From Geopseudomonas sagittaria (GTDB lineage Bacteria; Pseudomonadota; Gammaproteobacteria; Pseudomonadales; Pseudomonadaceae), in assembly GCF_900115715.1 (NCBI RefSeq), contig NZ_FOXM01000012.1, positions 1-64,000 on the forward strand: a stretch of DNA of 64,000 nt, in the 5' to 3' direction. Both the position numbers and the translations under genes were made by a program. The notes below the pieces were generated by a model. The model was given only the letters and a program-made list of their open reading frames with translations. It had not been told where the DNA came from and did not search any database. Positions 1 to 64,000 of this stretch are shown here, one piece after another. Numbering within the stretch: the stretch's first letter is position 1; each line of letters begins with the position of its first letter.

Positions 1-3000
1 CGGCCTTGAGGTACTGCACGGCGCTGTTGGCGACGCTGTAGGACCAGGCGCCGTTGGCATCGATGGTCAGGCTGCCGAGGGTACCCGGGGCGGCGCTGAT
101 GTCGGCCGCGCCGGAGTGGAACGAGGCTTCGCCGTTGTCGGCATCGCTGATGTTCAGGCTGCCGGAGGCATTGAGCTTGCCGCTGCCGTCGACGTTGGCG
201 TCTTCGGTGACCGCGCCGGTATTGGTGCCGCCGATCAGCGCGGCGTCGTTGACGCCGTGGATGGTGACCACGACCTGATGGGTGGTGCCGTCCAGCGCGC
301 GGACGGTGAAGGTCTCGAGCTTGGTCTCGCCTTGCTTGAGGTACTGCACGGCGCTGTTGGCGACGTTGTAGGTCCAGGCGCCGTTGGTATCGATGGTCAG
401 GCTGCCGAGGGTGCCCGGGGCGGCGACGACGCCGGAGGTCTGGAACTTGGCTTCGCCGGTGTCGGCATCGCTGATGGTCAGGCTGCCGGAGGCATTGAGC
501 TTGCCGTTGCCGTCGACGTTGGCGTCTTCGGTGACCGCGCCGGTATTGGTGCCGGTTATAACTGCTGGGTCGCTTACTGGCCTGACATGGATGGTCAGGG
601 TGTTTGCAGAGATACTGAAAGCTGCACCGTCGCTGACTTTGAAGCCGATGCTGCCATATGGGCTGCCATTCTCGTTGGCCCCCGGAACGAAGCGCAGCTT
701 GCCGGCGTCAATATCAGCCTTGTTGATCTCCTGATTGAGAAGCACGGCATTCCAGTTGGTGTCATCGAAGTATTCGAGACTGCCGTTGGTTGCCAGGGCT
801 GTGATTCTTACTTTGGTGATGGCATCACCATCGACGTCGGTGAAGTTACCGAAGTCGCCGATAGTCAGCAGCACCGCAGTGTCCTCGTCAATGGTGAGGC
901 TATCGTCGCTACTGACTGGAGCATCGTTTACCGGATCGACAGTGATGGTCAGGGTCGAGCTGTCGTTGGCCCCGGAGCCGTCGGTGACCACATAGGTGAT
1001 GACCGGGAAGCTGCCGTTCCAGTTGGCGGCCGGGGTGAAGCTGTAGCTGCCGTCGGCGTTGATGGTGATCGAGCCCTGGCCGGCGACGCTGTAGGCGCTG
1101 CCGAGCACGAAGGGACCGGTCTGGCCGGCGAGGCTGAAGCTGGCGATCGACAGCGGGCCGTCGACACTGGAGCTGCCGCTGAGCAGGCTGCCGGTGGTGG
1201 CGCCGCTGTCCTCGGCGACGCTGAGGGTTTCGCCGGCGTCGCTGAAGTCGTCGTTGGCCGGGGTGACGGTGATGGTCAGGGTGTATTCGGCGCTGCTGGT
1301 CGCTGTGCCGTCGCTGACCTTGAAGCCGACGCTGGCATAGGGGCTACCGTTCTCGTCGGCAGCCGGTGCAAAGCGCAGCTTGCCGGCGTCGATATCGGCC
1401 TTGCTGATTTCCTGGTTGCGGCTTATGGCAACCCAACTGGTGCCGTCGAAGTACTCAAGGCTGCCGTTGCTTGCCAGGGTGGTGATGATCACCTTGGCGA
1501 GTGGGTCGCCGTCGACGTCGGTGAAGGTGCCGAAGTCGGAGGTGGAGAGCACCTTCGGAGTGTCCTCGGCGGTGGTGATGCTGTCGTCGCTTCCCGTCGG
1601 GGCGTCATTGATCGCGGTGACGTTGGTGGACAGAAGCACTGTGTCTGCCGAGATGGCCGTGATGCCACCGTTGCTGCTGACATCGACGGTTGCGCCGCTG
1701 ACAACTGCCGTGCTGCTGTCGATCAGGCGGACGGTCAGGTCCGGGGCTGCACCGTTGTAGTCGGCTGCTGGTAGGAAGCGCAGCAGGGCGCTGGCCTGCA
1801 GGGTCAGGGCGCTGCCGTCGCTGGCGATGCTGGTCAGGGTGATCCAGTTGTTGCCGCTGTCGGTGCTGTACTGCCAGTCGCCCTTGGTGGCATCGGCCGT
1901 GTAGCCGGTGATGGCGATGCCGGCGAGGCTGTTGGCGCTGCTGCCGCCGGCCACCTGATCGGTGCTGTCGTCGAAGCTGGCTGCGAACAGGCTGCTCACG
2001 CTGGCGCCGGGTGGAGCAGTCTCGTCCTCGGCTACCGGGGCCAGGATGGCGCTACCGGAGGCCAGGGGCGCGTCGTTGATCGGCGTCACGGTCACCGCGA
2101 TGCTGTCGCTGGCGGTGCTGAAGGCGGGGCCATCGACGGGGGTATGCAGGGTCAGCGTCCAACTGGCGAGGCTGCCGCCATCGAACTGAACCACGTCGTC
2201 GGAAATGTACAGGGTCCACTGGCCGTTGGGGTTGGTGCCGATGAACTCCGCCAGTTGACTGGCGAAGGGCCCGGAAACCCCGGTGAAGCTGTCGCCGCCT
2301 TCTCCATCAGCCAGGTCGGTCGGCCTGAAGGTGCCGCTGCTCACGGGTTCGCCCACGGCAGGCAAGCTGCTGGTCGCCGCGTCGTCGAAGGTCAGGGACA
2401 GGTTGTTGAAAGCATTGCTGCTGCCCCCGCCCGCATCGGACATCAGCAGCACCTTCTGCCCCTGCGGGCCGACCAGCAGGATGTCGAGATCCTGCGGCCA
2501 GCCGTGGGTCAGTCCGTTCAGGGTGATGGTGACGCCGGTGAGCGGGCCGTTCAGGCCGCTGATGGTCTGCGAGGAGGCCAGGGTGACGCTGCCGGTCGAT
2601 CCCGAAGAAGGAATTACCACCGGCTCGCTCGAGGTGTAGCTGTTCGACGGGGGCGGCAGAGTGGTATCCGCGCGGTTGCCCGCCGTGCCGCTGCTCCGAT
2701 CCCAGGCCTTGAAGGTCAGGCCGGAGGCGATGCTGCCGTTGAAGTTGGCCGTCGGCTTGAAGTACAGGCGAGTGCTGGGGGTGTCGGCGAGCAGCAGCGC
2801 ACTGCTAGCGCTGACGCTGCCTACGGCTTGCCAGTTGTTGCCACCATCGGTGGTGTAGTACCAGGTGCCGTGAGTCTCGTCGCTGCCGATGACGGCGATG
2901 CCTTTCACTGCACCGCTGTCGGGATCGCCGATGCCTCCGATGAAGGCGCTGAGCGGGGAGCCGATGGCGCCGCTGGGCGCGCCGGCATCTTCGGCGAAGC

Positions 3001-6000
3001 TGAGGCTGAGCGCGGTATCGGCGAGGGTCGGCGCGTCGTTCAACGCCACCACCGCGATGGTTGTCAGCGCGCTGTTCGACTCGCTCGCCCCATCGCTGAC
3101 CTTGACTACGACGAGGCGGTCGCTGGTGTCGGGGGCGTCGCTGCTGTTGCTGAAGGTGATCGCCCGGATCGCGGCCTGGTAGTCGGCCTTGCTCGCGTTG
3201 CCGCTGAGGGTCACGGTGATCTGGCCCGCCACGCTGGTGTCGACCGTGGCGCTGATGCCCGCGGGCAGGCTGCCGACGCTCAAGCTGTCGCCGGCCTTGG
3301 CGTTGCTCAGCACGATGGTTGCAGAGGCCAGGTTGGCGCTGTCGGCGTCAACGATGCTCAGGTCGCTGTCGGCGATGGCCACGGCGCTGCCGTTCTCGGT
3401 GAAGCTGGTCCGGTAGTCGGCGCCGGTGGCGGTCGAGGAGTTGTCGGCGTCGAGGTCGAGCTCCGGCGTGCCGGCGACCGCGGTGTCGTTGTCGAGGATG
3501 GTCGCGGTGCCGGTGGCGCCCAGCGGGTTGGTCACGGTGCCGGAGACGTTGCCGCTGGACAGGCTGAAGCTCTGCGCGGGCTCGACCTCGCTGTCGTCGA
3601 CGGTGGCGAGGCGCAAGCGCACCGACAGTTCGCCGGCGGCGATGGTCACCGGACCGCTGACGGCGGCCCAGCCGGTGCCGTCGTGGTACTGCAGTTCGGT
3701 GGCGGCGGCAGTGTCGCTGCCGATGATCGCCGTGCCGCTGGCGAGCAGCGGGGTGAAGCTGATGGGGGCGGCGGAGCGCTTGTCGAGGCTGACGACGAAC
3801 TCGGCCGGCTCGCCCTCGGTCACGCTGACGTTGGCGATGCTGAGGGTCGGGCGGTCGTCGTCCAGTGTCGCGCTGTCGGGGGTGCTGCTGGTGTTGCCGG
3901 CCAGGTAGATGGCGCCTTCGCCCTCGTCGTTGATGGTGCCGATGCCGGTGCTCGCGCTGCCGTCGCTGGTGGTGGCGGTCAGGCTGAACGACTCGTTGCC
4001 TTCGTGGATGTCGTCCTGGTTGATCGCCACGCGCACCAGCAGGGCGCCGCCAGCGGGGATGACGGGCGGGTTGGCGGCGTCGTAGACCTTCCAGGTGCTG
4101 CCGTCGAGGTACTGCAGCGGGTTGCCGGTGTCGGCATCGCTGCCAGTCAGGCTGGCCTTGCGGTCGCCCAGCGGCAGGCCGTTCGTGTCGCTCAACGCCA
4201 GGCTGACCCGCACGCCGGCGCCGCCGGTCACGCTGAACACCGCGTATTCCGAGGCTTCGTTGACGAAGACGTCGTTGACCGCAACGGTGTCGCTGGCCCC
4301 CTGGATGGTGATGGTCAGGGTGGCGATGTCCGACAGGCCGCTGCCCGTGCGGTCGGTCACCGTGTAGTTGAAGCGCTCGGTCAGGCTCTGACCGGGAGCC
4401 AGGGCGTTGACCGCGGCATTGCTCTGGTCGACGACGTAGCTCCAGTTGCCATCGGCGGCGAGGGTCAGCGAGCCATAGCTGCCGGCCAGGGCGCTGCCCG
4501 GCGTGCCGGCAGTGCCGGAGTCTTCTGCGCTGCCGGTCCTGACCGCGGTCACCCGCAGTTCGCTGGCCGCGTCGTCGATGTCGCTGTCGTTGCCCAGCAC
4601 GTTGCCACTGGGGTTGTAGCCAGCGCTGGCGTTGCCGGTGCCGCCGGCCTCGATCGCTGTGGCGCTGTCGTCGCTGGCCACGGGAGCGTCGTTGGCGCCC
4701 TGGATGGTCACGGTCAGGGTGGCTGAGTCGCGCAGCGGGGTGCTGCCGAGCAGTTGGCCGTTCTCGATGGTGTAGACGAAGGTGTCGGTCAGGCTGTTCG
4801 TGCTGTTCAGCGCCTGGACGCTGGCATGGTCGTTGTTGACGGCGTAGGTGTAGGTGCCGTTGGCGCGCAGGGTCAGGGTGCCGTAGAGGCCGACAATCTG
4901 CGTGTCGCTGGCGCCGATGGCGGTGTTGCTGGCGACACTGGCGCTGCGCGCGCTGACGATGGTCTTGGTGCCGCTGGGGGTGGTGTCGTTGTCCAGCAGG
5001 TTGCCGGTGGGGTCGACACCGGTGGTGGCGTTGGCCACACCGCCGCGTTCGGTGGCGCTGACGCTGTCGGCCACGGCATTGGGGTCGTTGGCCCCCGAGC
5101 CCAGAACGGTGATGAACAGGGTGGCGGAGCTGGTCGCGCCTGCGCCGTCGCGCATCGTGTAGGCAAAGCGCTCGACCACCGACTGCCCGGCGCTGAGGGC
5201 CGGGTTGTTGGCGGTCGGCGTGTAGGTGTAGCTGCCGTCGGCATTGAGCTGCAGGCTGCCGTACTGGCCGGTCAGCGTGGCGCCGGCACTGGCTGCGGCG
5301 CTGAAGGTGAGCGACTGGTTGGTGATGGCGACCGCTGTGCTCAGGGTGATGGAGCTGATGTTGCCGCTGGCGTCGTAGTTGACCGCGGTCACCGTGGGCG
5401 CCGTGGCCAGATTGGTGCCGCCGACGGTCATGCCGACGGCGATGGTGCCGCTGGGAGCCGAAACCAGTACGCTGGTCGAGCTACTGACCGTCGTGCTGTC
5501 GATGGTGCCGTCGTAATACTTGGTGCCATCGATGAAGCTGAACTTGGTTATGCCTTGGAGAGCGCTGGTGTCGCTGAAGGTGAATGACAGATTGGCGCCG
5601 CTGCCGATCTTGGTCAGCACTGTGACCGGGGTAGTGCCGTTCGCATGGAACAGCTGGGTTCGACTGCCATTGTCGTTCAGCTTGTAGACATACTGGGCGC
5701 CATCGACCTTGACAGAGCTTGCGCCGGAGGTGGTGACGGTCGTTGTAAAGGTGACGGTGCTGTTGGTCGTACCGGTAGCCGCCCCCTCGACCCCCACGCC
5801 GATGATGGCTTTGGTCTCGCCATAGCGATCCGGATCGCTGTCGTTGCTCAGCACATTGCCGATCGCCTGGCTGCCCAGCGGATCGCTGGCGCCGTAGGCG
5901 CCGGTGCTGAGCAGCGACTCCTTGGCCACGTTGTAGTCGTTGGTGGCCGTCGGGGTGTCGTTGGCGCCCTGGATGGTCACGGTGAGCGTGGTGGTGGAGG

Positions 6001-7684
6001 TCGCGCCGGCCTTGTCGGCCACCGTGTAGGTGAAGGTATCGCTCAGCGTGTTGGTGCTGGAGCGCAGTGCTTCGACCGCTGCATTGGCGTTGTCGACGAC
6101 GTACTGGTAGCTGCCGTCGGCGCCGATGGTCAGGTTGCCGTACTGGCCGGTGACGAGCGTGCCGCTGGCAGCAGTGGTGGCGGCATTCACGTTGAGGTTG
6201 GCCGCGGAGGTGCCGGCCCGGATGACCGCGAGGGTATCGCCGACATTGGCGTCGAGGTCGTTGCTCAGCACGTTGCCGCTGGCGGTGTAGCCGCTGGTGG
6301 CGTTGTGCAGGCCGCCCGCCTCGACGGCGGCGCCGCCGGCCGAGCCGGGAGTGGCGTTGGCATTGTCGGCGCTGGCGACGGGGGCGCTGTTCACCGGCAG
6401 CAGGGCGTTCAGCGCGCTGTCGACGCGGTCGGAGGACGAGCCGACGTTCTTCAGGTTGGCGGCCTGGTCCTTCCAGCCGAGGCTGTCGAACCAGGCCTGG
6501 TCCACCACCAGCAGGAAGCCGCGGTTGTCGGCCACGTTGCTGTCGCCGTCCATGTTGCCGTCGGCCTGGGCGGTGGCGAGCGAGTTGAAGTTGGTGTCGG
6601 TCCAGAAGTAGAAGCCGCGGACCACGCCGCCGCTCTTGATCGGCCGGCTGATCCAGCCGAAATACTCCTGGCCGCCGATATTGATGCCGATGGCGGCGAC
6701 GTCGTTGCCGCTGAACAGATTGCTGTTGGTGTCGTCGCTGATGCTGGCGATACCCAGTCCCGTGGCAATAAAGTCGTGGCTGTTCGACTCCTTGCCGGCC
6801 GGGGTGCTGGCGACGTTGACCGCGTAGGCGTTGCTGAAGCTGAGATTGGCCAGCTCGACTTCGATCGACTCACCGTCGATCTGCAGCGTAGCGTGGTCGT
6901 TGTCGGTCGCAAAGCCCGCCGCGCTGGTATCGGCCCCGATGACGACAGCCGCAAAGCGTTGGCCTTCGTCCCCGGCGGTGTCCATCCCCTGGTTCAACAC
7001 ATGGTCGATGTGGTGACCGTACTCCTCGATCAGCAGGCTCGATACCTTCTGTACATCCAGCACGTTCAGCCAGTCACTGTTGATGAAGATGCTTGCCGCG
7101 CCTTGCGGTCCTTCCGGGGTGTAGGCGGCCAGCGCGCCTTGCAATTGCGCGTTGTCGAGCAGCATCAGGCTGATGTCGAGGCTGCCGTTGGCAACGGCAT
7201 CGCGCAGCTGGGCCAGGTTGGCGCTCCATTGGCCGTCGGGACTGCTTTGCTCGCCGTGGAACAGGACGAACAGTTGCTCGTCGCTCGCTTCGGCCAGGTA
7301 GTTCTGGATCAGCTGCGTTGCCGCGGCTGCAGCCTCGCGCAGGGCCGCGTTGTCCTCGCCCTGATGGAACAGGTTGCCGTCCGCTGCCGGCCGTTCGGAG
7401 GTCGTCACTTCAGGCGCGGTGCTTTCGGCGGCAATCGACTGCGACTCTGCCACAGGGCCATAGGCCGCCAGCAGCAGGTTTTCAGACAGGGGCTCGGTCG
7501 CTGGCGCGGCCGGCTCGGCAGCGGCGGGCGCAGTGTCGAGCACATCGGCTGCCGCGGCGCCATCGAACACGAAGCGCTGCTCCAGAGCCATCGGCGTGGG
7601 GCTGCGACGAACCAGGCGATTGCCTGGGCTGGAAGCCGAAGGTTCCGAGCTGGAGGCGGTGATTGGAGTCTTGTTGTCGCCCAT
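1..7684 (-). CDS. Giant repetitive surface adhesin (VCBS / Calx-beta / cadherin-like), 3' end outside window
   Basis: The frame is open without interruption from an ATG at 7684 to the left edge (2561 codons), preceded by an AGGA ribosome site. The N-terminus has the LEQRFVFDGA segment typical of large secreted RTX/VCBS adhesins. Around residues 213-240 lies an EEYGHHID...GDEG motif resembling a metallopeptidase-like module. From about residue 435 come VCBS/cadherin-like repeats of about 110 residues with GNVLSND, GxYGxLTL and TVTIQGAND signatures. Two Calx-beta-like modules follow (nt about 4300-3480), then a P-domain-like module (nt about 2640-2110), then more cadherin and VCBS repeats. It is probably exported to the cell surface for adhesion or biofilm. 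The TolC and adaptor genes directly upstream fit type I-like export. Any C-terminal RTX or secretion signal would lie outside the window, so final size is unknown. Confidence 0.93.
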   Translation of the reverse strand, partial: MGDNKTPITASSSEPSASSPGNRLVRRSPTPMALEQRFVFDGAAAADVLDTAPAAAEPAAPATEPLSENLLLAAYGPVAESQSIAAESTAPEVTTSERPAADGNLFHQGEDNAALREAAAAATQLIQNYLAEASDEQLFVLFHGEQSSPDGQWSANLAQLRDAVANGSLDISLMLLDNAQLQGALAAYTPEGPQGAASIFINSDWLNVLDVQKVSSLLIEEYGHHIDHVLNQGMDTAGDEGQRFAAVVIGADTSAAGFATDNDHATLQIDGESIEVELANLSFSNAYAVNVASTPAGKESNSHDFIATGLGIASISDDTNSNLFSGNDVAAIGINIGGQEYFGWISRPIKSGGVVRGFYFWTDTNFNSLATAQADGNMDGDSNVADNRGFLLVVDQAWFDSLGWKDQAANLKNVGSSSDRVDSALNALLPVNSAPVASADNANATPGSAGGAAVEAGGLHNATSGYTASGNVLSNDLDANVGDTLAVIRAGTSAANLNVNAATTAASGTLVTGQYGNLTIGADGSYQYVVDNANAAVEALRSSTNTLSDTFTYTVADKAGATSTTTLTVTIQGANDTPTATNDYNVAKESLLSTGAYGASDPLGSQAIGNVLSNDSDPDRYGETKAIIGVGVEGAATGTTNSTVTFTTTVTTSGASSVKVDGAQYVYKLNDNGSRTQLFHANGTTPVTVLTKIGSGANLSFTFSDTSALQGITKFSFIDGTKYYDGTIDSTTVSSSTSVLVSAPSGTIAVGMTVGGTNLATAPTVTAVNYDASGNISSITLSTAVAITNQSLTFSAAASAGATLTGQYGSLQLNADGSYTYTPTANNPALSAGQSVVERFAYTMRDGAGATSSATLFITVLGSGANDPNAVADSVSATERGGVANATTGVDPTGNLLDNDTTPSGTKTIVSARSASVASNTAIGASDTQIVGLYGTLTLRANGTYTYAVNNDHASVQALNSTNSLTDTFVYTIENGQLLGSTPLRDSATLTVTIQGANDAPVASDDSATAIEAGGTGNASAGYNPSGNVLGNDSDIDDAASELRVTAVRTGSAEDSGTAGTPGSALAGSYGSLTLAADGNWSYVVDQSNAAVNALAPGQSLTERFNYTVTDRTGSGLSDIATLTITIQGASDTVAVNDVFVNEASEYAVFSVTGGAGVRVSLALSDTNGLPLGDRKASLTGSDADTGNPLQYLDGSTWKVYDAANPPVIPAGGALLVRVAINQDDIHEGNESFSLTATTSDGSASTGIGTINDEGEGAIYLAGNTSSTPDSATLDDDRPTLSIANVSVTEGEPAEFVVSLDKRSAAPISFTPLLASGTAIIGSDTAAATELQYHDGTGWAAVSGPVTIAAGELSVRLRLATVDDSEVEPAQSFSLSSGNVSGTVTNPLGATGTATILDNDTAVAGTPELDLDADNSSTATGADYRTSFTENGSAVAIADSDLSIVDADSANLASATIVLSNAKAGDSLSVGSLPAGISATVDTSVAGQITVTLSGNASKADYQAAIRAITFSNSSDAPDTSDRLVVVKVSDGASESNSALTTIAVVALNDAPTLADTALSLSFAEDAGAPSGAIGSPLSAFIGGIGDPDSGAVKGIAVIGSDETHGTWYYTTDGGNNWQAVGSVSASSALLLADTPSTRLYFKPTANFNGSIASGLTFKAWDRSSGTAGNRADTTLPPPSNSYTSSEPVVIPSSGSTGSVTLASSQTISGLNGPLTGVTITLNGLTHGWPQDLDILLVGPQGQKVLLMSDAGGGSSNAFNNLSLTFDDAATSSLPAVGEPVSSGTFRPTDLADGEGGDSFTGVSGPFASQLAEFIGTNPNGQWTLYISDDVVQFDGGSLASWTLTLHTPVDGPAFSTASDSIAVTVTPINDAPLASGSAILAPVAEDETAPPGASVSSLFAASFDDSTDQVAGGSSANSLAGIAITGYTADATKGDWQYSTDSGNNWITLTSIASDGSALTLQASALLRFLPAADYNGAAPDLTVRLIDSSTAVVSGATVDVSSNGGITAISADTVLLSTNVTAINDAPTGSDDSITTAEDTPKVLSTSDFGTFTDVDGDPLAKVIITTLASNGSLEYFDGTSWVAISRNQEISKADIDAGKLRFAPAADENGSPYASVGFKVSDGTATSSAEYTLTITVTPANDDFSDAGETLSVAEDSGATTGSLLSGSSSVDGPLSIASFSLAGQTGPFVLGSAYSVAGQGSITINADGSYSFTPAANWNGSFPVITYVVTDGSGANDSSTLTITVDPVNDAPVSSDDSLTIDEDTAVLLTIGDFGNFTDVDGDAITKVRITALATNGSLEYFDDTNWNAVLLNQEINKADIDAGKLRFVPGANENGSPYGSIGFKVSDGAAFSISANTLTIHVRPVSDPAVITGTNTGAVTEDANVDGNGKLNASGSLTISDADTGEAKFQTSGVVAAPGTLGSLTIDTNGAWTYNVANSAVQYLKQGETKLETFTVRALDGTTHQVVVTIHGVNDAALIGGTNTGAVTEDANVDGSGKLNASGSLNISDADNGEASFHSGAADISAAPGTLGSLTIDANGAWSYSVANSAVQYLKA
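5..554 (-). repeat. Tandem VCBS-repeat coding units, 330-bp period
   Basis: Sequence beginning at 5 recurs at 335 with only scattered changes, a period of exactly 330 bp or 110 codons. Both copies encode a VCBS module with GKLNASGSL, DADxGEA and TLGSLTID segments. Near-identity of neighbouring units means copy number may vary by recombination and that short-read assembly here could be collapsed. Confidence 0.85.
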
Positions 7685-7776
7685 GTCTGAGTCCTATTCC
7701 GTGTGGTACTACAGCCTGTGGCTGCCTGATATCTGTCCGATGCCAGGCGTGGGACCTGGCGGATTCTGAAGGTGTT

Positions 7777-8556
7777 TCAGAGCTGGCTTGGCGGGGTGAT
7801 GCGTACCCGTCCGCTCATGCCGGTGAGCAGCTCCGCAAAGCTGCCGTCGATGGCTGCGGCGACCTTGATGGACTGGCTGACCGGGTCGATGCGTGCGCCC
7901 AGGCGGGTGAAGCGGGCCGGGTAGACCTTGCCGGTTTCGTCAATTTCGATCTCGAAGCCCAGGCCGGGCTTGAGCCAGCTCAGCCACGCGGACGGAGCCA
8001 GAAACTCCAGCTCCAGCACGCTGTCGTCGATGATTTCCAGCAGGGCTTGGCCGGGTTGCACGTATTGCTGGTTGCGCACCTTTTGCTCGGCAATGCGGCC
8101 GCTGAACGGCGCGGGGATGCTGCACTTGGCCAGTACGGCCTGTTGGGCGCCTACCTCGGCGGCGGCCCTTTCCACGGCGGATTGCGACAGGTTGAGCTCA
8201 AGCTGGCCAATCGAGTCCAGTTCGGCCAGGCGGCGGTTGGCTTTGTGGGTGTGTTCTGCGCCGTTCAGCTCGGCGCGCGCCTTCTGCAGCATGGCTTGCT
8301 GCATGGAGCAATCGAAGCGCACCAGCAGCTGTCCGGCTTTGAAGGGTTCGCCTTCGCGCAGCGGCAGCTGGCTGATCTTGGCGCCGATCTCGGCGGCTAT
8401 GGTGGTGAACTGGCGGGGCATGAGCTGGGCACGGATTTCCTGACGCTCGATGCCCGCCCGCGCCGGCGATGGCGCGGCATCCTCGCTGGCATTCGCACTG
8501 GAGAGCGCGAACAGAAGTGGCAGCAGCAGACGGGCAGGGGGAGTGAGCACGATCAC
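7777..8556 (-). CDS. Short periplasmic adaptor (HlyD/RND membrane-fusion family)
   Basis: 259 residues with an N-terminal signal sequence (LLLPLLFALSSANA). A lipoyl-like half (PLREGEPFKAGQLLVRFDC) is followed by an alpha-hairpin rich in Ala, Glu and Leu, then a second lipoyl half (IPAPFSGRIAEQKV...VQPGQALLEI) and a short beta-barrel (DPVSQSIKVAAAID). This is the membrane-fusion fold linking an inner-membrane pump to TolC, but shorter than usual full-length adaptors. The GTG start overlaps the TGA of the upstream tolC-like gene (GTGA), which implies translational coupling. The adhesin gene starts 92 bp downstream, so adhesin export is the likely job. No ABC or RND pump gene is visible, so the energising partner is unknown. 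Confidence 0.85.
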   Translation of the reverse strand: MIVLTPPARLLLPLLFALSSANASEDAAPSPARAGIERQEIRAQLMPRQFTTIAAEIGAKISQLPLREGEPFKAGQLLVRFDCSMQQAMLQKARAELNGAEHTHKANRRLAELDSIGQLELNLSQSAVERAAAEVGAQQAVLAKCSIPAPFSGRIAEQKVRNQQYVQPGQALLEIIDDSVLELEFLAPSAWLSWLKPGLGFEIEIDETGKVYPARFTRLGARIDPVSQSIKVAAAIDGSFAELLTGMSGRVRITPPSQL

Positions 8557-10067
8557 TCTCCCCCGACGGTGGGCTGGCCGAAATCGCCCCAGGTGTTCTG
8601 GCTGCGGATGATGTCATCGGTCAGCTGCGCCAGTGACAGGTCATCCACGCTGCTGATCCGCGGCTCTACACCGAGTGTCGACTGCAGGCGCGCTTCGGCC
8701 GCCTGGACCTGGGCCAGGGCCTGGTAGCGGCGCAGCAGGCTGAGGATGGCGGTGGTCTGGTTGGCGACCATGTCCAGCTGGCTCTGCATCTGGCTGTTCT
8801 GGCGGTTCTGCATGTGCCCATTGATGCGCTGGTCGGTGCTCCAGATGGCATCGGCGCGCTCGAACTGGTTGAGCGCGTTGGCGAGTTGCTGGCGGGCCAG
8901 GTGGGTCTGCGCCAGGGTCGCCATCTGTACGGCAATGCGGCGTTGATCGGCCAGCTTGACGCCGGCCTCGGCGAGCTTCAGCTGGCCGGGACCGGTGAAC
9001 AGGTTGAACAGGTTGAAGGACAGTTGCAGGCCGGCCTCGTTCCAGTTGCTGTTCACCAGATAGCTGTCGGTGTCGTAGTTGATGCTGTAGTTGAAGCTGA
9101 GGTTGGGAAACAGGCGTACCAGGGTCTTGCGGGTTTCTTCGCGGGCGATGCGGGCGTTGTAGTGCTGCTCGCGGATGTCGGCGTTGGCGGCCATGGCCGT
9201 TTCCTCCAGACGGGTGACCGGGATCTCCAGGGCCTGGCGGCTGACCCGGAACTCAGGCTCGGCGAGCTGCAGTCGCTGGCCGATGGGCGCGTTGATCAGG
9301 GCGGCCAGTTCGATCTGGGCGGTCGACAGTTCCTGGTCGATCGCCTCGAGCAGGCGCAGATTCTCCAGTACCTGGCGCTGGTAGCGCAGGGCGTCGAGGG
9401 GGTTGCGCAGGCGCTCGGACTCCGCCGTGCGTGAGTCGACCAGGGCCTGTTCGGCCAGGGCGAGGGTGCTCTGCACCTCGGCACGCAGTTTCTGGGCGCT
9501 GGCAGCGCGCCAGAAGGCGGTGCGCACATCCTGCATCAGCACGTGCATGGCCTTGCGACGCTTCTCGACGGCGATCAGCACACGGTCGGCCTGCTGCCGG
9601 GTGTTGTAGTAGCCGACACCGAGATCGATCAGGTTCCAGCTCACGCCCAGGCTGCTCAGGGTGTGGGTGCGCTCCTGGGAAACGAACTGCGAGGGCGACA
9701 GTTCGCCGGTCTCGTTGTTGCGGCTCTGGCTGATCTTGTCGTTGTCGCGCCAGCTGTAGCCGGACTGGGCCAGCAGCTTGGGCAGCATGTCGTAGTGGCT
9801 GACGTCCAGTTGGCGGAAGGCCATCGCCTCCTCCATCAGGCGCGAGCGACGCTCGAGGTTGTATTTCAACGCGCGGGCGATGGCCTGCTCGATGGTCAGC
9901 ATGCCGCTGATCGGCTCGGCTTCGGCAAGCGCTGCGCCCCGGTCGGCATGCCCCTGTTCGGTCAGCGCTTGCTCGGAGAGCTGCTGGGGACTGATGGTCG
10001 TGCATGCGGAGAGCGCGAGCGCGACCAGGATGACAAGACTGTTTTTCTTGTAGGGGGTGCCGGGCAT
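8553..10067 (-). CDS. TolC-family outer-membrane efflux lipoprotein
   Basis: 504 residues from the ATG at 10067, chosen because AAGGACT lies just upstream and because the next residues form a lipoprotein signal ending in LALSACTT. Two long helical repeats carry TolC/OEP signatures (SLGVSWNLIDLGVGYYNTRQ and QLSFNLFNLFTGPGQLKLAEAG). The protein should form the trimeric outer-membrane channel. It is first in an operon with the adaptor and adhesin, so it most likely provides the exit duct for the adhesin, although general efflux cannot be excluded. A longer in-frame extension to 10265 lacks signal-peptide features and was rejected. Confidence 0.9.
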   Translation of the reverse strand: MPGTPYKKNSLVILVALALSACTTISPQQLSEQALTEQGHADRGAALAEAEPISGMLTIEQAIARALKYNLERRSRLMEEAMAFRQLDVSHYDMLPKLLAQSGYSWRDNDKISQSRNNETGELSPSQFVSQERTHTLSSLGVSWNLIDLGVGYYNTRQQADRVLIAVEKRRKAMHVLMQDVRTAFWRAASAQKLRAEVQSTLALAEQALVDSRTAESERLRNPLDALRYQRQVLENLRLLEAIDQELSTAQIELAALINAPIGQRLQLAEPEFRVSRQALEIPVTRLEETAMAANADIREQHYNARIAREETRKTLVRLFPNLSFNYSINYDTDSYLVNSNWNEAGLQLSFNLFNLFTGPGQLKLAEAGVKLADQRRIAVQMATLAQTHLARQQLANALNQFERADAIWSTDQRINGHMQNRQNSQMQSQLDMVANQTTAILSLLRRYQALAQVQAAEARLQSTLGVEPRISSVDDLSLAQLTDDIIRSQNTWGDFGQPTVGGE

Positions 10068-10602
10068 GACTGTAGTCCTTGACTGCTGCGACGATCCTGT
10101 ACAGGGGAGCGGCAAAATGAGCGGGCGAGTGGGTTGCACGGGGGTGAGGGAGACGACCAGTTTTGCGTTCAAAAAAATGGCGCAGTGGCGCAATCCCGCA
10201 GATAAGCGGTCACTTTCAATACTGGCATATTGATGCATGCCAAATAATTGGCGAAATTCTGCCAATAAATGTGCTCTGTGTCACCTTGGATTACTTGCGC
10301 TTTTGTTGCGCTTTTAGATGGATTGACGGGAGTCAAAAAATGAACGTGTTGGTGTGTGGCGGAGTAGCGCTCGTAGCGAGTCGTGGTCGTCGTCGGGCAC
10401 CTGTCGCCGCTGTTCGAGCGCTTCCAGGGTGGCGGCCCTTCGCCCAGCCCAGCCAGCCGGCGACTCCGGCGACCCGGACCCGGTGAGCGCGTGCGCGATC
10501 ACGCAGTGGTATGGCGGCAGCGCGCGGCTCGAAAGCGGCGAGCAGGGCATCCCCGCAATTCTGGCTTTCCCGTCCGCCGAGCGCTGAGTTCATGGACTGC
10601 AA
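10068..10602. other. Intergenic region upstream of the tolC-like operon
   Basis: About 535 bp between divergent units. The 10160-10340 part is AT-rich and probably holds the promoter of the tolC-adaptor-adhesin operon; 10350-10580 is GC-rich again. Short minus-strand frames at 10314-10602 resemble no family I know and overlap each other in different registers, so they may be a decayed gene or chance. Confidence 0.5.
10323..10336. promoter_or_regulatory. Putative Anr/Dnr (FNR-type) box
   Basis: TTGAC-N4-GTCAA is a perfect dyad matching the Anr/Dnr consensus of pseudomonads (TTGAT/C-N4-A/GTCAA). It lies 256 bp upstream of the tolC-like start, in the promoter region of the adhesin export operon. 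Oxygen control of the operon is inference only; no well-placed -10 box was obvious. Confidence 0.4.
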
Positions 10603-10630
10603 TTGTACATACTGTGAATTATCGTATAGT
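10603..10630 (+). promoter_or_regulatory. Putative promoter with TTGTACA element (LitR/CarH-like MerR operator?)
   Basis: TTGTACA at 10603 and TATAGT at 10625 are 16 bp apart and lie 59 bp upstream of the next ATG. TGTACA-type half-sites between -35 and -10 are known for light-responsive MerR regulators (LitR/PplR) in Pseudomonas. The genes behind it (chalcone-isomerase-like, DUF3833, SDR) are families I recall from those regulons. The second half-site (CGTATA) is imperfect. Confidence 0.4.
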
Positions 10631-10688
10631 TTTTTAGGGGTGACCTTTCGGTCCGCTCTGCCTGCGGACAGGCGACGAGGAGCCTGCG

Positions 10689-11231
10689 ATGAATGATCCA
10701 GCGTCCCGCCAGGGGACCAGCAAAGCCTGGCTGGTTCTGCTCTGCCTGCTCAGCAGCGGCGCGTTGGCCAACTGGCAGGAGGCCGTGCCCGAGGCCCGGG
10801 TGATCGGTGCCGGCGAGCTGCGCCTGTTCGGCCTGCGCATCTACAGCGCGCGCCTGTGGAGCCCCGCGCAGCCACTGGCGGCGGACACGCCCTTTGCCCT
10901 GGAGCTCACCTACCACCGCGCCATCAGCCGCGACGACCTGGTCGCCGCCAGCGTCAGGGAGATCCGCCGCCTGTATGGCGATGCGGTGAGCGCGGCGCAG
11001 CTGGCCGGCTGGCGGGCGCAGATGCGCCAGGCGTTCGTCGACGTCGAGCCGGGCGCGCGGATCACCGGCGTGCATCTGCCGGGCGTCGGCGCGCGCTTCT
11101 ATGTTGGCCAGCAGTTGCAGCACGAGGTGCGCGACGCTGCCTTCGCCGCCGCCTTCTTCGCCATCTGGCTCGACCCGCGCACGCGCAATCCGGAGCTGCG
11201 TGCGCAGCTGCTGGGCGCCGCCGCCCCTTGA
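10689..11231 (+). CDS. Chalcone isomerase-like domain protein, exported
   Basis: 180 residues with a signal peptide (AWLVLLCLLSSGALA) followed by a chalcone-isomerase-like core: GAGELRLFGLRIYSARLW, YHRAISRDDLV and a closing FFAIWLDPRTRNPELR. Bacterial members are periplasmic and usually of unknown function; there is no reason to infer flavonoid chemistry. It is the first gene of a three-gene operon with a DUF3833 lipoprotein and a short-chain dehydrogenase, a grouping commonly found near cyclopropane-fatty-acid-synthase-like genes and photolyase in pseudomonads. That suggests a role in membrane or lipid stress. Confidence 0.8.
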   Translation: MNDPASRQGTSKAWLVLLCLLSSGALANWQEAVPEARVIGAGELRLFGLRIYSARLWSPAQPLAADTPFALELTYHRAISRDDLVAASVREIRRLYGDAVSAAQLAGWRAQMRQAFVDVEPGARITGVHLPGVGARFYVGQQLQHEVRDAAFAAAFFAIWLDPRTRNPELRAQLLGAAAP

Positions 11232-11242
11232 GGACACCCGCC

Positions 11243-11770
11243 ATGCTGAAGAAATTCCTCCTGCCGCTGTGCCTGCTGCTGGCCAGTTGCGGGCAGATCG
11301 AAGTGGAGCACTATCGCGACCAGCAGCCGCAGCTCGACCTGCGTCAGTACTTCAGCGGCCGGGTGGATGCCTGGGGCATGTTCCAGAAACGCTCGGGGGA
11401 GGTGATCAAGCGCTTCCATGTGGTGATCAACGGCCATACGCAGGGCGACCAGTTGATCCTCGACGAGGACTTCACCTACAGCGACGGCAGCAGGCAGAAG
11501 CGGGTGTGGACCCTGCATCCCGACGGCCCCGGTCGCTGGCGCGGCACCGCGGACGATGTGGTCGGCGAGGCGCGCGGCGAGGTGGCCGGCAACGCGCTGC
11601 GCTGGCGCTACGTGCTGAGCCTGCCGGTGGACGGCAAGGTCTACCAGGTCGACTTCGACGACTGGATGTACCTGCTCGACGAAAACACCATGGCCAACCG
11701 CTCGTTCATGACCAAGTTCGGCTTCGAGCTGGGTCAGGTGACCCTGTTCTTCCGCAAGCAGGCCGAGTGA
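11243..11770 (+). CDS. DUF3833 lipoprotein
   Basis: 175 residues. The N-terminus is a lipoprotein signal (LLPLCLLLASCGQ). The body has the DUF3833 pattern: LRQYFSGRVDAWGMFQKRSG, ILDEDFTYSDGSRQKRVW and DDWMYLLDENTMANRSFMTK. It begins 11 bp after the chalcone-isomerase-like gene, and its TGA overlaps the ATG of the following SDR gene, so the three are co-translated. Function is unknown; a lipid or envelope role is inferred only from neighbours. Confidence 0.85.
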   Translation: MLKKFLLPLCLLLASCGQIEVEHYRDQQPQLDLRQYFSGRVDAWGMFQKRSGEVIKRFHVVINGHTQGDQLILDEDFTYSDGSRQKRVWTLHPDGPGRWRGTADDVVGEARGEVAGNALRWRYVLSLPVDGKVYQVDFDDWMYLLDENTMANRSFMTKFGFELGQVTLFFRKQAE

Positions 11771-12465
11771 TGGACTCCTTTCCCGACGGCTATCGCGCCC
11801 TGGTGATCGGCGCTTCCGGGGCCATCGGCGGCGCCTTGGTCGCGGCGTTGCGCGACGATCCGCGTTGCGCGCTGGTGGTGGGGCTGGACCGCCATTCGCA
11901 GCCGGTCATCGATTTCGCTCGCGAAGAGAGCGTCGCCGAGGCGGCAGCGGCCCTGGCGGCACAGGGGCCGTTCCAGCTGATCATCAATGCCGCCGGCATC
12001 CTGCATGGCGCGGCGTTCATGCCGGAGAAAAAGCTCGCCGATCTGCACTACGACCAGATGCTGGAAACCTTCAGGGTCAATACCTTCGGCCCGGCGCTGG
12101 TCTTGCGCCATTTCAGTCGCTTGCTGGACCGCCAGCGCAGCGTGCTGGCGCTGCTGTCGGCCAAGGTCGGCAGCATCGAGGACAATCGTCTGGGCGGCTG
12201 GTACAGCTACCGGGCTTCCAAGGCGGCGTTGAACATGCTGCTGAAGACCGCGGCGATCGAGGTGCGCCGCAGCAACCCTGGCGCGCTGCTGCTGGCCCTG
12301 CATCCGGGGACGGTCAACTCGCGGCTGTCGCAGCCGTTTCGCGGCGCCGAGATCGGTCGCCCGCCGGCCGTGGCGGCACAGCAGATGCTGGCGGTGATCG
12401 ACGGTCTGGGTGCCGAGGCCAGCGGGCAGTTCCACTCCTGGAGTGGCGAGCGGCTGCCCTGGTAG
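11770..12465 (+). CDS. Short-chain dehydrogenase/reductase
   Basis: 231 residues with a complete classical SDR framework: nucleotide-binding GASGAIGG near residue 13, NAAG, a serine in LLSAKVGSIEDN, and the catalytic YxxxK in YSYRASKAALN. The C-terminal LHPGTVNSRLSQPF is typical of the C-factor/csgA-like subgroup. Substrate is unknown. The start codon overlaps the preceding stop (TGATG), so it belongs to the DUF3833 operon, which ends at the hairpin just downstream. Confidence 0.88.
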   Translation: MDSFPDGYRALVIGASGAIGGALVAALRDDPRCALVVGLDRHSQPVIDFAREESVAEAAAALAAQGPFQLIINAAGILHGAAFMPEKKLADLHYDQMLETFRVNTFGPALVLRHFSRLLDRQRSVLALLSAKVGSIEDNRLGGWYSYRASKAALNMLLKTAAIEVRRSNPGALLLALHPGTVNSRLSQPFRGAEIGRPPAVAAQQMLAVIDGLGAEASGQFHSWSGERLPW

Positions 12466-12487
12466 CTGGCGGGCCGTGGAAAGCGCC

Positions 12488-12512
12488 AAGCCCCGCCAGA
12501 GCTGCGGGGCTT
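12488..12512. terminator. Bidirectional hairpin terminator between convergent units
   Basis: AAGCCCCGC and GCGGGGCTT pair with a 7-nt loop between the SDR gene (plus) and the PA3496-family gene (minus). The T-run is short in either direction. Confidence 0.7.
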
Positions 12513-12533
12513 GTGCATTGGTGTGGCGGGGGC

Positions 12534-12722
12534 TTACAGGTCGAAGTCGTAATCGGCCAGTTGCTTCTTCAGGCGCTTTTCTTCCAGCAGGTTGTCGATC
12601 ACGCGACGCTTGGCCAGGTTGGTCTTGCTGGTCGGGGCATCGCTGCTGGCTTCGGCGTCGTCCGGTTCGGCATCGACGACTAAATCTTCTTCCAGGTCGA
12701 GGTCGGTCTTGGCTTGTGCCAT
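12534..12722 (-). CDS. PA3496-family small acidic protein
   Basis: 62 residues from the ATG at 12722 (MAQAKTDLDLEEDLV). An acidic N-terminal half is followed by a basic helical tail (KRRVIDNLLEEKRLKKQLADY). It matches the small protein encoded beside nth and rnf in Pseudomonas, annotated as PA3496 family putative envelope integrity protein. No catalytic motif is visible. A 13-residue longer frame is possible but lacks conservation signals. Confidence 0.75.
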   Translation of the reverse strand: MAQAKTDLDLEEDLVVDAEPDDAEASSDAPTSKTNLAKRRVIDNLLEEKRLKKQLADYDFDL

Positions 12723-12832
12723 GGCGTGCGGCTCCACGAAATCAGGGGGCGTTTCGCGCACCTTATAGCGGCAAAGCAGAAGCGGGTAAAAGAGAATTTT
12801 TCTATCGGTCGATAGGAATTATTTTTATCTGC

Positions 12833-13471
12833 TCAATCGTCGGAAGTCTTGTGCTTGTACTCGCACAGATCTTCGATCCGGCAGCTGCCGCACTGCGGCT
12901 TGCGGGCCTTGCACACATAGCGGCCGTGCAGGATCAGCCAGTGGTGGGCGTCGAGCAGGTATTCCCTGGGCACGAACTTGACCAGCTTCTTCTCCACCTC
13001 GAGCACGGTCTTGCCGGGGGCGATGCCGGTGCGGTTGCTGACCCGGAAGATGTGCGTGTCCACCGCCATGGCCGGCTGGCGGAAGGCGGTGTTGAGCACC
13101 ACGTTGGCGGTCTTGCGGCCGACGCCGGGCAGCGCCTCCAGCTCCTCGCGGCTGCTCGGCACCACGCTGGCGTGCTTCTCGATCAGCAGGCGGCAGGCTT
13201 CGATGACGTTCTTCGCCTTGCTGCGGTACAGGCCGATGGTCTTGATGTACTGCTCGAGGCCCTCGACGCCCAGGGCGTGGATCGCCTCGGGGGTGTTGGC
13301 CACCGGGAACAGCTTCGCCGTGGCCTTGTTGACGCCGACGTCGGTGGCCTGGGCGGAGAGGATCACCGCCACCAGCAGCTCGAACACGCTCTGGTACTCC
13401 AGCTCGGTGGTCGGCTCGGGATTGTCCTCCTTCAGGCGGCGGAAGATTTCCGCACGCTTGGCGGCATTCAT
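12833..13471 (-). CDS. nth: Endonuclease III (DNA glycosylase/AP lyase)
   Basis: 212 residues, standard length. The helix-hairpin-helix LPGVGRKTANVVL contains the catalytic lysine, and VDTHIFRV contains the catalytic aspartate. The C-terminal C-x6-C-x2-C-x5-C motif (CKARKPQCGSCRIEDLC) binds the 4Fe-4S cluster. It removes oxidised pyrimidines in base-excision repair. It follows rnfE by 4 bp and is the last gene of the rnf operon, an arrangement shared with E. coli and P. aeruginosa. Confidence 0.97.
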   Translation of the reverse strand: MNAAKRAEIFRRLKEDNPEPTTELEYQSVFELLVAVILSAQATDVGVNKATAKLFPVANTPEAIHALGVEGLEQYIKTIGLYRSKAKNVIEACRLLIEKHASVVPSSREELEALPGVGRKTANVVLNTAFRQPAMAVDTHIFRVSNRTGIAPGKTVLEVEKKLVKFVPREYLLDAHHWLILHGRYVCKARKPQCGSCRIEDLCEYKHKTSDD

Positions 13472-13475
13472 GGGC

Positions 13476-14192
13476 TTACTCCACCACGCCGGTGACCCGC
13501 ACGCGGCGGCTGGTGATCGGCTCCGGCGCCGGCTGGCGGGCCTTGGCGCGGGCTTCGGCGCGCTGGTCGATGATGTTCTTGCCGGCGATCATCAGGCCCA
13601 GCACGAGGAAGGCGCCCGGTGGCAGGATGGCCAGCAGGAAGCCCTTGTAGTCGCTGCCCAGCAGGCTGAGCTGCCAGTTTTCGGCCAGGGGGCCGAACAG
13701 CAGCTGCATGTTGGCGAACAGCACGCCGGTGCCGAGCAGCTCGCGCGCGGCGCCGAGCACCACCAGCACCAGGCCGAAGCCGATGCCCATCATCAGGCCG
13801 TCGAACGCCGAGCGGGCGATGCCGTTCTTCGCCGCGAAACCGTCGGCGCGGCCGAGGATCACGCAGTTGGTGGTGATCAGCGGGATGAAGATGCCGAGGA
13901 TCTGGTACAGCTCGTAGGTGTAGGCCTGCATCAGCAGCTCGATGCAGGTGGTCAGCGCGGCGATGATCATCACGAAGGCCGGCAGGCGCACGGCGGTCTG
14001 CGTCACCCCGCGGATCAGCGACACCGCGGCGTTGGAGCAGACCAGCACCAGCATGGTGGCCAGCGCCAGGCCGAGGGCGTTGACCGTCGAGTTGCTGGTG
14101 CCAAGCAGCGGGCACAGGCCGAGCAGCTGGACCAGGCCGGGGTTGTTCTTCCACAGGCCGTTGCCGGCGATCTCGCGGTAGCTCTGGCTCAT
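13476..14192 (-). CDS. rnfE: Electron transport complex subunit RnfE/RsxE
   Basis: 238 residues, an integral membrane protein with about six hydrophobic segments. Signatures include [18 protein letters not shown] near the start and [15 protein letters not shown], which parallels the homologous loop of RnfA. RnfE and RnfA form the inverted membrane pair of the ion-pumping Rnf complex. The start overlaps the rnfG stop by 4 bp. The C-terminal tail (after about residue 205) is charged and cytoplasmic. Confidence 0.96.
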
Positions 14193-14854
14193 TGCACGGG
14201 CTCCTGTTGTGCGGCCGCCGGGGTGGCGGTATCCGGCAGGCCGAGCAGCTCGGCGCGGTGGGCGTCGAAGTACTGCAGGGCGTGGTGCACGGCCTTGACC
14301 ACCGCGCGTGGGGTGATGGTGGCGCCGGCGAACTGGTCGAACACGCCCTGGTCCTTCTTCACCGCCCAGCCGGCCGCGTCGGGGTCGCTCAGCGACTTGC
14401 CGGCGAAGGCCAGCACCCAGGGACTCTTGGCCAGCTCGATCTTGTCGCCCAGGCCCGGTGTCTCCTTGTGGGCGAGCACGCGCACGCCGGCCAGACGGCC
14501 GTCGGCATGGATGCCGACCAGCAGGCGGATGCTGCCGCTGTAGCCGTCCGGGGCGATGGCCTGGAGGATGATGGCGCTGGGCTGGCCGCCCTTGAGGGCC
14601 AGGTAGGCCGGCAGCGGCCGGGCGCTGCCGAGCAGCGGATCGCTGAGCTGCAGGCTGTTGTCCAGCAGGTGGTTGTCGTAGCTGCCTTCCGGCAGGATCT
14701 CGGCCAGCGCGCGCACCTGGGCTTCGCGCTCGGCGACCTGGATGCGCTCGGCGGTGCCCTGCTGGGTGACGGCGACCACGCCGACGGTGGCGACGGCGAA
14801 CAGGCCGAGGAGCAGGCTGTTCTTCAGCATCGAGCGGGGGATTTCCGGCAGCAT
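14189..14854 (-). CDS. rnfG: Electron transport complex subunit RnfG/RsxG
   Basis: 221 residues with one N-terminal membrane anchor ([16 protein letters not shown]) and a periplasmic FMN-binding domain. [14 protein letters not shown] and the flavinylation motif GATITPRAV (threonine linked to FMN) are present. It carries electrons between RnfD and the other Rnf subunits. The gene overlaps rnfE and follows rnfD by 4 bp. Downstream of the FMN domain is an Ala/Pro/Gln-rich tail. Confidence 0.95.
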
Positions 14855-14858
14855 GTCC

Positions 14859-15914
14859 TTACTCTCCCAGCTTGAAGCCGCGTTCCGGCTTGCGATGGCC
14901 GTAGGTGCGCGGACGGGTGTAGTAGTCGATGGTCGGTGCGGCCAGGTTCATCAGCAGCACGGCGAAGGCCACGCCGTCCGGGTAGCCGCCCCAGGCGCGG
15001 ATCACGTAGGCCAGCACGCCGACGCCGGCGCCGAACAGCAGGCGGCCGAGCAGGCTGGTGGCGCCGGACACCGGGTCGGTGACGATGAAGAAGGCGCCGA
15101 GCATGGTCGCCCCGCTGAGCAGGTGGAACAGCGGCGAGCCGTTGGAGTCCGACCCCGAGCCGTTCCAGAACACCAGGCTCATCAGGCCCAGGCCCGCGAG
15201 CATGGCCACCGGCGCGTGCCAGGTGAATACCCGCTTGTAGAGCAGGAACAGGCCGCCGGCGAGGAAGGCCAGGTTGACCGCTTCGGCGCCATAGCCGCCG
15301 AGGCTGCCGAACGACGGATTGCTTGCCCACAGCTCGGCGATGGTCAGGCTCTTGTTGACCTTGAGGGCGTCCAGCGCGGTGGCCTGGGTCCAGGCGTCCG
15401 GCAGGCTGGCGGTCAGACCGAGGATGCGCTGCAGGCCGTCGAGCAGGCCGAGGGTCGGGTTGGCCGCCTCGAAGCCGCGCGGCGCGGGCCAGCTGGTCAT
15501 TTCCACCGGGAAGGAGATCAGCGCCACCACGTAGCCGAGCATCGCCGGGTTGAACGGGTTCTGGCCGAGGCCGCCGAACAGCTGCTTGCCGAACAGGATG
15601 GCGAAGGCGGTGGCCACCAGGGTCAGCCACCAGGGCGAGTAGGGCGGCAGGGCGAGGGCCAGCAGCACCGCGGTGAGCACCGCGCTGTAGTCGCGCAGGA
15701 AGAAGCCGATCGGCCGCTGGCGCAGGCGCAGCACCGCGGCTTCGCAGCCGAGGGCGACGGCGACGGCCCAGCACAGGTTGATCAGGGTGCCGAAACCGTA
15801 CAGCCAGGTCAGCACCAGCACGCCGGGCAGGGTGGCCAGCAGCACCAGCTGCATGACCTGCTGGGTGCGGTTGCGGCCCGTGGCGTGGGGCGAGGTGATG
15901 CGGGGCAGGGCCAT
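14859..15914 (-). CDS. rnfD: Electron transport complex subunit RnfD/RsxD
   Basis: 351 residues, polytopic. The start at 15914 gives the usual N-terminus ([17 protein letters not shown]); an upstream extension runs into repeat DNA and was rejected. Signatures include [20 protein letters not shown] and the covalent-FMN motif DPVSGATS. It is an inner-membrane subunit of the ion-translocating Rnf complex. Unlike the other rnf junctions in this cluster, which overlap or nearly touch, rnfD is separated from rnfC by 289 bp of repeat elements. Confidence 0.95.
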
Positions 15915-15949
15915 TGATGCTCCGTTGTGTTTGGTAAGGAGCGGGAGAG

Positions 15950-16076
15950 ACTCCCGGCTCCGGAGTTTCGTGCTCCCTCTCCCGCTGGCGGGAGAGAGGT
16001 GGAGTGAGGGCGGTGCGTCGAGTCGCGTGGCCCTCACCCCCGGCCCCTCTCCCACGGGTGGGAGAGGGGAGGGTTG
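15950..16076. repeat. REP-like palindromic repeats between rnfD and rnfC
   Basis: Two palindromic units are visible: CTCTCCC-gctggc-GGGAGAG near 15977 and a second CCCTCTCCC...GGGAGAGGG near 16050. Between them lies GAGTGAGGGC, with its complement GCCCTCACCC. This is the composition of the intergenic REP family common in pseudomonads and xanthomonads. Confidence 0.65.
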
Positions 16077-16085
16077 TTCGTCGTT

Positions 16086-16202
16086 CGTAGGGTGGGTTAG
16101 CCGCTTGCGGCGTAACCCACCGCTGCCGGCGTGAGCCGGCATGTCGTGGCCGGTCTGGCGGCCGGGTGGTGGGTTACGGCCTGCGGCCTAACCCACCCTA
16201 CG
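16086..16202. mobile_element. Small MITE-like element with 14-bp terminal inverted repeats
   Basis: CGTAGGGTGGGTTA at 16086 and its exact complement TAACCCACCCTACG at 16189 bound a 117-bp, GC-rich segment without a gene. The right end lies 1 bp from the rnfC stop codon. The core also contains internal palindromes. It looks like a nonautonomous repeat inserted between rnfC and rnfD. Confidence 0.6.
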
Positions 16203-16203
16203 T

Positions 16204-18885
16204 TCATTGCTGCTCCGCCAGCTTGTCTTCGGCCTCGGCCAACCGAGTGCGCGCGGCCTCCAGGGCCTCGTCCGTGGCGGACTCGTCGCGCTCCAGCTTG
16301 CGCAGGTCGGCGCGGGCGAAGGCCACTTCGGTCTTCAGCGCGCGGGTGGCCTCGTCGACGGGGCGTTTCTCCGTGCGCACCAGCTCGGGTGCCGGCTTGG
16401 CGGAGCCTTCCTCGGCCGCGTGCAGGGCCTGCTCGGCGCCAGCCAGTGCCTCGCGCAGTTTGGCCAGCTCGGCGGCGTCGGCGCCGGCCTTCTCGGCCTT
16501 CTTCAGTTCGGCGCGCTTCATCGCCAGTTCGACCTTGGCCTTCTTCAGCGGGTCGATCTCGGCCTTGACCGGTTCGGCCGCGGCTGCAGGCGTCGGCGCG
16601 GCCGCCGCCTGCTCCAGGTCGGCGAGAGCCTGGTCGGCGGCAGCGAGCTGTTCGCGCAGCCTGGCCAGCTCGGCCTGCTGGGCGTCGTCCGGGGCCTCGA
16701 CCTTCTCCAGCTTGCGGATCTGCGCCTTGAGCATGGCGGCCTCGATCTTGGCCTTCTTCAGCGCCTCGTCGCCGGCCGGCTTGGCTGCGGGCGCGGGCGC
16801 GCTGCTCTCGGCGGTGGCCAGGGCCTTTTCTGCCTCAGCCAGCTGCTCGCGCAGTTTGGCCAGTTCGGCCTGCTGGGCGTCATCTGGCGCCTCGACCTTC
16901 TCCAGCTTGCGGATCTGCGCCTTGAGCATGGCGGCCTCGATCTTGGCCTTCTTCAAGGCTTCGTCGCCGGCCGGCTTGGCTGCGGGGGCGGGCGCGGCGC
17001 TCTCGGCGGCAGCCAGGGCCTGTTCGGCTTGAGTTAGTTGTTCGCGCAACTTGGCCAGTTCGGCCTGCTGAGCGTCGTCCGGCGCCTCGACCTTCTCCAG
17101 CTTGCGGATCTGCGCCTTGAGCATCGCCGCTTCGATCTTGGCCTTCTTCAAGGCCTCGTCGCCGGCCGGCTTGGCGGTGGCAGGCGCGGGGGCGCTGGCC
17201 GGGGCGGCGGCCTGGGCCTCGGCGAGGGCCTTTTGCGCGGCCTCGAGGGCGGCGCGCAGTTCGGCGACCTGGGTCTGCAGCTCGGCGGTGTCGTGCTGGG
17301 CCAGCTGCTTCTCGGCCTTCTTCAGCGCCACCTGGGCCATGCTGGCCTCGATCTTCAGGCGCTTGAGGTCCTCGTTGACCGCTGGTGCGGCGGCCGCGGC
17401 CGGTGCCGCCGCAGCAGCTTCGGCCTGGGCGGCCTTGGCGCGCGCGGCCTTCTCGGCGCGGGCGCGGCGTTCCTCTTCCTTGCGCTCTTCTTCGCGGCGC
17501 AGGCGTTCCTGGCGCAGTTCGAAGCGCTGCTTGGAGTGCTCGGCCTTCTGCTGCTTCTGCTCCAGCTCGCGGATCTCCGCCTTGGACGCACGGTAGTACT
17601 GCACCAGCGGGATGCTCGACGGACAGACGTAGGCGCAGGCGCCGCATTCGATGCAGTCGAACAGGTTGTGCGCCTTGAGCTGCTCGTGCTCGCTGCCGAG
17701 GGCGAAGAAGTGCAGCTGCTGCGGCAGCAGGCTGGCCGGGCAGGCCAGCGCGCACTCGCCGCAGCGGATGCACGGCAGCGCCGGTGGCGGCGGCGGCAGC
17801 TCGCTGCGGGTCGGCGCCAGCAGGCAGTTGCTGGTCTTGATCAGCGGCACGTCGAGCGCGGGCAGGGTGACGCCCATCATCGGTCCACCCATGATCAGGC
17901 GGTCCAGTTTCTGTGCGTCGAGGCCGGCGAAGGCCAGCAGCTCCTCGACCGGGGTGCCGATCAGCGCCTCGACGTTCATCGGTCGCGCCAGCGCTTCGCC
18001 GGTGAGGGTGGTGATCCGCGAGATCAGCGGTTTGCCGAGCACCACGGCGTCGTGCACGGCCACCGCGGTGCCGACGTTCTGGCAGAGCATGCCGATGTCC
18101 GCCGGCAGGCCACCGGCCGGCACTTCGCGGCCGGTGAGGATCTGGATCAGCTGCTTCTCGCCGCCGGACGGGTACTTGGTGGGGAACACCCGCAGCTGAT
18201 AGGCGCGCTCACTCAGGGCGGCCCTGAGTGCGGCGATGGCCTCGGGTTTGTTGTCCTCGATGCCGATCAGCACCTCGTCCGGCTGGATCAGCTGGGCGAG
18301 GATGTCGATGCCCGTCACCAGTTCGCGGGCCTTCTCGCGCATCAGCACATCGTCGGCGGTGATGTACGGCTCGCACTCGGTGCCGTTGATGATCAGCGTG
18401 TGGATCTTCTGCTGCGGCCGCGCGGTGAGCTTGACCGCGGTGGGGAAGCCGGCGCCGCCCAGGCCGTTGATGCCGGCGTCGCGGATCTTCTCCAGCAGCG
18501 CCTCGGGCTGCAGGGCACGGAAGTCGGCGCAGGGCTCGAGGGCACACCACTCGTCCAGGCCGTCGGCCTCGATGACGATGGCCGGGGCGAGCATGCCGGA
18601 GGCGTGCGGGTAGGGCTGCGGGCCGATGAAGGCGACGGTGCCGGAGGTCGGTGCGTGCAGCGGCACGCTGACCACGCCCGCGGCGTCGGCGATCTTCTGG
18701 CCCTTGAGCACGCGCTCGCCGACCGCGACCAGCGGCTCGGCGGGAGCGCCGATGTGCTGGCTCAGCGGCAGGATCAGCCGCTTGGGCAGCGGTGCCGGCT
18801 GGATCGGCGTGCGGTTGGACAGCGTCTTGCGCTCCGGCGGATGGATGCCGCCGGGGATGTCCCAGGTCTTCACTGCGGCAGTCAT
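16204..18885 (-). CDS. rnfC: Electron transport complex subunit RnfC/RsxC with expanded coiled-coil tail
   Basis: 893 residues from the ATG at 18885, which overlaps the rnfB stop by 4 bp (ATGA). The N-terminal half is the NADH/FMN-binding Rnf module ([22 protein letters not shown]). Two 4Fe-4S motifs follow: [12 protein letters not shown] and [12 protein letters not shown]. After about residue 430 comes a long Ala/Lys/Glu-rich coiled coil containing three near-identical 65-residue units. RnfC is the cytoplasmic electron-input subunit. Long repetitive tails occur in enterobacterial and pseudomonad RnfC; their function is unclear. Confidence 0.96.
16645..17172 (-). repeat. Three tandem 195-bp repeats in rnfC
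   Basis: Copies begin at 17172, 16977 and 16782 (minus strand), a period of exactly 195 bp or 65 codons. Each encodes [20 protein letters not shown] followed by [16 protein letters not shown] and a variable Ala/Pro linker. Nucleotide identity between copies is very high, pointing to recent expansion or gene conversion. A fourth, diverged unit lies downstream. Confidence 0.9.
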
Positions 18886-19457
18886 GCGGCCTGCTCCCGG
18901 TCGGTGGCGATCAACTGGCCGGGCGCCAGCGGACGCTCCCACTTCCAGCTCTGCACATTGGTGCCGATCTCGATCATGTCGATGCAGTCCACCGGGCAGG
19001 GCTCGACGCACAGGTCGCAGCCGGTGCATTCGTCGACGATCACCGTGTGCATCTGCCGCGCGGCGCCGACGATGGCGTCCACCGGGCAGGCCTGGATGCA
19101 CTTGGTGCAGCCGATGCACTCGGCCTCGCGGATGAAGGCAACCATGCGCGGCTTCTCGCCGCCGGTGGCGTCCAGAGGCTCGACCTCGACGTCGAGCAGG
19201 TCGGCCAGCGCCTGCACGGTGGCCTGGCCGCCGGGCGGGCACTTGTTGATCTTGTCGCCGTTGGCGATCGCCTCGGCGTAGGGCTTGCAGCCCGGGTAGC
19301 CACACTGGCCGCACTGGGTCTGCGGTAGCAGGGCGTTGATCTGTTCGACGATGGGGTCGCCCTCGACGCGAAAGCGCACCGCGGCGTAGCCGAGGATGGC
19401 GCCGGCAACCAGGCAGATCGCCGCTAGGGCAACGACGGCAATGAGGACCAGACTCAT
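18882..19457 (-). CDS. rnfB: Electron transport complex subunit RnfB/RsxB
   Basis: 191 residues. It has an N-terminal membrane anchor ([18 protein letters not shown]), then the Fe-S cluster motif [16 protein letters not shown], then two ferredoxin-like motifs [16 protein letters not shown] and [16 protein letters not shown]. It is the iron-sulfur relay of the Rnf complex. The start overlaps the rnfA stop and its stop overlaps the rnfC start by 4 bp each, so rnfABC are translationally coupled. Confidence 0.96.
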
Positions 19458-20038
19458 AGCTTGATCAATCCGGTGAAGCCCATGAACGCCAGCGACATCA
19501 GACCGGCGGTGATCATGCCGATGGCGGCGCCGCGGAACGGCACGGGCACGTCGGCGATGGCGATGCGCTCTCGCAGCGCGGCGAACAGCACCAGCACCAG
19601 GGAGAAGCCCAGGCCGGCGGCGAAGCCGTTGGCGGTGGCGGTGAGGAAGGTGAACTCGGCCTTGTTGGCGTTGACCAGGGCCACGCCGAGGACGATGCAG
19701 TTGGTGGTGATCAGCGGCAGGAAGATGCCGAGCACGCGGTACAGCATCGGGCTGGTCTTGTTCACCACCATCTCGGTGAACTGCACCACCACGGCGATCA
19801 CCAGGATGAAGCTGATGGTCCTGAGGAACTCCAGGTCCAGCGGCTTGAGCACGTACTGGTGGATCAGGTAGCTGCACATGGCGGCCAGGGTCAACACGAA
19901 GGTGGTGGCCAGCGACAGACCGATGGCGGTTTCGATCTTCTTCGAAACCCCCATGAACGGGCAGAGGCCAAGGAACTGCACCAACACGAAGTTGTTGACC
20001 AGAATGGCGCTGACCAGGATGAGGGCGAATTCGGTCAT
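19454..20038 (-). CDS. rnfA: Electron transport complex subunit RnfA/RsxA
   Basis: 194 residues, six predicted membrane spans. Characteristic segments are [20 protein letters not shown] near the start and [16 protein letters not shown]. It pairs with RnfE in the membrane core of the Na+/H+-translocating ferredoxin:NAD+ oxidoreductase (in E. coli also implicated in SoxR reduction). It is the first gene of rnfABCDGE-nth; its promoter should lie in 20039-20110. Confidence 0.96.
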
Positions 20039-20248
20039 GGGCAGAAGCGGGCTCGCGCCGTCGATGAATGAGGGGGTCTATTATCGTGGAGCGGGTTATA
20101 GCGTACAAGTCGAGCGGGCTCGAGCTTGTAATTCCTTTTAGGAATAAAGAGTGCGGATCCGGCTATTTGTGCGACTTGCAGGCTGGCCAGAATCCGTTGC
20201 GGCCCATTGCTGCGCGCGCAGGCGCTGAGCGTGCGGCAAGGCAGAAAC

Positions 20249-20276
20249 ACAAGACCCCGCCGTGGCGGGGTCTTGT
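20249..20276 (-). terminator. metG terminator hairpin
   Basis: ACAAGACCCCGCC pairs perfectly with GGCGGGGTCTTGT around a 2-nt loop, 14 bp after the metG stop. There is little T-run after it on the minus strand. Confidence 0.75.
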
Positions 20277-20290
20277 TCAAGGCGCGGCGA

Positions 20291-22336
20291 TCAGTGCACG
20301 CGCTGGCCCGGCTTGGCGCCGGCGTCCGGGCTGAGCAGGAAGATTTCCTCGCCGCCCGGACCGGCGGCCAGCACCATGCCCTCGGACATGCCGAACTTCA
20401 TCTTGCGCGGCGCCAGGTTGGCGACGTACAGGGTCAGGCGGCCTTCCAGCTTGCTCGGGTCCGGGTAGGCGCTCTTGATGCCGGAGAACACGTTGCGCTT
20501 GGCGTCGCCGATGTCCAGGGTCAGGCGCAGCAGCTTGTCGGCGCCCTCGACGAACTCGCACTTCTCGATCAGCGCGATGCGCAGGTCCACCGCGGCGAAG
20601 GCGTCGAAGTTGATCTCAGGGGCCAGCGGCTCCTTGACCAGCTCGCCATTGCCCGCGGGGGCGGCGGCTTCGGTGGACTGGGCGGCGAGGTCTTCCTTGG
20701 AGGCTTCGATCATGGCGTCAATCTTCGCGGGTTCGATACGGGTCATCAGCGGGGTGAACGGGTTCAGCTGGTGGTTGGCCAGGCGCAGCGCATGGTCATC
20801 CCAGCTCAGCGGGGCGACGTTGAGGAAGGCCTCGGCGGCGGCGGAGAGGTTCGGCAGCACCGGCTTGAGGAAGATCACCAGCTGGCGGAACAGGTTGACG
20901 CCGAAGGCGCAGATTTCCTGCACCTCGGCCTGCTTGCCCTCGACCTTGTTCAGCGCCCACGGCGCCTTGTCGGCGATCCAGGCGTTGGCGCGGTCGGCCA
21001 GGGCCATGATCTCGCGCATGGCGCGGCCGAAGTCGCGGTGCTCGTAGGCCTCGGCGATGGCCGGGGAGGCGGCTTGGAAGGCGTCCCACAGCTGCGGCTC
21101 GGGGTTGGCGTCGACCATCACCCCGGCGTTGCCCTTGTGAATGAAGCCAGCGCAGCGGCTGGCGATGTTGACCACCTTGCCGACCAGGTCGGAGTTGACC
21201 TTCTGCACGAAGTCCTCGAGGTTGAGGTCGAGGTCGTCCACCCCGCGCGACAGCTTGCTGGCGTAGTAGTAGCGCAGGTACTCGGGGTTCAGGTGGTCCA
21301 GGTAGGTGCGCGCCTTGATGAAGGTGCCGCGCGACTTGGACATCTTCTGGCCGTTGACGGTCAGGTAGCCGTGCACGTTGACCGCGGTCGGCTTGCGGTA
21401 GCCGGCGCCTTCGAGCATCGCCGGCCAGAACAGGGTGTGGAAGTTGACGATGTCCTTGCCGATGAAGTGGTACAGCTCGGCCTTGGAATCCTTGTTCCAG
21501 AAGGCGTCGAAGTCCAGCTCCGGGCGGCGCTTACAGAGGTTCTTGAAGCTGGCCATGTAGCCGATCGGCGCATCCAGCCAGACGTAGAAATACTTGCCCG
21601 GCTCGTCGGGAATCTCGAAGCCGAAGTAGGGCGCGTCGCGGGAGATGTCCCACTCCTGCAGGCCGCCATCCAGCCATTCGGCGATCTTGTTGGCCACCGC
21701 GTCCTGCAGGGCGCCGCTGCGGGTCCACTGCTTGAGCATGGCCTCGAAGTCCGGCAGCTTGAAGAAGAAGTGCTTGGAGTCGCGCAGCACCGGGGTGGCG
21801 CCGGAGATCGCCGAGCGCGGGTCCTTCAGCTCGGTCGGCTCGTAGGTGGCCCCGCACTTCTCGCAGTTGTCGCCGTACTGGTCCTCGGCGGCGCACTTCG
21901 GGCAGGTGCCCTTGATGAAGCGGTCGGCAAGGAACATGCCCTTGTCCGGGTCGAAGTACTGGGTCACCGAACGGGTGGCGATATGCCCGGCATCGCGCAG
22001 CTTCAGGTAGATGGCGGTGGCCAGCTCGCGGTTTTCCTCGGCATGGGTCGAGTGGAAGTTGTCGAAGTCGACCAGGAAGTCGGCGAAATCGCCGCTGTGC
22101 TCGGCCTGCACGCCGGCGATCAGCGCCTCCGGAGTGATGCCTTCCTTCTCGGCGCGCAGCATGATCGCCGAGCCGTGGGCGTCGTCGGCGCACACATAGA
22201 TGCACTGGTTGCCGCGCAGCTTCTGGAAGCGCACCCACATGTCGGTCTGGATGTACTCGAGCATGTGGCCCAGGTGGATGGAGCCGTTGGCGTAGGGCAG
22301 GGCGCTGGTGACGAGGATCTGGCGGGCTTCGGACAT
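20291..22336 (-). CDS. metG: Methionyl-tRNA synthetase
   Basis: 681 residues from the ATG at 22336 ([18 protein letters not shown]). The HIGH-type motif is [11 protein letters not shown], and the zinc knuckle is CPKC...CEKC. KMSKS appears as QKMSKSRGT. The C-terminal tRNA-binding EMAP/Trbp111 domain ([13 protein letters not shown]...GMVLAAG) is present, so it is the long dimeric form. The enzyme charges tRNA-Met. A 13-residue upstream extension is less likely because conservation begins at MSEAR. The divergent mrp gene starts 275 bp away. Confidence 0.98.
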
Positions 22337-22446
22337 GATGATCGGCTGCACTGGCAAAACGAGGGAAGTCGGCAACTATATAGCCCCGGGCGGTTTTTTT
22401 CATCCGTGGGGCTGGCGCCGGTGGGCGGCCCGCTCAGCCCATCCCT

Positions 22447-22528
22447 GTAGGAGGCCCGACCTCGGGGCGATGCTCTTGTTCTGCTGGCGGGCCTGCAGCC
22501 CGCATCGCCGCGGGGTCGCGCCTCCTAC
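22447..22528. repeat. REP-like inverted repeat pair between metG and mrp
   Basis: A 27-bp arm beginning GTAGGAGGCCCGACCTCGGG at 22447 is followed at 22502 by a near-complementary arm GCATCGCCGCGGGGTCGCGC...CTCCTAC. The same arms recur at 23730-23807 (opposite order) and a single arm at 44469, which defines a dispersed REP family in this genome. Confidence 0.75.
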
Positions 22529-22611
22529 TGGAGCCAGAGCGTTTCTCCACCGCGTCGCTGGTCGGGTAGGATATCCCCCTGTTCCGCTCAACCTTTTCCC
22601 GGGAGTCATCC

Positions 22612-23706
22612 ATGAGTGTCGTCACCCGCGCCGCCGTCGAGGCGGTCCTGCGTCAGTACACCGATCCGCATCTCGATCAGGACCCGGTCAGCGCCGGCTG
22701 TCTGCGCGACGTCAGCATCGACGGCGGCCGGGTGCGCGTGCGTCTGGAGCTGGGCTACGCCGCCGGGCTGTTCAAGGCCGGTTGGGCCGAGATGCTGAAG
22801 AGCGGCCTGGAAAACCTCGCCGGCGTGAGCGCGGCCGAGGTGCAGGTCGACTGCGTGATCCCGGCCCACCCGGTGCCGGCGCAGACCCCGGCGCTGGCCG
22901 GGGTGAAGAACGTGATCGCCGTGGCTTCCGGCAAGGGCGGCGTCGGCAAGTCGACCACCGCCGCCAACCTGGCGCTGGCGCTGGCCCGCGAGGGCGCGCG
23001 GGTCGGTATCCTCGACGCCGACGTCTACGGTCCCAGCCAGGGCCTGATGCTCGGCATCAAGGACGGCACCCGCCCGCAGATCAAGGACGGCCAGTGGTTC
23101 GTGCCACTGCAGGCCCACGGCGTGCAGGTGATGTCGATGGCCTTCCTCGCCGACGAGCGCACGCCGATGGTCTGGCGCGGGCCGATGGCCTCCGGCGCGC
23201 TGCTGCAGCTGATCACCCAGAGCGCCTGGGACAACCTCGACTACCTGGTGGTGGACATGCCGCCGGGCACCGGCGACATCCAGCTGACCCTGGCACAGAA
23301 GGTGCCGGTGGCCGGCGCGGTGATCGTCACCACCCCGCAGGACCTGGCCCTGCTCGACGCCAGGAAGGGCGTGGAGATGTTCACCAAGGTCAACATCCCG
23401 GTGCTTGGCGTGGTGGAGAACATGGCCGTGCACATCTGCTCCAACTGCGGGCATGCCGAGCACCTGTTCGGCGAGGGCGGCGGCGCCAAGCTGGCCGCGC
23501 AGTACGGCGTCGAGGTGCTGGCCTCGCTGCCGCTGGCGATGGCCATCCGCGAGCAGGCCGACGGCGGCAAGCCGACCGTGGTCGCCGAGCCGGACGGCCC
23601 GCTGGCGCTGCTCTACCAGCAGCTGGCGCGCAAGGTCGGGGCGCGCCTGCTGCGCCAGGCGGCCAACGCCACGGCGATGCCGAGCATCAGCATCAGCGAG
23701 GATTGA
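22612..23706 (+). CDS. apbC: Iron-sulfur cluster carrier protein Mrp/ApbC
   Basis: 364 residues. An N-terminal DUF59/MIP18-like domain (VEAVLRQYTDPHL) is fused to a P-loop ATPase with the deviant Walker A ASGKGGVGKST, and the cluster-binding CxxC sits in ICSNCGHAEHLFGEGG. It holds and transfers 4Fe-4S clusters to apoproteins. It is divergent from metG, the same order as in P. aeruginosa. Start at 22612 follows a GGGAG site. Confidence 0.96.
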   Translation: MSVVTRAAVEAVLRQYTDPHLDQDPVSAGCLRDVSIDGGRVRVRLELGYAAGLFKAGWAEMLKSGLENLAGVSAAEVQVDCVIPAHPVPAQTPALAGVKNVIAVASGKGGVGKSTTAANLALALAREGARVGILDADVYGPSQGLMLGIKDGTRPQIKDGQWFVPLQAHGVQVMSMAFLADERTPMVWRGPMASGALLQLITQSAWDNLDYLVVDMPPGTGDIQLTLAQKVPVAGAVIVTTPQDLALLDARKGVEMFTKVNIPVLGVVENMAVHICSNCGHAEHLFGEGGGAKLAAQYGVEVLASLPLAMAIREQADGGKPTVVAEPDGPLALLYQQLARKVGARLLRQAANATAMPSISISED

Positions 23707-23729
23707 GGGTTCTGGCGGGCCGCTGGCCC

Positions 23730-23807
23730 GCATCGCCGCAAGGTCGCGCCTCCTACAGGTAGAGGATGGTTCTGCTTCTTGTGGGAGGCCCGACCTCGGG
23801 GCGAAGC
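23730..23807. repeat. REP-like inverted repeat pair downstream of mrp
   Basis: GCATCGCCGCAAGGTCGCGC...TCCTAC at 23730-23756 and GTGGGAGGCCCGACCTCGGG...GAAGC at 23781-23807 are the two arms of the REP family also present at 22447-22528, here facing the other way. Confidence 0.7.
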
Positions 23808-24022
23808 AGTTGATCTGGCGGCGTAGCCTCAGCTCAAGTGCGTAGGCTGGACACCGGCGCCGCCGTGTCCGCCGTCAAGGGTGGGAAATCGCTGCGCGAG
23901 TTTCCCACCCTGCCCATGGCCGTGCGGCGCCCGGCCCTTTGCCCGCTGCAGGCCAGCCGGTAAGATACGCGCTCGTTTTTCCGCCACATCCCCGTTTTTA
24001 CCCACCCAGGCAGGACAGTCGC

Positions 24023-24589
24023 ATGAGCATCAAATCGGACAAGTGGATTCGCCGCATGGCCCTCGAGCACGGCATGATCGAGCCCTTTGTCGAGCGCCAG
24101 GTGCGCGGTGCGGCTGCCGACCGGGTGATCTCCTACGGGGTGTCCAGCTACGGCTACGACGTGCGCTGCGCCGACGAATTCAAGGTGTTCACCAACATCC
24201 ACTCGGCCACCGTCGACCCGAAGAACTTCGACGAGAAGAGCTTCGTCGACGTCAAGGGCGACGTGTGCATCATCCCGCCGAACTCCTTCGCCCTGGCGCG
24301 TACCGTCGAGTACTTCCGCATCCCGCGCGACGTGCTGACCATTTGCCTCGGCAAGAGCACCTACGCGCGCTGCGGCATCATCGTCAACGTCACCCCGCTC
24401 GAGCCGGAGTGGGAAGGCCACGTGACCCTGGAGTTCTCCAATACCACCACCCTGCCGGCGAAGATCTACGCCAACGAGGGCGTGGCGCAGATGCTGTTCC
24501 TGCAGTCGGACGAAGCCTGCGAAGTGTCCTACAAGGACCGCGGCGGCAAGTACCAGGGGCAAGTCGGCGTGACCCTGCCCAAGGCGTGA
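24023..24589 (+). CDS. dcd: dCTP deaminase
   Basis: 188 residues, the family length. Motifs include [15 protein letters not shown], the active-site region [38 protein letters not shown] and [16 protein letters not shown]. It deaminates dCTP to dUTP, the main route to dUMP for thymidylate synthesis in gammaproteobacteria. The ATG at 24023 was chosen over an in-frame start 84 bp upstream because AGGACAG lies just before it and the [10 protein letters not shown]-terminus is conserved. Confidence 0.97.
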
Positions 24590-24611
24590 TCGCACCGCTG
24601 AGCGAATGAAG

Positions 24612-24639
24612 AAAGCCGGACCTCGACGTCCGGCTTTTT
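24612..24639 (+). terminator. Rho-independent terminator after dcd
   Basis: AAAGCCGGAC and GTCCGGCTTT form a 10-bp stem with a 6-nt loop followed by further T residues. It can also act for the convergent minus-strand gene that ends at 24656. Confidence 0.85.
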
Positions 24640-24655
24640 CATGTCTGCGCGAGCC

Positions 24656-25981
24656 TCACTCGCCGAACGGCCAGGTTTCGTCCTCGCCGAGATGCGGCTC
24701 CTGTCGGCCCAGCGCGGTGACGGCGTGGGTTTCCTCCAGCCAGATCCAGGCGTCGAACTGCTCGGCCAGCACGGCCTCGAAGTAGTGGCTCTGGCGCTCG
24801 GTTTCCGGGCGGTAGATCACCCCGATGGCGCGCTCCAGCAGGGTCGCGGACAGCGCTTCGCGCAGCTCGGCGCGCGTGTCGCCGCGCCAGTCGGTGAGGG
24901 TGGCGGGCAGGCCGACCTGGACGAACACCTGCTCCCAGCTGTCGCTGCGCGAGGGGCGCACCCGCTTGATCTGCGCCGGCTCGTCCCAGTTGCTCGCCGC
25001 CACCACCTCTCCGCGGTCGGTGCCCATGCCGATCAGTACCGCTTCGCGCCCCCAGGCGCTGCGGCACAGCTCGCCGATATTGAACTCGCCGGCCCAGCCC
25101 ATGGCGGTGGCGGCGGCATTGCCGATGTGCGAGTTGTGCGCCCAGACCACCGCCCGGGCCCCGGGGCCGCGATGCTCCAGCAGGCGCTCCAGGGTGTCGA
25201 ACATGTGCTGGTCGCGCAGGTTCCACGAGGCCGTCGAGCCGTGGTACATGGTCCGGTAGTACTGCTCGGCGGCCTGCACCACGCGGGCGTTCTGGGTGGC
25301 GTCGAAGAGGGCTTCGCCGTTGCGGCCGAGGCGCTCCAGGCGTCGTTCGAGCAGTGCGCGCAGTTGCTCGACCACGGCGTCCTCGCAGGACTGCTGGCCG
25401 TGCAGGACGTTGCGCCCATACAGGGTGGGGGCGTCCTGCCAGGGCTCCAGGCAGTCGTAGCGCTGCCGCGCGGCCTGGGCGGCCGGCGGATCGGTGCGGT
25501 CGAGGTAGGCCAGCACCGCGCCGATCGAGGCGCCGAGGCTGTAGACGTCGAGGCCACGGAATTCGACGCGGCGCTCGGCGGGCAGGCCGCGATTGTAGGC
25601 AGTCAGCCACTCGCAGAACCCGGCGACCTCGCGGTTGCGCCACATCCAGGTGGGGAAGCGCTGGAAGGCGTGCTGGTGCCAGGTCGGCGGCTGTTGCCGG
25701 CGCACCTGCTGGTCGATCTGCGCCGCGTCCGGCCAGTCCGCTTCGACGGCGACGATGTTGAAGCCGTGTTTTTCGATCAGCCGGCGGGTGATCGCCGCGC
25801 GGCTTCGGTAGAACTCGGAGGTGCCGTGGCTGGCCTCGCCGATCAGCACCACGCGGGCGTCGGCGTAGCGGTCGAACAGCGCGGCGAACTCCGCGCTGGC
25901 CAGATCCGGCAGGGGTTCGGCGCTACGGCGCAGCAGGGCGATGCTCTCATCGCCGGCGGGTGCGCTGGAATGCTCTTTCAT
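24656..25981 (-). CDS. Erythromycin esterase family protein
   Basis: 441 residues. The fold signature of EreA-like hydrolases is present: VVLIGEASHGTSEFYRSRAA near residue 45, then EADWPDA, RGLDVYSLGAS, and VVWAHNSHIGNAAAT with the second conserved histidine. Chromosomal members are rarely macrolide esterases; the physiological substrate is unknown. It stands alone on the minus strand between dcd and a DUF4124 gene, so context gives no function. Confidence 0.88.
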   Translation of the reverse strand: MKEHSSAPAGDESIALLRRSAEPLPDLASAEFAALFDRYADARVVLIGEASHGTSEFYRSRAAITRRLIEKHGFNIVAVEADWPDAAQIDQQVRRQQPPTWHQHAFQRFPTWMWRNREVAGFCEWLTAYNRGLPAERRVEFRGLDVYSLGASIGAVLAYLDRTDPPAAQAARQRYDCLEPWQDAPTLYGRNVLHGQQSCEDAVVEQLRALLERRLERLGRNGEALFDATQNARVVQAAEQYYRTMYHGSTASWNLRDQHMFDTLERLLEHRGPGARAVVWAHNSHIGNAAATAMGWAGEFNIGELCRSAWGREAVLIGMGTDRGEVVAASNWDEPAQIKRVRPSRSDSWEQVFVQVGLPATLTDWRGDTRAELREALSATLLERAIGVIYRPETERQSHYFEAVLAEQFDAWIWLEETHAVTALGRQEPHLGEDETWPFGE

Positions 25982-26066
25982 GCGGCCTCCCGATGCGCCG
26001 GGGATCGCGGGCGCATCAAGGAAAGCCTAGCCAGTTTTGCGATTCGAGAGGGCTGCCGGGTCGAGA

Positions 26067-26612
26067 TCAGCGCTTGCTTTGCGCCTTCTGCATGCCGGCA
26101 TCGATGGCCTCGCCCGCGGCACCGCTGCACACGGCGAGGCCGAGGCCTTTCGCCAGGCATTCGAACCTCTTGCGATCCTCGCCCTTGCTGACCAGGCACT
26201 TGGGCAGGGTGATGTGGGTCTTGACCCCTTCGAGGTCCTTCAGGGCCTGCTGGTGCTGCTGGCGGTCGATCTGCCCGGCCTTGAGACGCTCCTCGCCGCT
26301 GGCGATGAGGTTGGGGATGTCTTCCTCGTGGGTCCATTGCACGGCCTGCCGGCACATCTTGCCCTCCTGGCGAGTCAGCTCCTCTTCGTCTGTGGGGGCT
26401 GCGCTGTCGCTGGTCTGGTTTTGCAGCTGGGGCAGGGTGCTGTCGCTCTGGTTGGTCCGGTGCAGCTTCACGGCTTGGTGGTCGGGCTCGGAGCTGGGCG
26501 GCTGGGTGCCAAAATGGGGCTGGCCGTTGGCGTCGACCCATTTGTAGATCTGCGCCTGGGCAGGCAGGGCGCAGCTGAGGGCGAGGAGCAGGGCAAGGCG
26601 CAGAGCGGGCAT
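26067..26612 (-). CDS. DUF4124 domain-containing exported protein
   Basis: 181 residues from the ATG at 26612, with AAGGA upstream. There is a signal peptide (LALLLALSCALPAQA) and then the DUF4124 motif IYKWVDANGQPHFGTQPP. The remainder is polar with four later cysteines (for example KMCRQAV and KCLVSKG), perhaps disulfide-bonded in the periplasm. Function is unknown. An extra 7 codons upstream are possible but put the start before the ribosome site. Confidence 0.85.
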   Translation of the reverse strand: MPALRLALLLALSCALPAQAQIYKWVDANGQPHFGTQPPSSEPDHQAVKLHRTNQSDSTLPQLQNQTSDSAAPTDEEELTRQEGKMCRQAVQWTHEEDIPNLIASGEERLKAGQIDRQQHQQALKDLEGVKTHITLPKCLVSKGEDRKRFECLAKGLGLAVCSGAAGEAIDAGMQKAQSKR

Positions 26613-26745
26613 GTTGATAGTTCCTTTATCCACAGTTCGGCAACGCCGGCAGGCAGCGGGTCTGCTTGGTGCTTCCCCGCTCGGGCGGAACAGAGAATAA
26701 GCATCCGTCGCGGCATTGCCAAGCGGTTCACAGAACGTCGAAGGG

Positions 26746-27882
26746 TCACCCGCCCACCGTCACCCCCAGCCAGTGCCCGAGTGCATAGGTGACCGCCGCC
26801 GCGCCGAGGCCGAAGGCGACCTGGCGCAGGCCCGAGTAGAGCAGGCTGCGGCCGGTGAACAACGTGACCAGCGCGCCGATCAGGAACAGGCCGAAGCTGC
26901 TGAACAGCGCGCAGGCGACCACCGCGGCCTGGCCGTCGAGGAACAGGAACGGCAGCACCGGAATCAGCGCGCCGAGGCAGAACACCACGAAGGAGGTGAC
27001 GGCCGCCAGCCAGGCCGAGCCGCCGAGGTCGTCGGGGTCGATGCCCAGCTCCTCGCGCACCAGGGTGTCCAGCGCGCGGCTCGGGTCGGCCATGATGCCC
27101 TCGGCCATGGCCCGCGCCTTGCCCTCCTCGAGGCCCTTGGCGCGGTAGATCAGCACCAGCTCCTCGGCCTCCTCGTCGGGCACCATCGCCAGTTCGTCGC
27201 GCTCGGTGGCGATCTGCTGCTGGTACAGCTCGCGGGCGTTCTGCACCGACAGCCATTCGCCCAGCGCCATCGAGCAGGCGCCGGCGAGCAGGCCGGCGAG
27301 GCCGGTGAGCAGCAGCGCCTGGGCGGAAAAGGCGGCGCCGGCCACGCCCATCACCAGGCTGAAGTTCGACACCAGGCCGTCGTTGGCGCCGAGTACGGCG
27401 GCGCGCAGGGCGTTGCCGCCGCCGGCGCTGTGGCGACCTTCCAGGCTGGCGAACAGGCGGCCGTTCCAGGTATTGCGCCGGCCGCGGGCCAGCTCGCTGA
27501 GCAAGCGGGCGTGCGAGCGTTCCTGGCCGGGCATGCCGGTATCGCAGGTTTCCGGCTGCTCGTCGTACTGGCCGCGGTCGATCTGCTCCAGCGAGGCGGC
27601 GGCACCGACCACCCAGTCCGGGCCGAGCAGGCGGGCGATGCGGATCAGCAGGCGGGTACGCCAGCTGGGCGCCAACTCCGGAGGCGTCGCGTCGATGTGG
27701 CGGAACTGCTCGCGCCAGAAGTCGGCATGGCGCTCCTCGATGCCGGCCAGGCGGCGGTACAGTTCGCCCAGCTCGGGCCGGCTCTCGCACTGGGCGAGGG
27801 TGCGGTACAGCGCGGCGCTGTCGATCTCGCCCTGCAGGTTGCGGCGGTAGCGTTCGAGGTGGGCCTCGCGTTCGTTGGGCAT
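26746..27882 (-). CDS. Ferritin-like / VIT1-CCC1 fusion (MbfA-type iron exporter)
   Basis: 378 residues from the ATG at 27882. The N-terminal 150 residues form a rubrerythrin/ferritin-like bundle with EIDSAALYRTLA, EERHADFWRE and GQERSHARLL supplying Glu/His iron ligands. The C-terminal part is a VIT1/CCC1 transporter: GANDGLVSNFSLVMGVAGA, MALGEWLSVQNARELY and three final membrane spans. The same architecture in rhizobial MbfA exports iron and protects from peroxide, so iron efflux is the best guess. No Fur or Irr box was recognised. Confidence 0.88.
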   Translation of the reverse strand: MPNEREAHLERYRRNLQGEIDSAALYRTLAQCESRPELGELYRRLAGIEERHADFWREQFRHIDATPPELAPSWRTRLLIRIARLLGPDWVVGAAASLEQIDRGQYDEQPETCDTGMPGQERSHARLLSELARGRRNTWNGRLFASLEGRHSAGGGNALRAAVLGANDGLVSNFSLVMGVAGAAFSAQALLLTGLAGLLAGACSMALGEWLSVQNARELYQQQIATERDELAMVPDEEAEELVLIYRAKGLEEGKARAMAEGIMADPSRALDTLVREELGIDPDDLGGSAWLAAVTSFVVFCLGALIPVLPFLFLDGQAAVVACALFSSFGLFLIGALVTLFTGRSLLYSGLRQVAFGLGAAAVTYALGHWLGVTVGG

Positions 27883-27997
27883 GGGGCGGCCTCGGCGATG
27901 CGGGAACATCCCTGAAGATTAGCCCGGTTGGGGAGGGCAGGCCGCGTGCCCTGGGATGCGCGCCCAGGCCGGAGCGTGGGCGCGATCAGCGGCGGAG

Positions 27998-30538
27998 TCA
28001 GCGTCCCGGCGTCAGCAGCAGGCGCTGGCTGCCGTAGGCGCGCTCGAGGTTGCGGTCCTGGAACGGGAAGGTCATGTAGCGGCCCTTGAGCCAGGCGTCG
28101 ATGCCGTCGGCGTAGTGCTTGCTGGCCGGGTTGCCGGACTGGCCGGAGCTGTTGAGCGCCTGCAGCGGTTCGTCCTGGCCGAAGTCGACGACCATGCGCA
28201 TGGCCGGCACCAGCCAGGTATCGAAGTCCTTGCCCCACAGCCAGGCCGACACGTTGAGGGTGCTGTGGTCGCCACCGGCCGGATAGGGGCCGCGGTCCAG
28301 ATAGTCCTTGAGGGCGGCCAGACTGGTGCGCTGGCCGGCGCTCATGTACGGCGCCAGGCGGGTGGCGTCGCTGTCCCACTGGTAGCTGTGCAGCTTGCCC
28401 CACTGCCAGGCGCTGCGGTTGCTGCCCAGTTGCTCTTCCAGGCGGGCCACGGCGCTGGCCAGGCTGCGGGCGAGGATCGCCGGCTTGTCTTCCTTGTGCG
28501 GCGTGCGCACGTCGTCCCAGAACGGGCTGTCGATGCGGCCGAGCAGGTGGTCGGCCTGCGCCGAGTAGCTGAGCTTGGCGATCTCCACCAGGCCCTGCCA
28601 GGCCGCGCTGTCTTCCGGGCCCAGTTCGTCGAGGAAGGTCTGTCGCGTGCTTTCCTGCAGGAACATCGCGTACAGCGCGGCGTCGGCCGATTGCGCGCTC
28701 AGCCGGCCGTCGAAGGCCAGCAGGCGCTTGAGCGCTTCGCGGGCCTTGTCGCGCTCGCTGGCCGGCAGGGCGTCGATGGCCTGCGCCAGCGGCTGGGCCA
28801 TGCCGGGATCGCTGAACACCGCCTTGAGCTTGGCGGCGAACGGCGTCTGCTGGTCGTACTGCATGGCGATCATGCTGCGCGCGTCGTGGCGCTGGCTGGC
28901 GCCGGCCAGTTCGGCGATGCGCTCGGCGCGCTCGGGATAGAACCACGAATTGGACAGCTGCACGCCGTAGCCGCCCGGCACGCTGCGCTGGTTGGCGGTG
29001 CCCAGCCAGCCCTGTGCCGGGTCCTGGTCGTAGGGGTGCAGCATGGTGTCGGCGTAGCCGTCCCAGCCGTACTGGCTGTCCCAGCCGGGCGAGGGCAGCA
29101 GACCGCGTCCGCCCTGGCGGTTGGGATAGCGGCCGGTGACCTGCCAGGCGATGTGCTGGGCGTCGGCATACACCATGTTGAGGCCGAGGGCGCGGATGTT
29201 GCGCACCGGCTCGTGAGCCTCGTCCACCGACTGCGCGCGCGACAGCTCGAAGAAGGCGTCCAGGCTCTGGTCGGCCTCGAACAGGCCGCTCTTCAGGGCG
29301 ATGCCGTAGCCGCTGGCCAGGGCGATGGGCTGGCGCGGGTCCTTGCGCTCGCCGAGCACGCTGTTGAGCAGCGGGCCGTTGCGGGTTTCCATGATGGTCT
29401 CGCGCAGCGGGCGCTGGCCCTTGACGAAGAAGGTTTCCTGGCGCTCGCGCACCGGCTGCCACTTGCCGTCGGCGAGGTATTCGAGACGGCCGCCCTGGCG
29501 GCGTACCTGCTCGAGGAACAGGTCCTGGGTGTCGCCCATGACCATGGTCATGCCCCAGGCCAGCTTGCCGTTGAAGCCGGCGACCACCGCCGGGATACCG
29601 GCCACCGAGACGCCGGCGGCCTGGTATTTCGGCGCGCGGATATGCACGAAGCTCCACAGCGAGGGCATCGACAGCGGCAGGTGGGTGTCGTTGGCCAGCA
29701 GGCTCTTGCCGCTGCGGCTGCGCTGCGGGGCGATGGCCCAGTTGTTGGAGGCGGCGACGCCGAGCATGTTCAGCGACGCTACCTGGCCGGCGGCGGAACC
29801 CAGCGCGGCGAGACCGGGGAGCTGCCCGCCGAGCCTGAGGCCCTTGAGCTTGTCCGCCTCGTCCTGCGCCAGCGGCTCGTCCGGGTAGGTCGGCAGCAGC
29901 CAGGCCAGCTGCTCGGCGCCGACCTGCTGCGCCAGCGCCAGGCCGGCGATCTCCTCCTGCAGGTTGACCGACAGGCCGAAGTTGAGCAGGCAGAAGATCA
30001 GTGCCGAGTCCTCCGGCTTCCAGTACTCCGGGCGGTAGCCGGAGGCGGCCAGGTCCATCGGCAGCTTGTCGCGATGGCGGAACAGCCAGGCGTTGACGCC
30101 ACGGGCGTAGACCTCGAAGAACTTGTGCAGGCGCGGCGAGGCGTTCTTGTAGACGATGTTGGCGCTCTGGCGCAGGTTCACCGCGCGCATGAAACGGTCG
30201 ATCTCCAGCACGCCGGGGCCGGCCATCTCGGCCAGGCGACCCTGGGCCATCAGGCGCAGGCCGACCATCTGGCTGAAGCGGTCGCTGGCGTGCACGTAGC
30301 CGAGGGCGAACAGGGCGTCGTGGAAGCTGCGGCTCTCGATCAGCGGCATGCCCAGCGCGTTGCGCCGCACCGACACCGTGTCGGCCAGGCCCTTGAGCGG
30401 CTGCACGCCGGAGCTGGGCGGCAGGCTGGCCTGGTAGCGGTTGTCCAGCCAGGTCTGGCAGCCGCTCAGGCCGACCAGCGTGGTCAGCACGGCAGCGCCC
30501 GCCAGCGGGGCGAGAGGACGAAACGAACGCAGCGACAT
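27998..30538 (-). CDS. quiP: Penicillin acylase-family AHL acylase (QuiP type)
   Basis: 846 residues, essentially the length of P. aeruginosa QuiP. A lipoprotein-like or signal N-terminus ([10 protein letters not shown]) is followed by the alpha subunit ([17 protein letters not shown]). The beta subunit would begin at the Ntn nucleophile serine in [12 protein letters not shown], with [11 protein letters not shown] further on. Autocatalytic cleavage gives a periplasmic heterodimer that hydrolyses long-chain acyl-homoserine lactones. The family call is firm; AHL specificity is inferred from length and context. Confidence 0.88.
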
Positions 30539-30757
30539 GAAGAAGCTCCTGGAGCGGGCAGGCAGGATCAGTTCAGCACAGGGCCGGGGGCCGTGCCGGA
30601 AAAGGTCGCTACGTTAGGGCGCGCGCCGGTGCCTGACAAGAGCCGTGCAGTGGGCGGGAGATTGTGGAGATCCGGGTCGGTCACCGGCAGGGCAGCCCGC
30701 GGGCGGACGCCATGGGGTCGCCAGCCGGTGCTCTGCGGGAGGCGTGGGGCGTCGAAG

Positions 30758-31225
30758 CTAGCAGGCGTGGGCGAGCGGCTGCTGCAGGCCTTCGTCGAGC
30801 AGCCAGCGGGCGGCCTTGCGGGCGGCGGCTTTGTGCTGCAGCTCGAGCTCGCTGAAGTGTTTCTCGTGCTGGCGCCGTTCCACCGCGGTCAGCGCCTTCC
30901 AGCCCGCATGGGTGGGGATGCCGGAGGTGGCGTCGAACAGGGTGTGGAACACCTGGCAGTACTCGTGGCTGCTCAGCGCGATGTCGTAGTTGTCGAGCAG
31001 CACCTTGATGCGGATGGCGCCCTCGATCAGCGGCAGCTGCTCGTCGAGCAGGCTGCTGGCGAGGATGCGCAGGTCGGCGCCCAGACGTTGCTGGCGCTCG
31101 CTTTCCGCGGCGGCAAAGGCGCGTTGCTGGGCCCAGACCCGCCGCCACAGGTGCAGGGCGTAACCGCCCAGCACCAGCACAGCGAGCAGACCGACCAGCA
31201 GTACCACGATGGACAGTGCATTCAT
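30758..31225 (-). CDS. DUF2489 membrane-anchored protein
   Basis: 155 residues. A single N-terminal membrane span (SIVVLLVGLLAVLVLGGYAL) precedes a soluble helical domain with LIEGAIRIKVLLDNY, EYCQVFHTLFDATSGIPTHA and a basic C-terminus, matching DUF2489. Function is unknown. It starts 8 bp after the SEC-C gene on the same strand, forming the end of an LEA lipoprotein - SEC-C - DUF2489 operon. Confidence 0.8.
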   Translation of the reverse strand: MNALSIVVLLVGLLAVLVLGGYALHLWRRVWAQQRAFAAAESERQQRLGADLRILASSLLDEQLPLIEGAIRIKVLLDNYDIALSSHEYCQVFHTLFDATSGIPTHAGWKALTAVERRQHEKHFSELELQHKAAARKAARWLLDEGLQQPLAHAC

Positions 31226-31232
31226 GATCGGA

Positions 31233-31427
31233 TCAGGCGCCGTGGCACTTCTTGAACTTCTTGTTGCTGCCGCATGGGCAGGGATCGTTGCGGCCGACTT
31301 CCTTCAGCGGGTTGCGCACCGGCTCCTGATGGCCGTGGTTGCAGTGCGGGCCGTGGACGTGGGGTTCGTGGTGATGGTCATGGTCGTGGTTGCAGTCGGG
31401 GCCATGCACATGGGCTTGCTGATTCAT
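31233..31427 (-). CDS. Small His-rich SEC-C metal-binding protein
   Basis: 64 residues. The first half has two His/Cys repeats ([14 protein letters not shown] and [12 protein letters not shown]). The C-terminus is a SEC-C zinc motif ([17 protein letters not shown]), the same as in the tail of SecA and YchJ. It probably binds Zn or Ni through both parts. It starts 3 bp after the LEA-type gene. Its SEC-C codons share 17 consecutive bases with the target used by the nearby genomic island. Confidence 0.82.
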
Positions 31428-31430
31428 TAC

Positions 31431-31928
31431 TCACTCCGGAATGAAATCGCCGGGAACAATCTCGCCGCTGCGTGCCAGCTGGACGCGGCGGCCGAACATC
31501 AGCCCGGTCTTCACTTCGCCCTCGAGGCGATAGCGAATCGGTTTGTCGGGCTTCTCCAACAGTTTGACGATGTATTTCATGTGCCGCCAGAGGTTGGTGT
31601 GCACCGGCACCTCGAATTCCTCATGTCCGTGGGCCGGAACGGTGAACCAGGTAGCGGATTCGCCGCTTGCCAGCTTCACCTCGTTGAGGAAAACGGTGTA
31701 AACGAGTCCGCGTATCGGCAGGCTCACGTCGTTGGGGTTGTCGACACGAAAGCGCAGCAGGAACTCCTGTTCCAGCAGGCGCGCACGCACCACCTCGACG
31801 TGGGCCAGTTGCACATCGGGATCCTTGAAGCCACCGCCCATCCAGGTGGCGCAGCCTCCGAGGCTGGCGCCGCCGCACAGGAGCAGCAGCAGGCCGAGGT
31901 TTCTTATTAGTGGTGCCGGAAAAAACAT
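31431..31928 (-). CDS. LEA type 2 family lipoprotein
   Basis: 165 residues from the ATG at 31928 with GGAG upstream. A lipoprotein signal (LGLLLLLCGGASLGGC) precedes a WHy/LEA14-like domain: FLLRFRVDNPNDVSLPIRGL followed by YTVFLNEVKLASGESATWF. Such proteins are periplasmic and associated with desiccation or envelope stress; the exact role is unknown. It is first in a three-gene operon with the SEC-C and DUF2489 genes. Confidence 0.83.
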   Translation of the reverse strand: MFFPAPLIRNLGLLLLLCGGASLGGCATWMGGGFKDPDVQLAHVEVVRARLLEQEFLLRFRVDNPNDVSLPIRGLVYTVFLNEVKLASGESATWFTVPAHGHEEFEVPVHTNLWRHMKYIVKLLEKPDKPIRYRLEGEVKTGLMFGRRVQLARSGEIVPGDFIPE

Positions 31929-31972
31929 GCCATGACTCCATCCGATGCCCGAGTGTAACAATCACATATCAG

Positions 31973-32034
31973 CCTGCAACGTATTGTTGTTGCGGGAATG
32001 TTGCAGGAAAAAAACCTGCGCCATACTGCGCAGG
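31973..32034. promoter_or_regulatory. Two adjacent hairpins in the divergent promoter region
   Basis: CCTGCAAC (31973) pairs with GTTGCAGG (32000), and CCTGCGC (32015) pairs with GCGCAGG (32028). They sit between the LEA-type gene (minus) and the 32057 gene (plus). A run of seven T follows the second hairpin on the minus strand, so it could act as a terminator or leader structure. Confidence 0.4.
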
Positions 32035-32056
32035 AAAAAGGACAGGAGTGTGACGG

Positions 32057-32638
32057 TTGAGCAATCTTCTTGAAGTGGCCTTCGCCGGTGAGCTGGTTCC
32101 CGGTGCCGATGCGGCGCAGGTCAGGGCCAATCTGGCGCGGCTGTTCCAGGCCGATCCGCAGCGTATCGCCGCGCTGTTCTCCGGGCGGCGGATCGTCATC
32201 AAGAGCAATCTGGATGCCGAAAGTGCGGAAAAGTATCGCCTGACCCTCGAGCGCGCCGGCGCGCGAGTCGAGGTCAGTCCGGTCGGGCCGGTCGAGGTGG
32301 TCGCCCCGGTAGCCGTGGCTCCGGCAGTCGCAGTCCCGCCGCCAGCGGTCGTCGCGCCCGCCGAGCCGGTGACGACGCCCACGCCTCCCGGCGCGTTCGC
32401 CGCCCTCAAGGTGGCGCCGCGCGACGAATACATGGCGGCGTTTCGCGATGTCGCCGCGCCGGACTTCGGCCTGGCGCCGGTCGGCGCCGACCTGCAGGAC
32501 CAGCGCCCTGCACCCGTGGCGCCGGCACTGGACCTGAGTCAGTTGAGCGTGGCGCCGGTGGGCAGCGACATGGGCCAGGCCAAGGCGCCGCCGGCGGCCC
32601 CGCCGCCGGATACCTCGTATCTGCAGCTGCTGGACTGA
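32057..32638 (+). CDS. Hypothetical Ala/Pro-rich protein
   Basis: 193 residues starting at TTG, chosen because CAGGAG lies 6 nt upstream and no ATG or GTG fits. The first 75 residues look globular (ELVPGADAAQVRANLARLF, SGRRIVIKSNLDAESAEKY), like a small ferredoxin-fold domain. The rest is a Pro/Ala/Val linker with short conserved blocks ending in DTSYLQLLD. I do not recognise a characterised family. It is the last gene before the genomic island. Confidence 0.7.
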   Translation: MSNLLEVAFAGELVPGADAAQVRANLARLFQADPQRIAALFSGRRIVIKSNLDAESAEKYRLTLERAGARVEVSPVGPVEVVAPVAVAPAVAVPPPAVVAPAEPVTTPTPPGAFAALKVAPRDEYMAAFRDVAAPDFGLAPVGADLQDQRPAPVAPALDLSQLSVAPVGSDMGQAKAPPAAPPPDTSYLQLLD

Positions 32639-32663
32639 ACGGGTTACCCCGCGCAGCTGCGCC

Positions 32664-32692
32664 TCAGAGCAGGCTCGCGCAGCACTTCTTGA
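32664..32692 (-). pseudogene. Severed 3' end of the ychJ-like SEC-C gene
   Basis: On the minus strand this reads KKCCASLL followed by a stop. It is the natural C-terminus that should follow KF in the SEC-C motif of the ychJ-like gene now at 40355-40837. The island insertion detached it. Confidence 0.85.
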
Positions 32693-32711
32693 GGTGTTGC
32701 AACAGTACACT
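32680..32711. repeat. attL of the serine-integrase island
   Basis: CAGCACTTCTTGA (32680-32692) matches CAGCATTTCTTGA at 40383-40395 with one mismatch, then island sequence TGTTGCAACAGTACACT follows. The chromosomal side is the old ychJ tail. Confidence 0.85.
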
Positions 32712-32998
32712 ACTAATTCGTTGAAGCTGCCTCAGCCGGCAGGGAGGGGGAGGGTGCAGGTTGCCTTCCCGCCCACCCCACCCACCAGTGCCGACAGCAC
32801 GCCATTGCCCAGAGCGCCAGAGAGGTCATCAGGAGCGTTTCCAACCGTAGGGAGCTACCCTTTCCTATCCCAACACACGAACGTTGCACAGAACGCAGCA
32901 CAGGAGCTTGCAGCGGCTCTTGCACCTGCCGGCCGACAGGCTATACTTCAAATCTCGTCACCTGCTGGGTGAGGGTATTGTTCGCACTGAAAAAAGTG

Positions 32999-33046
32999 TT
33001 GACAAGATCCTGAAGCCCTCATATAATGCACTGGCTCTTCAAGAGC
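32999..33046 (+). promoter_or_regulatory. Consensus sigma70 promoter with palindromic operator at +1
   Basis: TTGACA (32999) and TATAAT (33022) are both perfect and separated by exactly 17 bp. The 13-bp palindrome GCTCTTCAAGAGC at 33034-33046 sits at the expected transcription start, a typical repressor position. No open frame of note follows. Confidence 0.75.
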
Positions 33047-33413
33047 GAAGCGCAGCGAGCGATGGGTTTGATCTTTAAGAGCTTCCTGATACCACTGATC
33101 TTCCAGAAGTACACCTTATATATAATATAATTACTCTAATCTAAGATCTTGACTTTGATCTTGATCTTATGGTGTGTAGTAACTACTCAATAGCAATATG
33201 CTATTGATATTATATCATTGAAAGATTTAAACTATCTGGTATATGTATTTGTGTTGTTATACCAGATTGATATATCCCTCTAGTGCTCCGCACTACGCCT
33301 GTCCCAATGCCATAACTTCGTTATGAGCGTCCCTCGCACAATTCTGGTGCAAACGCCCCTCCCTATAGATATCGAAATTACTGCCACCAACCGTGGTGCG
33401 GCTTACGACCCCA

Positions 33414-33593
33414 TCAGCTCGCCACCGCTGGCGACTTGGCAGATTTGTCCGTCTGTTCGTTCGTGCATACCACCAGTTCCAGCCCCCCAGCCATACCAAT
33501 ACAGACGCCCAGGAAGGCCCCAACGAAGCTGCTCCTGCAGCGTTCGCTAGTGCATAGCCACAACCATACCGGGCATATACGTAGAACACTCAT
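33414..33593 (-). CDS. Possible small membrane protein (59 aa)
   Basis: An ATG frame of 59 residues with a cysteine-containing hydrophobic segment (FVGAFLGVCIGMAGGLELVV) and a polar tail. AGGG lies 4 nt upstream. A GTG frame in another register covers the same DNA (33293-33589, 98 residues), so at most one is real. There is no homology I can name. Confidence 0.22.
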   Translation of the reverse strand: MSVLRICPVWLWLCTSERCRSSFVGAFLGVCIGMAGGLELVVCTNEQTDKSAKSPAVAS

Positions 33594-33845
33594 GCGCCCT
33601 GCTGGATCGCCTGATAACGACCATCAACCAATTGCAGCGACGACACTTCATCACAACTGTTGCCAACGCTGGTAGTGCAACTCGCAAGCGAAGCGCAGCA
33701 ATTCGCACGCTCGTTCGTGCATATCGTACTCACTCCAATACTAGGGTTTGGATAACGTGGCGGTGTTCGTGTAATAGCTAAATTACCGTTCGTCGGTCAA
33801 TGCATAAACAACTTGAAATTATATACTGATATGTGGTTACAGCTA

Positions 33846-33876
33846 TTGACATATACCAGTTCCATGTTAATATTAT
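33846..33876 (+). promoter_or_regulatory. Putative promoter within the island left arm
   Basis: TTGACA at 33846 and TATTAT at 33871 with 19-bp spacing. Transcription from here would run about 300 nt without a gene to the terminator at 34161-34184, so a small RNA is possible. Confidence 0.35.
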
Positions 33877-33907
33877 ATTGAAGATGAGGAAGTGAAAGTT
33901 TAATCAG

Positions 33908-34048
33908 TCATTCGTTCATTTCCGATCTTCCCTCGCTGTGGGGATGGCGAGGTAAATAGTGGAAGCGGCCCCATCCATGTCGTTCTCGTACAGCTGCCAG
34001 TATGTATTTCCACGAAACTGGCATTAATTCCAGAGCATACGATTCCAT
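33908..34048 (-). CDS. Possible small protein (46 aa), island
   Basis: An ATG at 34048 with AGGAG 5 nt upstream opens a 46-codon frame (MESYALELMPVSWKYILAA...). Composition is protein-like with aromatic residues and a basic/His tail, but there is no recognisable family. It is antisense to the possible small RNA between 33883 and 34184. Confidence 0.3.
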   Translation of the reverse strand: MESYALELMPVSWKYILAAVRERHGWGRFHYLPRHPHSEGRSEMNE

Positions 34049-34160
34049 AGGGGCTCCTCGCCCTGCAGGCAGCGTTTGCCGACGCTGGTTCGCATGTCCG
34101 CTAGTACATGTCTGCAATACTAGCCTCGATTTCCTCGTGTTCTCCAACACAAACATTTAG

Positions 34161-34184
34161 ACCAGCTCCGGCTGGTTTCTTTTT
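34161..34184 (+). terminator. Rho-independent terminator in island
   Basis: ACCAGC-tccg-GCTGGT followed by TTCTTTTT on the plus strand. It would end transcripts from the promoters at 32999 and/or 33846 before the zinc-finger operon. Confidence 0.75.
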
Positions 34185-34243
34185 GCCTACATTACATCAC
34201 CACCAATCACACTAATTATCCAGGATACACAGGAGCTATAACT

Positions 34244-34483
34244 ATGTCCCGAAAAGACTTCGCCGCAATCGACGCGGCAATCGACTACACCGCAGACCGC
34301 CACAAGTACAGCACCCACAAGACTTGCGTAGTATGCGGCACACCCTTCGAAGCAATCCGCTCAGATGCAGAAGTTTGCAGCCACAAGTGCACACAACGTC
34401 GTTACCGCAAACGTTTGCAAGCTCGCCTTGCACTAGAAGCAGCAGCAGCACGAGAGGAGCTCGACAATGCAACCCGCCATTGA
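34244..34483 (+). CDS. Small zinc-finger protein 1 (CxxC-x13-CxxxC)
   Basis: 79 residues with CAGGAG upstream. A zinc finger CVVC-x13-CSHKC is followed by an Arg/Lys-rich segment (TQRRYRKRLQARLALE) and a helical C-terminus. It is the first of five neighbouring proteins sharing this finger, which resembles FCS/YacG-type treble clefs. The basic stretch suggests nucleic-acid binding. Its end overlaps the next gene by 17 bp. Confidence 0.75.
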   Translation: MSRKDFAAIDAAIDYTADRHKYSTHKTCVVCGTPFEAIRSDAEVCSHKCTQRRYRKRLQARLALEAAAAREELDNATRH

Positions 34484-34673
34484 AATACAGGCAGCTTGCC
34501 TGCCCATTCCTGAAGGCTACTTCTCGGAAGTTGCCATTTGCCAGTGCTGCAAGCAGGCGATGCTTCGTGAACGCATCACCAAACGATATTGCAGCGACAA
34601 GTGCAAAGACAGGGCCTATTGGTATCGTCGCAAACTACGCGAACAGGAGATTCCACAAGATGAGTCAGAATAA
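34467..34673 (+). CDS. Small zinc-finger protein 2 (CxxC-x13-CxxxC)
   Basis: 68 residues. The finger CQCC-x13-CSDKC is followed by DRAYWYRRKLREQE, the same layout as the preceding protein. It overlaps both neighbours (17 bp upstream, 14 bp downstream), so the genes are tightly coupled. Likely nucleic-acid or protein binding; no characterised homologue recognised. Confidence 0.75.
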   Translation: MQPAIEIQAACLPIPEGYFSEVAICQCCKQAMLRERITKRYCSDKCKDRAYWYRRKLREQEIPQDESE

Positions 34674-34863
34674 AATCACGTACACACCGGAAGGTCTGGT
34701 AATGGTCGGTGCAGCATACCTGTTGAAAACAGGCTATTGCATCGATATCTGCATGGCAGGCCACCTTGTGAACAGTAACCTGATAGCCCGCACCACTGAC
34801 AAAGATCTGGATGAAATCATCCAACGTCATGCCGGCATTGAACAACAACTCAACCACACTTGA
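34660..34863 (+). CDS. Small hypothetical protein, island operon
   Basis: 67 residues from an ATG (MSQNKITYTPEGLVMVGAAY) that overlaps the end of zinc-finger gene 2. It has no cysteine finger; a central KTGYCIDICMAGHLV segment and a polar C-terminus (DEIIQRHAGIEQQL) are all that can be described. Position and overlap argue for a real gene in the zinc-finger operon. Confidence 0.65.
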   Translation: MSQNKITYTPEGLVMVGAAYLLKTGYCIDICMAGHLVNSNLIARTTDKDLDEIIQRHAGIEQQLNHT

Positions 34864-34881
34864 ACATAGCGAGAGAATATT

Positions 34882-35349
34882 ATGCAAACTAACAACAGCT
34901 TCACCTTCGATCCAAAACAGCTGGAAAAACTCATCGCTCACCGCGCATCTTGGTATGCCGCCCAGGAAGATACACACAATACCAAAGGCGCATTGGTGAA
35001 CATCTCCGAACCTTACCCCATGCTCGCATTGAAACGAGTGGTGGAGCTAACCAAGGCCGGTTATGAGCTGGCAGAAGATGCCCCATGCAATATCACTGGT
35101 GCATGGAGTTCAGTATATCTGCTTAAGCCCGCTGAAATGCAACAAGCCGAGATCGAAGAGATCAAGCGTAATGCCGAGATTGAATACCGTGCAAACCTTG
35201 AATCTGAGAAAGCCCGATACATCGAAGAACAGGCAGTGCGAATGCTCGCTGAGAAGAAAGCTCAAGCTGAGTTGAAACAAGCCGCACTCGATGCCAAAGC
35301 CCTTGAGCAGCTGAAGCGTGATTTGGCAGCACAGGTTGGTGGTGTATGA
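34882..35349 (+). CDS. Hypothetical protein with C-terminal coiled coil, island operon
   Basis: 155 residues. The N-terminal 85 residues look globular (EPYPMLALKRVVELTKAGYE, TGAWSSVYLLKP). The rest is a charged helix (AEIEEIKRNAEIEYRANLES) likely to be a coiled coil. I do not recognise a family. Its TGA overlaps the ATG of the next zinc-finger gene (ATGA), which indicates translational coupling. Confidence 0.75.
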   Translation: MQTNNSFTFDPKQLEKLIAHRASWYAAQEDTHNTKGALVNISEPYPMLALKRVVELTKAGYELAEDAPCNITGAWSSVYLLKPAEMQQAEIEEIKRNAEIEYRANLESEKARYIEEQAVRMLAEKKAQAELKQAALDAKALEQLKRDLAAQVGGV

Positions 35350-35462
35350 GTCGCCCTAGATTGAATCTGGTGTGCAAACACTGCAAGCAGCACTTCACGC
35401 ACTATCGTCGTCAAGATTTCTGCTGCCCAGACTGCCGCATAGCTGAGCGAGACGGTAAGTAA
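35346..35462 (+). CDS. Tiny zinc-finger protein 3 (38 aa)
   Basis: Only 38 residues, almost nothing but the finger: CKHC-x12-CCPDC, then RIAERDGK. The start overlaps the preceding stop by 4 bp. It shares the CxxC-x12/13-CxxxC spacing of its neighbours, so it is probably a genuine, minimal member of the array. Confidence 0.65.
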   Translation: MSRPRLNLVCKHCKQHFTHYRRQDFCCPDCRIAERDGK

Positions 35463-35565
35463 GAACACCTGAAAGCCCCGTCCCATGGGGTAGAACTAAA
35501 AGTGTCCCGATTCTCAGAATGTAACGCCCCTCAAGATTGAACCATCCAGTTCTGTGTCATCACGT

Positions 35566-35580
35566 GGGGCACAAGCCCCT
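35566..35580 (+). terminator. Weak hairpin between zinc-finger genes 3 and 4
   Basis: GGGGC-acaa-GCCCC followed by TTAT. It could attenuate transcription or define a separate downstream unit. Confidence 0.35.
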
Positions 35581-35605
35581 TATATCCATACCGAGGATTA
35601 TCCAA

Positions 35606-35806
35606 ATGAAAACTTGCTTCTGCAAGAACTGCGATGCCGTGTATATGGCAACTAAGGTGCGGCCCTTCTGCAGTGCAGCCTGTCGCTTTGCCTACGGGGT
35701 GAAACATCCCCGTTCAACAACATCCACATCAACACCAACAACATCACCAGCTAACCTTGATGGAGCATCACATGCAAACACAACCACAGAACACCAAAGC
35801 CTGTAA
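35606..35806 (+). CDS. Small zinc-finger protein 4
   Basis: 66 residues with GAGG upstream. The finger CKNC-x12-CSAAC (KVRPFCSAACRF, very YacG-like) is followed by a short basic stretch and a Thr/Ser/Pro-rich disordered tail. It overlaps the start of the large zinc-finger/HNH-like gene. Confidence 0.65.
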   Translation: MKTCFCKNCDAVYMATKVRPFCSAACRFAYGVKHPRSTTSTSTPTTSPANLDGASHANTTTEHQSL

Positions 35807-37043
35807 GCACTGCAACCAGCAGTTCACATATAAGAGCGCCAAAGCTCAGTTCTGTTCCGAGGCGCACAAGAAAGCGTTCTCAAGAGCGAGAACAGCCACC
35901 CTCGATAAGAAACGTAAGTACAGATTCGCAACTTCTGCATTCACATTCTTCCTAGCCAGTGCCGCCAAGCGTAGTGGAACAGTTGAAGTAATCCCGAATA
36001 CGCTTGATGAGCTGGTGAAGCTGCACGCTGTTTACAAATATTCGCTAGCTGCCAATGGTTACGGTGAAGACGACCAATTCAGTTTGTGCCACATCTTCCC
36101 GATTCAACACCCATTCTTCATCGGCACAATGCACGCTGATAACCTCGTCATCAGTTACCGGAATCTAAACGCCAAGCATGGGGCTAGTGTTGTTAACGCT
36201 AGCTCTGGTCACAAGATTGGCCGCATGACCCTCAATCCCAAGTGGGCAGTGTCTAGCGACACAAGTTCCAAGCTGGTTATTCAGAAGATCATTGATTACC
36301 TTGGTGCAGACTTCACTGCAACAATCGCCGTAAAACTCAAGCTACAGCCAACCACTCGTCAAGCTGTTATTGATTGGCTAACAGCCTGCACTGATCCCCG
36401 CGTCCCCTCCCTCGAAGTTATGCACGATCCCAACACAACCACAGTATCACTTACCAAACTCAAGTCAGAGATTAGCGGTAAGAGTGCTGGTGGATATCTG
36501 CCTGAAGCAGATTCGGCTGTTGAAGTGTTCATGCACGAATTGAAGCGCCTGTCAGCCTCTCGCCCATCACTGTGCAGAGTGGTCGAGCTTTGGGAATCAG
36601 TGATGCCATACATTAACCCACTATTCATTGATGTGTATTGGAGCAATCCTCGAAAGGGTGGCACGAAGGAAGAGTATGCAGACGCCTTGTCTATAGTCGC
36701 ACCACTTCAGGAGGCTCAGTTCCAGCTGCTACATGGTGGGTCAGTTGGAGAGTTCCTAACCGTGCTGGACACCTTCCTTGCACAAGCCGACAGCGCCAGC
36801 AATCCCGCTGAAACCCGCGCCACATCTACTGCTACTAAAGTTGTCCCGATTCTTGAGACTGATATTCCTGCCGAGATTGAACAGTCTAGTAGCGTGTTAC
36901 AGCCCTGCAATGTAGCTGATTGGGTCAAGGAACTTGACGCAGAATACGAAGCCTTCATGCGGGGCATGCCGGTATACAGCCCGCAGGCGTTGCCGTCACT
37001 TGGCTGGTCTGCAGCTCATCTGCACATGGAATCCCATGTGTAG
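35760..37043 (+). CDS. Zinc-finger plus HNH-like protein, island
   Basis: About 427 residues (start could also be ATG 35772, or TTG 35757). The N-terminus carries the fifth finger, CKHC-x13-CSEAH, where the last Cys is His. Residues about 110-150 read CHIFP...HADNLVISY..NAKHG, the H-N-N spacing of an HNH nuclease, but the usual first DH is CH and the closing CxxC is absent. The remainder has no known domain. It is the largest cargo gene and follows the zinc-finger operon. Nuclease or DNA-binding function is inference. Confidence 0.7.
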   Translation: MEHHMQTQPQNTKACKHCNQQFTYKSAKAQFCSEAHKKAFSRARTATLDKKRKYRFATSAFTFFLASAAKRSGTVEVIPNTLDELVKLHAVYKYSLAANGYGEDDQFSLCHIFPIQHPFFIGTMHADNLVISYRNLNAKHGASVVNASSGHKIGRMTLNPKWAVSSDTSSKLVIQKIIDYLGADFTATIAVKLKLQPTTRQAVIDWLTACTDPRVPSLEVMHDPNTTTVSLTKLKSEISGKSAGGYLPEADSAVEVFMHELKRLSASRPSLCRVVELWESVMPYINPLFIDVYWSNPRKGGTKEEYADALSIVAPLQEAQFQLLHGGSVGEFLTVLDTFLAQADSASNPAETRATSTATKVVPILETDIPAEIEQSSSVLQPCNVADWVKELDAEYEAFMRGMPVYSPQALPSLGWSAAHLHMESHV

Positions 37044-37271
37044 ATAAGTGAGTGATTCATGCTTCCTGCCTAAATACAACCTCCCTCATTTCTGCCCAAT
37101 TGGTTTAGCAAAACCGATCCTAGAGCACTCTTTTTTTAAAATGTTCCAGATGTGCAAGATGTAGCCCGCCCAGCTTGCAGCAGCATGCCAATGCAAGCCC
37201 CCAACCCCAGATGAAGCCCAGTTGCCGACAAACGGCATGCGCAGGGAGTCTCCTCAAGCACATAACAATGC

Positions 37272-37300
37272 TTGAACGTTCGTTCCAGCCTATGTACAAT
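37272..37300 (+). promoter_or_regulatory. Promoter of the small serine recombinase
   Basis: TTGAAC and TACAAT with 17-bp spacing, 42 bp upstream of the recombinase ATG. The spacer contains GTTCGTTCC, and AACGTT overlaps the -35, giving possible regulator contacts. Confidence 0.55.
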
Positions 37301-37342
37301 GGCGCCAAGCGTTGTTAAAGGGGCATTCCCCAGAGGGTCATC

Positions 37343-38044
37343 ATGGAAGTTGTTGCTTACTACCGAGTATCCACAAAGCGTCAGGGAGAGAGTGGCCTAG
37401 GTCTGGAAGCTCAACGGGAGTACGTCTCCACTGCTGCTGCTCAACATGGTTGGGTGGTGGTGGCTGAATACACTGATGTGAACGTGTCCGGCTCTGTCCA
37501 TCCTCTGGAGCGTGCTGAAGCTGCCAAAGCATTCACCCACGGTGTTCCTGTGGTAGTGGCGAAGCTGGACCGCCTCAGCCGTGACGTTGAACACATCGCC
37601 GGTCTGATGAAGCGTGCTGATTTCAAAGTGGCCACCATGCCAACAGCCAGAACCCTGGAACTGCACTTGTACGCAATGCTTGCCCAGCAGGAACGAGAGT
37701 TCATTAGCCAACGTACCAAGGAAGCCTTGAACAGCCTTGCCAAGCGTGCAGAAGCTGGGGACGTAGTAGCCCAGGGTAAGGTTGCCAATCGTGCTGAGTC
37801 GCTGGCCAAGGGTCGCACAAAGGCCAATCAGGAGAAGGGTGGTAATGCCACTAAAGCAAAGGCCACTTCGTTTGCCGAGAGCATCCGAGATACTGTAGAA
37901 CTGTGCGTTCTTCGTGGTACACATACCCTGCAAGGGGTAGCTGATTGCCTGAATGCCAAGGGCGTCACCACTAGTCGTGGTGGTAAGTGGTCCCCCATGC
38001 AAGCCAGTCGTGTGATGAAATCTCTTGGGCTGACGTTCTCCTGA
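37343..38044 (+). CDS. Small serine recombinase (resolvase/invertase type)
   Basis: 233 residues. The catalytic domain begins VVAYYRVSTKRQGESGLGLE with the nucleophile serine, then AKLDRLSRDVEHIAGLM and AQQEREFISQRTKEAL. A C-terminal helix-turn-helix follows (TLQGVADCLNAKGVTTSRGG), as in resolvases. It lacks the long domain of the island's large integrase. It may resolve cointegrates, invert a segment or help excision. It is transcribed from its own promoter. Confidence 0.9.
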   Translation: MEVVAYYRVSTKRQGESGLGLEAQREYVSTAAAQHGWVVVAEYTDVNVSGSVHPLERAEAAKAFTHGVPVVVAKLDRLSRDVEHIAGLMKRADFKVATMPTARTLELHLYAMLAQQEREFISQRTKEALNSLAKRAEAGDVVAQGKVANRAESLAKGRTKANQEKGGNATKAKATSFAESIRDTVELCVLRGTHTLQGVADCLNAKGVTTSRGGKWSPMQASRVMKSLGLTFS

Positions 38045-38089
38045 TTTTCTCACACGAAAGATGTCCCTGTATCCACCGGAGTATAGGTA

Positions 38090-38539
38090 ATGAAGTTTGT
38101 TATAGTGACAGCAGTCGCACTTTTTGCTACAACTGCGCAGGCTGAACTCGAAACAACTAAAAAGCTTGATGCTGCATATGCTATGTTCAGGTGTGCAGAG
38201 TTGTCAGAAGCTGGTGGCATAAATGAAAAATATTTATCTTCACGTATTGCTCTCAGAAAAAGAGCATTTGATTTGGCATTTAAAGCCAACCTTGGCGACT
38301 CCTCTACGAAGTCGAGGGATGAAGGTGATTGGCCTCTAGAGGTCGATGCGGCTTACTGGACGGGGTGGCTTGCTGGACAAGCAAATGCAGAAGTAACAAG
38401 GCAGTTCGGAGACCTGCCTTACGCTGAAGTTACTGCTAGATCTAATGGTCTTGATAGCCGCAAGTACAAATCCAAAATTAAACGTGCGCTCGATGCATAC
38501 AAGAAGGAAAGTTGTGAAGCTTTATCTGAGCTGGAGTGA
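38090..38539 (+). CDS. Small secreted/periplasmic hypothetical protein, island
   Basis: 149 residues with GGAG upstream. A clear signal peptide (MKFVIVTAVALFATTAQA) precedes a mature helical domain with two cysteines (MFRCAEL and KESCEAL), which may form a disulfide. No family is recognised. It is the only exported cargo protein in the island, sitting between the two recombinase genes. Confidence 0.72.
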   Translation: MKFVIVTAVALFATTAQAELETTKKLDAAYAMFRCAELSEAGGINEKYLSSRIALRKRAFDLAFKANLGDSSTKSRDEGDWPLEVDAAYWTGWLAGQANAEVTRQFGDLPYAEVTARSNGLDSRKYKSKIKRALDAYKKESCEALSELE

Positions 38540-38653
38540 AATATGGCGAACACTGCAACGGCCCAGATATTTGGCTGAATATCGGCATCTGCATGTGCCC
38601 CTGCCGGCCCTGCTTAACGGCTCGGAGAGAGCGACAGATATATTTTTCGCAGG

Positions 38654-38685
38654 AATAACAAAAGCCCCAACGAAGGGGCGTTATT
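38654..38685. terminator. Bidirectional terminator between convergent island genes
   Basis: GCCCC-aacgaa-GGGGC with flanking AATAAC/GTTATT pairing, between the secreted protein (plus) and the integrase (minus). Confidence 0.75.
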
Positions 38686-38714
38686 TCTGGCGGCGGGGCA
38701 GGGTTACTAGTAAT

Positions 38715-40340
38715 TCAGAATTCTTCTGGTGCGTATTGCAGCCTCTCGGCGTCCTCCTCGTTCATTTCGCCCTGCATCACCATTACATCAGCAAACTGTG
38801 CATTCGTAGTGTCCACGGCAACATCAGCACCAACATGCTCAACGTAGAACAGCGTTACGTGCAGTCGTCCTGTTGCATCAACAATCTGGTAGCGTTCATC
38901 ACTCCTGCCGCGCTTCTCCACCATAACCTTGATGTGCAGACGCTTCAGAAGGTTGTTGGCTGCACTACGTCCCCCGTAGCTCACTAGATCAAGTTTACGG
39001 AAGAAGTCTTCCTTGCTCACCACAACATCAGCGGCACGTGTTGCAATAAGCTTATTCTGCTCGTTCTCCAGCTGCTCCATTTCGGCTTCCATCTCGGCTA
39101 GACGCCTAGCACTAGCCCTGCTGGGAAACTCTTCGTGCAGCTCGTTCGTAATCGAATACTTCGCCTTCAGCTCAACGAGCCTGCCGTCAAGTATGGAGAG
39201 CTGCTTTGTCAGGCTGTTGGCGTTCCCCTGTACAAGTGACAGCGAATCAACTTTACTCAGAATTTCCTTGAAGATAGCCTCAGCACGACCATTACCAACA
39301 CGACCACTAGCGCAGGTTCCCTTAGTTTGGTTAGTGCAACGGTAGTAGCGTTTGCCGTGTTGCCCCATGATATGCATGGCACCCCCACAACGGCAGAAGA
39401 GCACGCCAGCCCACACGTTGAAATCTTTCGAAGTCTTGGTTACTGGTGCTACGCCTTCCCCACCATTTCTGGAAGATCTGGCAGCTTGTGCAAGCCACCA
39501 AGTTTCCTCACTCACGACAGCCGGAAAGTAGTTGGTGATTGGATCGCCTTGGGGCACACGCTTACCATCAACAAACTGGTGTGGCTGATACTCTCCGAGC
39601 ACGGCTCTGGATTCCAACATGTGCCGAATGGTTGACGCTGCCCACAGTCCGGTACTGTTCACCCGCTGTGCGGTGAAGGTAAGTATTCCCTGTTGGTTAA
39701 GTGTTGCAGCTATCGCCCTGCTGCCATATCCGGTAGTGCTCAGTTCAAACACTTGTCGTACAACATCAGCTCGCTCTGAAATGATGTTGTAAACATCTCC
39801 CTCCAGCACCAGCCAGTGTGGGCACAGCTTGCCAATCGGCTTCCCTGCACGTGCCTGAGTCTGCTTGTTACGCCACGCTGCCGAGACACGTTTACCCTTG
39901 GTGGCACTCTCCTCATGTGCACGAGCCATGTACGCAATGGACAGCATCAGCGAACCAGAGTCATCCCCCGGCCTGTACTCCCGCTTGTCGTTCAGCGTAA
40001 CGACGGTGATGCCCTTGGCCAGCAGATCCAGAAATTGTCGGAGGGCTGCATGCACGTGATCTCTCGACAACCTGTCCAGCGACTCAACGAGCAATGTACT
40101 GCCGCTGGGGATGCTCCCGTCCTCAACGTAACTCAGGAATCGCGCTAACTCTCCAGTGTCATCAAGGTGTTGGCCCTTGTACGCGCTACGCCCGGCATCG
40201 AAGAACAGGTATTCGTTGCTGTCGGCCAGCTCAAGCCCGTTCTGCTCGCAATACGTCTGTGCAAGCTCCACCTGTCGCCGGTAGGAATCACCGCCCGCCT
40301 GCTTGGCAGAGCTGAACCGAATGTACGAATACGCCTTCAC
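38715..40340 (-). CDS. Large serine recombinase (site-specific integrase of the island)
   Basis: 541 residues. The catalytic domain has YIRFSSAKQAGGDSYRRQ with the nucleophile serine, then ESLDRLSRDHVHAALRQF. The recombinase domain follows (GYGSRAIAATLNQQGI), with a zinc ribbon (FCRCGGAMH...YYRCTNQ...GTC) and a coiled-coil region (AEMEAEMEQLENEQNKL). This is the phiC31-type integrase architecture. The gene starts 15 bp from the interrupted ychJ stop, beside attR, as expected for the enzyme that inserted the island. Confidence 0.95.
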   Translation of the reverse strand: MKAYSYIRFSSAKQAGGDSYRRQVELAQTYCEQNGLELADSNEYLFFDAGRSAYKGQHLDDTGELARFLSYVEDGSIPSGSTLLVESLDRLSRDHVHAALRQFLDLLAKGITVVTLNDKREYRPGDDSGSLMLSIAYMARAHEESATKGKRVSAAWRNKQTQARAGKPIGKLCPHWLVLEGDVYNIISERADVVRQVFELSTTGYGSRAIAATLNQQGILTFTAQRVNSTGLWAASTIRHMLESRAVLGEYQPHQFVDGKRVPQGDPITNYFPAVVSEETWWLAQAARSSRNGGEGVAPVTKTSKDFNVWAGVLFCRCGGAMHIMGQHGKRYYRCTNQTKGTCASGRVGNGRAEAIFKEILSKVDSLSLVQGNANSLTKQLSILDGRLVELKAKYSITNELHEEFPSRASARRLAEMEAEMEQLENEQNKLIATRAADVVVSKEDFFRKLDLVSYGGRSAANNLLKRLHIKVMVEKRGRSDERYQIVDATGRLHVTLFYVEHVGADVAVDTTNAQFADVMVMQGEMNEEDAERLQYAPEEF

Positions 40341-40354
40341 CGCTTACACCCCCG

Positions 40355-40837
40355 TTACCTGTTCGTCAGGAGTGTATTGTGACAGCATTTCTTGAACTTC
40401 TGCCCGCTGCCGCACGGGCAGGGGTCGTTGCGCCCGGCCTTGAGCGTCACGGTCGGGTCGACGAAGTACCAGCGGCCATCCACCCGCACGAAATCCGAAC
40501 GCTCGCGATGGGCCTGCTCGCCGGCCGTATCCAGCCAGCGCGCGGTGAAGGTCACCTGGGCACGCTCCGGTGTGCCACCGAGCGGACGGTGTTCTTCCAC
40601 CGTGAGGCCCAGCCAGCGGCTGTGCGCACTCCAGGCGGCCATGGCCTCGCGTTCCAGCGCCGCCTGCTGGGCCGGCAGGGTGGTGGCCACCAGGTAGTCG
40701 ATCAGGCCGAGCACGTAGGCGCTGTAGCGCGAGCGCATCAGCGCCTCGGCGCTCTCCGGCAGGGCGCCGGCATGGTAGCGCCCGCAGCAGTCGGCCAGGG
40801 GCAGGGAGCTGCCGCAAGGGCAGGGAGAGAGGGTCAT
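40355..40837 (-). CDS. ychJ: YchJ-family SEC-C protein with island-replaced C-terminus
   Basis: 160 residues from the ATG at 40837. An N-terminal SEC-C-like motif ([19 protein letters not shown]), the YchJ/NTF2-like core ([25 protein letters not shown]) and a C-terminal SEC-C motif ([18 protein letters not shown]) are present. The last residues, HNTLLTNR, are encoded by island DNA; the native tail ASLL lies at 32664. All zinc ligands are retained, so the protein is probably still functional. Function of the family is poorly known. Confidence 0.88.
40371..40395. repeat. attR of the serine-integrase island
   Basis: AGTGTATTGTGACAGCA (island arm) then TTTCTTGA joins chromosomal ychJ sequence. 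The arm is an imperfect inverted copy (13 of 17 positions) of the attL-side arm at 32695-32711. Confidence 0.85.
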
Positions 40838-40975
40838 CTGGGTTGTCGCTACAGTCAAAAAAGAGGCGCTAGCCTAGCCGCAACGCGACAGGCTGCGCCA
40901 GCTGGCACATCCGTGACGCTCCGTCTTTACTTCTAGCATCGGCAATTAAGGACCGATGCCAAGGAGAACTGCAGC

Positions 40976-41707
40976 ATGGGAAATATATTCGCGAAAGCGG
41001 CGCTACCCCTTGTCCTGGTCAGTGGGGTGCTCACGGGTTGCGCCTCCACCAGCAGTACCGGCGATGCTCCGCTCAACCAGAAGAACTGGCCTTGGTGCAG
41101 CCTGATCGGCGGTCTGGCCGGCGGTGGTCTGGGCGCCATCGAAAGCTCGGCCTGGGCCGGCGGTGGCGCGGCGGCCGGCGCGGTCATCGGCGGCCTGCTC
41201 TGCTATGCCCAGGATGGCGACCAGGATGAGGATGGCGTGCATGATCGCCGCGACCGCTGCCCGGATACCCCGAAGGGCACCGAGGTACGCCACAACGGCT
41301 GTCCGCTGCCGCAGTATCCCGAGGCCGCACCGGCACCGGCGGCCGCTCCGCCGCAGGATGAAGTCATCGTCCTCAGCGATCTGGGCGACGTGCTGTTCGC
41401 CTTCGACTCCGCCAAGCTGACCCCGGCCGCCGAAGCCACCCTGGACAGCGTGGTGGAGAAACTTCGCGGCGCCGATGTGCTCGCCATCAGGGTGGACGGA
41501 CATACCGACAGCGTCGGCAGCGATGCCTACAACCAGAGCCTCTCGGAGCGCCGCGCGGCCAGCGTGGTGGATTATCTGATCAGCCAGGGCGTAGCGGCGC
41601 AGAAGCTGAGCTCGCACGGCTTCGGCGAGAGCAAGCCGCTGGAGGACAACGGCACCGACGCCGGGCGGGCGCAGAACCGCCGGGTGGAAATCCACGTTGA
41701 TCGCTGA
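40976..41707 (+). CDS. OmpA-family outer-membrane lipoprotein
   Basis: 243 residues. A lipoprotein signal (LPLVLVSGVLTGCAS) is followed by glycine-rich segments (GGLAGGGLGAIESSAWAGGG) and a thrombospondin-3-like calcium motif (DQDEDGVHDRRDRCPDTPKG). The C-terminal OmpA domain includes VDGHTDSVGSDAYNQSLSER and NRRVEIHV, which binds peptidoglycan. It anchors the outer membrane to the wall. The position next to ychJ and upstream of DUF1145/dinG matches the PA1041 region of P. aeruginosa as I recall it. Confidence 0.93.
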   Translation: MGNIFAKAALPLVLVSGVLTGCASTSSTGDAPLNQKNWPWCSLIGGLAGGGLGAIESSAWAGGGAAAGAVIGGLLCYAQDGDQDEDGVHDRRDRCPDTPKGTEVRHNGCPLPQYPEAAPAPAAAPPQDEVIVLSDLGDVLFAFDSAKLTPAAEATLDSVVEKLRGADVLAIRVDGHTDSVGSDAYNQSLSERRAASVVDYLISQGVAAQKLSSHGFGESKPLEDNGTDAGRAQNRRVEIHVDR

Positions 41708-41732
41708 TGACAGCTCCCATCAAGGCATGACG

Positions 41733-41756
41733 GCGAGGGGCCATTCGGCCCCTCGC
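41733..41756 (+). terminator. Hairpin after the OmpA-family gene
   Basis: GCGAGGGGCC-attc-GGCCCCTCGC, a perfect 10-bp stem 26 bp after the stop codon; no strong T-run. Confidence 0.6.
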
Positions 41757-41836
41757 TGCTTCAGTACATCGGCCTGTGCTTGGCAGCGGCGGGCGCTTGC
41801 CGTTAAGGTGCGCGCTGATTCCTCGCGGGTACCTCG

Positions 41837-42199
41837 ATGAAATTGCTGACGACCCTGGGCCGGCTGCTGGCCGTGCCGTTCTGGCTGGCGGTGCTGGGCA
41901 ACCTGATCGCGCCTTTCGCCGCACCCTTCGCGTTGCTGCTCAATCTGGCCGGTGCCGGCGTGCTGCTGCTGCATGTGTTGCAGCTCGGCCTGTGCCATGG
42001 CCGGCTCGTGGCCAGCCCCCGCCCGACCCGCGACCGCCTACTGCTGTTGCTGTTCGGCGCCTTCTACCTGGACGCCCTGCCGTCGGCCGAGGCGGTGGGC
42101 GAGGAGTTGCTGCAGGCGACCCGCGAGCCGGACGCCACCGTTGCCGAGATACCGCTCGCCGCTGCGCGTACGCCGGTTGCCGAGTGCGACGCCGCCTGA
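41837..42199 (+). CDS. DUF1145 family membrane protein
   Basis: 120 residues. Two or three hydrophobic segments in the first 80 residues (LLAVPFWLAVLGNLIAPFAA, LLLNLAGAGVLLLHVLQLGL) fit the DUF1145/YhhL family. The C-terminus is acidic and Ala-rich. Function unknown. It is upstream of dinG on the same strand, about 100 bp away. Confidence 0.75.
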   Translation: MKLLTTLGRLLAVPFWLAVLGNLIAPFAAPFALLLNLAGAGVLLLHVLQLGLCHGRLVASPRPTRDRLLLLLFGAFYLDALPSAEAVGEELLQATREPDATVAEIPLAAARTPVAECDAA

Positions 42200-42301
42200 G
42201 CCGGCGTCGACCTTTCGGGCGATCCGTTCTGCAGCGCCGGGGCCGGCGCGCTATCATGGCCGCCCGTCCCGATCACTGAACGTTTATCCAGCGCGCCCGC
42301 C

Positions 42302-44446
42302 ATGCTCAGCAACGAACTCAAGTCCCAGATCCAGGGCGCCTACACCCGCTTTCTCGAGGCCAAGAGCCTCAAGCCGCGCTACGGCCAGCGTCTGATGATC
42401 GCCGAAGTGGCCAAGGGCCTCGGCGCCATCGCCACCGACGACGAAGGCAAGCGCAGCGGCGAGCCGGCCGTGGTGGCGGTCGAGGCCGGCACCGGTACCG
42501 GCAAGACGGTGGCCTACGCCCTGGCGGCGATTCCCGCGGCCAAGGCCGCCGGCAAGCGCCTGGTGATCGCCACCGCCACCGTCGCCCTGCAGGAGCAGAT
42601 CGTCTTCAAGGATCTGCCCGATCTGGCGCGCAACAGCGGCCTCAACTTCAGCTTCGCCCTGGCCAAGGGGCGTGGCCGCTACCTGTGCCTGTCCAAGCTG
42701 GACATGCTGCTGCAGGAGGGCGAGGCCCAGGGCGCCACCGCCCAGCTGTTCGCCGAGGACGGCTTTCGCCTCGAGATCGACGAGGACAGCCACAAGCTGT
42801 TCACCCAGATGATCGAGCGCCTGGCCGGCAACCGCTGGGACGGCGACCGCGACGCCTGGCCCGAGGCCATCGAGGACGTGCAGTGGTCGCGGCTGACCAC
42901 CGACCACACCCAGTGCACCGGCCGCCATTGCCCGAACTTCCAGCAGTGCGCCTTCTACAAGGCGCGCGAGGGCATGACCAAGGTCGACGTGATCGTCACC
43001 AACCACGACCTGGTGCTCGCCGACCTGGCCCTCGGCGGCGGCGCCATCCTGCCGGCGCCGAGCGAGACCCTCTACGTGTTCGACGAGGGCCACCACCTGC
43101 CGGACAAGGCCATCGGCCACTTCGCCCACTTCACCCGCCTGCGCTCCACCGCCGAGTGGCTGGAGCAGACCGCCAAGAACCTCACCCGCCTGCTGGCGCA
43201 GAATCCGCTGCCCGGCGAATTCGGTCGACTGATCGAGGGCGTGCCGGAGCTGGCCCGCGAGATCCGCACCCAGCAGCAGTTCGTCTACAGCGCCTGCGAG
43301 GAAATCGGCGACTTCCGTCCCGGCGAGGACATGGAAGGCCGCGACCGCCCGCGCCACCGCTTCGTCGGCGGCGTGGTGCCCGTACACCTGGGCGAGATGG
43401 GCATCGAGCTGAAGAAGGGCTTCAACCGCCTGACCGAGGTGTTCACCCGCCTCAGCGACATCCTCAAGGAAGCCATGGACGGCGAGGGCAGCGCCGGGGT
43501 CAGCAGTTACCAGGCCGAGGAGTGGTATCCGCTGTTCGGCAGCCTGCTGGCGCGGGCGCAGAGCAACTGGGAGCTGTGGACCGCGTTCACCGCCGAGGAC
43601 CCGGAAGACAGCCCGCCGATGGCGCGCTGGATGACCCTGGCCGAGAGCGGCAGCTATCACGACATCGAGGTCAACGCCAGCCCGATCCTCGCTGCCGAGA
43701 CCCTGCGCCGCAACCTGTGGAACGTCGCCTACGGCGCCCTGGTGACCTCGGCCACGCTCACCGCGCTGGGTACCTTCGACCGCTTCCGCATGCGCGCCGG
43801 CCTGCCCAAGGGCGCCGTCACCGCCGTGGTGCCCAGCCCGTTCCGCTACGCCGAGGCCGGCCTGCTGCGTGTGCCCGATCTCAAGGCCGACCCGCGCGAC
43901 GCCGCCGCGCACACCGCGGCGATCATCCGCGAACTGCCGGGCATGGTCGAAGGCGCGCGCGGCAGCCTGGTGCTGTTCTCCTCGCGCAAGCAGATGCAGG
44001 ACGTGTTCGACGGCCTCGAGCGCGACTGGCGCAAGCGTGTGCTGATCCAGGGCAACCTGTCCAAGCAGGAGACCCTCAACAAGCACAAGGCGCGGGTCGA
44101 CGACGGCGAGACCAGCGTGCTGTTCGGCCTGGCCAGCTTCGCCGAGGGCGTCGACCTGCCCGGCGCCTACTGCGAGCACGTGCTGATCGCCAAGATCCCC
44201 TTCGCCGTGCCGGACGATCCGGTGGAGGCGGCGCTGTCCGAGTGGATCGAGGCGCGCGGCGGCAACCCGTTCATGGAAATCGCCGTGCCGGACGCCTCCC
44301 TGCGCCTGATCCAGGCCTGCGGTCGCCTGCTGCGCACCGAGCAGGACACCGGCACGGTGACCCTGCTCGATCGCCGGGTGGTCACCCAGCGCTACGGCAA
44401 GGCCATCCTCAACGCCCTGCCGCCGTTTCGCCGGCAGATCGACTGA
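42302..44446 (+). CDS. dinG: ATP-dependent DNA helicase DinG
   Basis: 714 residues, the full DinG length. Walker A is EAGTGTGKTVAYALAA and the DEAH box is DEGHHL. The cysteines that ligate the 4Fe-4S cluster lie around CTGRHCPNFQQC, with an earlier one in RGRYLCLSK. The helicase C-terminal motif (GLASFAEGVDLPGAYCEHVL) and QACGRLLRTEQDTG close the protein. It is an XPD-like 5'-3' helicase that resolves R-loops and G-quadruplexes. No LexA box was noticed upstream. Confidence 0.97.
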   Translation: MLSNELKSQIQGAYTRFLEAKSLKPRYGQRLMIAEVAKGLGAIATDDEGKRSGEPAVVAVEAGTGTGKTVAYALAAIPAAKAAGKRLVIATATVALQEQIVFKDLPDLARNSGLNFSFALAKGRGRYLCLSKLDMLLQEGEAQGATAQLFAEDGFRLEIDEDSHKLFTQMIERLAGNRWDGDRDAWPEAIEDVQWSRLTTDHTQCTGRHCPNFQQCAFYKAREGMTKVDVIVTNHDLVLADLALGGGAILPAPSETLYVFDEGHHLPDKAIGHFAHFTRLRSTAEWLEQTAKNLTRLLAQNPLPGEFGRLIEGVPELAREIRTQQQFVYSACEEIGDFRPGEDMEGRDRPRHRFVGGVVPVHLGEMGIELKKGFNRLTEVFTRLSDILKEAMDGEGSAGVSSYQAEEWYPLFGSLLARAQSNWELWTAFTAEDPEDSPPMARWMTLAESGSYHDIEVNASPILAAETLRRNLWNVAYGALVTSATLTALGTFDRFRMRAGLPKGAVTAVVPSPFRYAEAGLLRVPDLKADPRDAAAHTAAIIRELPGMVEGARGSLVLFSSRKQMQDVFDGLERDWRKRVLIQGNLSKQETLNKHKARVDDGETSVLFGLASFAEGVDLPGAYCEHVLIAKIPFAVPDDPVEAALSEWIEARGGNPFMEIAVPDASLRLIQACGRLLRTEQDTGTVTLLDRRVVTQRYGKAILNALPPFRRQID

Positions 44447-44468
44447 CGCACCGGGCACTCCCACACTT

Positions 44469-44495
44469 GTGGGAGGCCCGCCCTCGGGGCGAAGC
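44469..44495. repeat. Single REP-like arm downstream of dinG
   Basis: GTGGGAGGCCCGCCCTCGGG continuing GCGAAGC is one arm of the REP family found as pairs near metG and mrp. Confidence 0.6.
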
Positions 44496-44571
44496 TCTAC
44501 AGATTATCAGAGGCCCTCGCGCGGCAGCCGCGCGGGGACGCCTCGTGCCGTCATCACCGACAGGAGTTCCC

Positions 44572-45717
44572 ATGCACATCCACGGCTATTTCGACCTGCA
44601 GTTCGAGGCAGTGAAGGAGGCCTTCGCCGAACTGTTCAACGACCCGCAGGAGCGCGGCGCCGCGTTATGCGTGCAGATCGGCGGCGAAACCGTGGTCGAC
44701 CTGTGGGCCGGCGTGGCCGACAAGGACGGCGCCGAGCCCTGGCATACCGACACCATTCTCAACCTGTATTCCTGCACCAAGGCCTTCACCGCCGTTTGCG
44801 CCCTGCAGCTGGTGGGCGAGGGCAAGCTGGAGCTGGACGCGCCGGTGACCCGGCTGTGGCCCGAATTCGGCGCTGCCGGCAAGCAGCACATCACCCTACG
44901 TCAGCTGCTCAGCCACCGCGCCGGCCTGCCGGCGATCCGCCAGCCGCTGCCGCCCGAAGCGCTCTACGACTGGGACGCCATGACCGCTGCGCTGGCCGCC
45001 GAGCAGCCCTGGTGGACGCCCGGCGAAGCCCACGGCTACGCACCGATCACCTACGGCTGGCTGATCGGCGAACTGATCCGCCGCGCCACCGTACGCAGTC
45101 CCGGCGAGGTGATCGTCGAGCGCACCGCCCGGCCGCTGGGCCTCGACTTCCACATCGGCCTGGCCGACAGCGAGTTCCACCGCGTGGCGCACATCTCGCG
45201 CGGCAAGGGCAACCACGGCGACGCCGCCGCCCAGCGCGTGCTCAACGCCATGCTGCGCGAGCCGCAGGCGATGACCACCCGCGCCTTCACCAACCCGCCG
45301 TCGATCATGACCAGCACCAACAAGCCGGAATGGCGGCGCATGCAGCAGCCGGCGGCCAACGGCCACGGCAACGCGCGCAGCCTGGCCGGCTTCTATGCCG
45401 GCCTGCTCGACGGCCGCCTGCTCGACAGCGATCTGCTGACGGAAATGACCCGCGAGCACAGCCTGGGCGACGACCTCACCCTGCTGACCCGCACCCGCCT
45501 GGGCCTCGGCCTGATGCTCGAGCAGCCGGACATGGCCAACGCCACCTACGGCCTCGGTCGCCACGCCTTCGGCCACCCCGGCGCCGGCGGCTCCATCGGC
45601 TTCGCCGACCCCGAGCGCGAGCTGGCCTTCGGCTTCGTCACCAACACCCTCGGCCCGTACGTGCTGATGGACCCGCGCGTGCAGAGGCTGGCGCGGGTGG
45701 TGGGGGAGTGTTTGTAG
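44572..45717 (+). CDS. Beta-lactamase-family esterase (EstB-like)
   Basis: 381 residues with AGGAG upstream. The serine hydrolase SxxK motif is YSCTKAF near residue 63, the tyrosine motif lies in GYAPITYGWLIGELI, and the third motif region is GHPGAGGSIGFADP. This is the class C beta-lactamase/esterase fold (family VIII esterases). Ester hydrolysis is likely; substrate unknown. The order dinG - esterase is conserved in related pseudomonads. Confidence 0.88.
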   Translation: MHIHGYFDLQFEAVKEAFAELFNDPQERGAALCVQIGGETVVDLWAGVADKDGAEPWHTDTILNLYSCTKAFTAVCALQLVGEGKLELDAPVTRLWPEFGAAGKQHITLRQLLSHRAGLPAIRQPLPPEALYDWDAMTAALAAEQPWWTPGEAHGYAPITYGWLIGELIRRATVRSPGEVIVERTARPLGLDFHIGLADSEFHRVAHISRGKGNHGDAAAQRVLNAMLREPQAMTTRAFTNPPSIMTSTNKPEWRRMQQPAANGHGNARSLAGFYAGLLDGRLLDSDLLTEMTREHSLGDDLTLLTRTRLGLGLMLEQPDMANATYGLGRHAFGHPGAGGSIGFADPERELAFGFVTNTLGPYVLMDPRVQRLARVVGECL

Positions 45718-45879
45718 GGGGATTTGCCCGGTAATGACTTTACTGGGCGAATTGATGCTTCAAGCGAGGCATGAGGCCTGGTGCGTTCCCGGCACCGGCG
45801 GGCACGAGCCGCACCACGCCAGGCGAGCGCGGCTGCAGTTCAAGCGTCCCTCGTTGCCAGCCAGGTCGTGCCGCTGCCC

Positions 45880-46113
45880 TCAGCGCTTGCCCATCGAGCG
45901 CCGGGTGCCCTTCGGGGCCATGCCCGGGCGTTTGTCGTGGTTGGACTTGTTGCCGCGCTGGTGCCACGGCTGTTCGTCGCCTTTCTTCGGCGCGTAGGCG
46001 TCCGGCGAGAAGGGGAAGCGGAAGGCGGGAGTGGCAGCCTGCGGGCTGTCCGCGGCGGTCTGCTCGTCCTGGCTGGGGGAGGTCGCTTCGGGGGCGTTGG
46101 GTTTCGACGTCAT
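45880..46113 (-). CDS. Small basic, low-complexity hypothetical protein
   Basis: 77 residues. The N-terminus is Ser/Ala/Pro-rich and the C-terminus is basic (QPWHQRGNKSNHDKRPGMAP, KGTRRSMGKR). It is probably disordered, perhaps RNA-binding. It is similar in style to small conserved Pseudomonas proteins of unknown function. It is divergent from the GTPase operon. Confidence 0.65.
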   Translation of the reverse strand: MTSKPNAPEATSPSQDEQTAADSPQAATPAFRFPFSPDAYAPKKGDEQPWHQRGNKSNHDKRPGMAPKGTRRSMGKR

Positions 46114-46237
46114 GGCAGGTCCGGATGGTGTGGTGCGTAGGGATGCGGCGTGGTGCCGGTTTTCAGGTTGCGCAGTATACCCGGCTGTCAGCGGATACAG
46201 ATTGGTGATCGTCAGGAGGTCAAGGTACGCGCAAAAA

Positions 46238-46275
46238 CTTGTACAAGAAGTTTGGTTTTCTAATTCTTGTACAAT
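46238..46275. promoter_or_regulatory. Paired TTGTACAA palindromes (putative operator)
   Basis: CTTGTACAAG (perfect 10-bp palindrome) at 46238 and CTTGTACAAT at 46266 have centres 28 bp apart, upstream of the GTPase/roadblock operon. TACAAT at 46270 could serve as a -10. Sequence kinship with TGTACA-type MerR/LitR sites is noted but unproven. Confidence 0.5.
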
Positions 46276-46340
46276 TATTTGTGCCGTCAGGGTAGTATTG
46301 GTTCACATACTGGCTTGATCACTCCTGGGCAGCCGTCGAT

Positions 46341-47240
46341 ATGCGAATCGCCTCAATCGGTCTGAACGAACACGAGCAGGGGCTGCTGGCACAGCAGCTG
46401 AAGATCCTTGCGGGCCGTACTGCCGCGCCTTGCTTGTACGTGGGCGAAGCGCAGGAGGCCGATCTGCTGATCGTGCGCAATCCCGCGCTGGTGGCGGGCG
46501 CCGGTGCGACGCTGTTGGCGCATGCGGGCACCCCGCCGAGCCGGGCCGGTGATCTGTTCCTGGAGTGGCCGCTGCGCATGTTTGCGCTGCTCGAGCTGCT
46601 GCTCGAGGTGGAAAAGCGCCTCGAGGTCGGCCGCAGCGCGCAAGCCTGCGCCGCCGAGCAGCTGGCCGCGTTGAAGCCGGATGGCTGGCTGGCGCTCGAC
46701 GGGCGGCGCGTTGTCCTCCAGCCGCGCCAGGATCGTCTCGCGGCGGCGGTTGGCAGCCTCGACGAGCTGCTCGATCTGCTTCTGCGCCCGCAACTCGATC
46801 TGCTGGCCGCACTGCATCTCGATCTGCCGCCGGACGATGGCGTCGAGCTGACGTTCCAGGCCTCGCTGCGCAGCGTGATCTGGGCGCTGGCCCTGCGCAG
46901 CGGTGCGCGCTGCGGGCGCAGCTGGAACCCGGACAGCCTGCTGTTCCGCCTCTCGGCCTGGCCGCACTTCGGCGAGTGGGCGGTTTCGCCGGCGCTGCTG
47001 CGGCTGGCCGCGCTCTATACCCGCAAGCCGGCCAGTATCGCCAGCGGCTGCCGGCTGGCCGGGATGGACGAGGCCGCGGTCAGGGGCTTCCTGCTGGCCT
47101 GCGAACTCTGCCAGGTCGGGGTGACCATGGACTACGACAAGACACCCGCGCCGCAGTCGAGCAGCCCTGCAGCGCCCAGCGGTGGTCTGCTTCAGCGTCT
47201 GCGCGAGCGCCTGGGAATCAGCTTTGGAGGGAGCCGCTAG
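46341..47240 (+). CDS. Hypothetical regulator, first gene of the GTPase/roadblock operon
   Basis: 299 residues. The N-terminal 100 residues look like a degenerate receiver-like alpha/beta domain (MRIASIGLNEHEQGLLAQQL, EADLLIVRNPALVAG). The C-terminal part has a winged-helix-like or DUF4388-like pattern (SWNPDSLLFRLSAWPHFGEW, SGCRLAGMDEAAVRGFLLA). It has no DNA-binding motif I can name with confidence. Its TAG overlaps the GTG of the GTPase gene, so it belongs to that complex. It may read out or scaffold the GTPase. Confidence 0.65.
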   Translation: MRIASIGLNEHEQGLLAQQLKILAGRTAAPCLYVGEAQEADLLIVRNPALVAGAGATLLAHAGTPPSRAGDLFLEWPLRMFALLELLLEVEKRLEVGRSAQACAAEQLAALKPDGWLALDGRRVVLQPRQDRLAAAVGSLDELLDLLLRPQLDLLAALHLDLPPDDGVELTFQASLRSVIWALALRSGARCGRSWNPDSLLFRLSAWPHFGEWAVSPALLRLAALYTRKPASIASGCRLAGMDEAAVRGFLLACELCQVGVTMDYDKTPAPQSSSPAAPSGGLLQRLRERLGISFGGSR

Positions 47241-47770
47241 TGCCGGCCAAGATCCTGTTCATCGGTCCCATGGGGGCCGGCAAGACCACCGCCATCGCGG
47301 CGGTCAGCGATGTGGCGCCGATCGCCACCGATGTGCTCAACACCGACACCGCCCAGTGCGACAAGCCGACCACCACGGTGGCCATGGACTATGGCGAGAT
47401 CCAGCTGGAGGACGACATGGTGGTCCTCTACGGCATTCCCGGCCAGGAGCGTTTCGACTTCATGTGGTCGATCCTCGCCGAGGGGGCGCTGGGCGCGGTG
47501 CTGCTGCTCAACCACGAGCGGCCGCAGGCGCGACAGGACCTGCTCGACTACCTCGATGCCTTCCCTGAACTCAGCGAGCGCGGCGCGCTGGTGGTGGCGG
47601 TCGGCCGTGCCGGTGCTGCGCCAGGCCATGCCCTGCAGCCGTACCGCGAAGCCCTGGGCGCGCGCCAGATGGCGCTGCCGGTGTTCGCCGCCGATGTGCG
47701 GCGCAAGACCGATGTGCTGTTGCTCATCGAAACCCTGATTGCCAATGCCGAAATGAATGCGTGGACCTGA
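47240..47770 (+). CDS. MglA-like small GTPase
   Basis: 176 residues starting at GTG overlapping the upstream TAG. The P-loop is GPMGAGKTTAI, a switch-like segment DKPTTTVAMDYGEI follows, and the second switch is LYGIPGQERFDFMW (DxxGQ-like with Gly-Ile-Pro-Gly-Gln). A VVAVGRAG stretch replaces canonical NKxD. Such bacterial Ras-like proteins work with roadblock/LC7 partners as polarity or signalling switches (MglA/MglB of Myxococcus). The two genes downstream are just such partners. Confidence 0.85.
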   Translation: MPAKILFIGPMGAGKTTAIAAVSDVAPIATDVLNTDTAQCDKPTTTVAMDYGEIQLEDDMVVLYGIPGQERFDFMWSILAEGALGAVLLLNHERPQARQDLLDYLDAFPELSERGALVVAVGRAGAAPGHALQPYREALGARQMALPVFAADVRRKTDVLLLIETLIANAEMNAWT

Positions 47771-47772
47771 CT

Positions 47773-48216
47773 ATGAGCCTCCCCGTTGACGCAACCGAAG
47801 CCAAGCAGCCGCAACTGAAGAGCCTCTGCCAGCAGCAGTTGGCCGAACTGGCGGCCACCACCCAGGGCGTGCGCGTGGCCATCGTCGCTTCGAGCGACGG
47901 CTTCCCGCTGGCCAGCCTCAATCTGGAGGCGCAGGACAGCCGGCGCATCACCGCGATGGGCGCGGCGCTGAGTGCGCTCAGCCTGCGCATCGTCCAGGAA
48001 CTGGCCCTGTCGGGGCTGGAGGGCACGGTGATCGAGGCCGCGCAGGGGCTGGTGTTGTGCCGGCAGATCCCCAACAGCGTCACCCCCATGGTCCTCCTGG
48101 TGGTGACGGATGAGGAAACCAACTACGGCTATGCCCAGTGGGCCGTCAAGCATGCCGCCAAGCGGCTGAGCGAATCCCTGAACGCGCTGGGCGACCGCCC
48201 GGCCAGCAACCTGTGA
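47773..48216 (+). CDS. Roadblock/LC7-domain protein A
   Basis: 147 residues from ATG 47773 (a GTG four codons earlier is possible). The roadblock core is GVRVAIVASSDGFPLASLNL, then MGAALSALSLRIVQELAL and MVLLVVTDEETNYGYAQWAV. Roadblock proteins act as GTPase partners or activators (MglB-like). It lies 2 bp after the GTPase gene, supporting a direct partnership. Confidence 0.85.
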   Translation: MSLPVDATEAKQPQLKSLCQQQLAELAATTQGVRVAIVASSDGFPLASLNLEAQDSRRITAMGAALSALSLRIVQELALSGLEGTVIEAAQGLVLCRQIPNSVTPMVLLVVTDEETNYGYAQWAVKHAAKRLSESLNALGDRPASNL

Positions 48217-48224
48217 GTAAAGCA

Positions 48225-48584
48225 ATGACAGCTATCAAAGACAGCCTGGATCAACTCATGACCGTCGACGGCGCCCTGGCCTGCGCCGTGGTCGACTACG
48301 GCACCGGCATGCTGCTGGGCTCGGCGGGCGGCGGCATCGACCTGGAGCTGGCCGCTGGCGGCAACACCGAGGTGATGCGCAGCAAGGTCAAGACCATCCA
48401 GATGCTCGGTCTGGACGACGCCATCGAGGACATCCTGATCACCCTCGGCAAGCAGTACCACCTGATCCGCCCGCTGGCCAAGTCCAGCGACCTGTTCGCC
48501 TACTACGTGCTGGACAAGACCAAGGCCAACCTCGCCCTGGCCCGCCGCAAGCTGGTGGATGTCGGCGACGCCCTGGAAGTCTGA
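48225..48584 (+). CDS. Roadblock/LC7-domain protein B
   Basis: 119 residues. The fold pattern is similar to the preceding protein but sequence is distinct: GALACAVVDYGTGMLLGSAG, IEDILITLGKQYHLIRPL and YYVLDKTKANLALARRKL. It starts 8 bp after roadblock A. Two different roadblock proteins with one GTPase suggest a heteromeric switch complex. The operon ends after this gene. Confidence 0.8.
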   Translation: MTAIKDSLDQLMTVDGALACAVVDYGTGMLLGSAGGGIDLELAAGGNTEVMRSKVKTIQMLGLDDAIEDILITLGKQYHLIRPLAKSSDLFAYYVLDKTKANLALARRKLVDVGDALEV

Positions 48585-48693
48585 AGTCCCCCGACCTGCT
48601 GTCCGGCTGCGGGCGGCAGGTTTGCGCTTCTCGCGCCCTCCCGATTGCCTTCCTGCCCTGTTGTGTCCCTCTCCCGGCTGGCGGCTGCGCGCA

Positions 48694-49131
48694 TCACGCC
48701 TCGCCGTGGGCGCCTGATCCGCGGGCCAGGGCCAGCAAGGCCTTGCTGCGCTGGTAGCGCGCCAGGCGCTCGGCCAGCGCTGGCGGCAGCTGGGTGGCCG
48801 GTTCGAAGCCCAGGCGTCGATAGAAGCCGACCAGGTCCGGGTGGCAGAACAGCCACACCGGCCCCGCGGTTCGCGCCAGGGCATGTTCGATCAGCTGGCT
48901 GGCCAGGCCCTGGCTGCGTGCGGTGGGCGCCACCAGCAGGCCGGTCAGCCAGTGGCCGTGGTCCAGCGGGGTCAGGTTGAGGGCGGCGAGGATTTCCTGC
49001 CGCCGCGCCACCCAGGTCTGCGCTCCGCTGGGAGCACGCATCGGCGAGCGATGGGCGCGGTAGAACTTGCCCAGCAGGGGCTGCAGCAGCGGCGCGAGCA
49101 GCTCGCAGTGGATGTCGCGTGTTTCGTGCAT
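48694..49131 (-). CDS. GNAT-family N-acetyltransferase
   Basis: 145 residues. The acetyl-CoA binding motif A is VAPTARSQGLASQLIEHAL (Q/RxxGxG/A type), preceded by the beta strand GHWLTGLLV. Motif B is VWLFCHPDLVGFYRRLGFEP. Substrate unknown. It stands on the minus strand between the GTPase operon and the DUF3597 gene. Confidence 0.87.
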   Translation of the reverse strand: MHETRDIHCELLAPLLQPLLGKFYRAHRSPMRAPSGAQTWVARRQEILAALNLTPLDHGHWLTGLLVAPTARSQGLASQLIEHALARTAGPVWLFCHPDLVGFYRRLGFEPATQLPPALAERLARYQRSKALLALARGSGAHGEA

Positions 49132-49158
49132 GCGGCTGATCGCGCCTAGCGCTGGGGT

Positions 49159-49551
49159 TCAGTCGAGCAGCTCGGCCGGCACGTTGCCGCCGTTGTCCGC
49201 CAGTTTCTGCAGCACGGTCTTGTGCAGCCACATGTTCATCTGCGCCGAGTCCGCCATCTTCTCCGGCGGGCAGCCCAGCTCGCTGGCGAGCTCCTTGCGG
49301 GCGGTCAGGCTGCTGTCCATGCCGAGCAGCTTGAGCAGGTCGACGATCGAGACTTTCCAGTTGAGCTTTTCCGGATTGGCGGCGGCCAGCCCTTCCAGTT
49401 TGGCGACCACGTCGACCAGGGCCATGCCCGCGGGTGCTGCCGGCGTCGGGGTGGCGGGCGTGGCGGTCGGCGGGCTTGATGGCTCCACCGGCGCGGCCTG
49501 CGCCTCTTCGCCGAAGCCGAGCTTGGCCAGGATCTTGCTGAACAGTCCCAT
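49159..49551 (-). CDS. DUF3597 domain protein
   Basis: 130 residues from ATG 49551 (MGLFSKILAKLGFG). A Pro/Ala/Thr linker follows, then the DUF3597 domain: LNWKVSIVDLLKLLGMDSSL and MNMWLHKTVLQKLADNGGNV. The family is small and cytoplasmic, with a LysM-like helical fold known structurally but no assigned function. It is 27 bp from the GNAT gene and may be co-transcribed. Confidence 0.85.
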   Translation of the reverse strand: MGLFSKILAKLGFGEEAQAAPVEPSSPPTATPATPTPAAPAGMALVDVVAKLEGLAAANPEKLNWKVSIVDLLKLLGMDSSLTARKELASELGCPPEKMADSAQMNMWLHKTVLQKLADNGGNVPAELLD

Positions 49552-49641
49552 GGGAATTCCTCTATCGAGTGAGTGGCGCAAGGGAGGATAGCCGCACACG
49601 GCAGGCGTTGCCGCCCGAGGGCGCGTGCCGGGCGACGAAAA

Positions 49642-50655
49642 TCAGAACAGGTCGCCGATATTCACCGTCGAGCGCCGGCCGAGATCCTGGTGGTGGGCGG
49701 CGAGCCAGTCGCGGGTGCACGCCCGGCCCTGGTCGCGCAGCATCTCCAGGAAGGGCAGGCTGGTGGTCAGCTTGGACTCGCTGGCCAGCCGCCGGGTCAG
49801 CTCGCCCATGGCGATCAGGTGGAGGTTGGTCCGCATCAGGCGGCGCTCCAGGCGCCCGAGCGGCAGCAGCGAGCGCCCGACGAACTCCCGGGCGCGGGCG
49901 ATGCTGCGCATCTCGCGCAGGAAGGTGGACTGGAACGCCAGGTCCTGCGAGCGGCGGCGGATCTCCTCGGGACTGTGCGGGGTCGCCCCCTGCACCGGCG
50001 GGCTGAGCAGCACCAGCAGGATGTCGGCACTGCTGCAGTCGTAGAGCAGCGGGAAGATCGCCGGGTTGGCGGCGAAAGCGCCATCCCAGTAGGGCTCGCC
50101 GTCGATCTCGATGGCGTGGTGCAGGCTGGGCAGGCAGGCCGAGGCCAGCACGCTCGCCACGCTCAGCTCGGCGGTGCGGAACAGGCGCAGCCGGCCGCTG
50201 TTGGCGTTGGTGGCGGCGATGAACAGGCGCAGCGGACTGGCGCGCAGGCGTTCGAAGTCGATCTGCGTGCTGACGATGTCGCGCAGCGGATTGATGTCGA
50301 GCGGGTTGAACTGCTGCGGCGACAGTTGCTGGATCCAGTACAGCATCATCTTGGCGCTGGGCGACAGGCTGCCGCTCTCGATGTCGGCGCCCGCGCTGAT
50401 CAGCGGCGCGCTGTGCGCCACCGCCTCCCAGAAGCGCGCCAGTGCCTGGCGCGCCCCTTCGCGGCCGCCCTGCAGCAGGCCATGGGCGAGCACCACGGCG
50501 TTCATCGCTCCAGCGCTGGTGCCGCTGATGCCCTCGAAGTCGACTCGGCCGTCCTCGAGCAGGGCATCCAGCACGCCCCAGGTAAAGGCCCCATGCGCAC
50601 CGCCGCCCTGCAGGGCGAGGTTGATGGGCGGCGACTTGCGCGCGCGAAGGAACAT
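49642..50655 (-). CDS. Patatin-like phospholipase
   Basis: 337 residues from ATG 50655. The oxyanion loop LALQGGGAHGAF, the serine nucleophile in GISGTSAGAMNA (GxSxG) and the aspartate in YWDGAFAANPA (DGA) are all present, so the Ser-Asp dyad is intact. It is of the cytoplasmic RssA/YlbK-like type with no signal peptide. It probably hydrolyses acyl esters of phospholipids. An 18-codon upstream extension was rejected. Confidence 0.9.
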   Translation of the reverse strand: MFLRARKSPPINLALQGGGAHGAFTWGVLDALLEDGRVDFEGISGTSAGAMNAVVLAHGLLQGGREGARQALARFWEAVAHSAPLISAGADIESGSLSPSAKMMLYWIQQLSPQQFNPLDINPLRDIVSTQIDFERLRASPLRLFIAATNANSGRLRLFRTAELSVASVLASACLPSLHHAIEIDGEPYWDGAFAANPAIFPLLYDCSSADILLVLLSPPVQGATPHSPEEIRRRSQDLAFQSTFLREMRSIARAREFVGRSLLPLGRLERRLMRTNLHLIAMGELTRRLASESKLTTSLPFLEMLRDQGRACTRDWLAAHHQDLGRRSTVNIGDLF

Positions 50656-50747
50656 GGCGTGACCCTGCGGTTGGACCGGGAATGGCGTTAGCCCAGCAAA
50701 ACCCATTCCAGTGTCACGCGTGTGTCAGCGGCGCCGGTCTGCGCGTC

Positions 50748-50774
50748 GCGCTCCCGCCGCGGTGGCGGGAGCGC
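50748..50774 (-). terminator. Hairpin downstream of yjdM
   Basis: GCGCTCCCGCC and GGCGGGAGCGC form an 11-bp stem with a 5-nt loop, 7 bp after the yjdM stop on the minus strand; no T-run. Confidence 0.55.
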
Positions 50775-50780
50775 TCGGGC

Positions 50781-51122
50781 TCAGACCTTCTTGACGAACT
50801 CGGACTTCAGCTTCATCGCGCCGATGCCGTCGATCTTGCAGTCGATGTCATGGTCGCCGTCGCACAGGCGGATGCCCTTGACCTTGGTGCCGACCTTGAC
50901 CACCAGCGACGAGCCCTTGACCTTGAGGTCCTTGATCACGGAAACGGTGTCGCCATCCTGCAGGACGTTGCCGACCGAGTCGCGGATCACCTTGTCGCCT
51001 TCGGTCGGCGTCTCGGCAGCGAGGGCGGACCACTCATGGGCGCACTCCGGGCAGATCAGCGACGGGCCATCTTCGTAGGTGTATTCGGAACCGCATTTGG
51101 GGCAGGGCGGCAGAGTGCTCAT
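50781..51122 (-). CDS. yjdM: YjdM/PhnA-family zinc-ribbon protein
   Basis: 113 residues. The N-terminal zinc ribbon is [12 protein letters not shown]...CPECAHEW, followed by the PhnA domain ([40 protein letters not shown]). Despite the old PhnA name it is not phosphonoacetate hydrolase; the role is unclear. Stand-alone gene on the minus strand, divergent from the DUF2076 gene. Confidence 0.92.
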
Positions 51123-51437
51123 GAATGATCCTCATGTTCTGGCAGGAAGAAAGCCGGAGATTATATGAGGTTTTGCCGCTTCCGAGTAACACCTTGCGGC
51201 GGAAGATCGCGAATGGCCGCCTCGGCGACGGACGGTTCGCCAGGCTGGGAGGCGCCCAGGCGCATGACCTTTGGTCATGTGGCGAATGCACGGCAAGGCC
51301 CGGGCAGTGGGCCGCCAGGGTGTTCGCCAGCCAGCCGGTGGTGGCAGGACAACTCTTGCAATAGCTGGATTTTGACATTGCCCAGGCGGGTTCCGAAGAT
51401 GGCCATCCTTGCGGTAATCCACGGAATAGAGACAAGC

Positions 51438-52163
51438 ATGCACGCTGAAGAGAAGAGTTTGATCGATGGCCTGTTTTCCCGCCTGCGCGACGCCGAAAGC
51501 CAGGCCGCGCCGCGCGAGGCCGAGGCCGAAGCGCTGATCAACGAGCACCTCGCCCGCCAGCCGGCGGCGCCCTACTACATGGCTCAGGCCATCGTCGTGC
51601 AGGAAAATGCCATCCAGCAGCTGGATGGCCGCGTCAAGGAGCTGGAAGCGCAGATCGAAACGCTCAAGCGCAGCCAGAGCAGCGCCCCGCAGCAGAGCAG
51701 CGGCGGCTTCCTGTCCAGCCTGTTCGGCGGCGGTCGCAGCCAGTCGCAGCCGCAGGCGCAGCAGCCCGCCAGTGCTTCGGTGGCCGCGCAGCCGGCGAAG
51801 TCGGGCTGGCAAGAACCGGCGGCCGGCAACCGCAACAGCTTCGGCCAGCCGGCACGTTTCGGTCAGCAGCCGGGTTTCGGCCAGCGCGGCGCCCAACCCC
51901 AGCAGGGCGGCGGCTTCCTCTCCGGCGCGCTGCAGACCGCTGCCGGCGTGGCCGGCGGCATGGTGCTGGGCAATATGCTGATGGACATGTTCCAGGGTGA
52001 CGAAGCGGAGAAGGTCGCCGAGCAGGCGCCCGCCGAGCCGGCAGAACAGCCCGCTGCGATGGAAGAGCCGGTCGCCGCGGAAGAGAACTATGCCGACAAC
52101 GGCTTCTTCGGTGGCGGCGATGAAGGCGGCTTCTTCGGTGGCGATGACGAAGACTTCGTCTGA
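51438..52163 (+). CDS. DUF2076 periplasmic-ligand-type protein
   Basis: 241 residues. The conserved N-terminal domain (EKSLIDGLFSRLRDAESQ, PYYMAQAIVVQENAIQQLDG) is a helical hairpin. A Gln/Gly/Phe/Ser-rich disordered middle and a glycine-zipper-like segment (FLSGALQTAAGVAGGMVLGN) follow. The C-terminus is acidic with FFGGGDEGGFFGGDDEDF. It has no signal peptide. The stop codon lies inside an 8-bp tandem repeat. Function unknown. Confidence 0.85.
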   Translation: MHAEEKSLIDGLFSRLRDAESQAAPREAEAEALINEHLARQPAAPYYMAQAIVVQENAIQQLDGRVKELEAQIETLKRSQSSAPQQSSGGFLSSLFGGGRSQSQPQAQQPASASVAAQPAKSGWQEPAAGNRNSFGQPARFGQQPGFGQRGAQPQQGGGFLSGALQTAAGVAGGMVLGNMLMDMFQGDEAEKVAEQAPAEPAEQPAAMEEPVAAEENYADNGFFGGGDEGGFFGGDDEDFV

Positions 52164-52197
52164 CCGTCTGACCGTCTGACCGTCTGACCGTCTGACC
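52157..52197. repeat. Octanucleotide tandem repeat (CGTCTGAC)5
   Basis: Five copies of CGTCTGAC, the first containing the TGA stop of the DUF2076 gene. Copy changes would leave the protein unchanged but alter the 3' UTR and the distance to the following hairpin. Confidence 0.85.
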
Positions 52198-52199
52198 TT

Positions 52200-52242
52200 G
52201 GCCGACACCGTGCCCGCGGCGATCTACGGTGTGGTGTCGGCC
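52200..52242. terminator. Convergent hairpin between DUF2076 and YebC-type genes
   Basis: GGCCGACACC pairs with GGTGTCGGCC across a 23-nt loop; it sits between convergent genes and contains a nested CCGT/ACGG pairing. Confidence 0.5.
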
Positions 52243-52253
52243 GGAGGGGGAAC

Positions 52254-52952
52254 TCAGCCGGCGAGGCCGACGTAGACGTTCTGCACGTCGTCGTGGTTGT
52301 CGAGGGCTTCGAGGAAGGCTTCGACTTCCTCGAGGTCGCTGCCCGACAGGCTGACCGGGTTCTTCGCCTTGTAGCCGAGCTGGGCCGATTGCACGGTGAA
52401 GCCGAATTCCGGCAGCGCCTTGCACACCGCGTCCAGGTCGGTCGGGTCGGTATAGAACAGGGTGGCGCCTTCCTCGGCCGGCTCGAAGTCCTGGGCGCCG
52501 GCCTCGATGGCGGCCAGTTCCGGATCGGCGTCGCCTTCCGGTGTCGCTTCGATCATGCCCAAGTGGTCGAAGTCCCAGCTCACCGAGCCGGAGGTGCCCA
52601 TCTGGCCCTTGCGGAACAGCACGCGGATTTCCGCCACGGTGCGGTTCACGTTGTCGGTCAGGCACTCGACGATCACCGGCACCTGATGCGGGGCGAAGCC
52701 TTCGTACAGGGTGCGCTCGTAGTGGACGATCTCACCGGACAACCCAGCGCCCTTCTTGATCGCGCGCTCCAGGGTCTCCTTGGGCATCGACGCCTTCTTG
52801 GCCTGGTGTACGGCCAGACGCAGCTTGGGGTTCATGTCCGGGTCGGCGCCGTTGCGCGCGGCAATCATGATTTCCTTCACCAGCTTGCCGAAGATCTTGC
52901 CCCTGGCGTTGGCGGCGGCTTCTTTCGGTTTGGCTTTCCACTGGGCGCCCAT
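52254..52952 (-). CDS. YebC/PmpR-family protein, YeeN-like subgroup
   Basis: 232 residues from ATG 52952 ([20 protein letters not shown]). The three YebC domains are evident: [33 protein letters not shown] with [20 protein letters not shown], and a C-terminal domain. The MGAQWK start separates it from the MAGHSKW PmpR/YebC type, so it is the YeeN-like paralogue. Members have been described as transcription regulators and, more recently, as translation factors that relieve ribosome stalling; which applies here is open. Confidence 0.92.
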
Positions 52953-53200
52953 ATCGGTTCTCCGCTGTGACGGTTGAGTCCCGGGCCGGCCCGGGAACGG
53001 GAGGGCGATTCTAGCGGCTCGCGGGTGTGGTCGGACAAGCAAAATTTTCCGCCGGCGGAATCGGCAGGCGGTCTGCGGCACGTGCGCCGGCGCGGCCAGG
53101 CGAGCGCCTGGGCAGGGCCCAGCCGGCACGAAAAGGCTGGCAGCGACGCACAGACTGGTTACAGTTAATGACTCATTCCTTGCACGGTTCAGGAGTCGTC

Positions 53201-53629
53201 ATGCATACGGTATTGATTCCCTTCGACGGTTCGGCAAGTGCCAAACGTGCCATCCAGTATCTGATCGATTTATCCAAGGACTTTGCGCAGATCAAGGTGC
53301 ATGTGCTGAATGTCCAGACCGAGCCGGTGCTCTATGGCGAATACGTGACCCCGGATTTGCTGGATCAGCTGCATGCCGGTGCCCTGCAGCACGCCGCCGA
53401 GATCAATGCCGAAGCGACGGCCCTGCTCGGCGCCGCCAATGTCAGCCATGAAACCCATGTGGCGACGGGCATGGTGGCGCCGGAGATCGCTCGCGTGGTC
53501 AAGGAATACGCCTGCGATGCCGTGGTCATGGGCACCCGCGGCATGGGCAGCCTCAAGAACCTGGTGCTGGGCTCGGTTGCCACCCAGGTGGTGCATGAGG
53601 TGGCGGTGCCGGTAACGCTGGTCAAGTAG
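53201..53629 (+). CDS. Universal stress protein (UspA family)
   Basis: 142 residues with CAGGAG upstream. The core is VLIPFDGSASAKRAIQYLID, and the ATP-binding signature is GTRGMGSLKNLVLGSVATQVV (G-2x-G-9x-GS), so it is the nucleotide-binding class. The family helps survival under starvation or anoxia in Pseudomonas. It stands alone; no Anr box was seen upstream. Confidence 0.92.
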   Translation: MHTVLIPFDGSASAKRAIQYLIDLSKDFAQIKVHVLNVQTEPVLYGEYVTPDLLDQLHAGALQHAAEINAEATALLGAANVSHETHVATGMVAPEIARVVKEYACDAVVMGTRGMGSLKNLVLGSVATQVVHEVAVPVTLVK

Positions 53630-53783
53630 TCGCGGCAAGCCCCGATGGCTCCTGCGCCGCCGCGTGGGGCCGTCGCGGCCGGTGCGGATTGGCGTCAATA
53701 CCAACGCTGCGGGTAGCGCGGTTGTAGGGGCGCCTGCTTTTCTTTATCCTTCCGCCATCTTTCACGAACTCCGGACAATTACC

Positions 53784-54011
53784 ATGCTAGAAACAACCCT
53801 CGCGCAACTGGAAAGCCTGGTAGCCGAGCTGCTGCAACAGAACCAGACCCTGGCCGCCAACTGCGCACAGCTCGAGCAACAGCTGCGTCAGGCCCGTGAC
53901 GAGAACGACAGCCTGCAGATGGCCGCCCTCGAGCAGGAAGAACAGCAGAGCGCCACCCTGGCCCGCCTGCAGGCGCTGGTGCAGCGTGCCGGTGTCAGTA
54001 GCGCCGCATGA
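53784..54011 (+). CDS. TIGR02449-family coiled-coil protein (ZapA partner gene)
   Basis: 75 residues, almost entirely coiled coil (LAQLESLVAELLQQNQTLAA, NCAQLEQQLRQARDENDSLQ). The family is found directly upstream of zapA in many gammaproteobacteria and resembles ZapB in design. It overlaps zapA by 4 bp (ATGA), so a role with the cell-division ring is inferred from context. Confidence 0.85.
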   Translation: MLETTLAQLESLVAELLQQNQTLAANCAQLEQQLRQARDENDSLQMAALEQEEQQSATLARLQALVQRAGVSSAA

Positions 54012-54289
54012 AGGAGACTGGCGTCCGTGTCCTGAAGATCCTCGGGCGCGATTACTCGGTCCGCGCCTCCGCCAGCGAAGAGGCCGTGCTGCAACAGGCC
54101 GCGGCCTTGCTGCAGCAGCGCGTCAACGAGAACCAGCAGCGCTTCCCGGCTGCGGGCAGCCAGGAACTGCTGGTGCTCACCGCGCTGAATCTGTGTGTTC
54201 CGCTGCTCGAGCAGGGCGAGCAACTGCGCGCCGTGCAGGAGCGCCTGGCCGCCAGCGTGGAGCTGATCAGCCGGCAGTTGCGGGTCTAG
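54008..54289 (+). CDS. zapA: Cell division protein ZapA
   Basis: 93 residues. The N-terminal ZapA domain (VRVLKILGRDYSVRASASEE) is followed by the helix with NENQQRFPAAGSQELLVLTA and a C-terminal coiled coil. It cross-links FtsZ protofilaments. In many gammaproteobacteria zapA is followed by 6S RNA and a formyltetrahydrofolate cyclo-ligase gene; here a terminator comes 33 bp after the stop and neither is present. Confidence 0.93.
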   Translation: MKETGVRVLKILGRDYSVRASASEEAVLQQAAALLQQRVNENQQRFPAAGSQELLVLTALNLCVPLLEQGEQLRAVQERLAASVELISRQLRV

Positions 54290-54321
54290 GCTTCGTCCTG
54301 CCGGGCCTTGCGGGGCAAACG

Positions 54322-54356
54322 AAAAGAGGGGCTGCCAGTGGCAGCCCCTCTTTTTT
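54322..54356. terminator. Strong bidirectional terminator between zapA and ppiC
   Basis: AAAAGAGGGGCTGCC pairs perfectly with GGCAGCCCCTCTTTT around AGT, with extra T residues on the plus side and a run of T on the minus side. Confidence 0.92.
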
Positions 54357-54383
54357 ATGTGCGGCGCCCTGGGGCGCGCGCCA

Positions 54384-54668
54384 TCAGTCCTGGCGGCTGG
54401 TGACTTCCAGCAGGTGGTAGCCGAACTGGGTCTTCACCGGGCCCTGCACGACATTGATCGGGGCGCTGAACACCACGGTGTCGAATTCCTTGACCATCTG
54501 GCCCGGGCCGAACGAGCCGAGGTCGCCACCCTGGCGGCTGGACGGGCAGGTCGAATTTTCCTTGGCAACCTGGGCGAAGTCGGCACCGGCTTCGATGGCG
54601 GCTTTCAGCTCCAGGCACTTGGCTTCGCTGGCGACCAGGATGTGACGGGCGGTGGCTTTTTTGGCCAT
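54384..54668 (-). CDS. ppiC: Parvulin-type peptidyl-prolyl isomerase
   Basis: 94 residues from ATG 54668. It is a single-domain cytoplasmic parvulin: KKATARHILVASEAKCLELK, the histidine pair region, SRQGGDLGSFGPGQMVKEF and VKTQFGYHLLEV. It catalyses proline cis-trans isomerisation. An ATG with GGAG upstream supports the start. It is the distal member of the 55183-54384 minus-strand pair but is separated from it by 134 bp. Confidence 0.93.
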   Translation of the reverse strand: MAKKATARHILVASEAKCLELKAAIEAGADFAQVAKENSTCPSSRQGGDLGSFGPGQMVKEFDTVVFSAPINVVQGPVKTQFGYHLLEVTSRQD

Positions 54669-54802
54669 GGGGATACTCCTTTCAAAGAAGCTCCTGAGCC
54701 TACCGGAATCCGCGGACGATTCAAGCGCCGGGAGGGGGCGCTGACCTCTGGCCGCGGCGCCCGCTACTGGCTGGCGGTGTCTCGGGAGTGGCAGGCCGGG
54801 AC

Positions 54803-55183
54803 TCAGCCGATGCTGAGGGTGCGCTTGATGATCGCCTTGAGGCGCCCGCCGATACCCTTGTGCTGCGGGCATACGCCCTTGCCGTTGTCGGCGCCCACGG
54901 AGCGCTTGAAGGCGCGGACCTGGTCGGTCTCGACCGGCAGGCGGCACAGCGAGCAGGCCGGTGCGCACTGGTCGCAGAGCGGGAATACCCCGCGCAGGGC
55001 GTCGACCGTCATGGACATGACCAGGAAGCCCTTGGCCGGGGTGTCGTCCTTCGGATAGGCGCGTTCGAGAACATGAAAGGCGAGGGGGCGGTCAGTGGCG
55101 CCGCACATGGCGCAGGCGCAGCCATCGCTCACTTGGTGCTTGAGGGCGTTCTTGGGGTCGTGAGCGATTTCTTCGGAGGGCAT
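54803..55183 (-). CDS. Cysteine-rich hypothetical protein
   Basis: 126 residues from ATG 55183 (MPSEEIAHDPKNALKHQVSD). Cysteine clusters CACAMC and CDQCAPACSLC plus CPQHKG suggest a zinc-binding protein. A basic C-terminus (GGRLKAIIKRTLSIG) closes it. I do not recognise a named family; similar proteins occur in pseudomonads. A 19-codon upstream extension lacks a ribosome site. Confidence 0.7.
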   Translation of the reverse strand: MPSEEIAHDPKNALKHQVSDGCACAMCGATDRPLAFHVLERAYPKDDTPAKGFLVMSMTVDALRGVFPLCDQCAPACSLCRLPVETDQVRAFKRSVGADNGKGVCPQHKGIGGRLKAIIKRTLSIG

Positions 55184-55408
55184 GGCATCTTTTCTTGGTG
55201 AGATTGCCGATATCTTAGGCGATTGGCCGATTTTATGCACGGAAGCGCTGGCGGGCGGCTTGCCGCCAGGCGGGCCTGGCCGGCGAGGCCCTGAGCGTTT
55301 CTACCCTGCGCAAGAGTTTCCCCTGGAGAATCCTCGCTGGCATGGCGCCTTGAACACGGTGAACGGCGCCTGTCCCGCCTGCGGCAGGGCGGGGCAGGCG
55401 AGCTGGCC

Positions 55409-57403
55409 TCAGTGCCTGCTCTTGATGGTCTTCAGCAGATCCTCGGGGCTGATGTGACCGACGATGCTCTCGGCGCTGCCGGGTTGCGGCAGGTTGAGGA
55501 TGTGGCCTTTCATCTTGCCGATGATGTGCATCTCGCACGGCTTGCAGTCGAAGGTCAGGGTCAGCACCTCGTCCTGATGCACCAGCTGCATCGGCGCGAC
55601 CTTGGTGCGCACGCCGGTGACGCCCTTGGCCTGCTTGGGGCACAGGTTGAAGGAGAAACGCAGGCAGTGCTTGGTGATCATCACCGGCACTTCGCCGCTT
55701 TCCTCGTGGGCCTCGTAGGCCGCATCGATCAGCTGCACGCCGAAGCGGTGATAGAAGGCGCGGGCCTTCTCGTTGTACACGTTGGCCAGGAAGGTCAGGT
55801 GCGACTCCGGATACACCGGAGGCGGCACGCTGACCGGCTTGCGAGCGCCGCGCGGGTGGGCGGCGATGCGCGCGGCGGTCAGCGCCTCGATGGCCTCGCG
55901 GCGCAGGGCCTTGAGCTGCGAGTTGGGCACGAAAAAGGCCTGCGGCGCGTCGATCTGCACGTCTTGCGCATGGTAGATGGTGGTGCCCAGCTTGCTCAGG
56001 GTATCGCGCAGCTGCTCGTGGGCCTGCTCGGGGTTTTTCGCCAGCCCGAACGGCCCGGCCAGGCTGGCCGAGGCGCTGATCCCTTCCTCGCTGGTCACGC
56101 TGAGGGTGAGCTGCTGCGCGCTCAGCCGGGCCTGCCAGCTGACCGCCACGCGGCGCTCGGCGGAAGTCTTCAGCAGCGCCTGCTGCCAGTTGTGGTCGAG
56201 GTTACGGTTCAGCACGTGCTGCGGGCGCAGCTGCTTCAGCTCCGCCGGCATCTCGTTGGGCACGATGCGGTACTGCCAGCGGGGCTGGCCGTCCTCCTCG
56301 AACTGGCCGAGCGGCTCGACCGTGTTGGCGCGAAAACCCACCACCTCGCGCTTGACCAGCACGTTCAGGCCATCGCCGTTGCTGAGCGGTTCGCTGGTGT
56401 TGGCGGTGAAGTCGTGCTTGCCGACCTTGATGATCTCGCCCACCGGCAGGCCGATGAACTTCGGCGACTCGAAGGCGCCGATGTCGATCTTGCGCTCGCT
56501 GACGAAGTAGTCGGTGCTGCCGCGGTGGAAGGTCTTTTCCGTGTTGGGCACGAAGAAGTGCTCGGTGAAGCCGCTGGAGGCGCGGGCCAGCTCGGGACGC
56601 TCGGTGAGGATCTGGTCCAGCTGCTGGCGGTAGTGCGCGGTGATGTTCTTCACGTAGCTCACATCCTTGTAGCGGCCTTCGATCTTGAACGAGCGCGCGC
56701 CGGCATCCACCAGCGCCCGCAGGTTGTCGGTCTGGTTGTTGTCCTTCATCGACAGCAGGTGCTTGTCGTAGGCGACCACGCGGCCCTGATCGTCCTTCAG
56801 GGTGTACGGCAGGCGGCAGGCCTGCGAGCAGTCGCCGCGGTTGGCGCTGCGCCCGGTCTGCGCATGGGAGATGTTGCACTGTCCGGAAAACGCCACGCAC
56901 AGCGCGCCGTGGATGAAGAACTCGATGGTCGCGTCGACCTGCGCGCTGATCGCGCGGATCTCCTGCAGGTTGAGTTCGCGCGCCAGCACCAGCTGGGAAA
57001 AGCCGGCGTCGGAGAGGAATCTGGCCTTTTCCAGGGTGCGGATATCGGTCTGGGTACTGGCATGCAGCTCGATCGGCGGAATGTCCATCTCGAGGATGCC
57101 CATGTCCTGCACGATCAGCGCATCGGCGCCGGCCTCGTAGAGCTGCCAGATCAGCTGCCGGGCGGGCTCCAGCTCGTCGTCATGCAGGATGGTGTTGATG
57201 GTGACGAACACCTTGGCGTGGAACAGGTGGGCAAATTCCACCAGGCTGGCAATCTCCGCCACGCTGTTGCCGGCGTTGTGCCGCGCACCGAAGCTGGGGC
57301 CGCCGATATACACGGCATCGGCGCCATGCAGAATGGCCTCCTTGGCGATCGACACATCCCGCGCGGGGCTCAGCAGTTCCAGGTGGTGCTTGGGTAATGA
57401 CAT
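55409..57403 (-). CDS. Peptidase U32-family protein (RlhA/YdcP type)
   Basis: 664 residues from ATG 57403 (MSLPKHHLELLSPARDVS). The U32 core contains ADAVYIGGPSFGARHNAGNS, IELHASTQTDI, and the Cys cluster CNISHAQ..SANRGDCSQACRLPY with KIEGRYKD. A DUF3656 region and an extra C-terminal domain with CLRFSFNLCP and CKPCEMHIIGKMKGH complete it. E. coli RlhA hydroxylates 23S rRNA C2501, and related U32 proteins make tRNA ho5U; rRNA hydroxylation is the likely role here. The cysteines probably bind an Fe-S cluster. Confidence 0.88.
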   Translation of the reverse strand: MSLPKHHLELLSPARDVSIAKEAILHGADAVYIGGPSFGARHNAGNSVAEIASLVEFAHLFHAKVFVTINTILHDDELEPARQLIWQLYEAGADALIVQDMGILEMDIPPIELHASTQTDIRTLEKARFLSDAGFSQLVLARELNLQEIRAISAQVDATIEFFIHGALCVAFSGQCNISHAQTGRSANRGDCSQACRLPYTLKDDQGRVVAYDKHLLSMKDNNQTDNLRALVDAGARSFKIEGRYKDVSYVKNITAHYRQQLDQILTERPELARASSGFTEHFFVPNTEKTFHRGSTDYFVSERKIDIGAFESPKFIGLPVGEIIKVGKHDFTANTSEPLSNGDGLNVLVKREVVGFRANTVEPLGQFEEDGQPRWQYRIVPNEMPAELKQLRPQHVLNRNLDHNWQQALLKTSAERRVAVSWQARLSAQQLTLSVTSEEGISASASLAGPFGLAKNPEQAHEQLRDTLSKLGTTIYHAQDVQIDAPQAFFVPNSQLKALRREAIEALTAARIAAHPRGARKPVSVPPPVYPESHLTFLANVYNEKARAFYHRFGVQLIDAAYEAHEESGEVPVMITKHCLRFSFNLCPKQAKGVTGVRTKVAPMQLVHQDEVLTLTFDCKPCEMHIIGKMKGHILNLPQPGSAESIVGHISPEDLLKTIKSRH

Positions 57404-57607
57404 GGGCGGGCTCATGACCGGTACGAAACAGGCGGCCATTTTAGCCGCCCGCAACGCATTTGGAGCATCCGCGTGACGCGCGGGGGCGCCGGCCTTGTGT
57501 GGGGCGGGCGGTGGCGCAGCCTTGTCCGATCGTACCGGCGGCTGCCGGGTGTGCGCAAAAGCCCTGCAATCGCGCATCATGGGCGCAGTCAGATCAAGGA
57601 GGTTGCC

Positions 57608-58459
57608 ATGCGTAGCGCTTCATTCATGGCGCGGTTTGCCGCGCTGTCGCTGGGTTGGGTGTTTGCCGCCGCTGCCGGGGCGAGCGAAGAGACGCAGTTG
57701 CTGGAGTCGATCAACGGCTACCGCAGCCAGGTGCAGCGCTGCACCGGCCAGGCGCTGGGCGAGCTGCCGCCGCTGGCGGCCGATCCGCGGCTGATCCTGC
57801 CGGCCGGCGCGGTCGGGGACTTGCGGCAGGCGCTGACCCGCACGGACTACCAGATGGTCAGCGCCCAGGCGATCAGCCTGTCCGGCCCGCGCGACGCGCA
57901 GGCGGCCATGACCACGCTGCAGGCGAACTACTGCCAGGTATTGCTGGACCCGCAGTTCGTCGATATCGGTGTCAGTCGCGCGGGGCGCGACTGGCGCATC
58001 GTGCTGGCGCGACCGCTGCTGGCCGGGCGCATGGGCGACTGGCAGGCGGAAGGGCAGAAGCTGCTCGAGGGGATCAATGCCGCCCGCGCGCAGGCGCGCC
58101 AGTGCGGCGGCCAGGCCTTCGCCGCGGCGGCGCCGCTGGCCTGGAACGCCGTGCTGGGGACGGTGGCCGAGACGCACAGTCGGGCCATGGCCAACGGCAA
58201 CTTCTTCGACCACCGGGACCGCGACGGCCGCACCCCGGGCGACCGGGCGGAGCTGGCCGGCTACAGCGGCGGGCAGATCGGCGAGAACATCGCCGCCGCG
58301 CAGGACAGCGCGCGCAAGGTGGTCGACGGCTGGCTGGCCAGCCCCGGCCACTGCGCCAACCTGATGAACCCGCAATTCCGCGAGCTGGGCGCGGCCTACG
58401 CGGCCGACCCGAAGAGCGATGCGGGGATCTACTGGACGGCGCTGTTCGGGGCGCCGTGA
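57608..58459 (+). CDS. CAP-domain (SCP/PR1-like) secreted protein
   Basis: 283 residues. A signal peptide (FAALSLGWVFAAAAGASE) precedes a variable N-terminal domain. The CAP domain carries HSRAMANGNFFDHRDRDGRT, GQIGENIAAAQ and GWLASPGHCANLMNPQFRELG with the conserved His and Glu residues. Bacterial CAP proteins are extracytoplasmic, sometimes calcium-dependent, with no settled function. The final 97 bp of this gene recur at 60413-60509, bracketing the SDR/LysR cassette. Confidence 0.88.
   Translation: MRSASFMARFAALSLGWVFAAAAGASEETQLLESINGYRSQVQRCTGQALGELPPLAADPRLILPAGAVGDLRQALTRTDYQMVSAQAISLSGPRDAQAAMTTLQANYCQVLLDPQFVDIGVSRAGRDWRIVLARPLLAGRMGDWQAEGQKLLEGINAARAQARQCGGQAFAAAAPLAWNAVLGTVAETHSRAMANGNFFDHRDRDGRTPGDRAELAGYSGGQIGENIAAAQDSARKVVDGWLASPGHCANLMNPQFRELGAAYAADPKSDAGIYWTALFGAP
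58363..58459 (+). repeat. 97-bp direct repeat, left copy
   Basis: Identical to 60413-60509 except at three positions near its left end; the last 81 bp, through the TGA, are identical. It forms the 3' end of the CAP gene. Confidence 0.92.
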
Positions 58460-58470
58460 TCTGGGGGAAT

Positions 58471-58499
58471 GGTGGAAAACCGCGCAGCGGTTTTCCACC
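58471..58499. terminator. Perfect hairpin between CAP and SDR genes
   Basis: GGTGGAAAACCGC and GCGGTTTTCCACC with a 3-nt loop. It works as a terminator candidate for both convergent genes; a decayed relative is at about 63022-63055, so it may be a dispersed repeat. Confidence 0.7.
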
Positions 58500-58512
58500 A
58501 GGGATGCCAGGG

Positions 58513-59346
58513 CTACTCGCCAGAGTAATCAGTGGACCGCGATAGTGCCTTCCAGACGGCCAGCTCGGCGGCGACCTGCGCATTCTTTTCCTCGATCCGT
58601 GCTACTGCGTCACTGCCCAGCGGCAGGCGCAGCGGTGGCTGCTCAGCATCTGCCAGGGCGAGGATGGCAACCGCTAGCTTGGCTGGATCCCCAGGCTGGG
58701 CGTGGTTGGCCGAGTGGGCGAAGCGCCGCATGGCGCCGACGGTTTCCTCGTAGTCCGGCAGCTCCAGAGCGGTCTTAACCAGCGACTGCTCGTCAAGGAA
58801 GTCAGTACGGAAGAAGCCAGGCTCGACCACCGTGACGCTGATGCCAAGCGGCGCGACCTCCTGCTGCAGGGCTTCGGTGATGCCCTCCACCGCGAACTTG
58901 GTGGAGCCGTACACGCCCCAGCCCATATAGGCCTGGTAGCCGCCCAGAGACGAGATGTTGATGACGTGGCCGGAACGCTGCTGGCGCATGTGCGGTAGCA
59001 CGGCGCGGGTCACATTGAGCAGACCGAAAACGTTGGTGGCATACAGCCGTTCGACCTCACCTGCGCTGGTTTCCTCCACCGCGCCCAGTACGCCGTAACC
59101 GGCGTTGTTGAGCAGCACGTCGATGCGGCCGAAGCGCTCCACGCCCGCGGCGACGGCCTGATGGGCCTCGCTCTCCTGGGTCACGTCCAGCCGGACGGCC
59201 AGCAGGTTGGGATGGTCGCCCAGCCGGGCGATCACGTCGGCGGGCTTGCGGGCGGTGGCGATGACGGCATCGCCGGCTTGCAGGGCCTGTTCCGCGATCA
59301 GGGCGCCGAAACCACGCGAAGCCCCGGTAATCAGCCAAGTGCGCAT
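58513..59346 (-). CDS. Short-chain dehydrogenase/reductase (LysR-linked)
   Basis: 277 residues from ATG 59346. The framework is classical: WLITGASRGFGALIAEQ, LLNNAGYGVLG, INISSLGGYQ with the catalytic serine, and YGSTKFAVEG with Tyr and Lys. Substrate unknown. It is divergent from a LysR regulator with a shared operator region, so it is probably that regulator's target. The pair lies between 97-bp direct repeats. Confidence 0.92.
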   Translation of the reverse strand: MRTWLITGASRGFGALIAEQALQAGDAVIATARKPADVIARLGDHPNLLAVRLDVTQESEAHQAVAAGVERFGRIDVLLNNAGYGVLGAVEETSAGEVERLYATNVFGLLNVTRAVLPHMRQQRSGHVINISSLGGYQAYMGWGVYGSTKFAVEGITEALQQEVAPLGISVTVVEPGFFRTDFLDEQSLVKTALELPDYEETVGAMRRFAHSANHAQPGDPAKLAVAILALADAEQPPLRLPLGSDAVARIEEKNAQVAAELAVWKALSRSTDYSGE

Positions 59347-59407
59347 GTTTGAATCCTCGTGTCTTCGGTCCCGCCGCTTGCGAGGCCGTTGATGTAACTC
59401 TAGGGCT

Positions 59408-59428
59408 GGATTACTCATGTGATAATCC
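59408..59428. promoter_or_regulatory. LysR-type operator between SDR and LysR genes
   Basis: GGATTA-N9-TAATCC is a perfect 6-bp dyad and contains a T-N11-A core. Its place in the divergent promoter fits binding by the neighbouring LysR protein. Confidence 0.6.
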
Positions 59429-59465
59429 CAAAAGAATGGCATGGGCTTTTGAGCTGGAATCACAA

Positions 59466-60380
59466 ATGAAACCCGTCTCCGCCGCCGATCTGGCAATCTT
59501 CCTCGCTATCGCGCAGCACCTCAGCTTCAGCCGCGCGGCGGTCGAGCTCGGCCTGTCACCGTCGGCCCTCAGCCATGCGCTGCGTGGACTAGAAGAGCGC
59601 CTGGGCGTGCGCCTATTCAACCGCACCACCCGCAGCGTGGCCCTCACCGAGGCGGGCGAACATCTCTATGTGCGAGTCAAGCCGGCATTTCGCGACATCT
59701 ACGATGCTCTGGAAGACCTCAACAGCTTCCGCGACAAGCCTTCGGGCACGCTGCGCATCAATGCCGGCCGTCCGGCTGTCCAACTGTTGCTGCTGCCGCT
59801 GGCGAGTCGCTTCCTCGCCGCCTATCCGGACGTGCGTCTGGAGATCGTCTCGGACGATGCACTGGTGGACGTGGTGGCCGCCGGCTTCGACGCCGGCGTG
59901 CGCTTCGGCGACCGCCTGGAGATGGACATGGTGTCGCTGCCCATCGGCCCTCGCATGCGCTCGGTGGTGGTAGGCGCGCCGGCGCTGTTCGAGAGATACC
60001 CCGTACCGCAGACACCTCAGGACCTGCAGGGGCTGCCATGCATCAGGCATCGCTTTCCCAGTGGCAGCCTCTACCAGTGGGAGCTCGAGCGAGGCGGCAT
60101 CAAGCTGGAGGTCGAGGTGGACGGCCCGCTCACCCTGAGCGACGTTGGCCTGATGGTCGCACCGGCGGAGCAGGGTGTCGGGCTCGCCTATGTATTTGAG
60201 GCGATGGTCAGAGAGTCGCTGGCCGACGGTCGCTTGATCCAGGTGCTGGCGGACTGGTGCCCAGACTACCCGGGCCTTTTCCTCTACTACCCCAGCCGTC
60301 GCCATGTACCGGCTGCCCTCCGCGCTTTCGTCGAGTTTGCTCGTACCGCCCTGGAAGCTGGTGGCTCGAGGCCTGGCTAA
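59466..60380 (+). CDS. LysR-family transcriptional regulator
   Basis: 304 residues from ATG 59466. The N-terminal winged helix (FLAIAQHLSFSRAAVELGLS, GLEERLGVRLFNRTTRSVAL) and the periplasmic-binding-like effector domain (GTLRINAGRPAVQLLLLPLA, VGVGLAYVF-like region) are complete. It is divergent from the SDR gene and likely controls it in response to an unknown small molecule. An upstream extension to 59349 would overlap the operator and was rejected. Confidence 0.94.
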   Translation: MKPVSAADLAIFLAIAQHLSFSRAAVELGLSPSALSHALRGLEERLGVRLFNRTTRSVALTEAGEHLYVRVKPAFRDIYDALEDLNSFRDKPSGTLRINAGRPAVQLLLLPLASRFLAAYPDVRLEIVSDDALVDVVAAGFDAGVRFGDRLEMDMVSLPIGPRMRSVVVGAPALFERYPVPQTPQDLQGLPCIRHRFPSGSLYQWELERGGIKLEVEVDGPLTLSDVGLMVAPAEQGVGLAYVFEAMVRESLADGRLIQVLADWCPDYPGLFLYYPSRRHVPAALRAFVEFARTALEAGGSRPG

Positions 60381-60412
60381 CTGCTCGAGCGGTGCTCAAG
60401 AGCGTTGGGCAA

Positions 60413-60509
60413 GATCAATCCGCAATTTCGCGAGCTGGGCGCGGCCTACGCGGCCGACCCGAAGAGCGATGCGGGGATCTACTGGACGGCGCTGTTCGGG
60501 GCGCCGTGA
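60413..60509 (+). repeat. 97-bp direct repeat, right copy (CAP gene 3' fragment)
   Basis: Repeats the CAP gene terminus including the stop codon but with no coding context, just downstream of the LysR gene. It marks the right edge of an inserted or rearranged SDR/LysR cassette. Confidence 0.92.
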
Positions 60510-60567
60510 AGCGGGCCCGCCGCAGCCGCTCACCCGGGTAACGGGTTGGGGCTGCGGTGGCGGGAGG

Positions 60568-60593
60568 TGTTACCGCTTCGCTGCGGCGTAACG
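60568..60593 (+). promoter_or_regulatory. Putative CbrB binding site
   Basis: TGTTAC-N14-GTAACG agrees with the CbrB consensus TGTTAC-N14-GTAACA in 11 of 12 positions. It lies about 120 bp upstream of a sigma54 promoter, the expected enhancer distance. Confidence 0.65.
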
Positions 60594-60689
60594 CCGGCTG
60601 GGGTCGCGGGTAACGGATTCCCGGTTTTTTCCGCTCGCTCCGTCATGGTGAAAATGTCTAAGTCATTGAATTTAAAGGATTTTCAAAAG

Positions 60690-60706
60690 TTGGCACGGCA
60701 CCTGCT
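60690..60706 (+). promoter_or_regulatory. Sigma54 (RpoN) promoter
   Basis: TTGGCACG-N4-CTGCT has the -24 GG and -12 GC spaced by exactly 10 bp and matches the consensus in all but one position. It drives the CA-rich RNA that begins about 11 nt downstream. Confidence 0.85.
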
Positions 60707-60715
60707 TTAGCATTC

Positions 60716-61085
60716 GAACAACAAGAACAATAACGCTGAACCAACACAACAAAAACAAGACGTAACGACTCCAACACAACAAAAACAACAGGGTGGGGGC
60801 GTAGCAAGCAGATTCTTTTGGAGAGGAGTTGCCCGATGGGGTTCTCCCTCGACCGGACCGAGAACAACAAAACTGCCCCGAGGCAGCTCCAGAACCGGTT
60901 GGACCCGCAAGGGTGGTGGCAATATCAGCGTCCAAAGGAATACGTTTGTTCTTCTGGTCCCGACTTGGGACTACTACCGGACTCTGGTCCGGGCGGGTTG
61001 CCAAAAACAACAACAAACCCGTCAGCACAACAAGAACAAAGCATGACCTATTCGAAGGGGGAGCCAATGGCTCCCCCTTGTGCTT
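60716..61085 (+). ncRNA. CrcZ/CrcY-family Hfq-titrating small RNA
   Basis: About 370 nt without an open frame, from the sigma54 promoter to a strong hairpin (AAGGGGGAGCC-aat-GGCTCCCCCTT, 61055-61079). It contains about six CA motifs of the AAnAAnAA type (AACAACAAGAACAATAA near 60717, ACAACAAAAACAA twice near 60740-60790, GAACAACAAAA near 60862, AAAACAACAACAAA near 61005, ACAACAAGAACAAA near 61027). This is the known design of CrcZ/CrcY, which sequester Hfq/Crc and relieve catabolite repression under CbrAB-RpoN control. Which paralogue it is cannot be told from the window. Confidence 0.85.
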
Positions 61086-61137
61086 TCTGGCTTTCCGAGC
61101 GTGCCCGCGCTTCTGCCGGGAAGCGGAGCCGTCCCGC

Positions 61138-61596
61138 CTACTGCCGCTCGCCCAGAATGATCCGCCACTCCTCCTCGCCGACCGGCATCACCGACAGCCG
61201 GCTGCCGCGCTGCACCAGCGGCAGGTTGTCCAGGCCGGGCAGGGTCTTGAGCCGGTCCAGGGAAATCAGCCGCGCCAGCTTGCGCTCGAAGACCATGTCC
61301 ACCGCCTGCCAGCGCGGCTTGTCCGACGAACTCTTGGCGTCGAAGTAGGGCGACTCGGGATCGAACTGGGTCGGGTCGGTATAGGCCGTGCGCGCCACCC
61401 GCACCACGCCGGCGATGCCGATGTCCTTGCAGCTCGCGTGGTAGACGAACACCTCGTCGCCCTCGGCCATCGCCTTGAGGAAGTTGCGTGCCTGGTAGTT
61501 GCGCACCCCGTCCCAGCGGATCGGCGTTTGCGGAGCCTTGGCGAAGTCGTCGATGCCGCATTCGGCGGGTTCGGTTTTCACCAGCCATTTGGCCAT
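61138..61596 (-). CDS. EVE-domain protein
   Basis: 152 residues from ATG 61596 (MAKWLVKTEPAECGIDDFAK). The EVE/PUA-like fold is clear: WDGVRNYQARNFLKAMAEGD, VFVYHASCKDIGIAGVVRVA and DPESPYFDAKSSSDKPRW. EVE domains bind modified bases and occur in some defence systems, but stand-alone forms like this are core genes in many proteobacteria. No defence neighbours are present. Confidence 0.92.
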   Translation of the reverse strand: MAKWLVKTEPAECGIDDFAKAPQTPIRWDGVRNYQARNFLKAMAEGDEVFVYHASCKDIGIAGVVRVARTAYTDPTQFDPESPYFDAKSSSDKPRWQAVDMVFERKLARLISLDRLKTLPGLDNLPLVQRGSRLSVMPVGEEEWRIILGERQ

Positions 61597-61759
61597 GGGG
61601 GCGATCCTGTGCGGAGGGAGGCGGGCAATCATAATGCAGCCGGGCGGATATGCGCCTCGCCGGGCTGGACAAGCAGGCTCATCCCCCCTACAAAGACGGC
61701 CTCGCGCAGGCCGGTTGCCGGCTCATGCGCCTTGTTTTCAGCGAGAGGCAGGTGGACTT

Positions 61760-61888
61760 GTGAGAAAGAAGAAACCCGTGGACCCCGTTCGCCAGGCGAA
61801 CAAGAACCGTGGCTACCGGATCGGCTGGCTGATCGCTCTGGCCGGCATCGTCTGCGGCTTCGCGCTGGTGGCCCTGAAACAGGGGTGA
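61760..61888 (+). CDS. Small single-span membrane protein (42 aa)
   Basis: A GTG start with AGGTGG upstream opens 42 codons: a basic N-terminus (RKKKPVDPVRQANKNRGYRI) and one membrane helix (GWLIALAGIVCGFALVAL). Positive-inside topology is consistent. It is divergent from the EVE gene. Looks like a genuine small protein of unknown role. Confidence 0.6.
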   Translation: MRKKKPVDPVRQANKNRGYRIGWLIALAGIVCGFALVALKQG

Positions 61889-62352
61889 GACCAGCATCCG
61901 TGGCGACAGGGAGTCCTGCCGCCAGGGTTCCTCCCCCCAGGGTGGAAGTACCCCGCAGCGGTTTTCTGCCCTGCACCTCCAGGTGCGACCGGTGGACAAG
62001 GCTGCGCCGTAGTCCACCCAACGTCATCCGCCGGTCGGCTTCATTCTCCCCCCCAACCCCCGTTTGGCCGCGCCCTCATCGCCCACCCAATCCCGCGGGG
62101 CCGGTGCGATCCGCCGCAACATGCTGGACGGTAAACGCTACGTCAGCGTAGCGGGTGCGACTGACAGCTTTGCCAAGGGCTTCTGGAGGGGCTGGCCGCA
62201 AGTGCGGCGATCCTCCCTGGCAACCTACCGCTCTCGATACCCAGCGTTGAGCTGGTAACACGGCAGCAACGCACAAGGGCAGGACTTTGGACTAGCCTGT
62301 TGCGGGAAGCGGCTGCTGAGTGCATCCCGCGGATGCCTGAAACGGCCAGAGG
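61889..62352. other. Intergenic region
   Basis: About 460 bp between the small membrane protein and the Sel1 lipoprotein. It contains short palindromes (ACGCTACGTCAGCGTAGCG near 62134) and a fragment GTAGTCCACCCAACG (62008) that resembles common Pseudomonas intergenic repeats. No gene is supported. Confidence 0.5.
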
Positions 62353-62358
62353 ATGACA

Positions 62359-62946
62359 ATGAAACACTATTCAAAAGTTATCGGCGCAGCACTTACTTGC
62401 ACGTGTCTGGTATTTCTGAGCGGCTGCAACGGCCTCAATAAAGAGTCTGAACTGCATGCCGACGCACTGCTGGCCGCGAAGATCGAGCAAGCCGAGTCCG
62501 AGAGTATGTATCAACGGGGGCTCGACTACCTGGAAGGACGTAATGGCTCCGAAAGATCAAGTGCCAAGGCGGTCCATTGGCTTGAACAAGCCGCCGACAG
62601 GGGGCATATCCAGGCGCAGATGGCTCTGGCCGAATTCTATCGACTTACAGACGGCAAACAATACGTCTACTGGATGCAAAGAGCCGCCGAGCGAGGCAGT
62701 ACGGAGGCGCAACTGCTGTTGGCCCACGCCTACGGTAGGGGGGAAGTACTCAAGACGCCTAAATACGCAACTGCCTTTTACTGGTACAACAAGGCCGCGC
62801 TGAATGGGAATAAAAATGCGCTGTACTGGCTAGGATGGTCATACCTGAAGGGTGAGGGGATACCCGTAGATATCGAATTGGCGAAATACTGGTTCCGAAG
62901 ATCTTCTGACCCAAGAGCGGCAAAGGAACTTGCCAAGCTTAAATAG
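62359..62946 (+). CDS. Sel1-repeat lipoprotein
   Basis: 195 residues from ATG 62359 (AGAGG spacing favours this over ATG 62353). A lipoprotein signal (ALTCTCLVFLSGCNG) precedes about four Sel1/TPR-like repeats (KAVHWLEQAADRGHIQAQMA, YVYWMQRAAERGSTEAQLLL, ATAFYWYNKAALNGNKNALY, ELAKYWFRRSS). Such repeats mediate protein contacts in the periplasm. Base composition is lower in GC than the neighbours, suggesting acquisition. Confidence 0.85.
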   Translation: MKHYSKVIGAALTCTCLVFLSGCNGLNKESELHADALLAAKIEQAESESMYQRGLDYLEGRNGSERSSAKAVHWLEQAADRGHIQAQMALAEFYRLTDGKQYVYWMQRAAERGSTEAQLLLAHAYGRGEVLKTPKYATAFYWYNKAALNGNKNALYWLGWSYLKGEGIPVDIELAKYWFRRSSDPRAAKELAKLK

Positions 62947-63129
62947 GTACCAGCATGCCTACTTGAAGTTAAGCTCCAGTCTTCACTGAGGACTACCCCC
63001 CGTCATCCCGACTGGCGTGGGGTTGAAAACTCGCACAGCGATTTTCCACCGAGGTGCTTCAAATGACCTCGCAGGCCAGATCCCACCCGTACCCGGCAAC
63101 GCCTGGGAACGGGCAGGACTCGCAGGCGC

Positions 63130-63606
63130 TTACTGCTGCGGGGCGGGACTGCTGTTTTCCGCGGCCGACCAGATGCGGTAGCGCACCTCCACGTCGGCCG
63201 GAGCGTAGATCACCAGCGGCAGCTTGCTGTTGTAGCGCACCAGCATGGGCTCGCCGCCCACCGGCACGAAGGCCTGTTTGCGGCTGCTGTCGGGGCAGGC
63301 CATCAGGGTGCTGATCGCCGGGCCAACCTTCTCCAGTTGGTAGTAGCCATAGCCCCAGCCTTCCACGGTTTTCTCCTGCCACTGCCCACCCAGGCGGCGC
63401 AGGTTGCAGTCCACCTCCATGGTCTTGCCGGCGATCAGCTCAACCTTGTGGTCGGCCTCGTTCGGCCGGGCCGGCAGGTCGATCACATGGCGCTGGAAGC
63501 CTGCGGCCGCCGCCGGATAGGGCTTGAGCGCCTCGGGCGTGGCGGCGCAGGCCGCGAGGGGCAGGGTGCAGGCGAGGGCGATAAGGGGGAGTTTGCGATG
63601 CTTCAT
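63130..63606 (-). CDS. eco: Ecotin, periplasmic serine protease inhibitor
   Basis: 158 residues from ATG 63606 with AAGGA upstream. A signal peptide (LIALACTLPLAACAA) precedes the ecotin fold: PYPAAAAGFQRHVIDLPARP, KVELIAGKTMEVDCNLRRLG, EGWGYGYYQLEKVGP, the reactive loop STLMACPDSS with P1 methionine, and VRYNSKLPLVIYAPADVEV. The paired cysteines of the loop are kept. It inhibits trypsin-fold proteases such as neutrophil elastase. Confidence 0.96.
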   Translation of the reverse strand: MKHRKLPLIALACTLPLAACAATPEALKPYPAAAAGFQRHVIDLPARPNEADHKVELIAGKTMEVDCNLRRLGGQWQEKTVEGWGYGYYQLEKVGPAISTLMACPDSSRKQAFVPVGGEPMLVRYNSKLPLVIYAPADVEVRYRIWSAAENSSPAPQQ

Positions 63607-63845
63607 GGGGAATCCTTGCTGAGAGGCCTTGTGGGCCGTCCGTTGGGGTATGCCGCCTTGTCGGCGAGGCAGCAGAGACCATTGTGGATAGGGCAAGTTC
63701 CGGGCGTTGGCAAGCAGTCGCATTCGGTGCGCGGGCCGTCCCTGCACGTCAGGACGGCACCAGGCGTGCGCTCTGCCCCCTTTCCGATTCGGCTGGAAAC
63801 GGTAGATTATCGTCGGCACCCGCAACCACCGCGAGAGGAACCACC

Positions 63846-64000
63846 ATGCCGACCTACGACTACCGCTGCGAAGCCAACGGCCAGGTGTACGAAGTTCACC
63901 ATCCGATGGCCCTGAGCCCGAAGACCTGGGGCGAACTGCGCGCCGCCTGCACCCTGGCCGAAGACCCGGCGATCCCCGACGACGCCCCGGTGACCAAACT
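63846..64000 (+). CDS. FmdB-family zinc-ribbon protein (partial)
   Basis: The first 51 residues are present; the gene runs off the right edge. It starts MPTYDYRCEANGQVYEVHHP, the FmdB/CxxC-ribbon N-terminus, though the usual CxxCG is replaced by CEANG here. The visible C-terminal part is acidic and Pro-rich. Function unknown; small putative regulators are the usual annotation. Confidence 0.7.
   Translation, partial: MPTYDYRCEANGQVYEVHHPMALSPKTWGELRAACTLAEDPAIPDDAPVTK

Follow-up and report, generated by a model that had tools for sequence, protein, structure and literature searches.

Large serine integrases recombine attB with attP unaided, and excision requires a directionality factor. A coiled-coil motif in the zinc domain is a feature of these enzymes. 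Phage satellites of the PLE/PICI type are induced and packaged by a helper phage. Large serine recombinases with att sites inferred from genomes have been predicted by the thousands (Durrant et al., 2022, PMC10083194). In the main-text passages of that paper, the targets are disrupted genes, and protein genes such as those for Mg chelatase and prolyl isomerase are named; the word tRNA is absent from the main text. The locus described here lies in a stretch of 64,000 nucleotides from Geopseudomonas sagittaria, referred to as the window, and is similar to these recombinases in enzyme class, in the method by which attB and attP are inferred, in having a protein-gene target and, for one of their examples, in the TT core. 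ychJ is unnamed as a target in those passages. Nor was a publication found on ychJ/UPF0225 as an integrase insertion site among the open-licence PMC papers searched. Because thousands of such recombinases with protein-gene targets have been predicted, the novelty is limited to one more integrase/att pair and the recurrent ychJ target; the kind of enzyme is already well known. An earlier note on this DNA had emphasized a target of zinc-motif codons rather than a tRNA. The target indeed lies in SEC-C codons, but is not special in this respect, since protein-gene targets have been described (PMC10083194). Another system that can be likened to the locus, by its description, is Int of Vibrio cholerae PLE 1, as portrayed in passages of McKitterick and Seed (2018, PMC6002521), where a large serine recombinase is likewise found on a small island. 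PLE is a satellite; the island in the window is not known to behave as one.

A 7.7-kb piece of mobile DNA is lodged at a precise position within the terminal part of ychJ. This island (32686..40388; 7,703 bp) has a GC content of 0.51 compared to 0.67 in the flanks and is delimited by two copies of a 7-bp core, TTCTTGA, at 32686-32692 and 40389-40395; when the adjacent CAGCA[C/T] is counted in, 12 of 13 bases are identical. ychJ itself (40355..40858, minus strand) encodes a YchJ-family protein with a SEC-C zinc motif (Pfam YchJ_M-like, E = 6e-29; SEC-C, 3e-14; NCBIfam YchJ family, 5e-54) and ends in the island-encoded tail HNTLLTNR. Its native tail, KKCCASLL-stop, is read on the minus strand at 32664..32690, detached from the gene by the island, as the earlier note had claimed. 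Also in line with that note, direct reading of the window indicates that fusing the outer flanks at TTCTTGA yields an attB in which ychJ regains its native tail in frame. This joined sequence is found in the other genomes of the same genus that were compared (L003-L009): all seven lack the island and carry an uninterrupted, colinear ychJ site; in the alignments, the tail of ychJ comes no more than about 45 bp after the left flank of the window. In the nearest empty-site genome, G002 (92.8% identity over 1,523 bp of left flank), the joined ychJ tail and gene form a single unbroken match of 92.2% identity over 511 bp, and ychJ ends in KKCCAALL-stop. An HNTLLTNR end occurs in none of the seven, which bears out the view that ychJ does not naturally end this way. 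As the genome is a draft of 44 contigs, the tail difference could be ascribed to natural variation or an assembly join, with no insertion at all. The colinear site in all seven genomes and the same arrangement, with both flanks, in MT836130.1, a record from a separate project, leave this explanation with next to no probability.

The large serine integrase (541 aa; 38715..40340, minus strand) starts with a GTG 14 bp past the stop of ychJ, with which it shares its strand, and lies beside attR, where the earlier note had placed it. It has an N-terminal Resolvase catalytic domain (PF00239, 1.1e-18, residues 3-163), followed by a Recombinase domain (PF07508, 4.3e-17) and a C-terminal zinc ribbon (PF13408, 1.4e-6), both above cut-off, and it matches PHROG 95, integrase, at 6e-79. 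Judged by these domains, the enzyme is an ordinary large serine recombinase. It had been called apparently new, which is right in so far as its nearest relative in the collections searched has about 53% identity, but the enzyme family is long known. No PDB chain was matched at E 1e-3 (phmmer), and a scan of the viral collection found no relatives of the integrase. The island encodes a second enzyme, RES, a small serine recombinase of the resolvase/invertase type (233 aa; 37343..38044, plus strand; Pfam Resolvase, 1e-20; HTH_62, 2e-6). RES and its small counterpart in a P. aeruginosa element share 55.6% identity, and the repeat list holds no convincing res-like repeat upstream of RES. Having a serine recombinase catalytic domain, and belonging to a type that accompanies the large enzyme in 13 of the 16 loci where the latter is present whole or as a large piece, RES might be thought to have done the insertion instead of the 541-aa enzyme. 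This is very improbable, as RES has no Recombinase or zinc-ribbon domain at cut-off, and it is the large integrase that adjoins the ychJ junction in the window, MT836130.1 and G312, related large integrases adjoining pieces of other genes.

The att sites can be given as predicted spans of 25 bp on either side of the crossover: attL, the tail-side junction, at 32665..32714 (dyad centre TT 32689-32690), and attR, the ychJ/integrase-side junction, at 40368..40417 (dyad centre TT 40392-40393). To call the integrase/att pair fully specified was an overstatement, as that would take in the minimal sites, the directionality factor and activity as well. The proposal that joining the inner ends gives attP held up, as the best dyads of joined attB (15 of 25 pairs) and joined attP (17 of 25) are centred on the same TT base step. 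The window pair thus has the short quasi-dyad attB and attP around a common dinucleotide that characterize large serine integrases. As a control, 7-mers of the window were joined alike, each copy with at most 3 later copies lying at least 500 bases apart; both dyad values were matched at a common centre by 4 of 118,835 pairs. In attB, by a published rule (PMC3783163), the zinc-domain motif should be 5 bp closer to the centre than it is in attP. No excess was seen at shift 5, the maxima being shift 6 for the window and shift 1 for MT836130.1. Within 3 mismatches, a joined-attB 23-mer occurs in the assembled genome only at attR (2 mismatches) and at one place on contig 29 (3 mismatches), which carries another SEC-C motif; a joined-attP 30-mer has no match there. 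The window contains no recognizable tRNA genes.

Three further elements lie at the same ychJ point, which strengthens the reading of an integrase-made island. The first is MT836130.1 (uncultured 'Bacteriophage sp.', unannotated), found through its integrase (53% identity, 99% query coverage). The integrase gene has on one side a ychJ body that ends in KKCCHNYLQAGLA and on the other a tail reading KKCCSSYF-stop. The product of the gene beyond this tail resembles the LEA_2-family protein (31431-31961) of the window's left flank, with 49% identity over 67 residues. The attP of MT836130.1 has half-sites similar to those of the window and a best dyad of 15/25 at the same centre; its reconstructed attB has no clear central dyad (10/25, tied with at least 2 other positions). 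The two elements differ in size and content: that of MT836130.1 is about 12.1 kb long and has AbiJ_NTD4 and tape-measure-like genes, both of which are missing from the window island. Their integrases, the two full-length ychJ-targeting ones, group together with moderate support (81/79). The second element, in G332, is degraded and was found via R428, a protein discussed below; here P155, ZF89 and R428 adjoin a ychJ with an altered end. In the third, G312, a broken integrase (68% identity over residues 2-119) comes straight after ychJ. Three of 398 family genomes contain the altered-end pattern TTCAARAARTGYTGYMACAAY, namely that of the window, G332 and G312; the attR pattern has no match in the viral collection. 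All four elements fit the ychJ-side half-site AGAARTGCTGYMACAATNNNCT, which may guide specificity tests; the fit of G312 is in part built in, as it was retrieved by the pattern itself. A complete pair of junctions is visible only in the window and MT836130.1; G332 and G312 offer the ychJ side, neither having yielded another core accompanied by a ychJ tail. To judge from these junctions, the ychJ point is a recurrent integration target for related elements; the integrase/att pair of the window has a repeatedly used target in the SEC-C codons of ychJ, which are well conserved among the Pseudomonadaceae looked at. One could still suppose that a transposon or cassette entered at random or by homology at 7 bp, with the serine integrase as cargo, given that the shared core is merely 7 bp long and that the island holds a second, small serine recombinase. 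The ychJ-side junction at one point in four elements of different genomes (G312 found by the junction pattern) and the dyad centre common to the reconstructed sites make such an entry very improbable.

It is very probable that the island was put in place by the serine integrase it encodes. The DNA itself shows the junctions, the empty sites, a dyad centre common to attB and attP, the same-point insertions and the preserved frame, and that an integrative element inserted itself at ychJ by means of its large serine integrase can be held with high confidence. A dimer of the 541-aa integrase would bind attB, which falls among the terminal ychJ codons for the SEC-C zinc motif, and a second dimer would bind attP on a putative circular form of the element. 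Cuts at the common central TT, the predicted position, and strand exchange would then generate attL and attR. The ychJ-side attP half continues the reading frame with AAR-TGC-TGY, then CAC-AAT and then a close stop, and leaves ychJ with a short new tail. As attP supplies these replacement codons, ychJ retains its zinc motif, and the protein may still function after insertion. This makes the locus a clear case of an attP that continues the end of a protein gene. Because the integrase gene ends up immediately behind ychJ and in the same orientation, host read-through may drive its expression. The element may also pass through a circular intermediate and be mobile today.

Related integrases beside yifB/comM (L066-L069) are 42-51% identical to that of the window over the aligned part and also sit at a junction, with a small serine recombinase within the same 20-kb stretch. 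In all four loci the yifB frame beside the integrase is limited to profile positions 211/212 to 499, so these integrases seem to split their target, whereas ychJ is kept. Related integrases at yifB or other genes thus form a natural comparison for changes in target choice.

The left end of the island (32693..34243) has no convincing genes; it is AT-richest from 33086 and contains a perfect sigma-70 consensus at 32999-33027 (plus strand). No part of the island matches Rfam at E 0.1. A series of small genes follows on the plus strand: ZF79 (34244..34483), a treble-clef zinc finger (DUF2116, 8e-7); ZF68 (34467..34673), a zinc finger matching PHROG 8660 (HNH endonuclease, 4e-5); P67 (34660..34863), an ORF alone, with no NCBIfam match and a best PHROG E of 0.042; P155 (34882..35349), a family backbone protein with related ORFs in 20 of 25 R428 loci; and two more zinc fingers, ZF38 (35346..35462; PHROG 2308, 6e-4) and ZF89 (35537..35806, true start probably 35607). 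The latter lies directly 5′ of R428, and its homologues immediately precede R428 in L070, L072, L073, L075, L076, L077, L102, L103 and L105. R428 (35772..37043, plus strand) has C11, C14, C28, H107, N124 and N133 invariant across 22 aligned members. These residues, together with weak HNH-type profile matches, suggest a treble-clef zinc finger joined to an HNH-like H/N/N nuclease. Pfam NinG was matched at E ≤0.01 by 2 of the 22 members (best 0.005), the R428 profile reached only E 0.26 against the PDB, and the AlphaFold2 model, from a 3-sequence alignment, has a mean pLDDT of 41. Downstream of RES lies a gene for a 149-aa protein (38090..38539, plus strand) with a signal-peptide-like start by reading; it has no match in Pfam, NCBIfam, PHROGs or the defence library and is the sole copy among 32 sequences scanned. 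In the defence library, the best match of any island protein has an E of 0.053. A PHROGs scan of all 10 named island ORFs recognized no capsid, portal or terminase, and relaxase or conjugation genes were absent from the 8 of 10 ORFs compared with Pfam and the 9 of 10 compared with NCBIfam. The island was accordingly rejected as a prophage, as an ICE/IME and as a transposon, since the ORFs compared include no prophage, relaxase/conjugation and transposon genes, respectively.

The island appears to be a pared-down representative of an element family in Pseudomonadaceae whose members carry a serine integrase, a small serine recombinase, a zinc-finger/HNH-like protein and often a tape-measure-like gene. 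The proposed backbone consists of the large serine integrase, the small serine recombinase, small zinc fingers, P155 and the zinc-finger/HNH-like nuclease; perhaps the small recombinase resolves multimers that arise when a circular form replicates. The element in one record, from P. aeruginosa, encodes a Dit-like protein, a tape measure, a baseplate hub, a spike and two virion structural proteins, with major capsid, portal and terminase not recognized. Such tape-measure or tail genes in relatives give an indirect hint of a link to phage satellites. Tentatively, and with somewhat less than an even chance of being right, the island can be seen as a reduced member of an undescribed, satellite-like integrative family that would use tail-type genes to alter or borrow helper virions, dock at several conserved genes, ychJ among them, and have at ychJ an attP built to keep that gene in frame. 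Two matches of the P. aeruginosa element's proteins to PHROG families classed as head and packaging make this reading slightly less probable. Among the matches listed for open-licence PMC papers on serine recombinases, islands and satellites, the opening parts of the abstracts describe no such element family. With its tail-type genes and no recognized major capsid or packaging gene, the wider family is the likeliest source of new biology. Relatives of R428 occur in 24 of 398 family genomes, its own counted. With the R428 of the window as query, none was found in the viral collection, and an alignment of six others as query retrieved two contigs from it.

An insertion of 7,703 bp, bounded by copies of TTCTTGA at 32686 and 40389, separates ychJ from its own end, with a GC content of 0.51 compared to 0.675 and 0.667 in the flanks. 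Read directly from the window, ychJ (40858-40355, minus strand) has an altered end, and the native ending KKCC-ASLL-stop lies detached at 32690-32664 on the same strand. Joining the outer flanks at the core restores the ychJ ending through to the stop. The core repeats, the restored ending and the GC contrast bear out the claim of the earlier note that an island occupies the ychJ end and that its junctions rebuild attB. Uninterrupted ychJ, which that note expected in relatives, is indeed found: a ychJ search of 27 related genomes (own included) gave long matches in seven other same-genus genomes, and in all seven (L003-L009) the left flank of the window runs directly into the ychJ tail, without the island. 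At the empty site of genome G002, the left flank is 92.8% identical (1,523 bp) and the joined tail and gene 92.2% (511 bp). The island-type ychJ ending was not seen as a natural variant: the codons after TGCTG vary across 13 loci (L003-L015; L016 did not match the extraction pattern), and CACAAT follows TGCTG in none of them. At E 1e-40, the integrase was detected in one of the eight same-genus genomes, the window's own, and was missing from the seven others. The island is confirmed, and its interpretation as integrase-made, with reconstructable attB and attP, is supported.

The 541-aa enzyme (38715-40340, minus strand) carries all three large-serine-integrase domains, and the anatomy of the integration fits an exchange between attB and attP at a central dinucleotide. 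Past the crossover, the codons come from the half of attP on the ychJ side; all four occupied ychJ genes thus retain the zinc-motif cysteines (CxC...KKCC), each with a short new tail. The half-site AGAARTGCTGYMACAATNNNCT fits the same four cases (window, the uncultured phage record MT836130.1, and the Pseudomonadaceae genomes G332 and G312), its first half being also ychJ sequence and G312 having been identified with a pattern overlapping this half-site. The window integrase gene has the same orientation as ychJ and starts 14 bp past its stop codon, a position that would allow expression by read-through from ychJ.

In a dyad symmetry scan of the joined sites (25 pairs), attB and attP have their maxima, 15/25 and 17/25, at one common step, the TT at 32689-32690 / 40392-40393. 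As a control, 118,835 further pairs of 7-mers from the window were joined likewise; four of these score as well as attB/attP at a common centre. With up to three mismatches, the joined attB 23-mer matches the genome only twice, at attR and at a SEC-C site on contig 29 (C29:135790-135812), a possible secondary integration site. SEC-C motif sequences, there and at 31233-31427 (minus strand), hold KFKKC-like codon strings resembling the attB core; the latter may be a secondary site as well.

Other insertions occur at the same point of ychJ. MT836130.1, an unannotated record of 12,681 bp from a human faecal sample, encodes an integrase 53% identical to that of the window over 99% of the query. The ychJ body is followed by the integrase, and the ychJ tail closes the other end. 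Beyond this tail lies a gene that shares 49% identity, across 67 residues, with the LEA_2-family protein of the window (31431-31961); a counterpart of the gene at 32057-32638, which in the window lies between the LEA_2 gene and the ychJ tail, was not found in the record. Its attP has a dyad maximum of 15/25 at the same centre as that of the window, and its attB has 10/25 there, tied and without a peak. A pattern describing the ychJ end as altered by the island matched three of 398 family genomes: the window's own, G332 and G312. In G332, ychJ is followed by the backbone protein P155, the small zinc finger ZF89 and R428, a putative HNH-like protein; no integrase match was seen in this locus at E 1e-3, and IS21-like genes lie within it. 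In G312, a broken integrase directly follows ychJ, with its first stop after 23 residues. The tail-side junction was looked for in both genomes and not found.

Sparing of the target gene is not general among related integrases. In a tree of 12 integrases, those of the window and MT836130.1 are sisters, with a support of 81/79 that is below the strong threshold. Four integrases that are 42-51% identical (L066, L067, L068, L069) each abut a yifB/comM frame; in all four loci this frame begins at position 211 or 212 of 499 in the profile, at the Walker A motif. A more distant integrase belongs to a Pseudomonas aeruginosa element (NZ_CP137508.1) that splits a pirin gene. Two further genes are neighbours rather than established targets, i.e., a complete ferredoxin-reductase-like gene beside a 52% identical integrase in Stutzerimonas kunmingensis (L032) and a glyoxalase-family gene in G172 (L070).

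The window integrase is a new member of the known large serine integrase class, and the novelty of the finding is modest. In Durrant et al. (PMC10083194), att sites were inferred for 6,207 serine recombinases, 82.8-88.3% of clusters were predicted to hit between one and three target gene clusters, and 12.4% of site-specific integrases were reported to target Mg-chelatase homologues; the integrase/att pair of the window agrees with this picture. Searches of a collection of open-licence PMC papers gave no report of ychJ as an integration target. PLE 1 of Vibrio cholerae is also a small island that uses a large serine recombinase; its excision factor is a phage protein (PMC6002521).

The element family is a more interesting lead than the integrase/att pair. 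The island also encodes a second, small serine recombinase (37343-38044, plus strand), several small zinc fingers, P155 and R428. Counting the window's own, 24 of 398 family genomes hold relatives of R428, at 25 loci. C11, C14, C28, H107, N124 and N133 are common to 22 aligned members and are read as a putative treble clef plus HNH-like active site; the profiles of HNH or NinG families match weakly. Around the 25 loci, P155 was found at 20, a small serine recombinase at 17, a tape-measure-like protein at 13 and a large serine integrase at 10, counted in stretches of about 20 kb that miss genes farther out and possibly include unrelated neighbours. Among 32 sequences scanned, the small recombinase accompanies the large integrase in 13 of 16 loci, one of these integrases being a 388-residue piece.

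The fullest relative is the P. aeruginosa element (L105 3853-23173). It has the same gene order as the window island, with tail-type genes between P155 and ZF89 (KPP10_Orf10-like, Dit-like, tape measure, baseplate hub and spike), and the small recombinases of both are 55.6% identical. Of the 21 genes listed from integrase to small recombinase, 19 were searched in PHROGs and the remaining two, the recombinases, in Pfam; neither search gave a family of major capsid, portal or terminase proteins. Two of the proteins have matches in PHROG families that are named 'virion structural protein' and belong to the category head and packaging (3e-40 and 1e-19). Since fuller relatives hold the same backbone genes, the window island is most simply a stripped member of the R428/P155/recombinase family. 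The 6-kb RepB plasmid pA6H2 (NZ_MK376339.1) encodes a small serine recombinase together with a weak, distant relative of R428, which links the family backbone to a replicating circle.

Within the island, a perfect sigma-70 consensus (TTGACA-17-TATAAT, 12/12) at 32999-33027 on the plus strand heads a 1.2-kb AT-rich stretch without convincing genes. An Rfam search of this stretch gave no match; it is possibly a non-coding RNA or a replication region. Related elements carry an AbiJ_NTD4 protein, whose domain is named for abortive infection (L035 5173-6021), and a DUF4062 protein (L070 4281-6806), which suggests anti-phage cargo.
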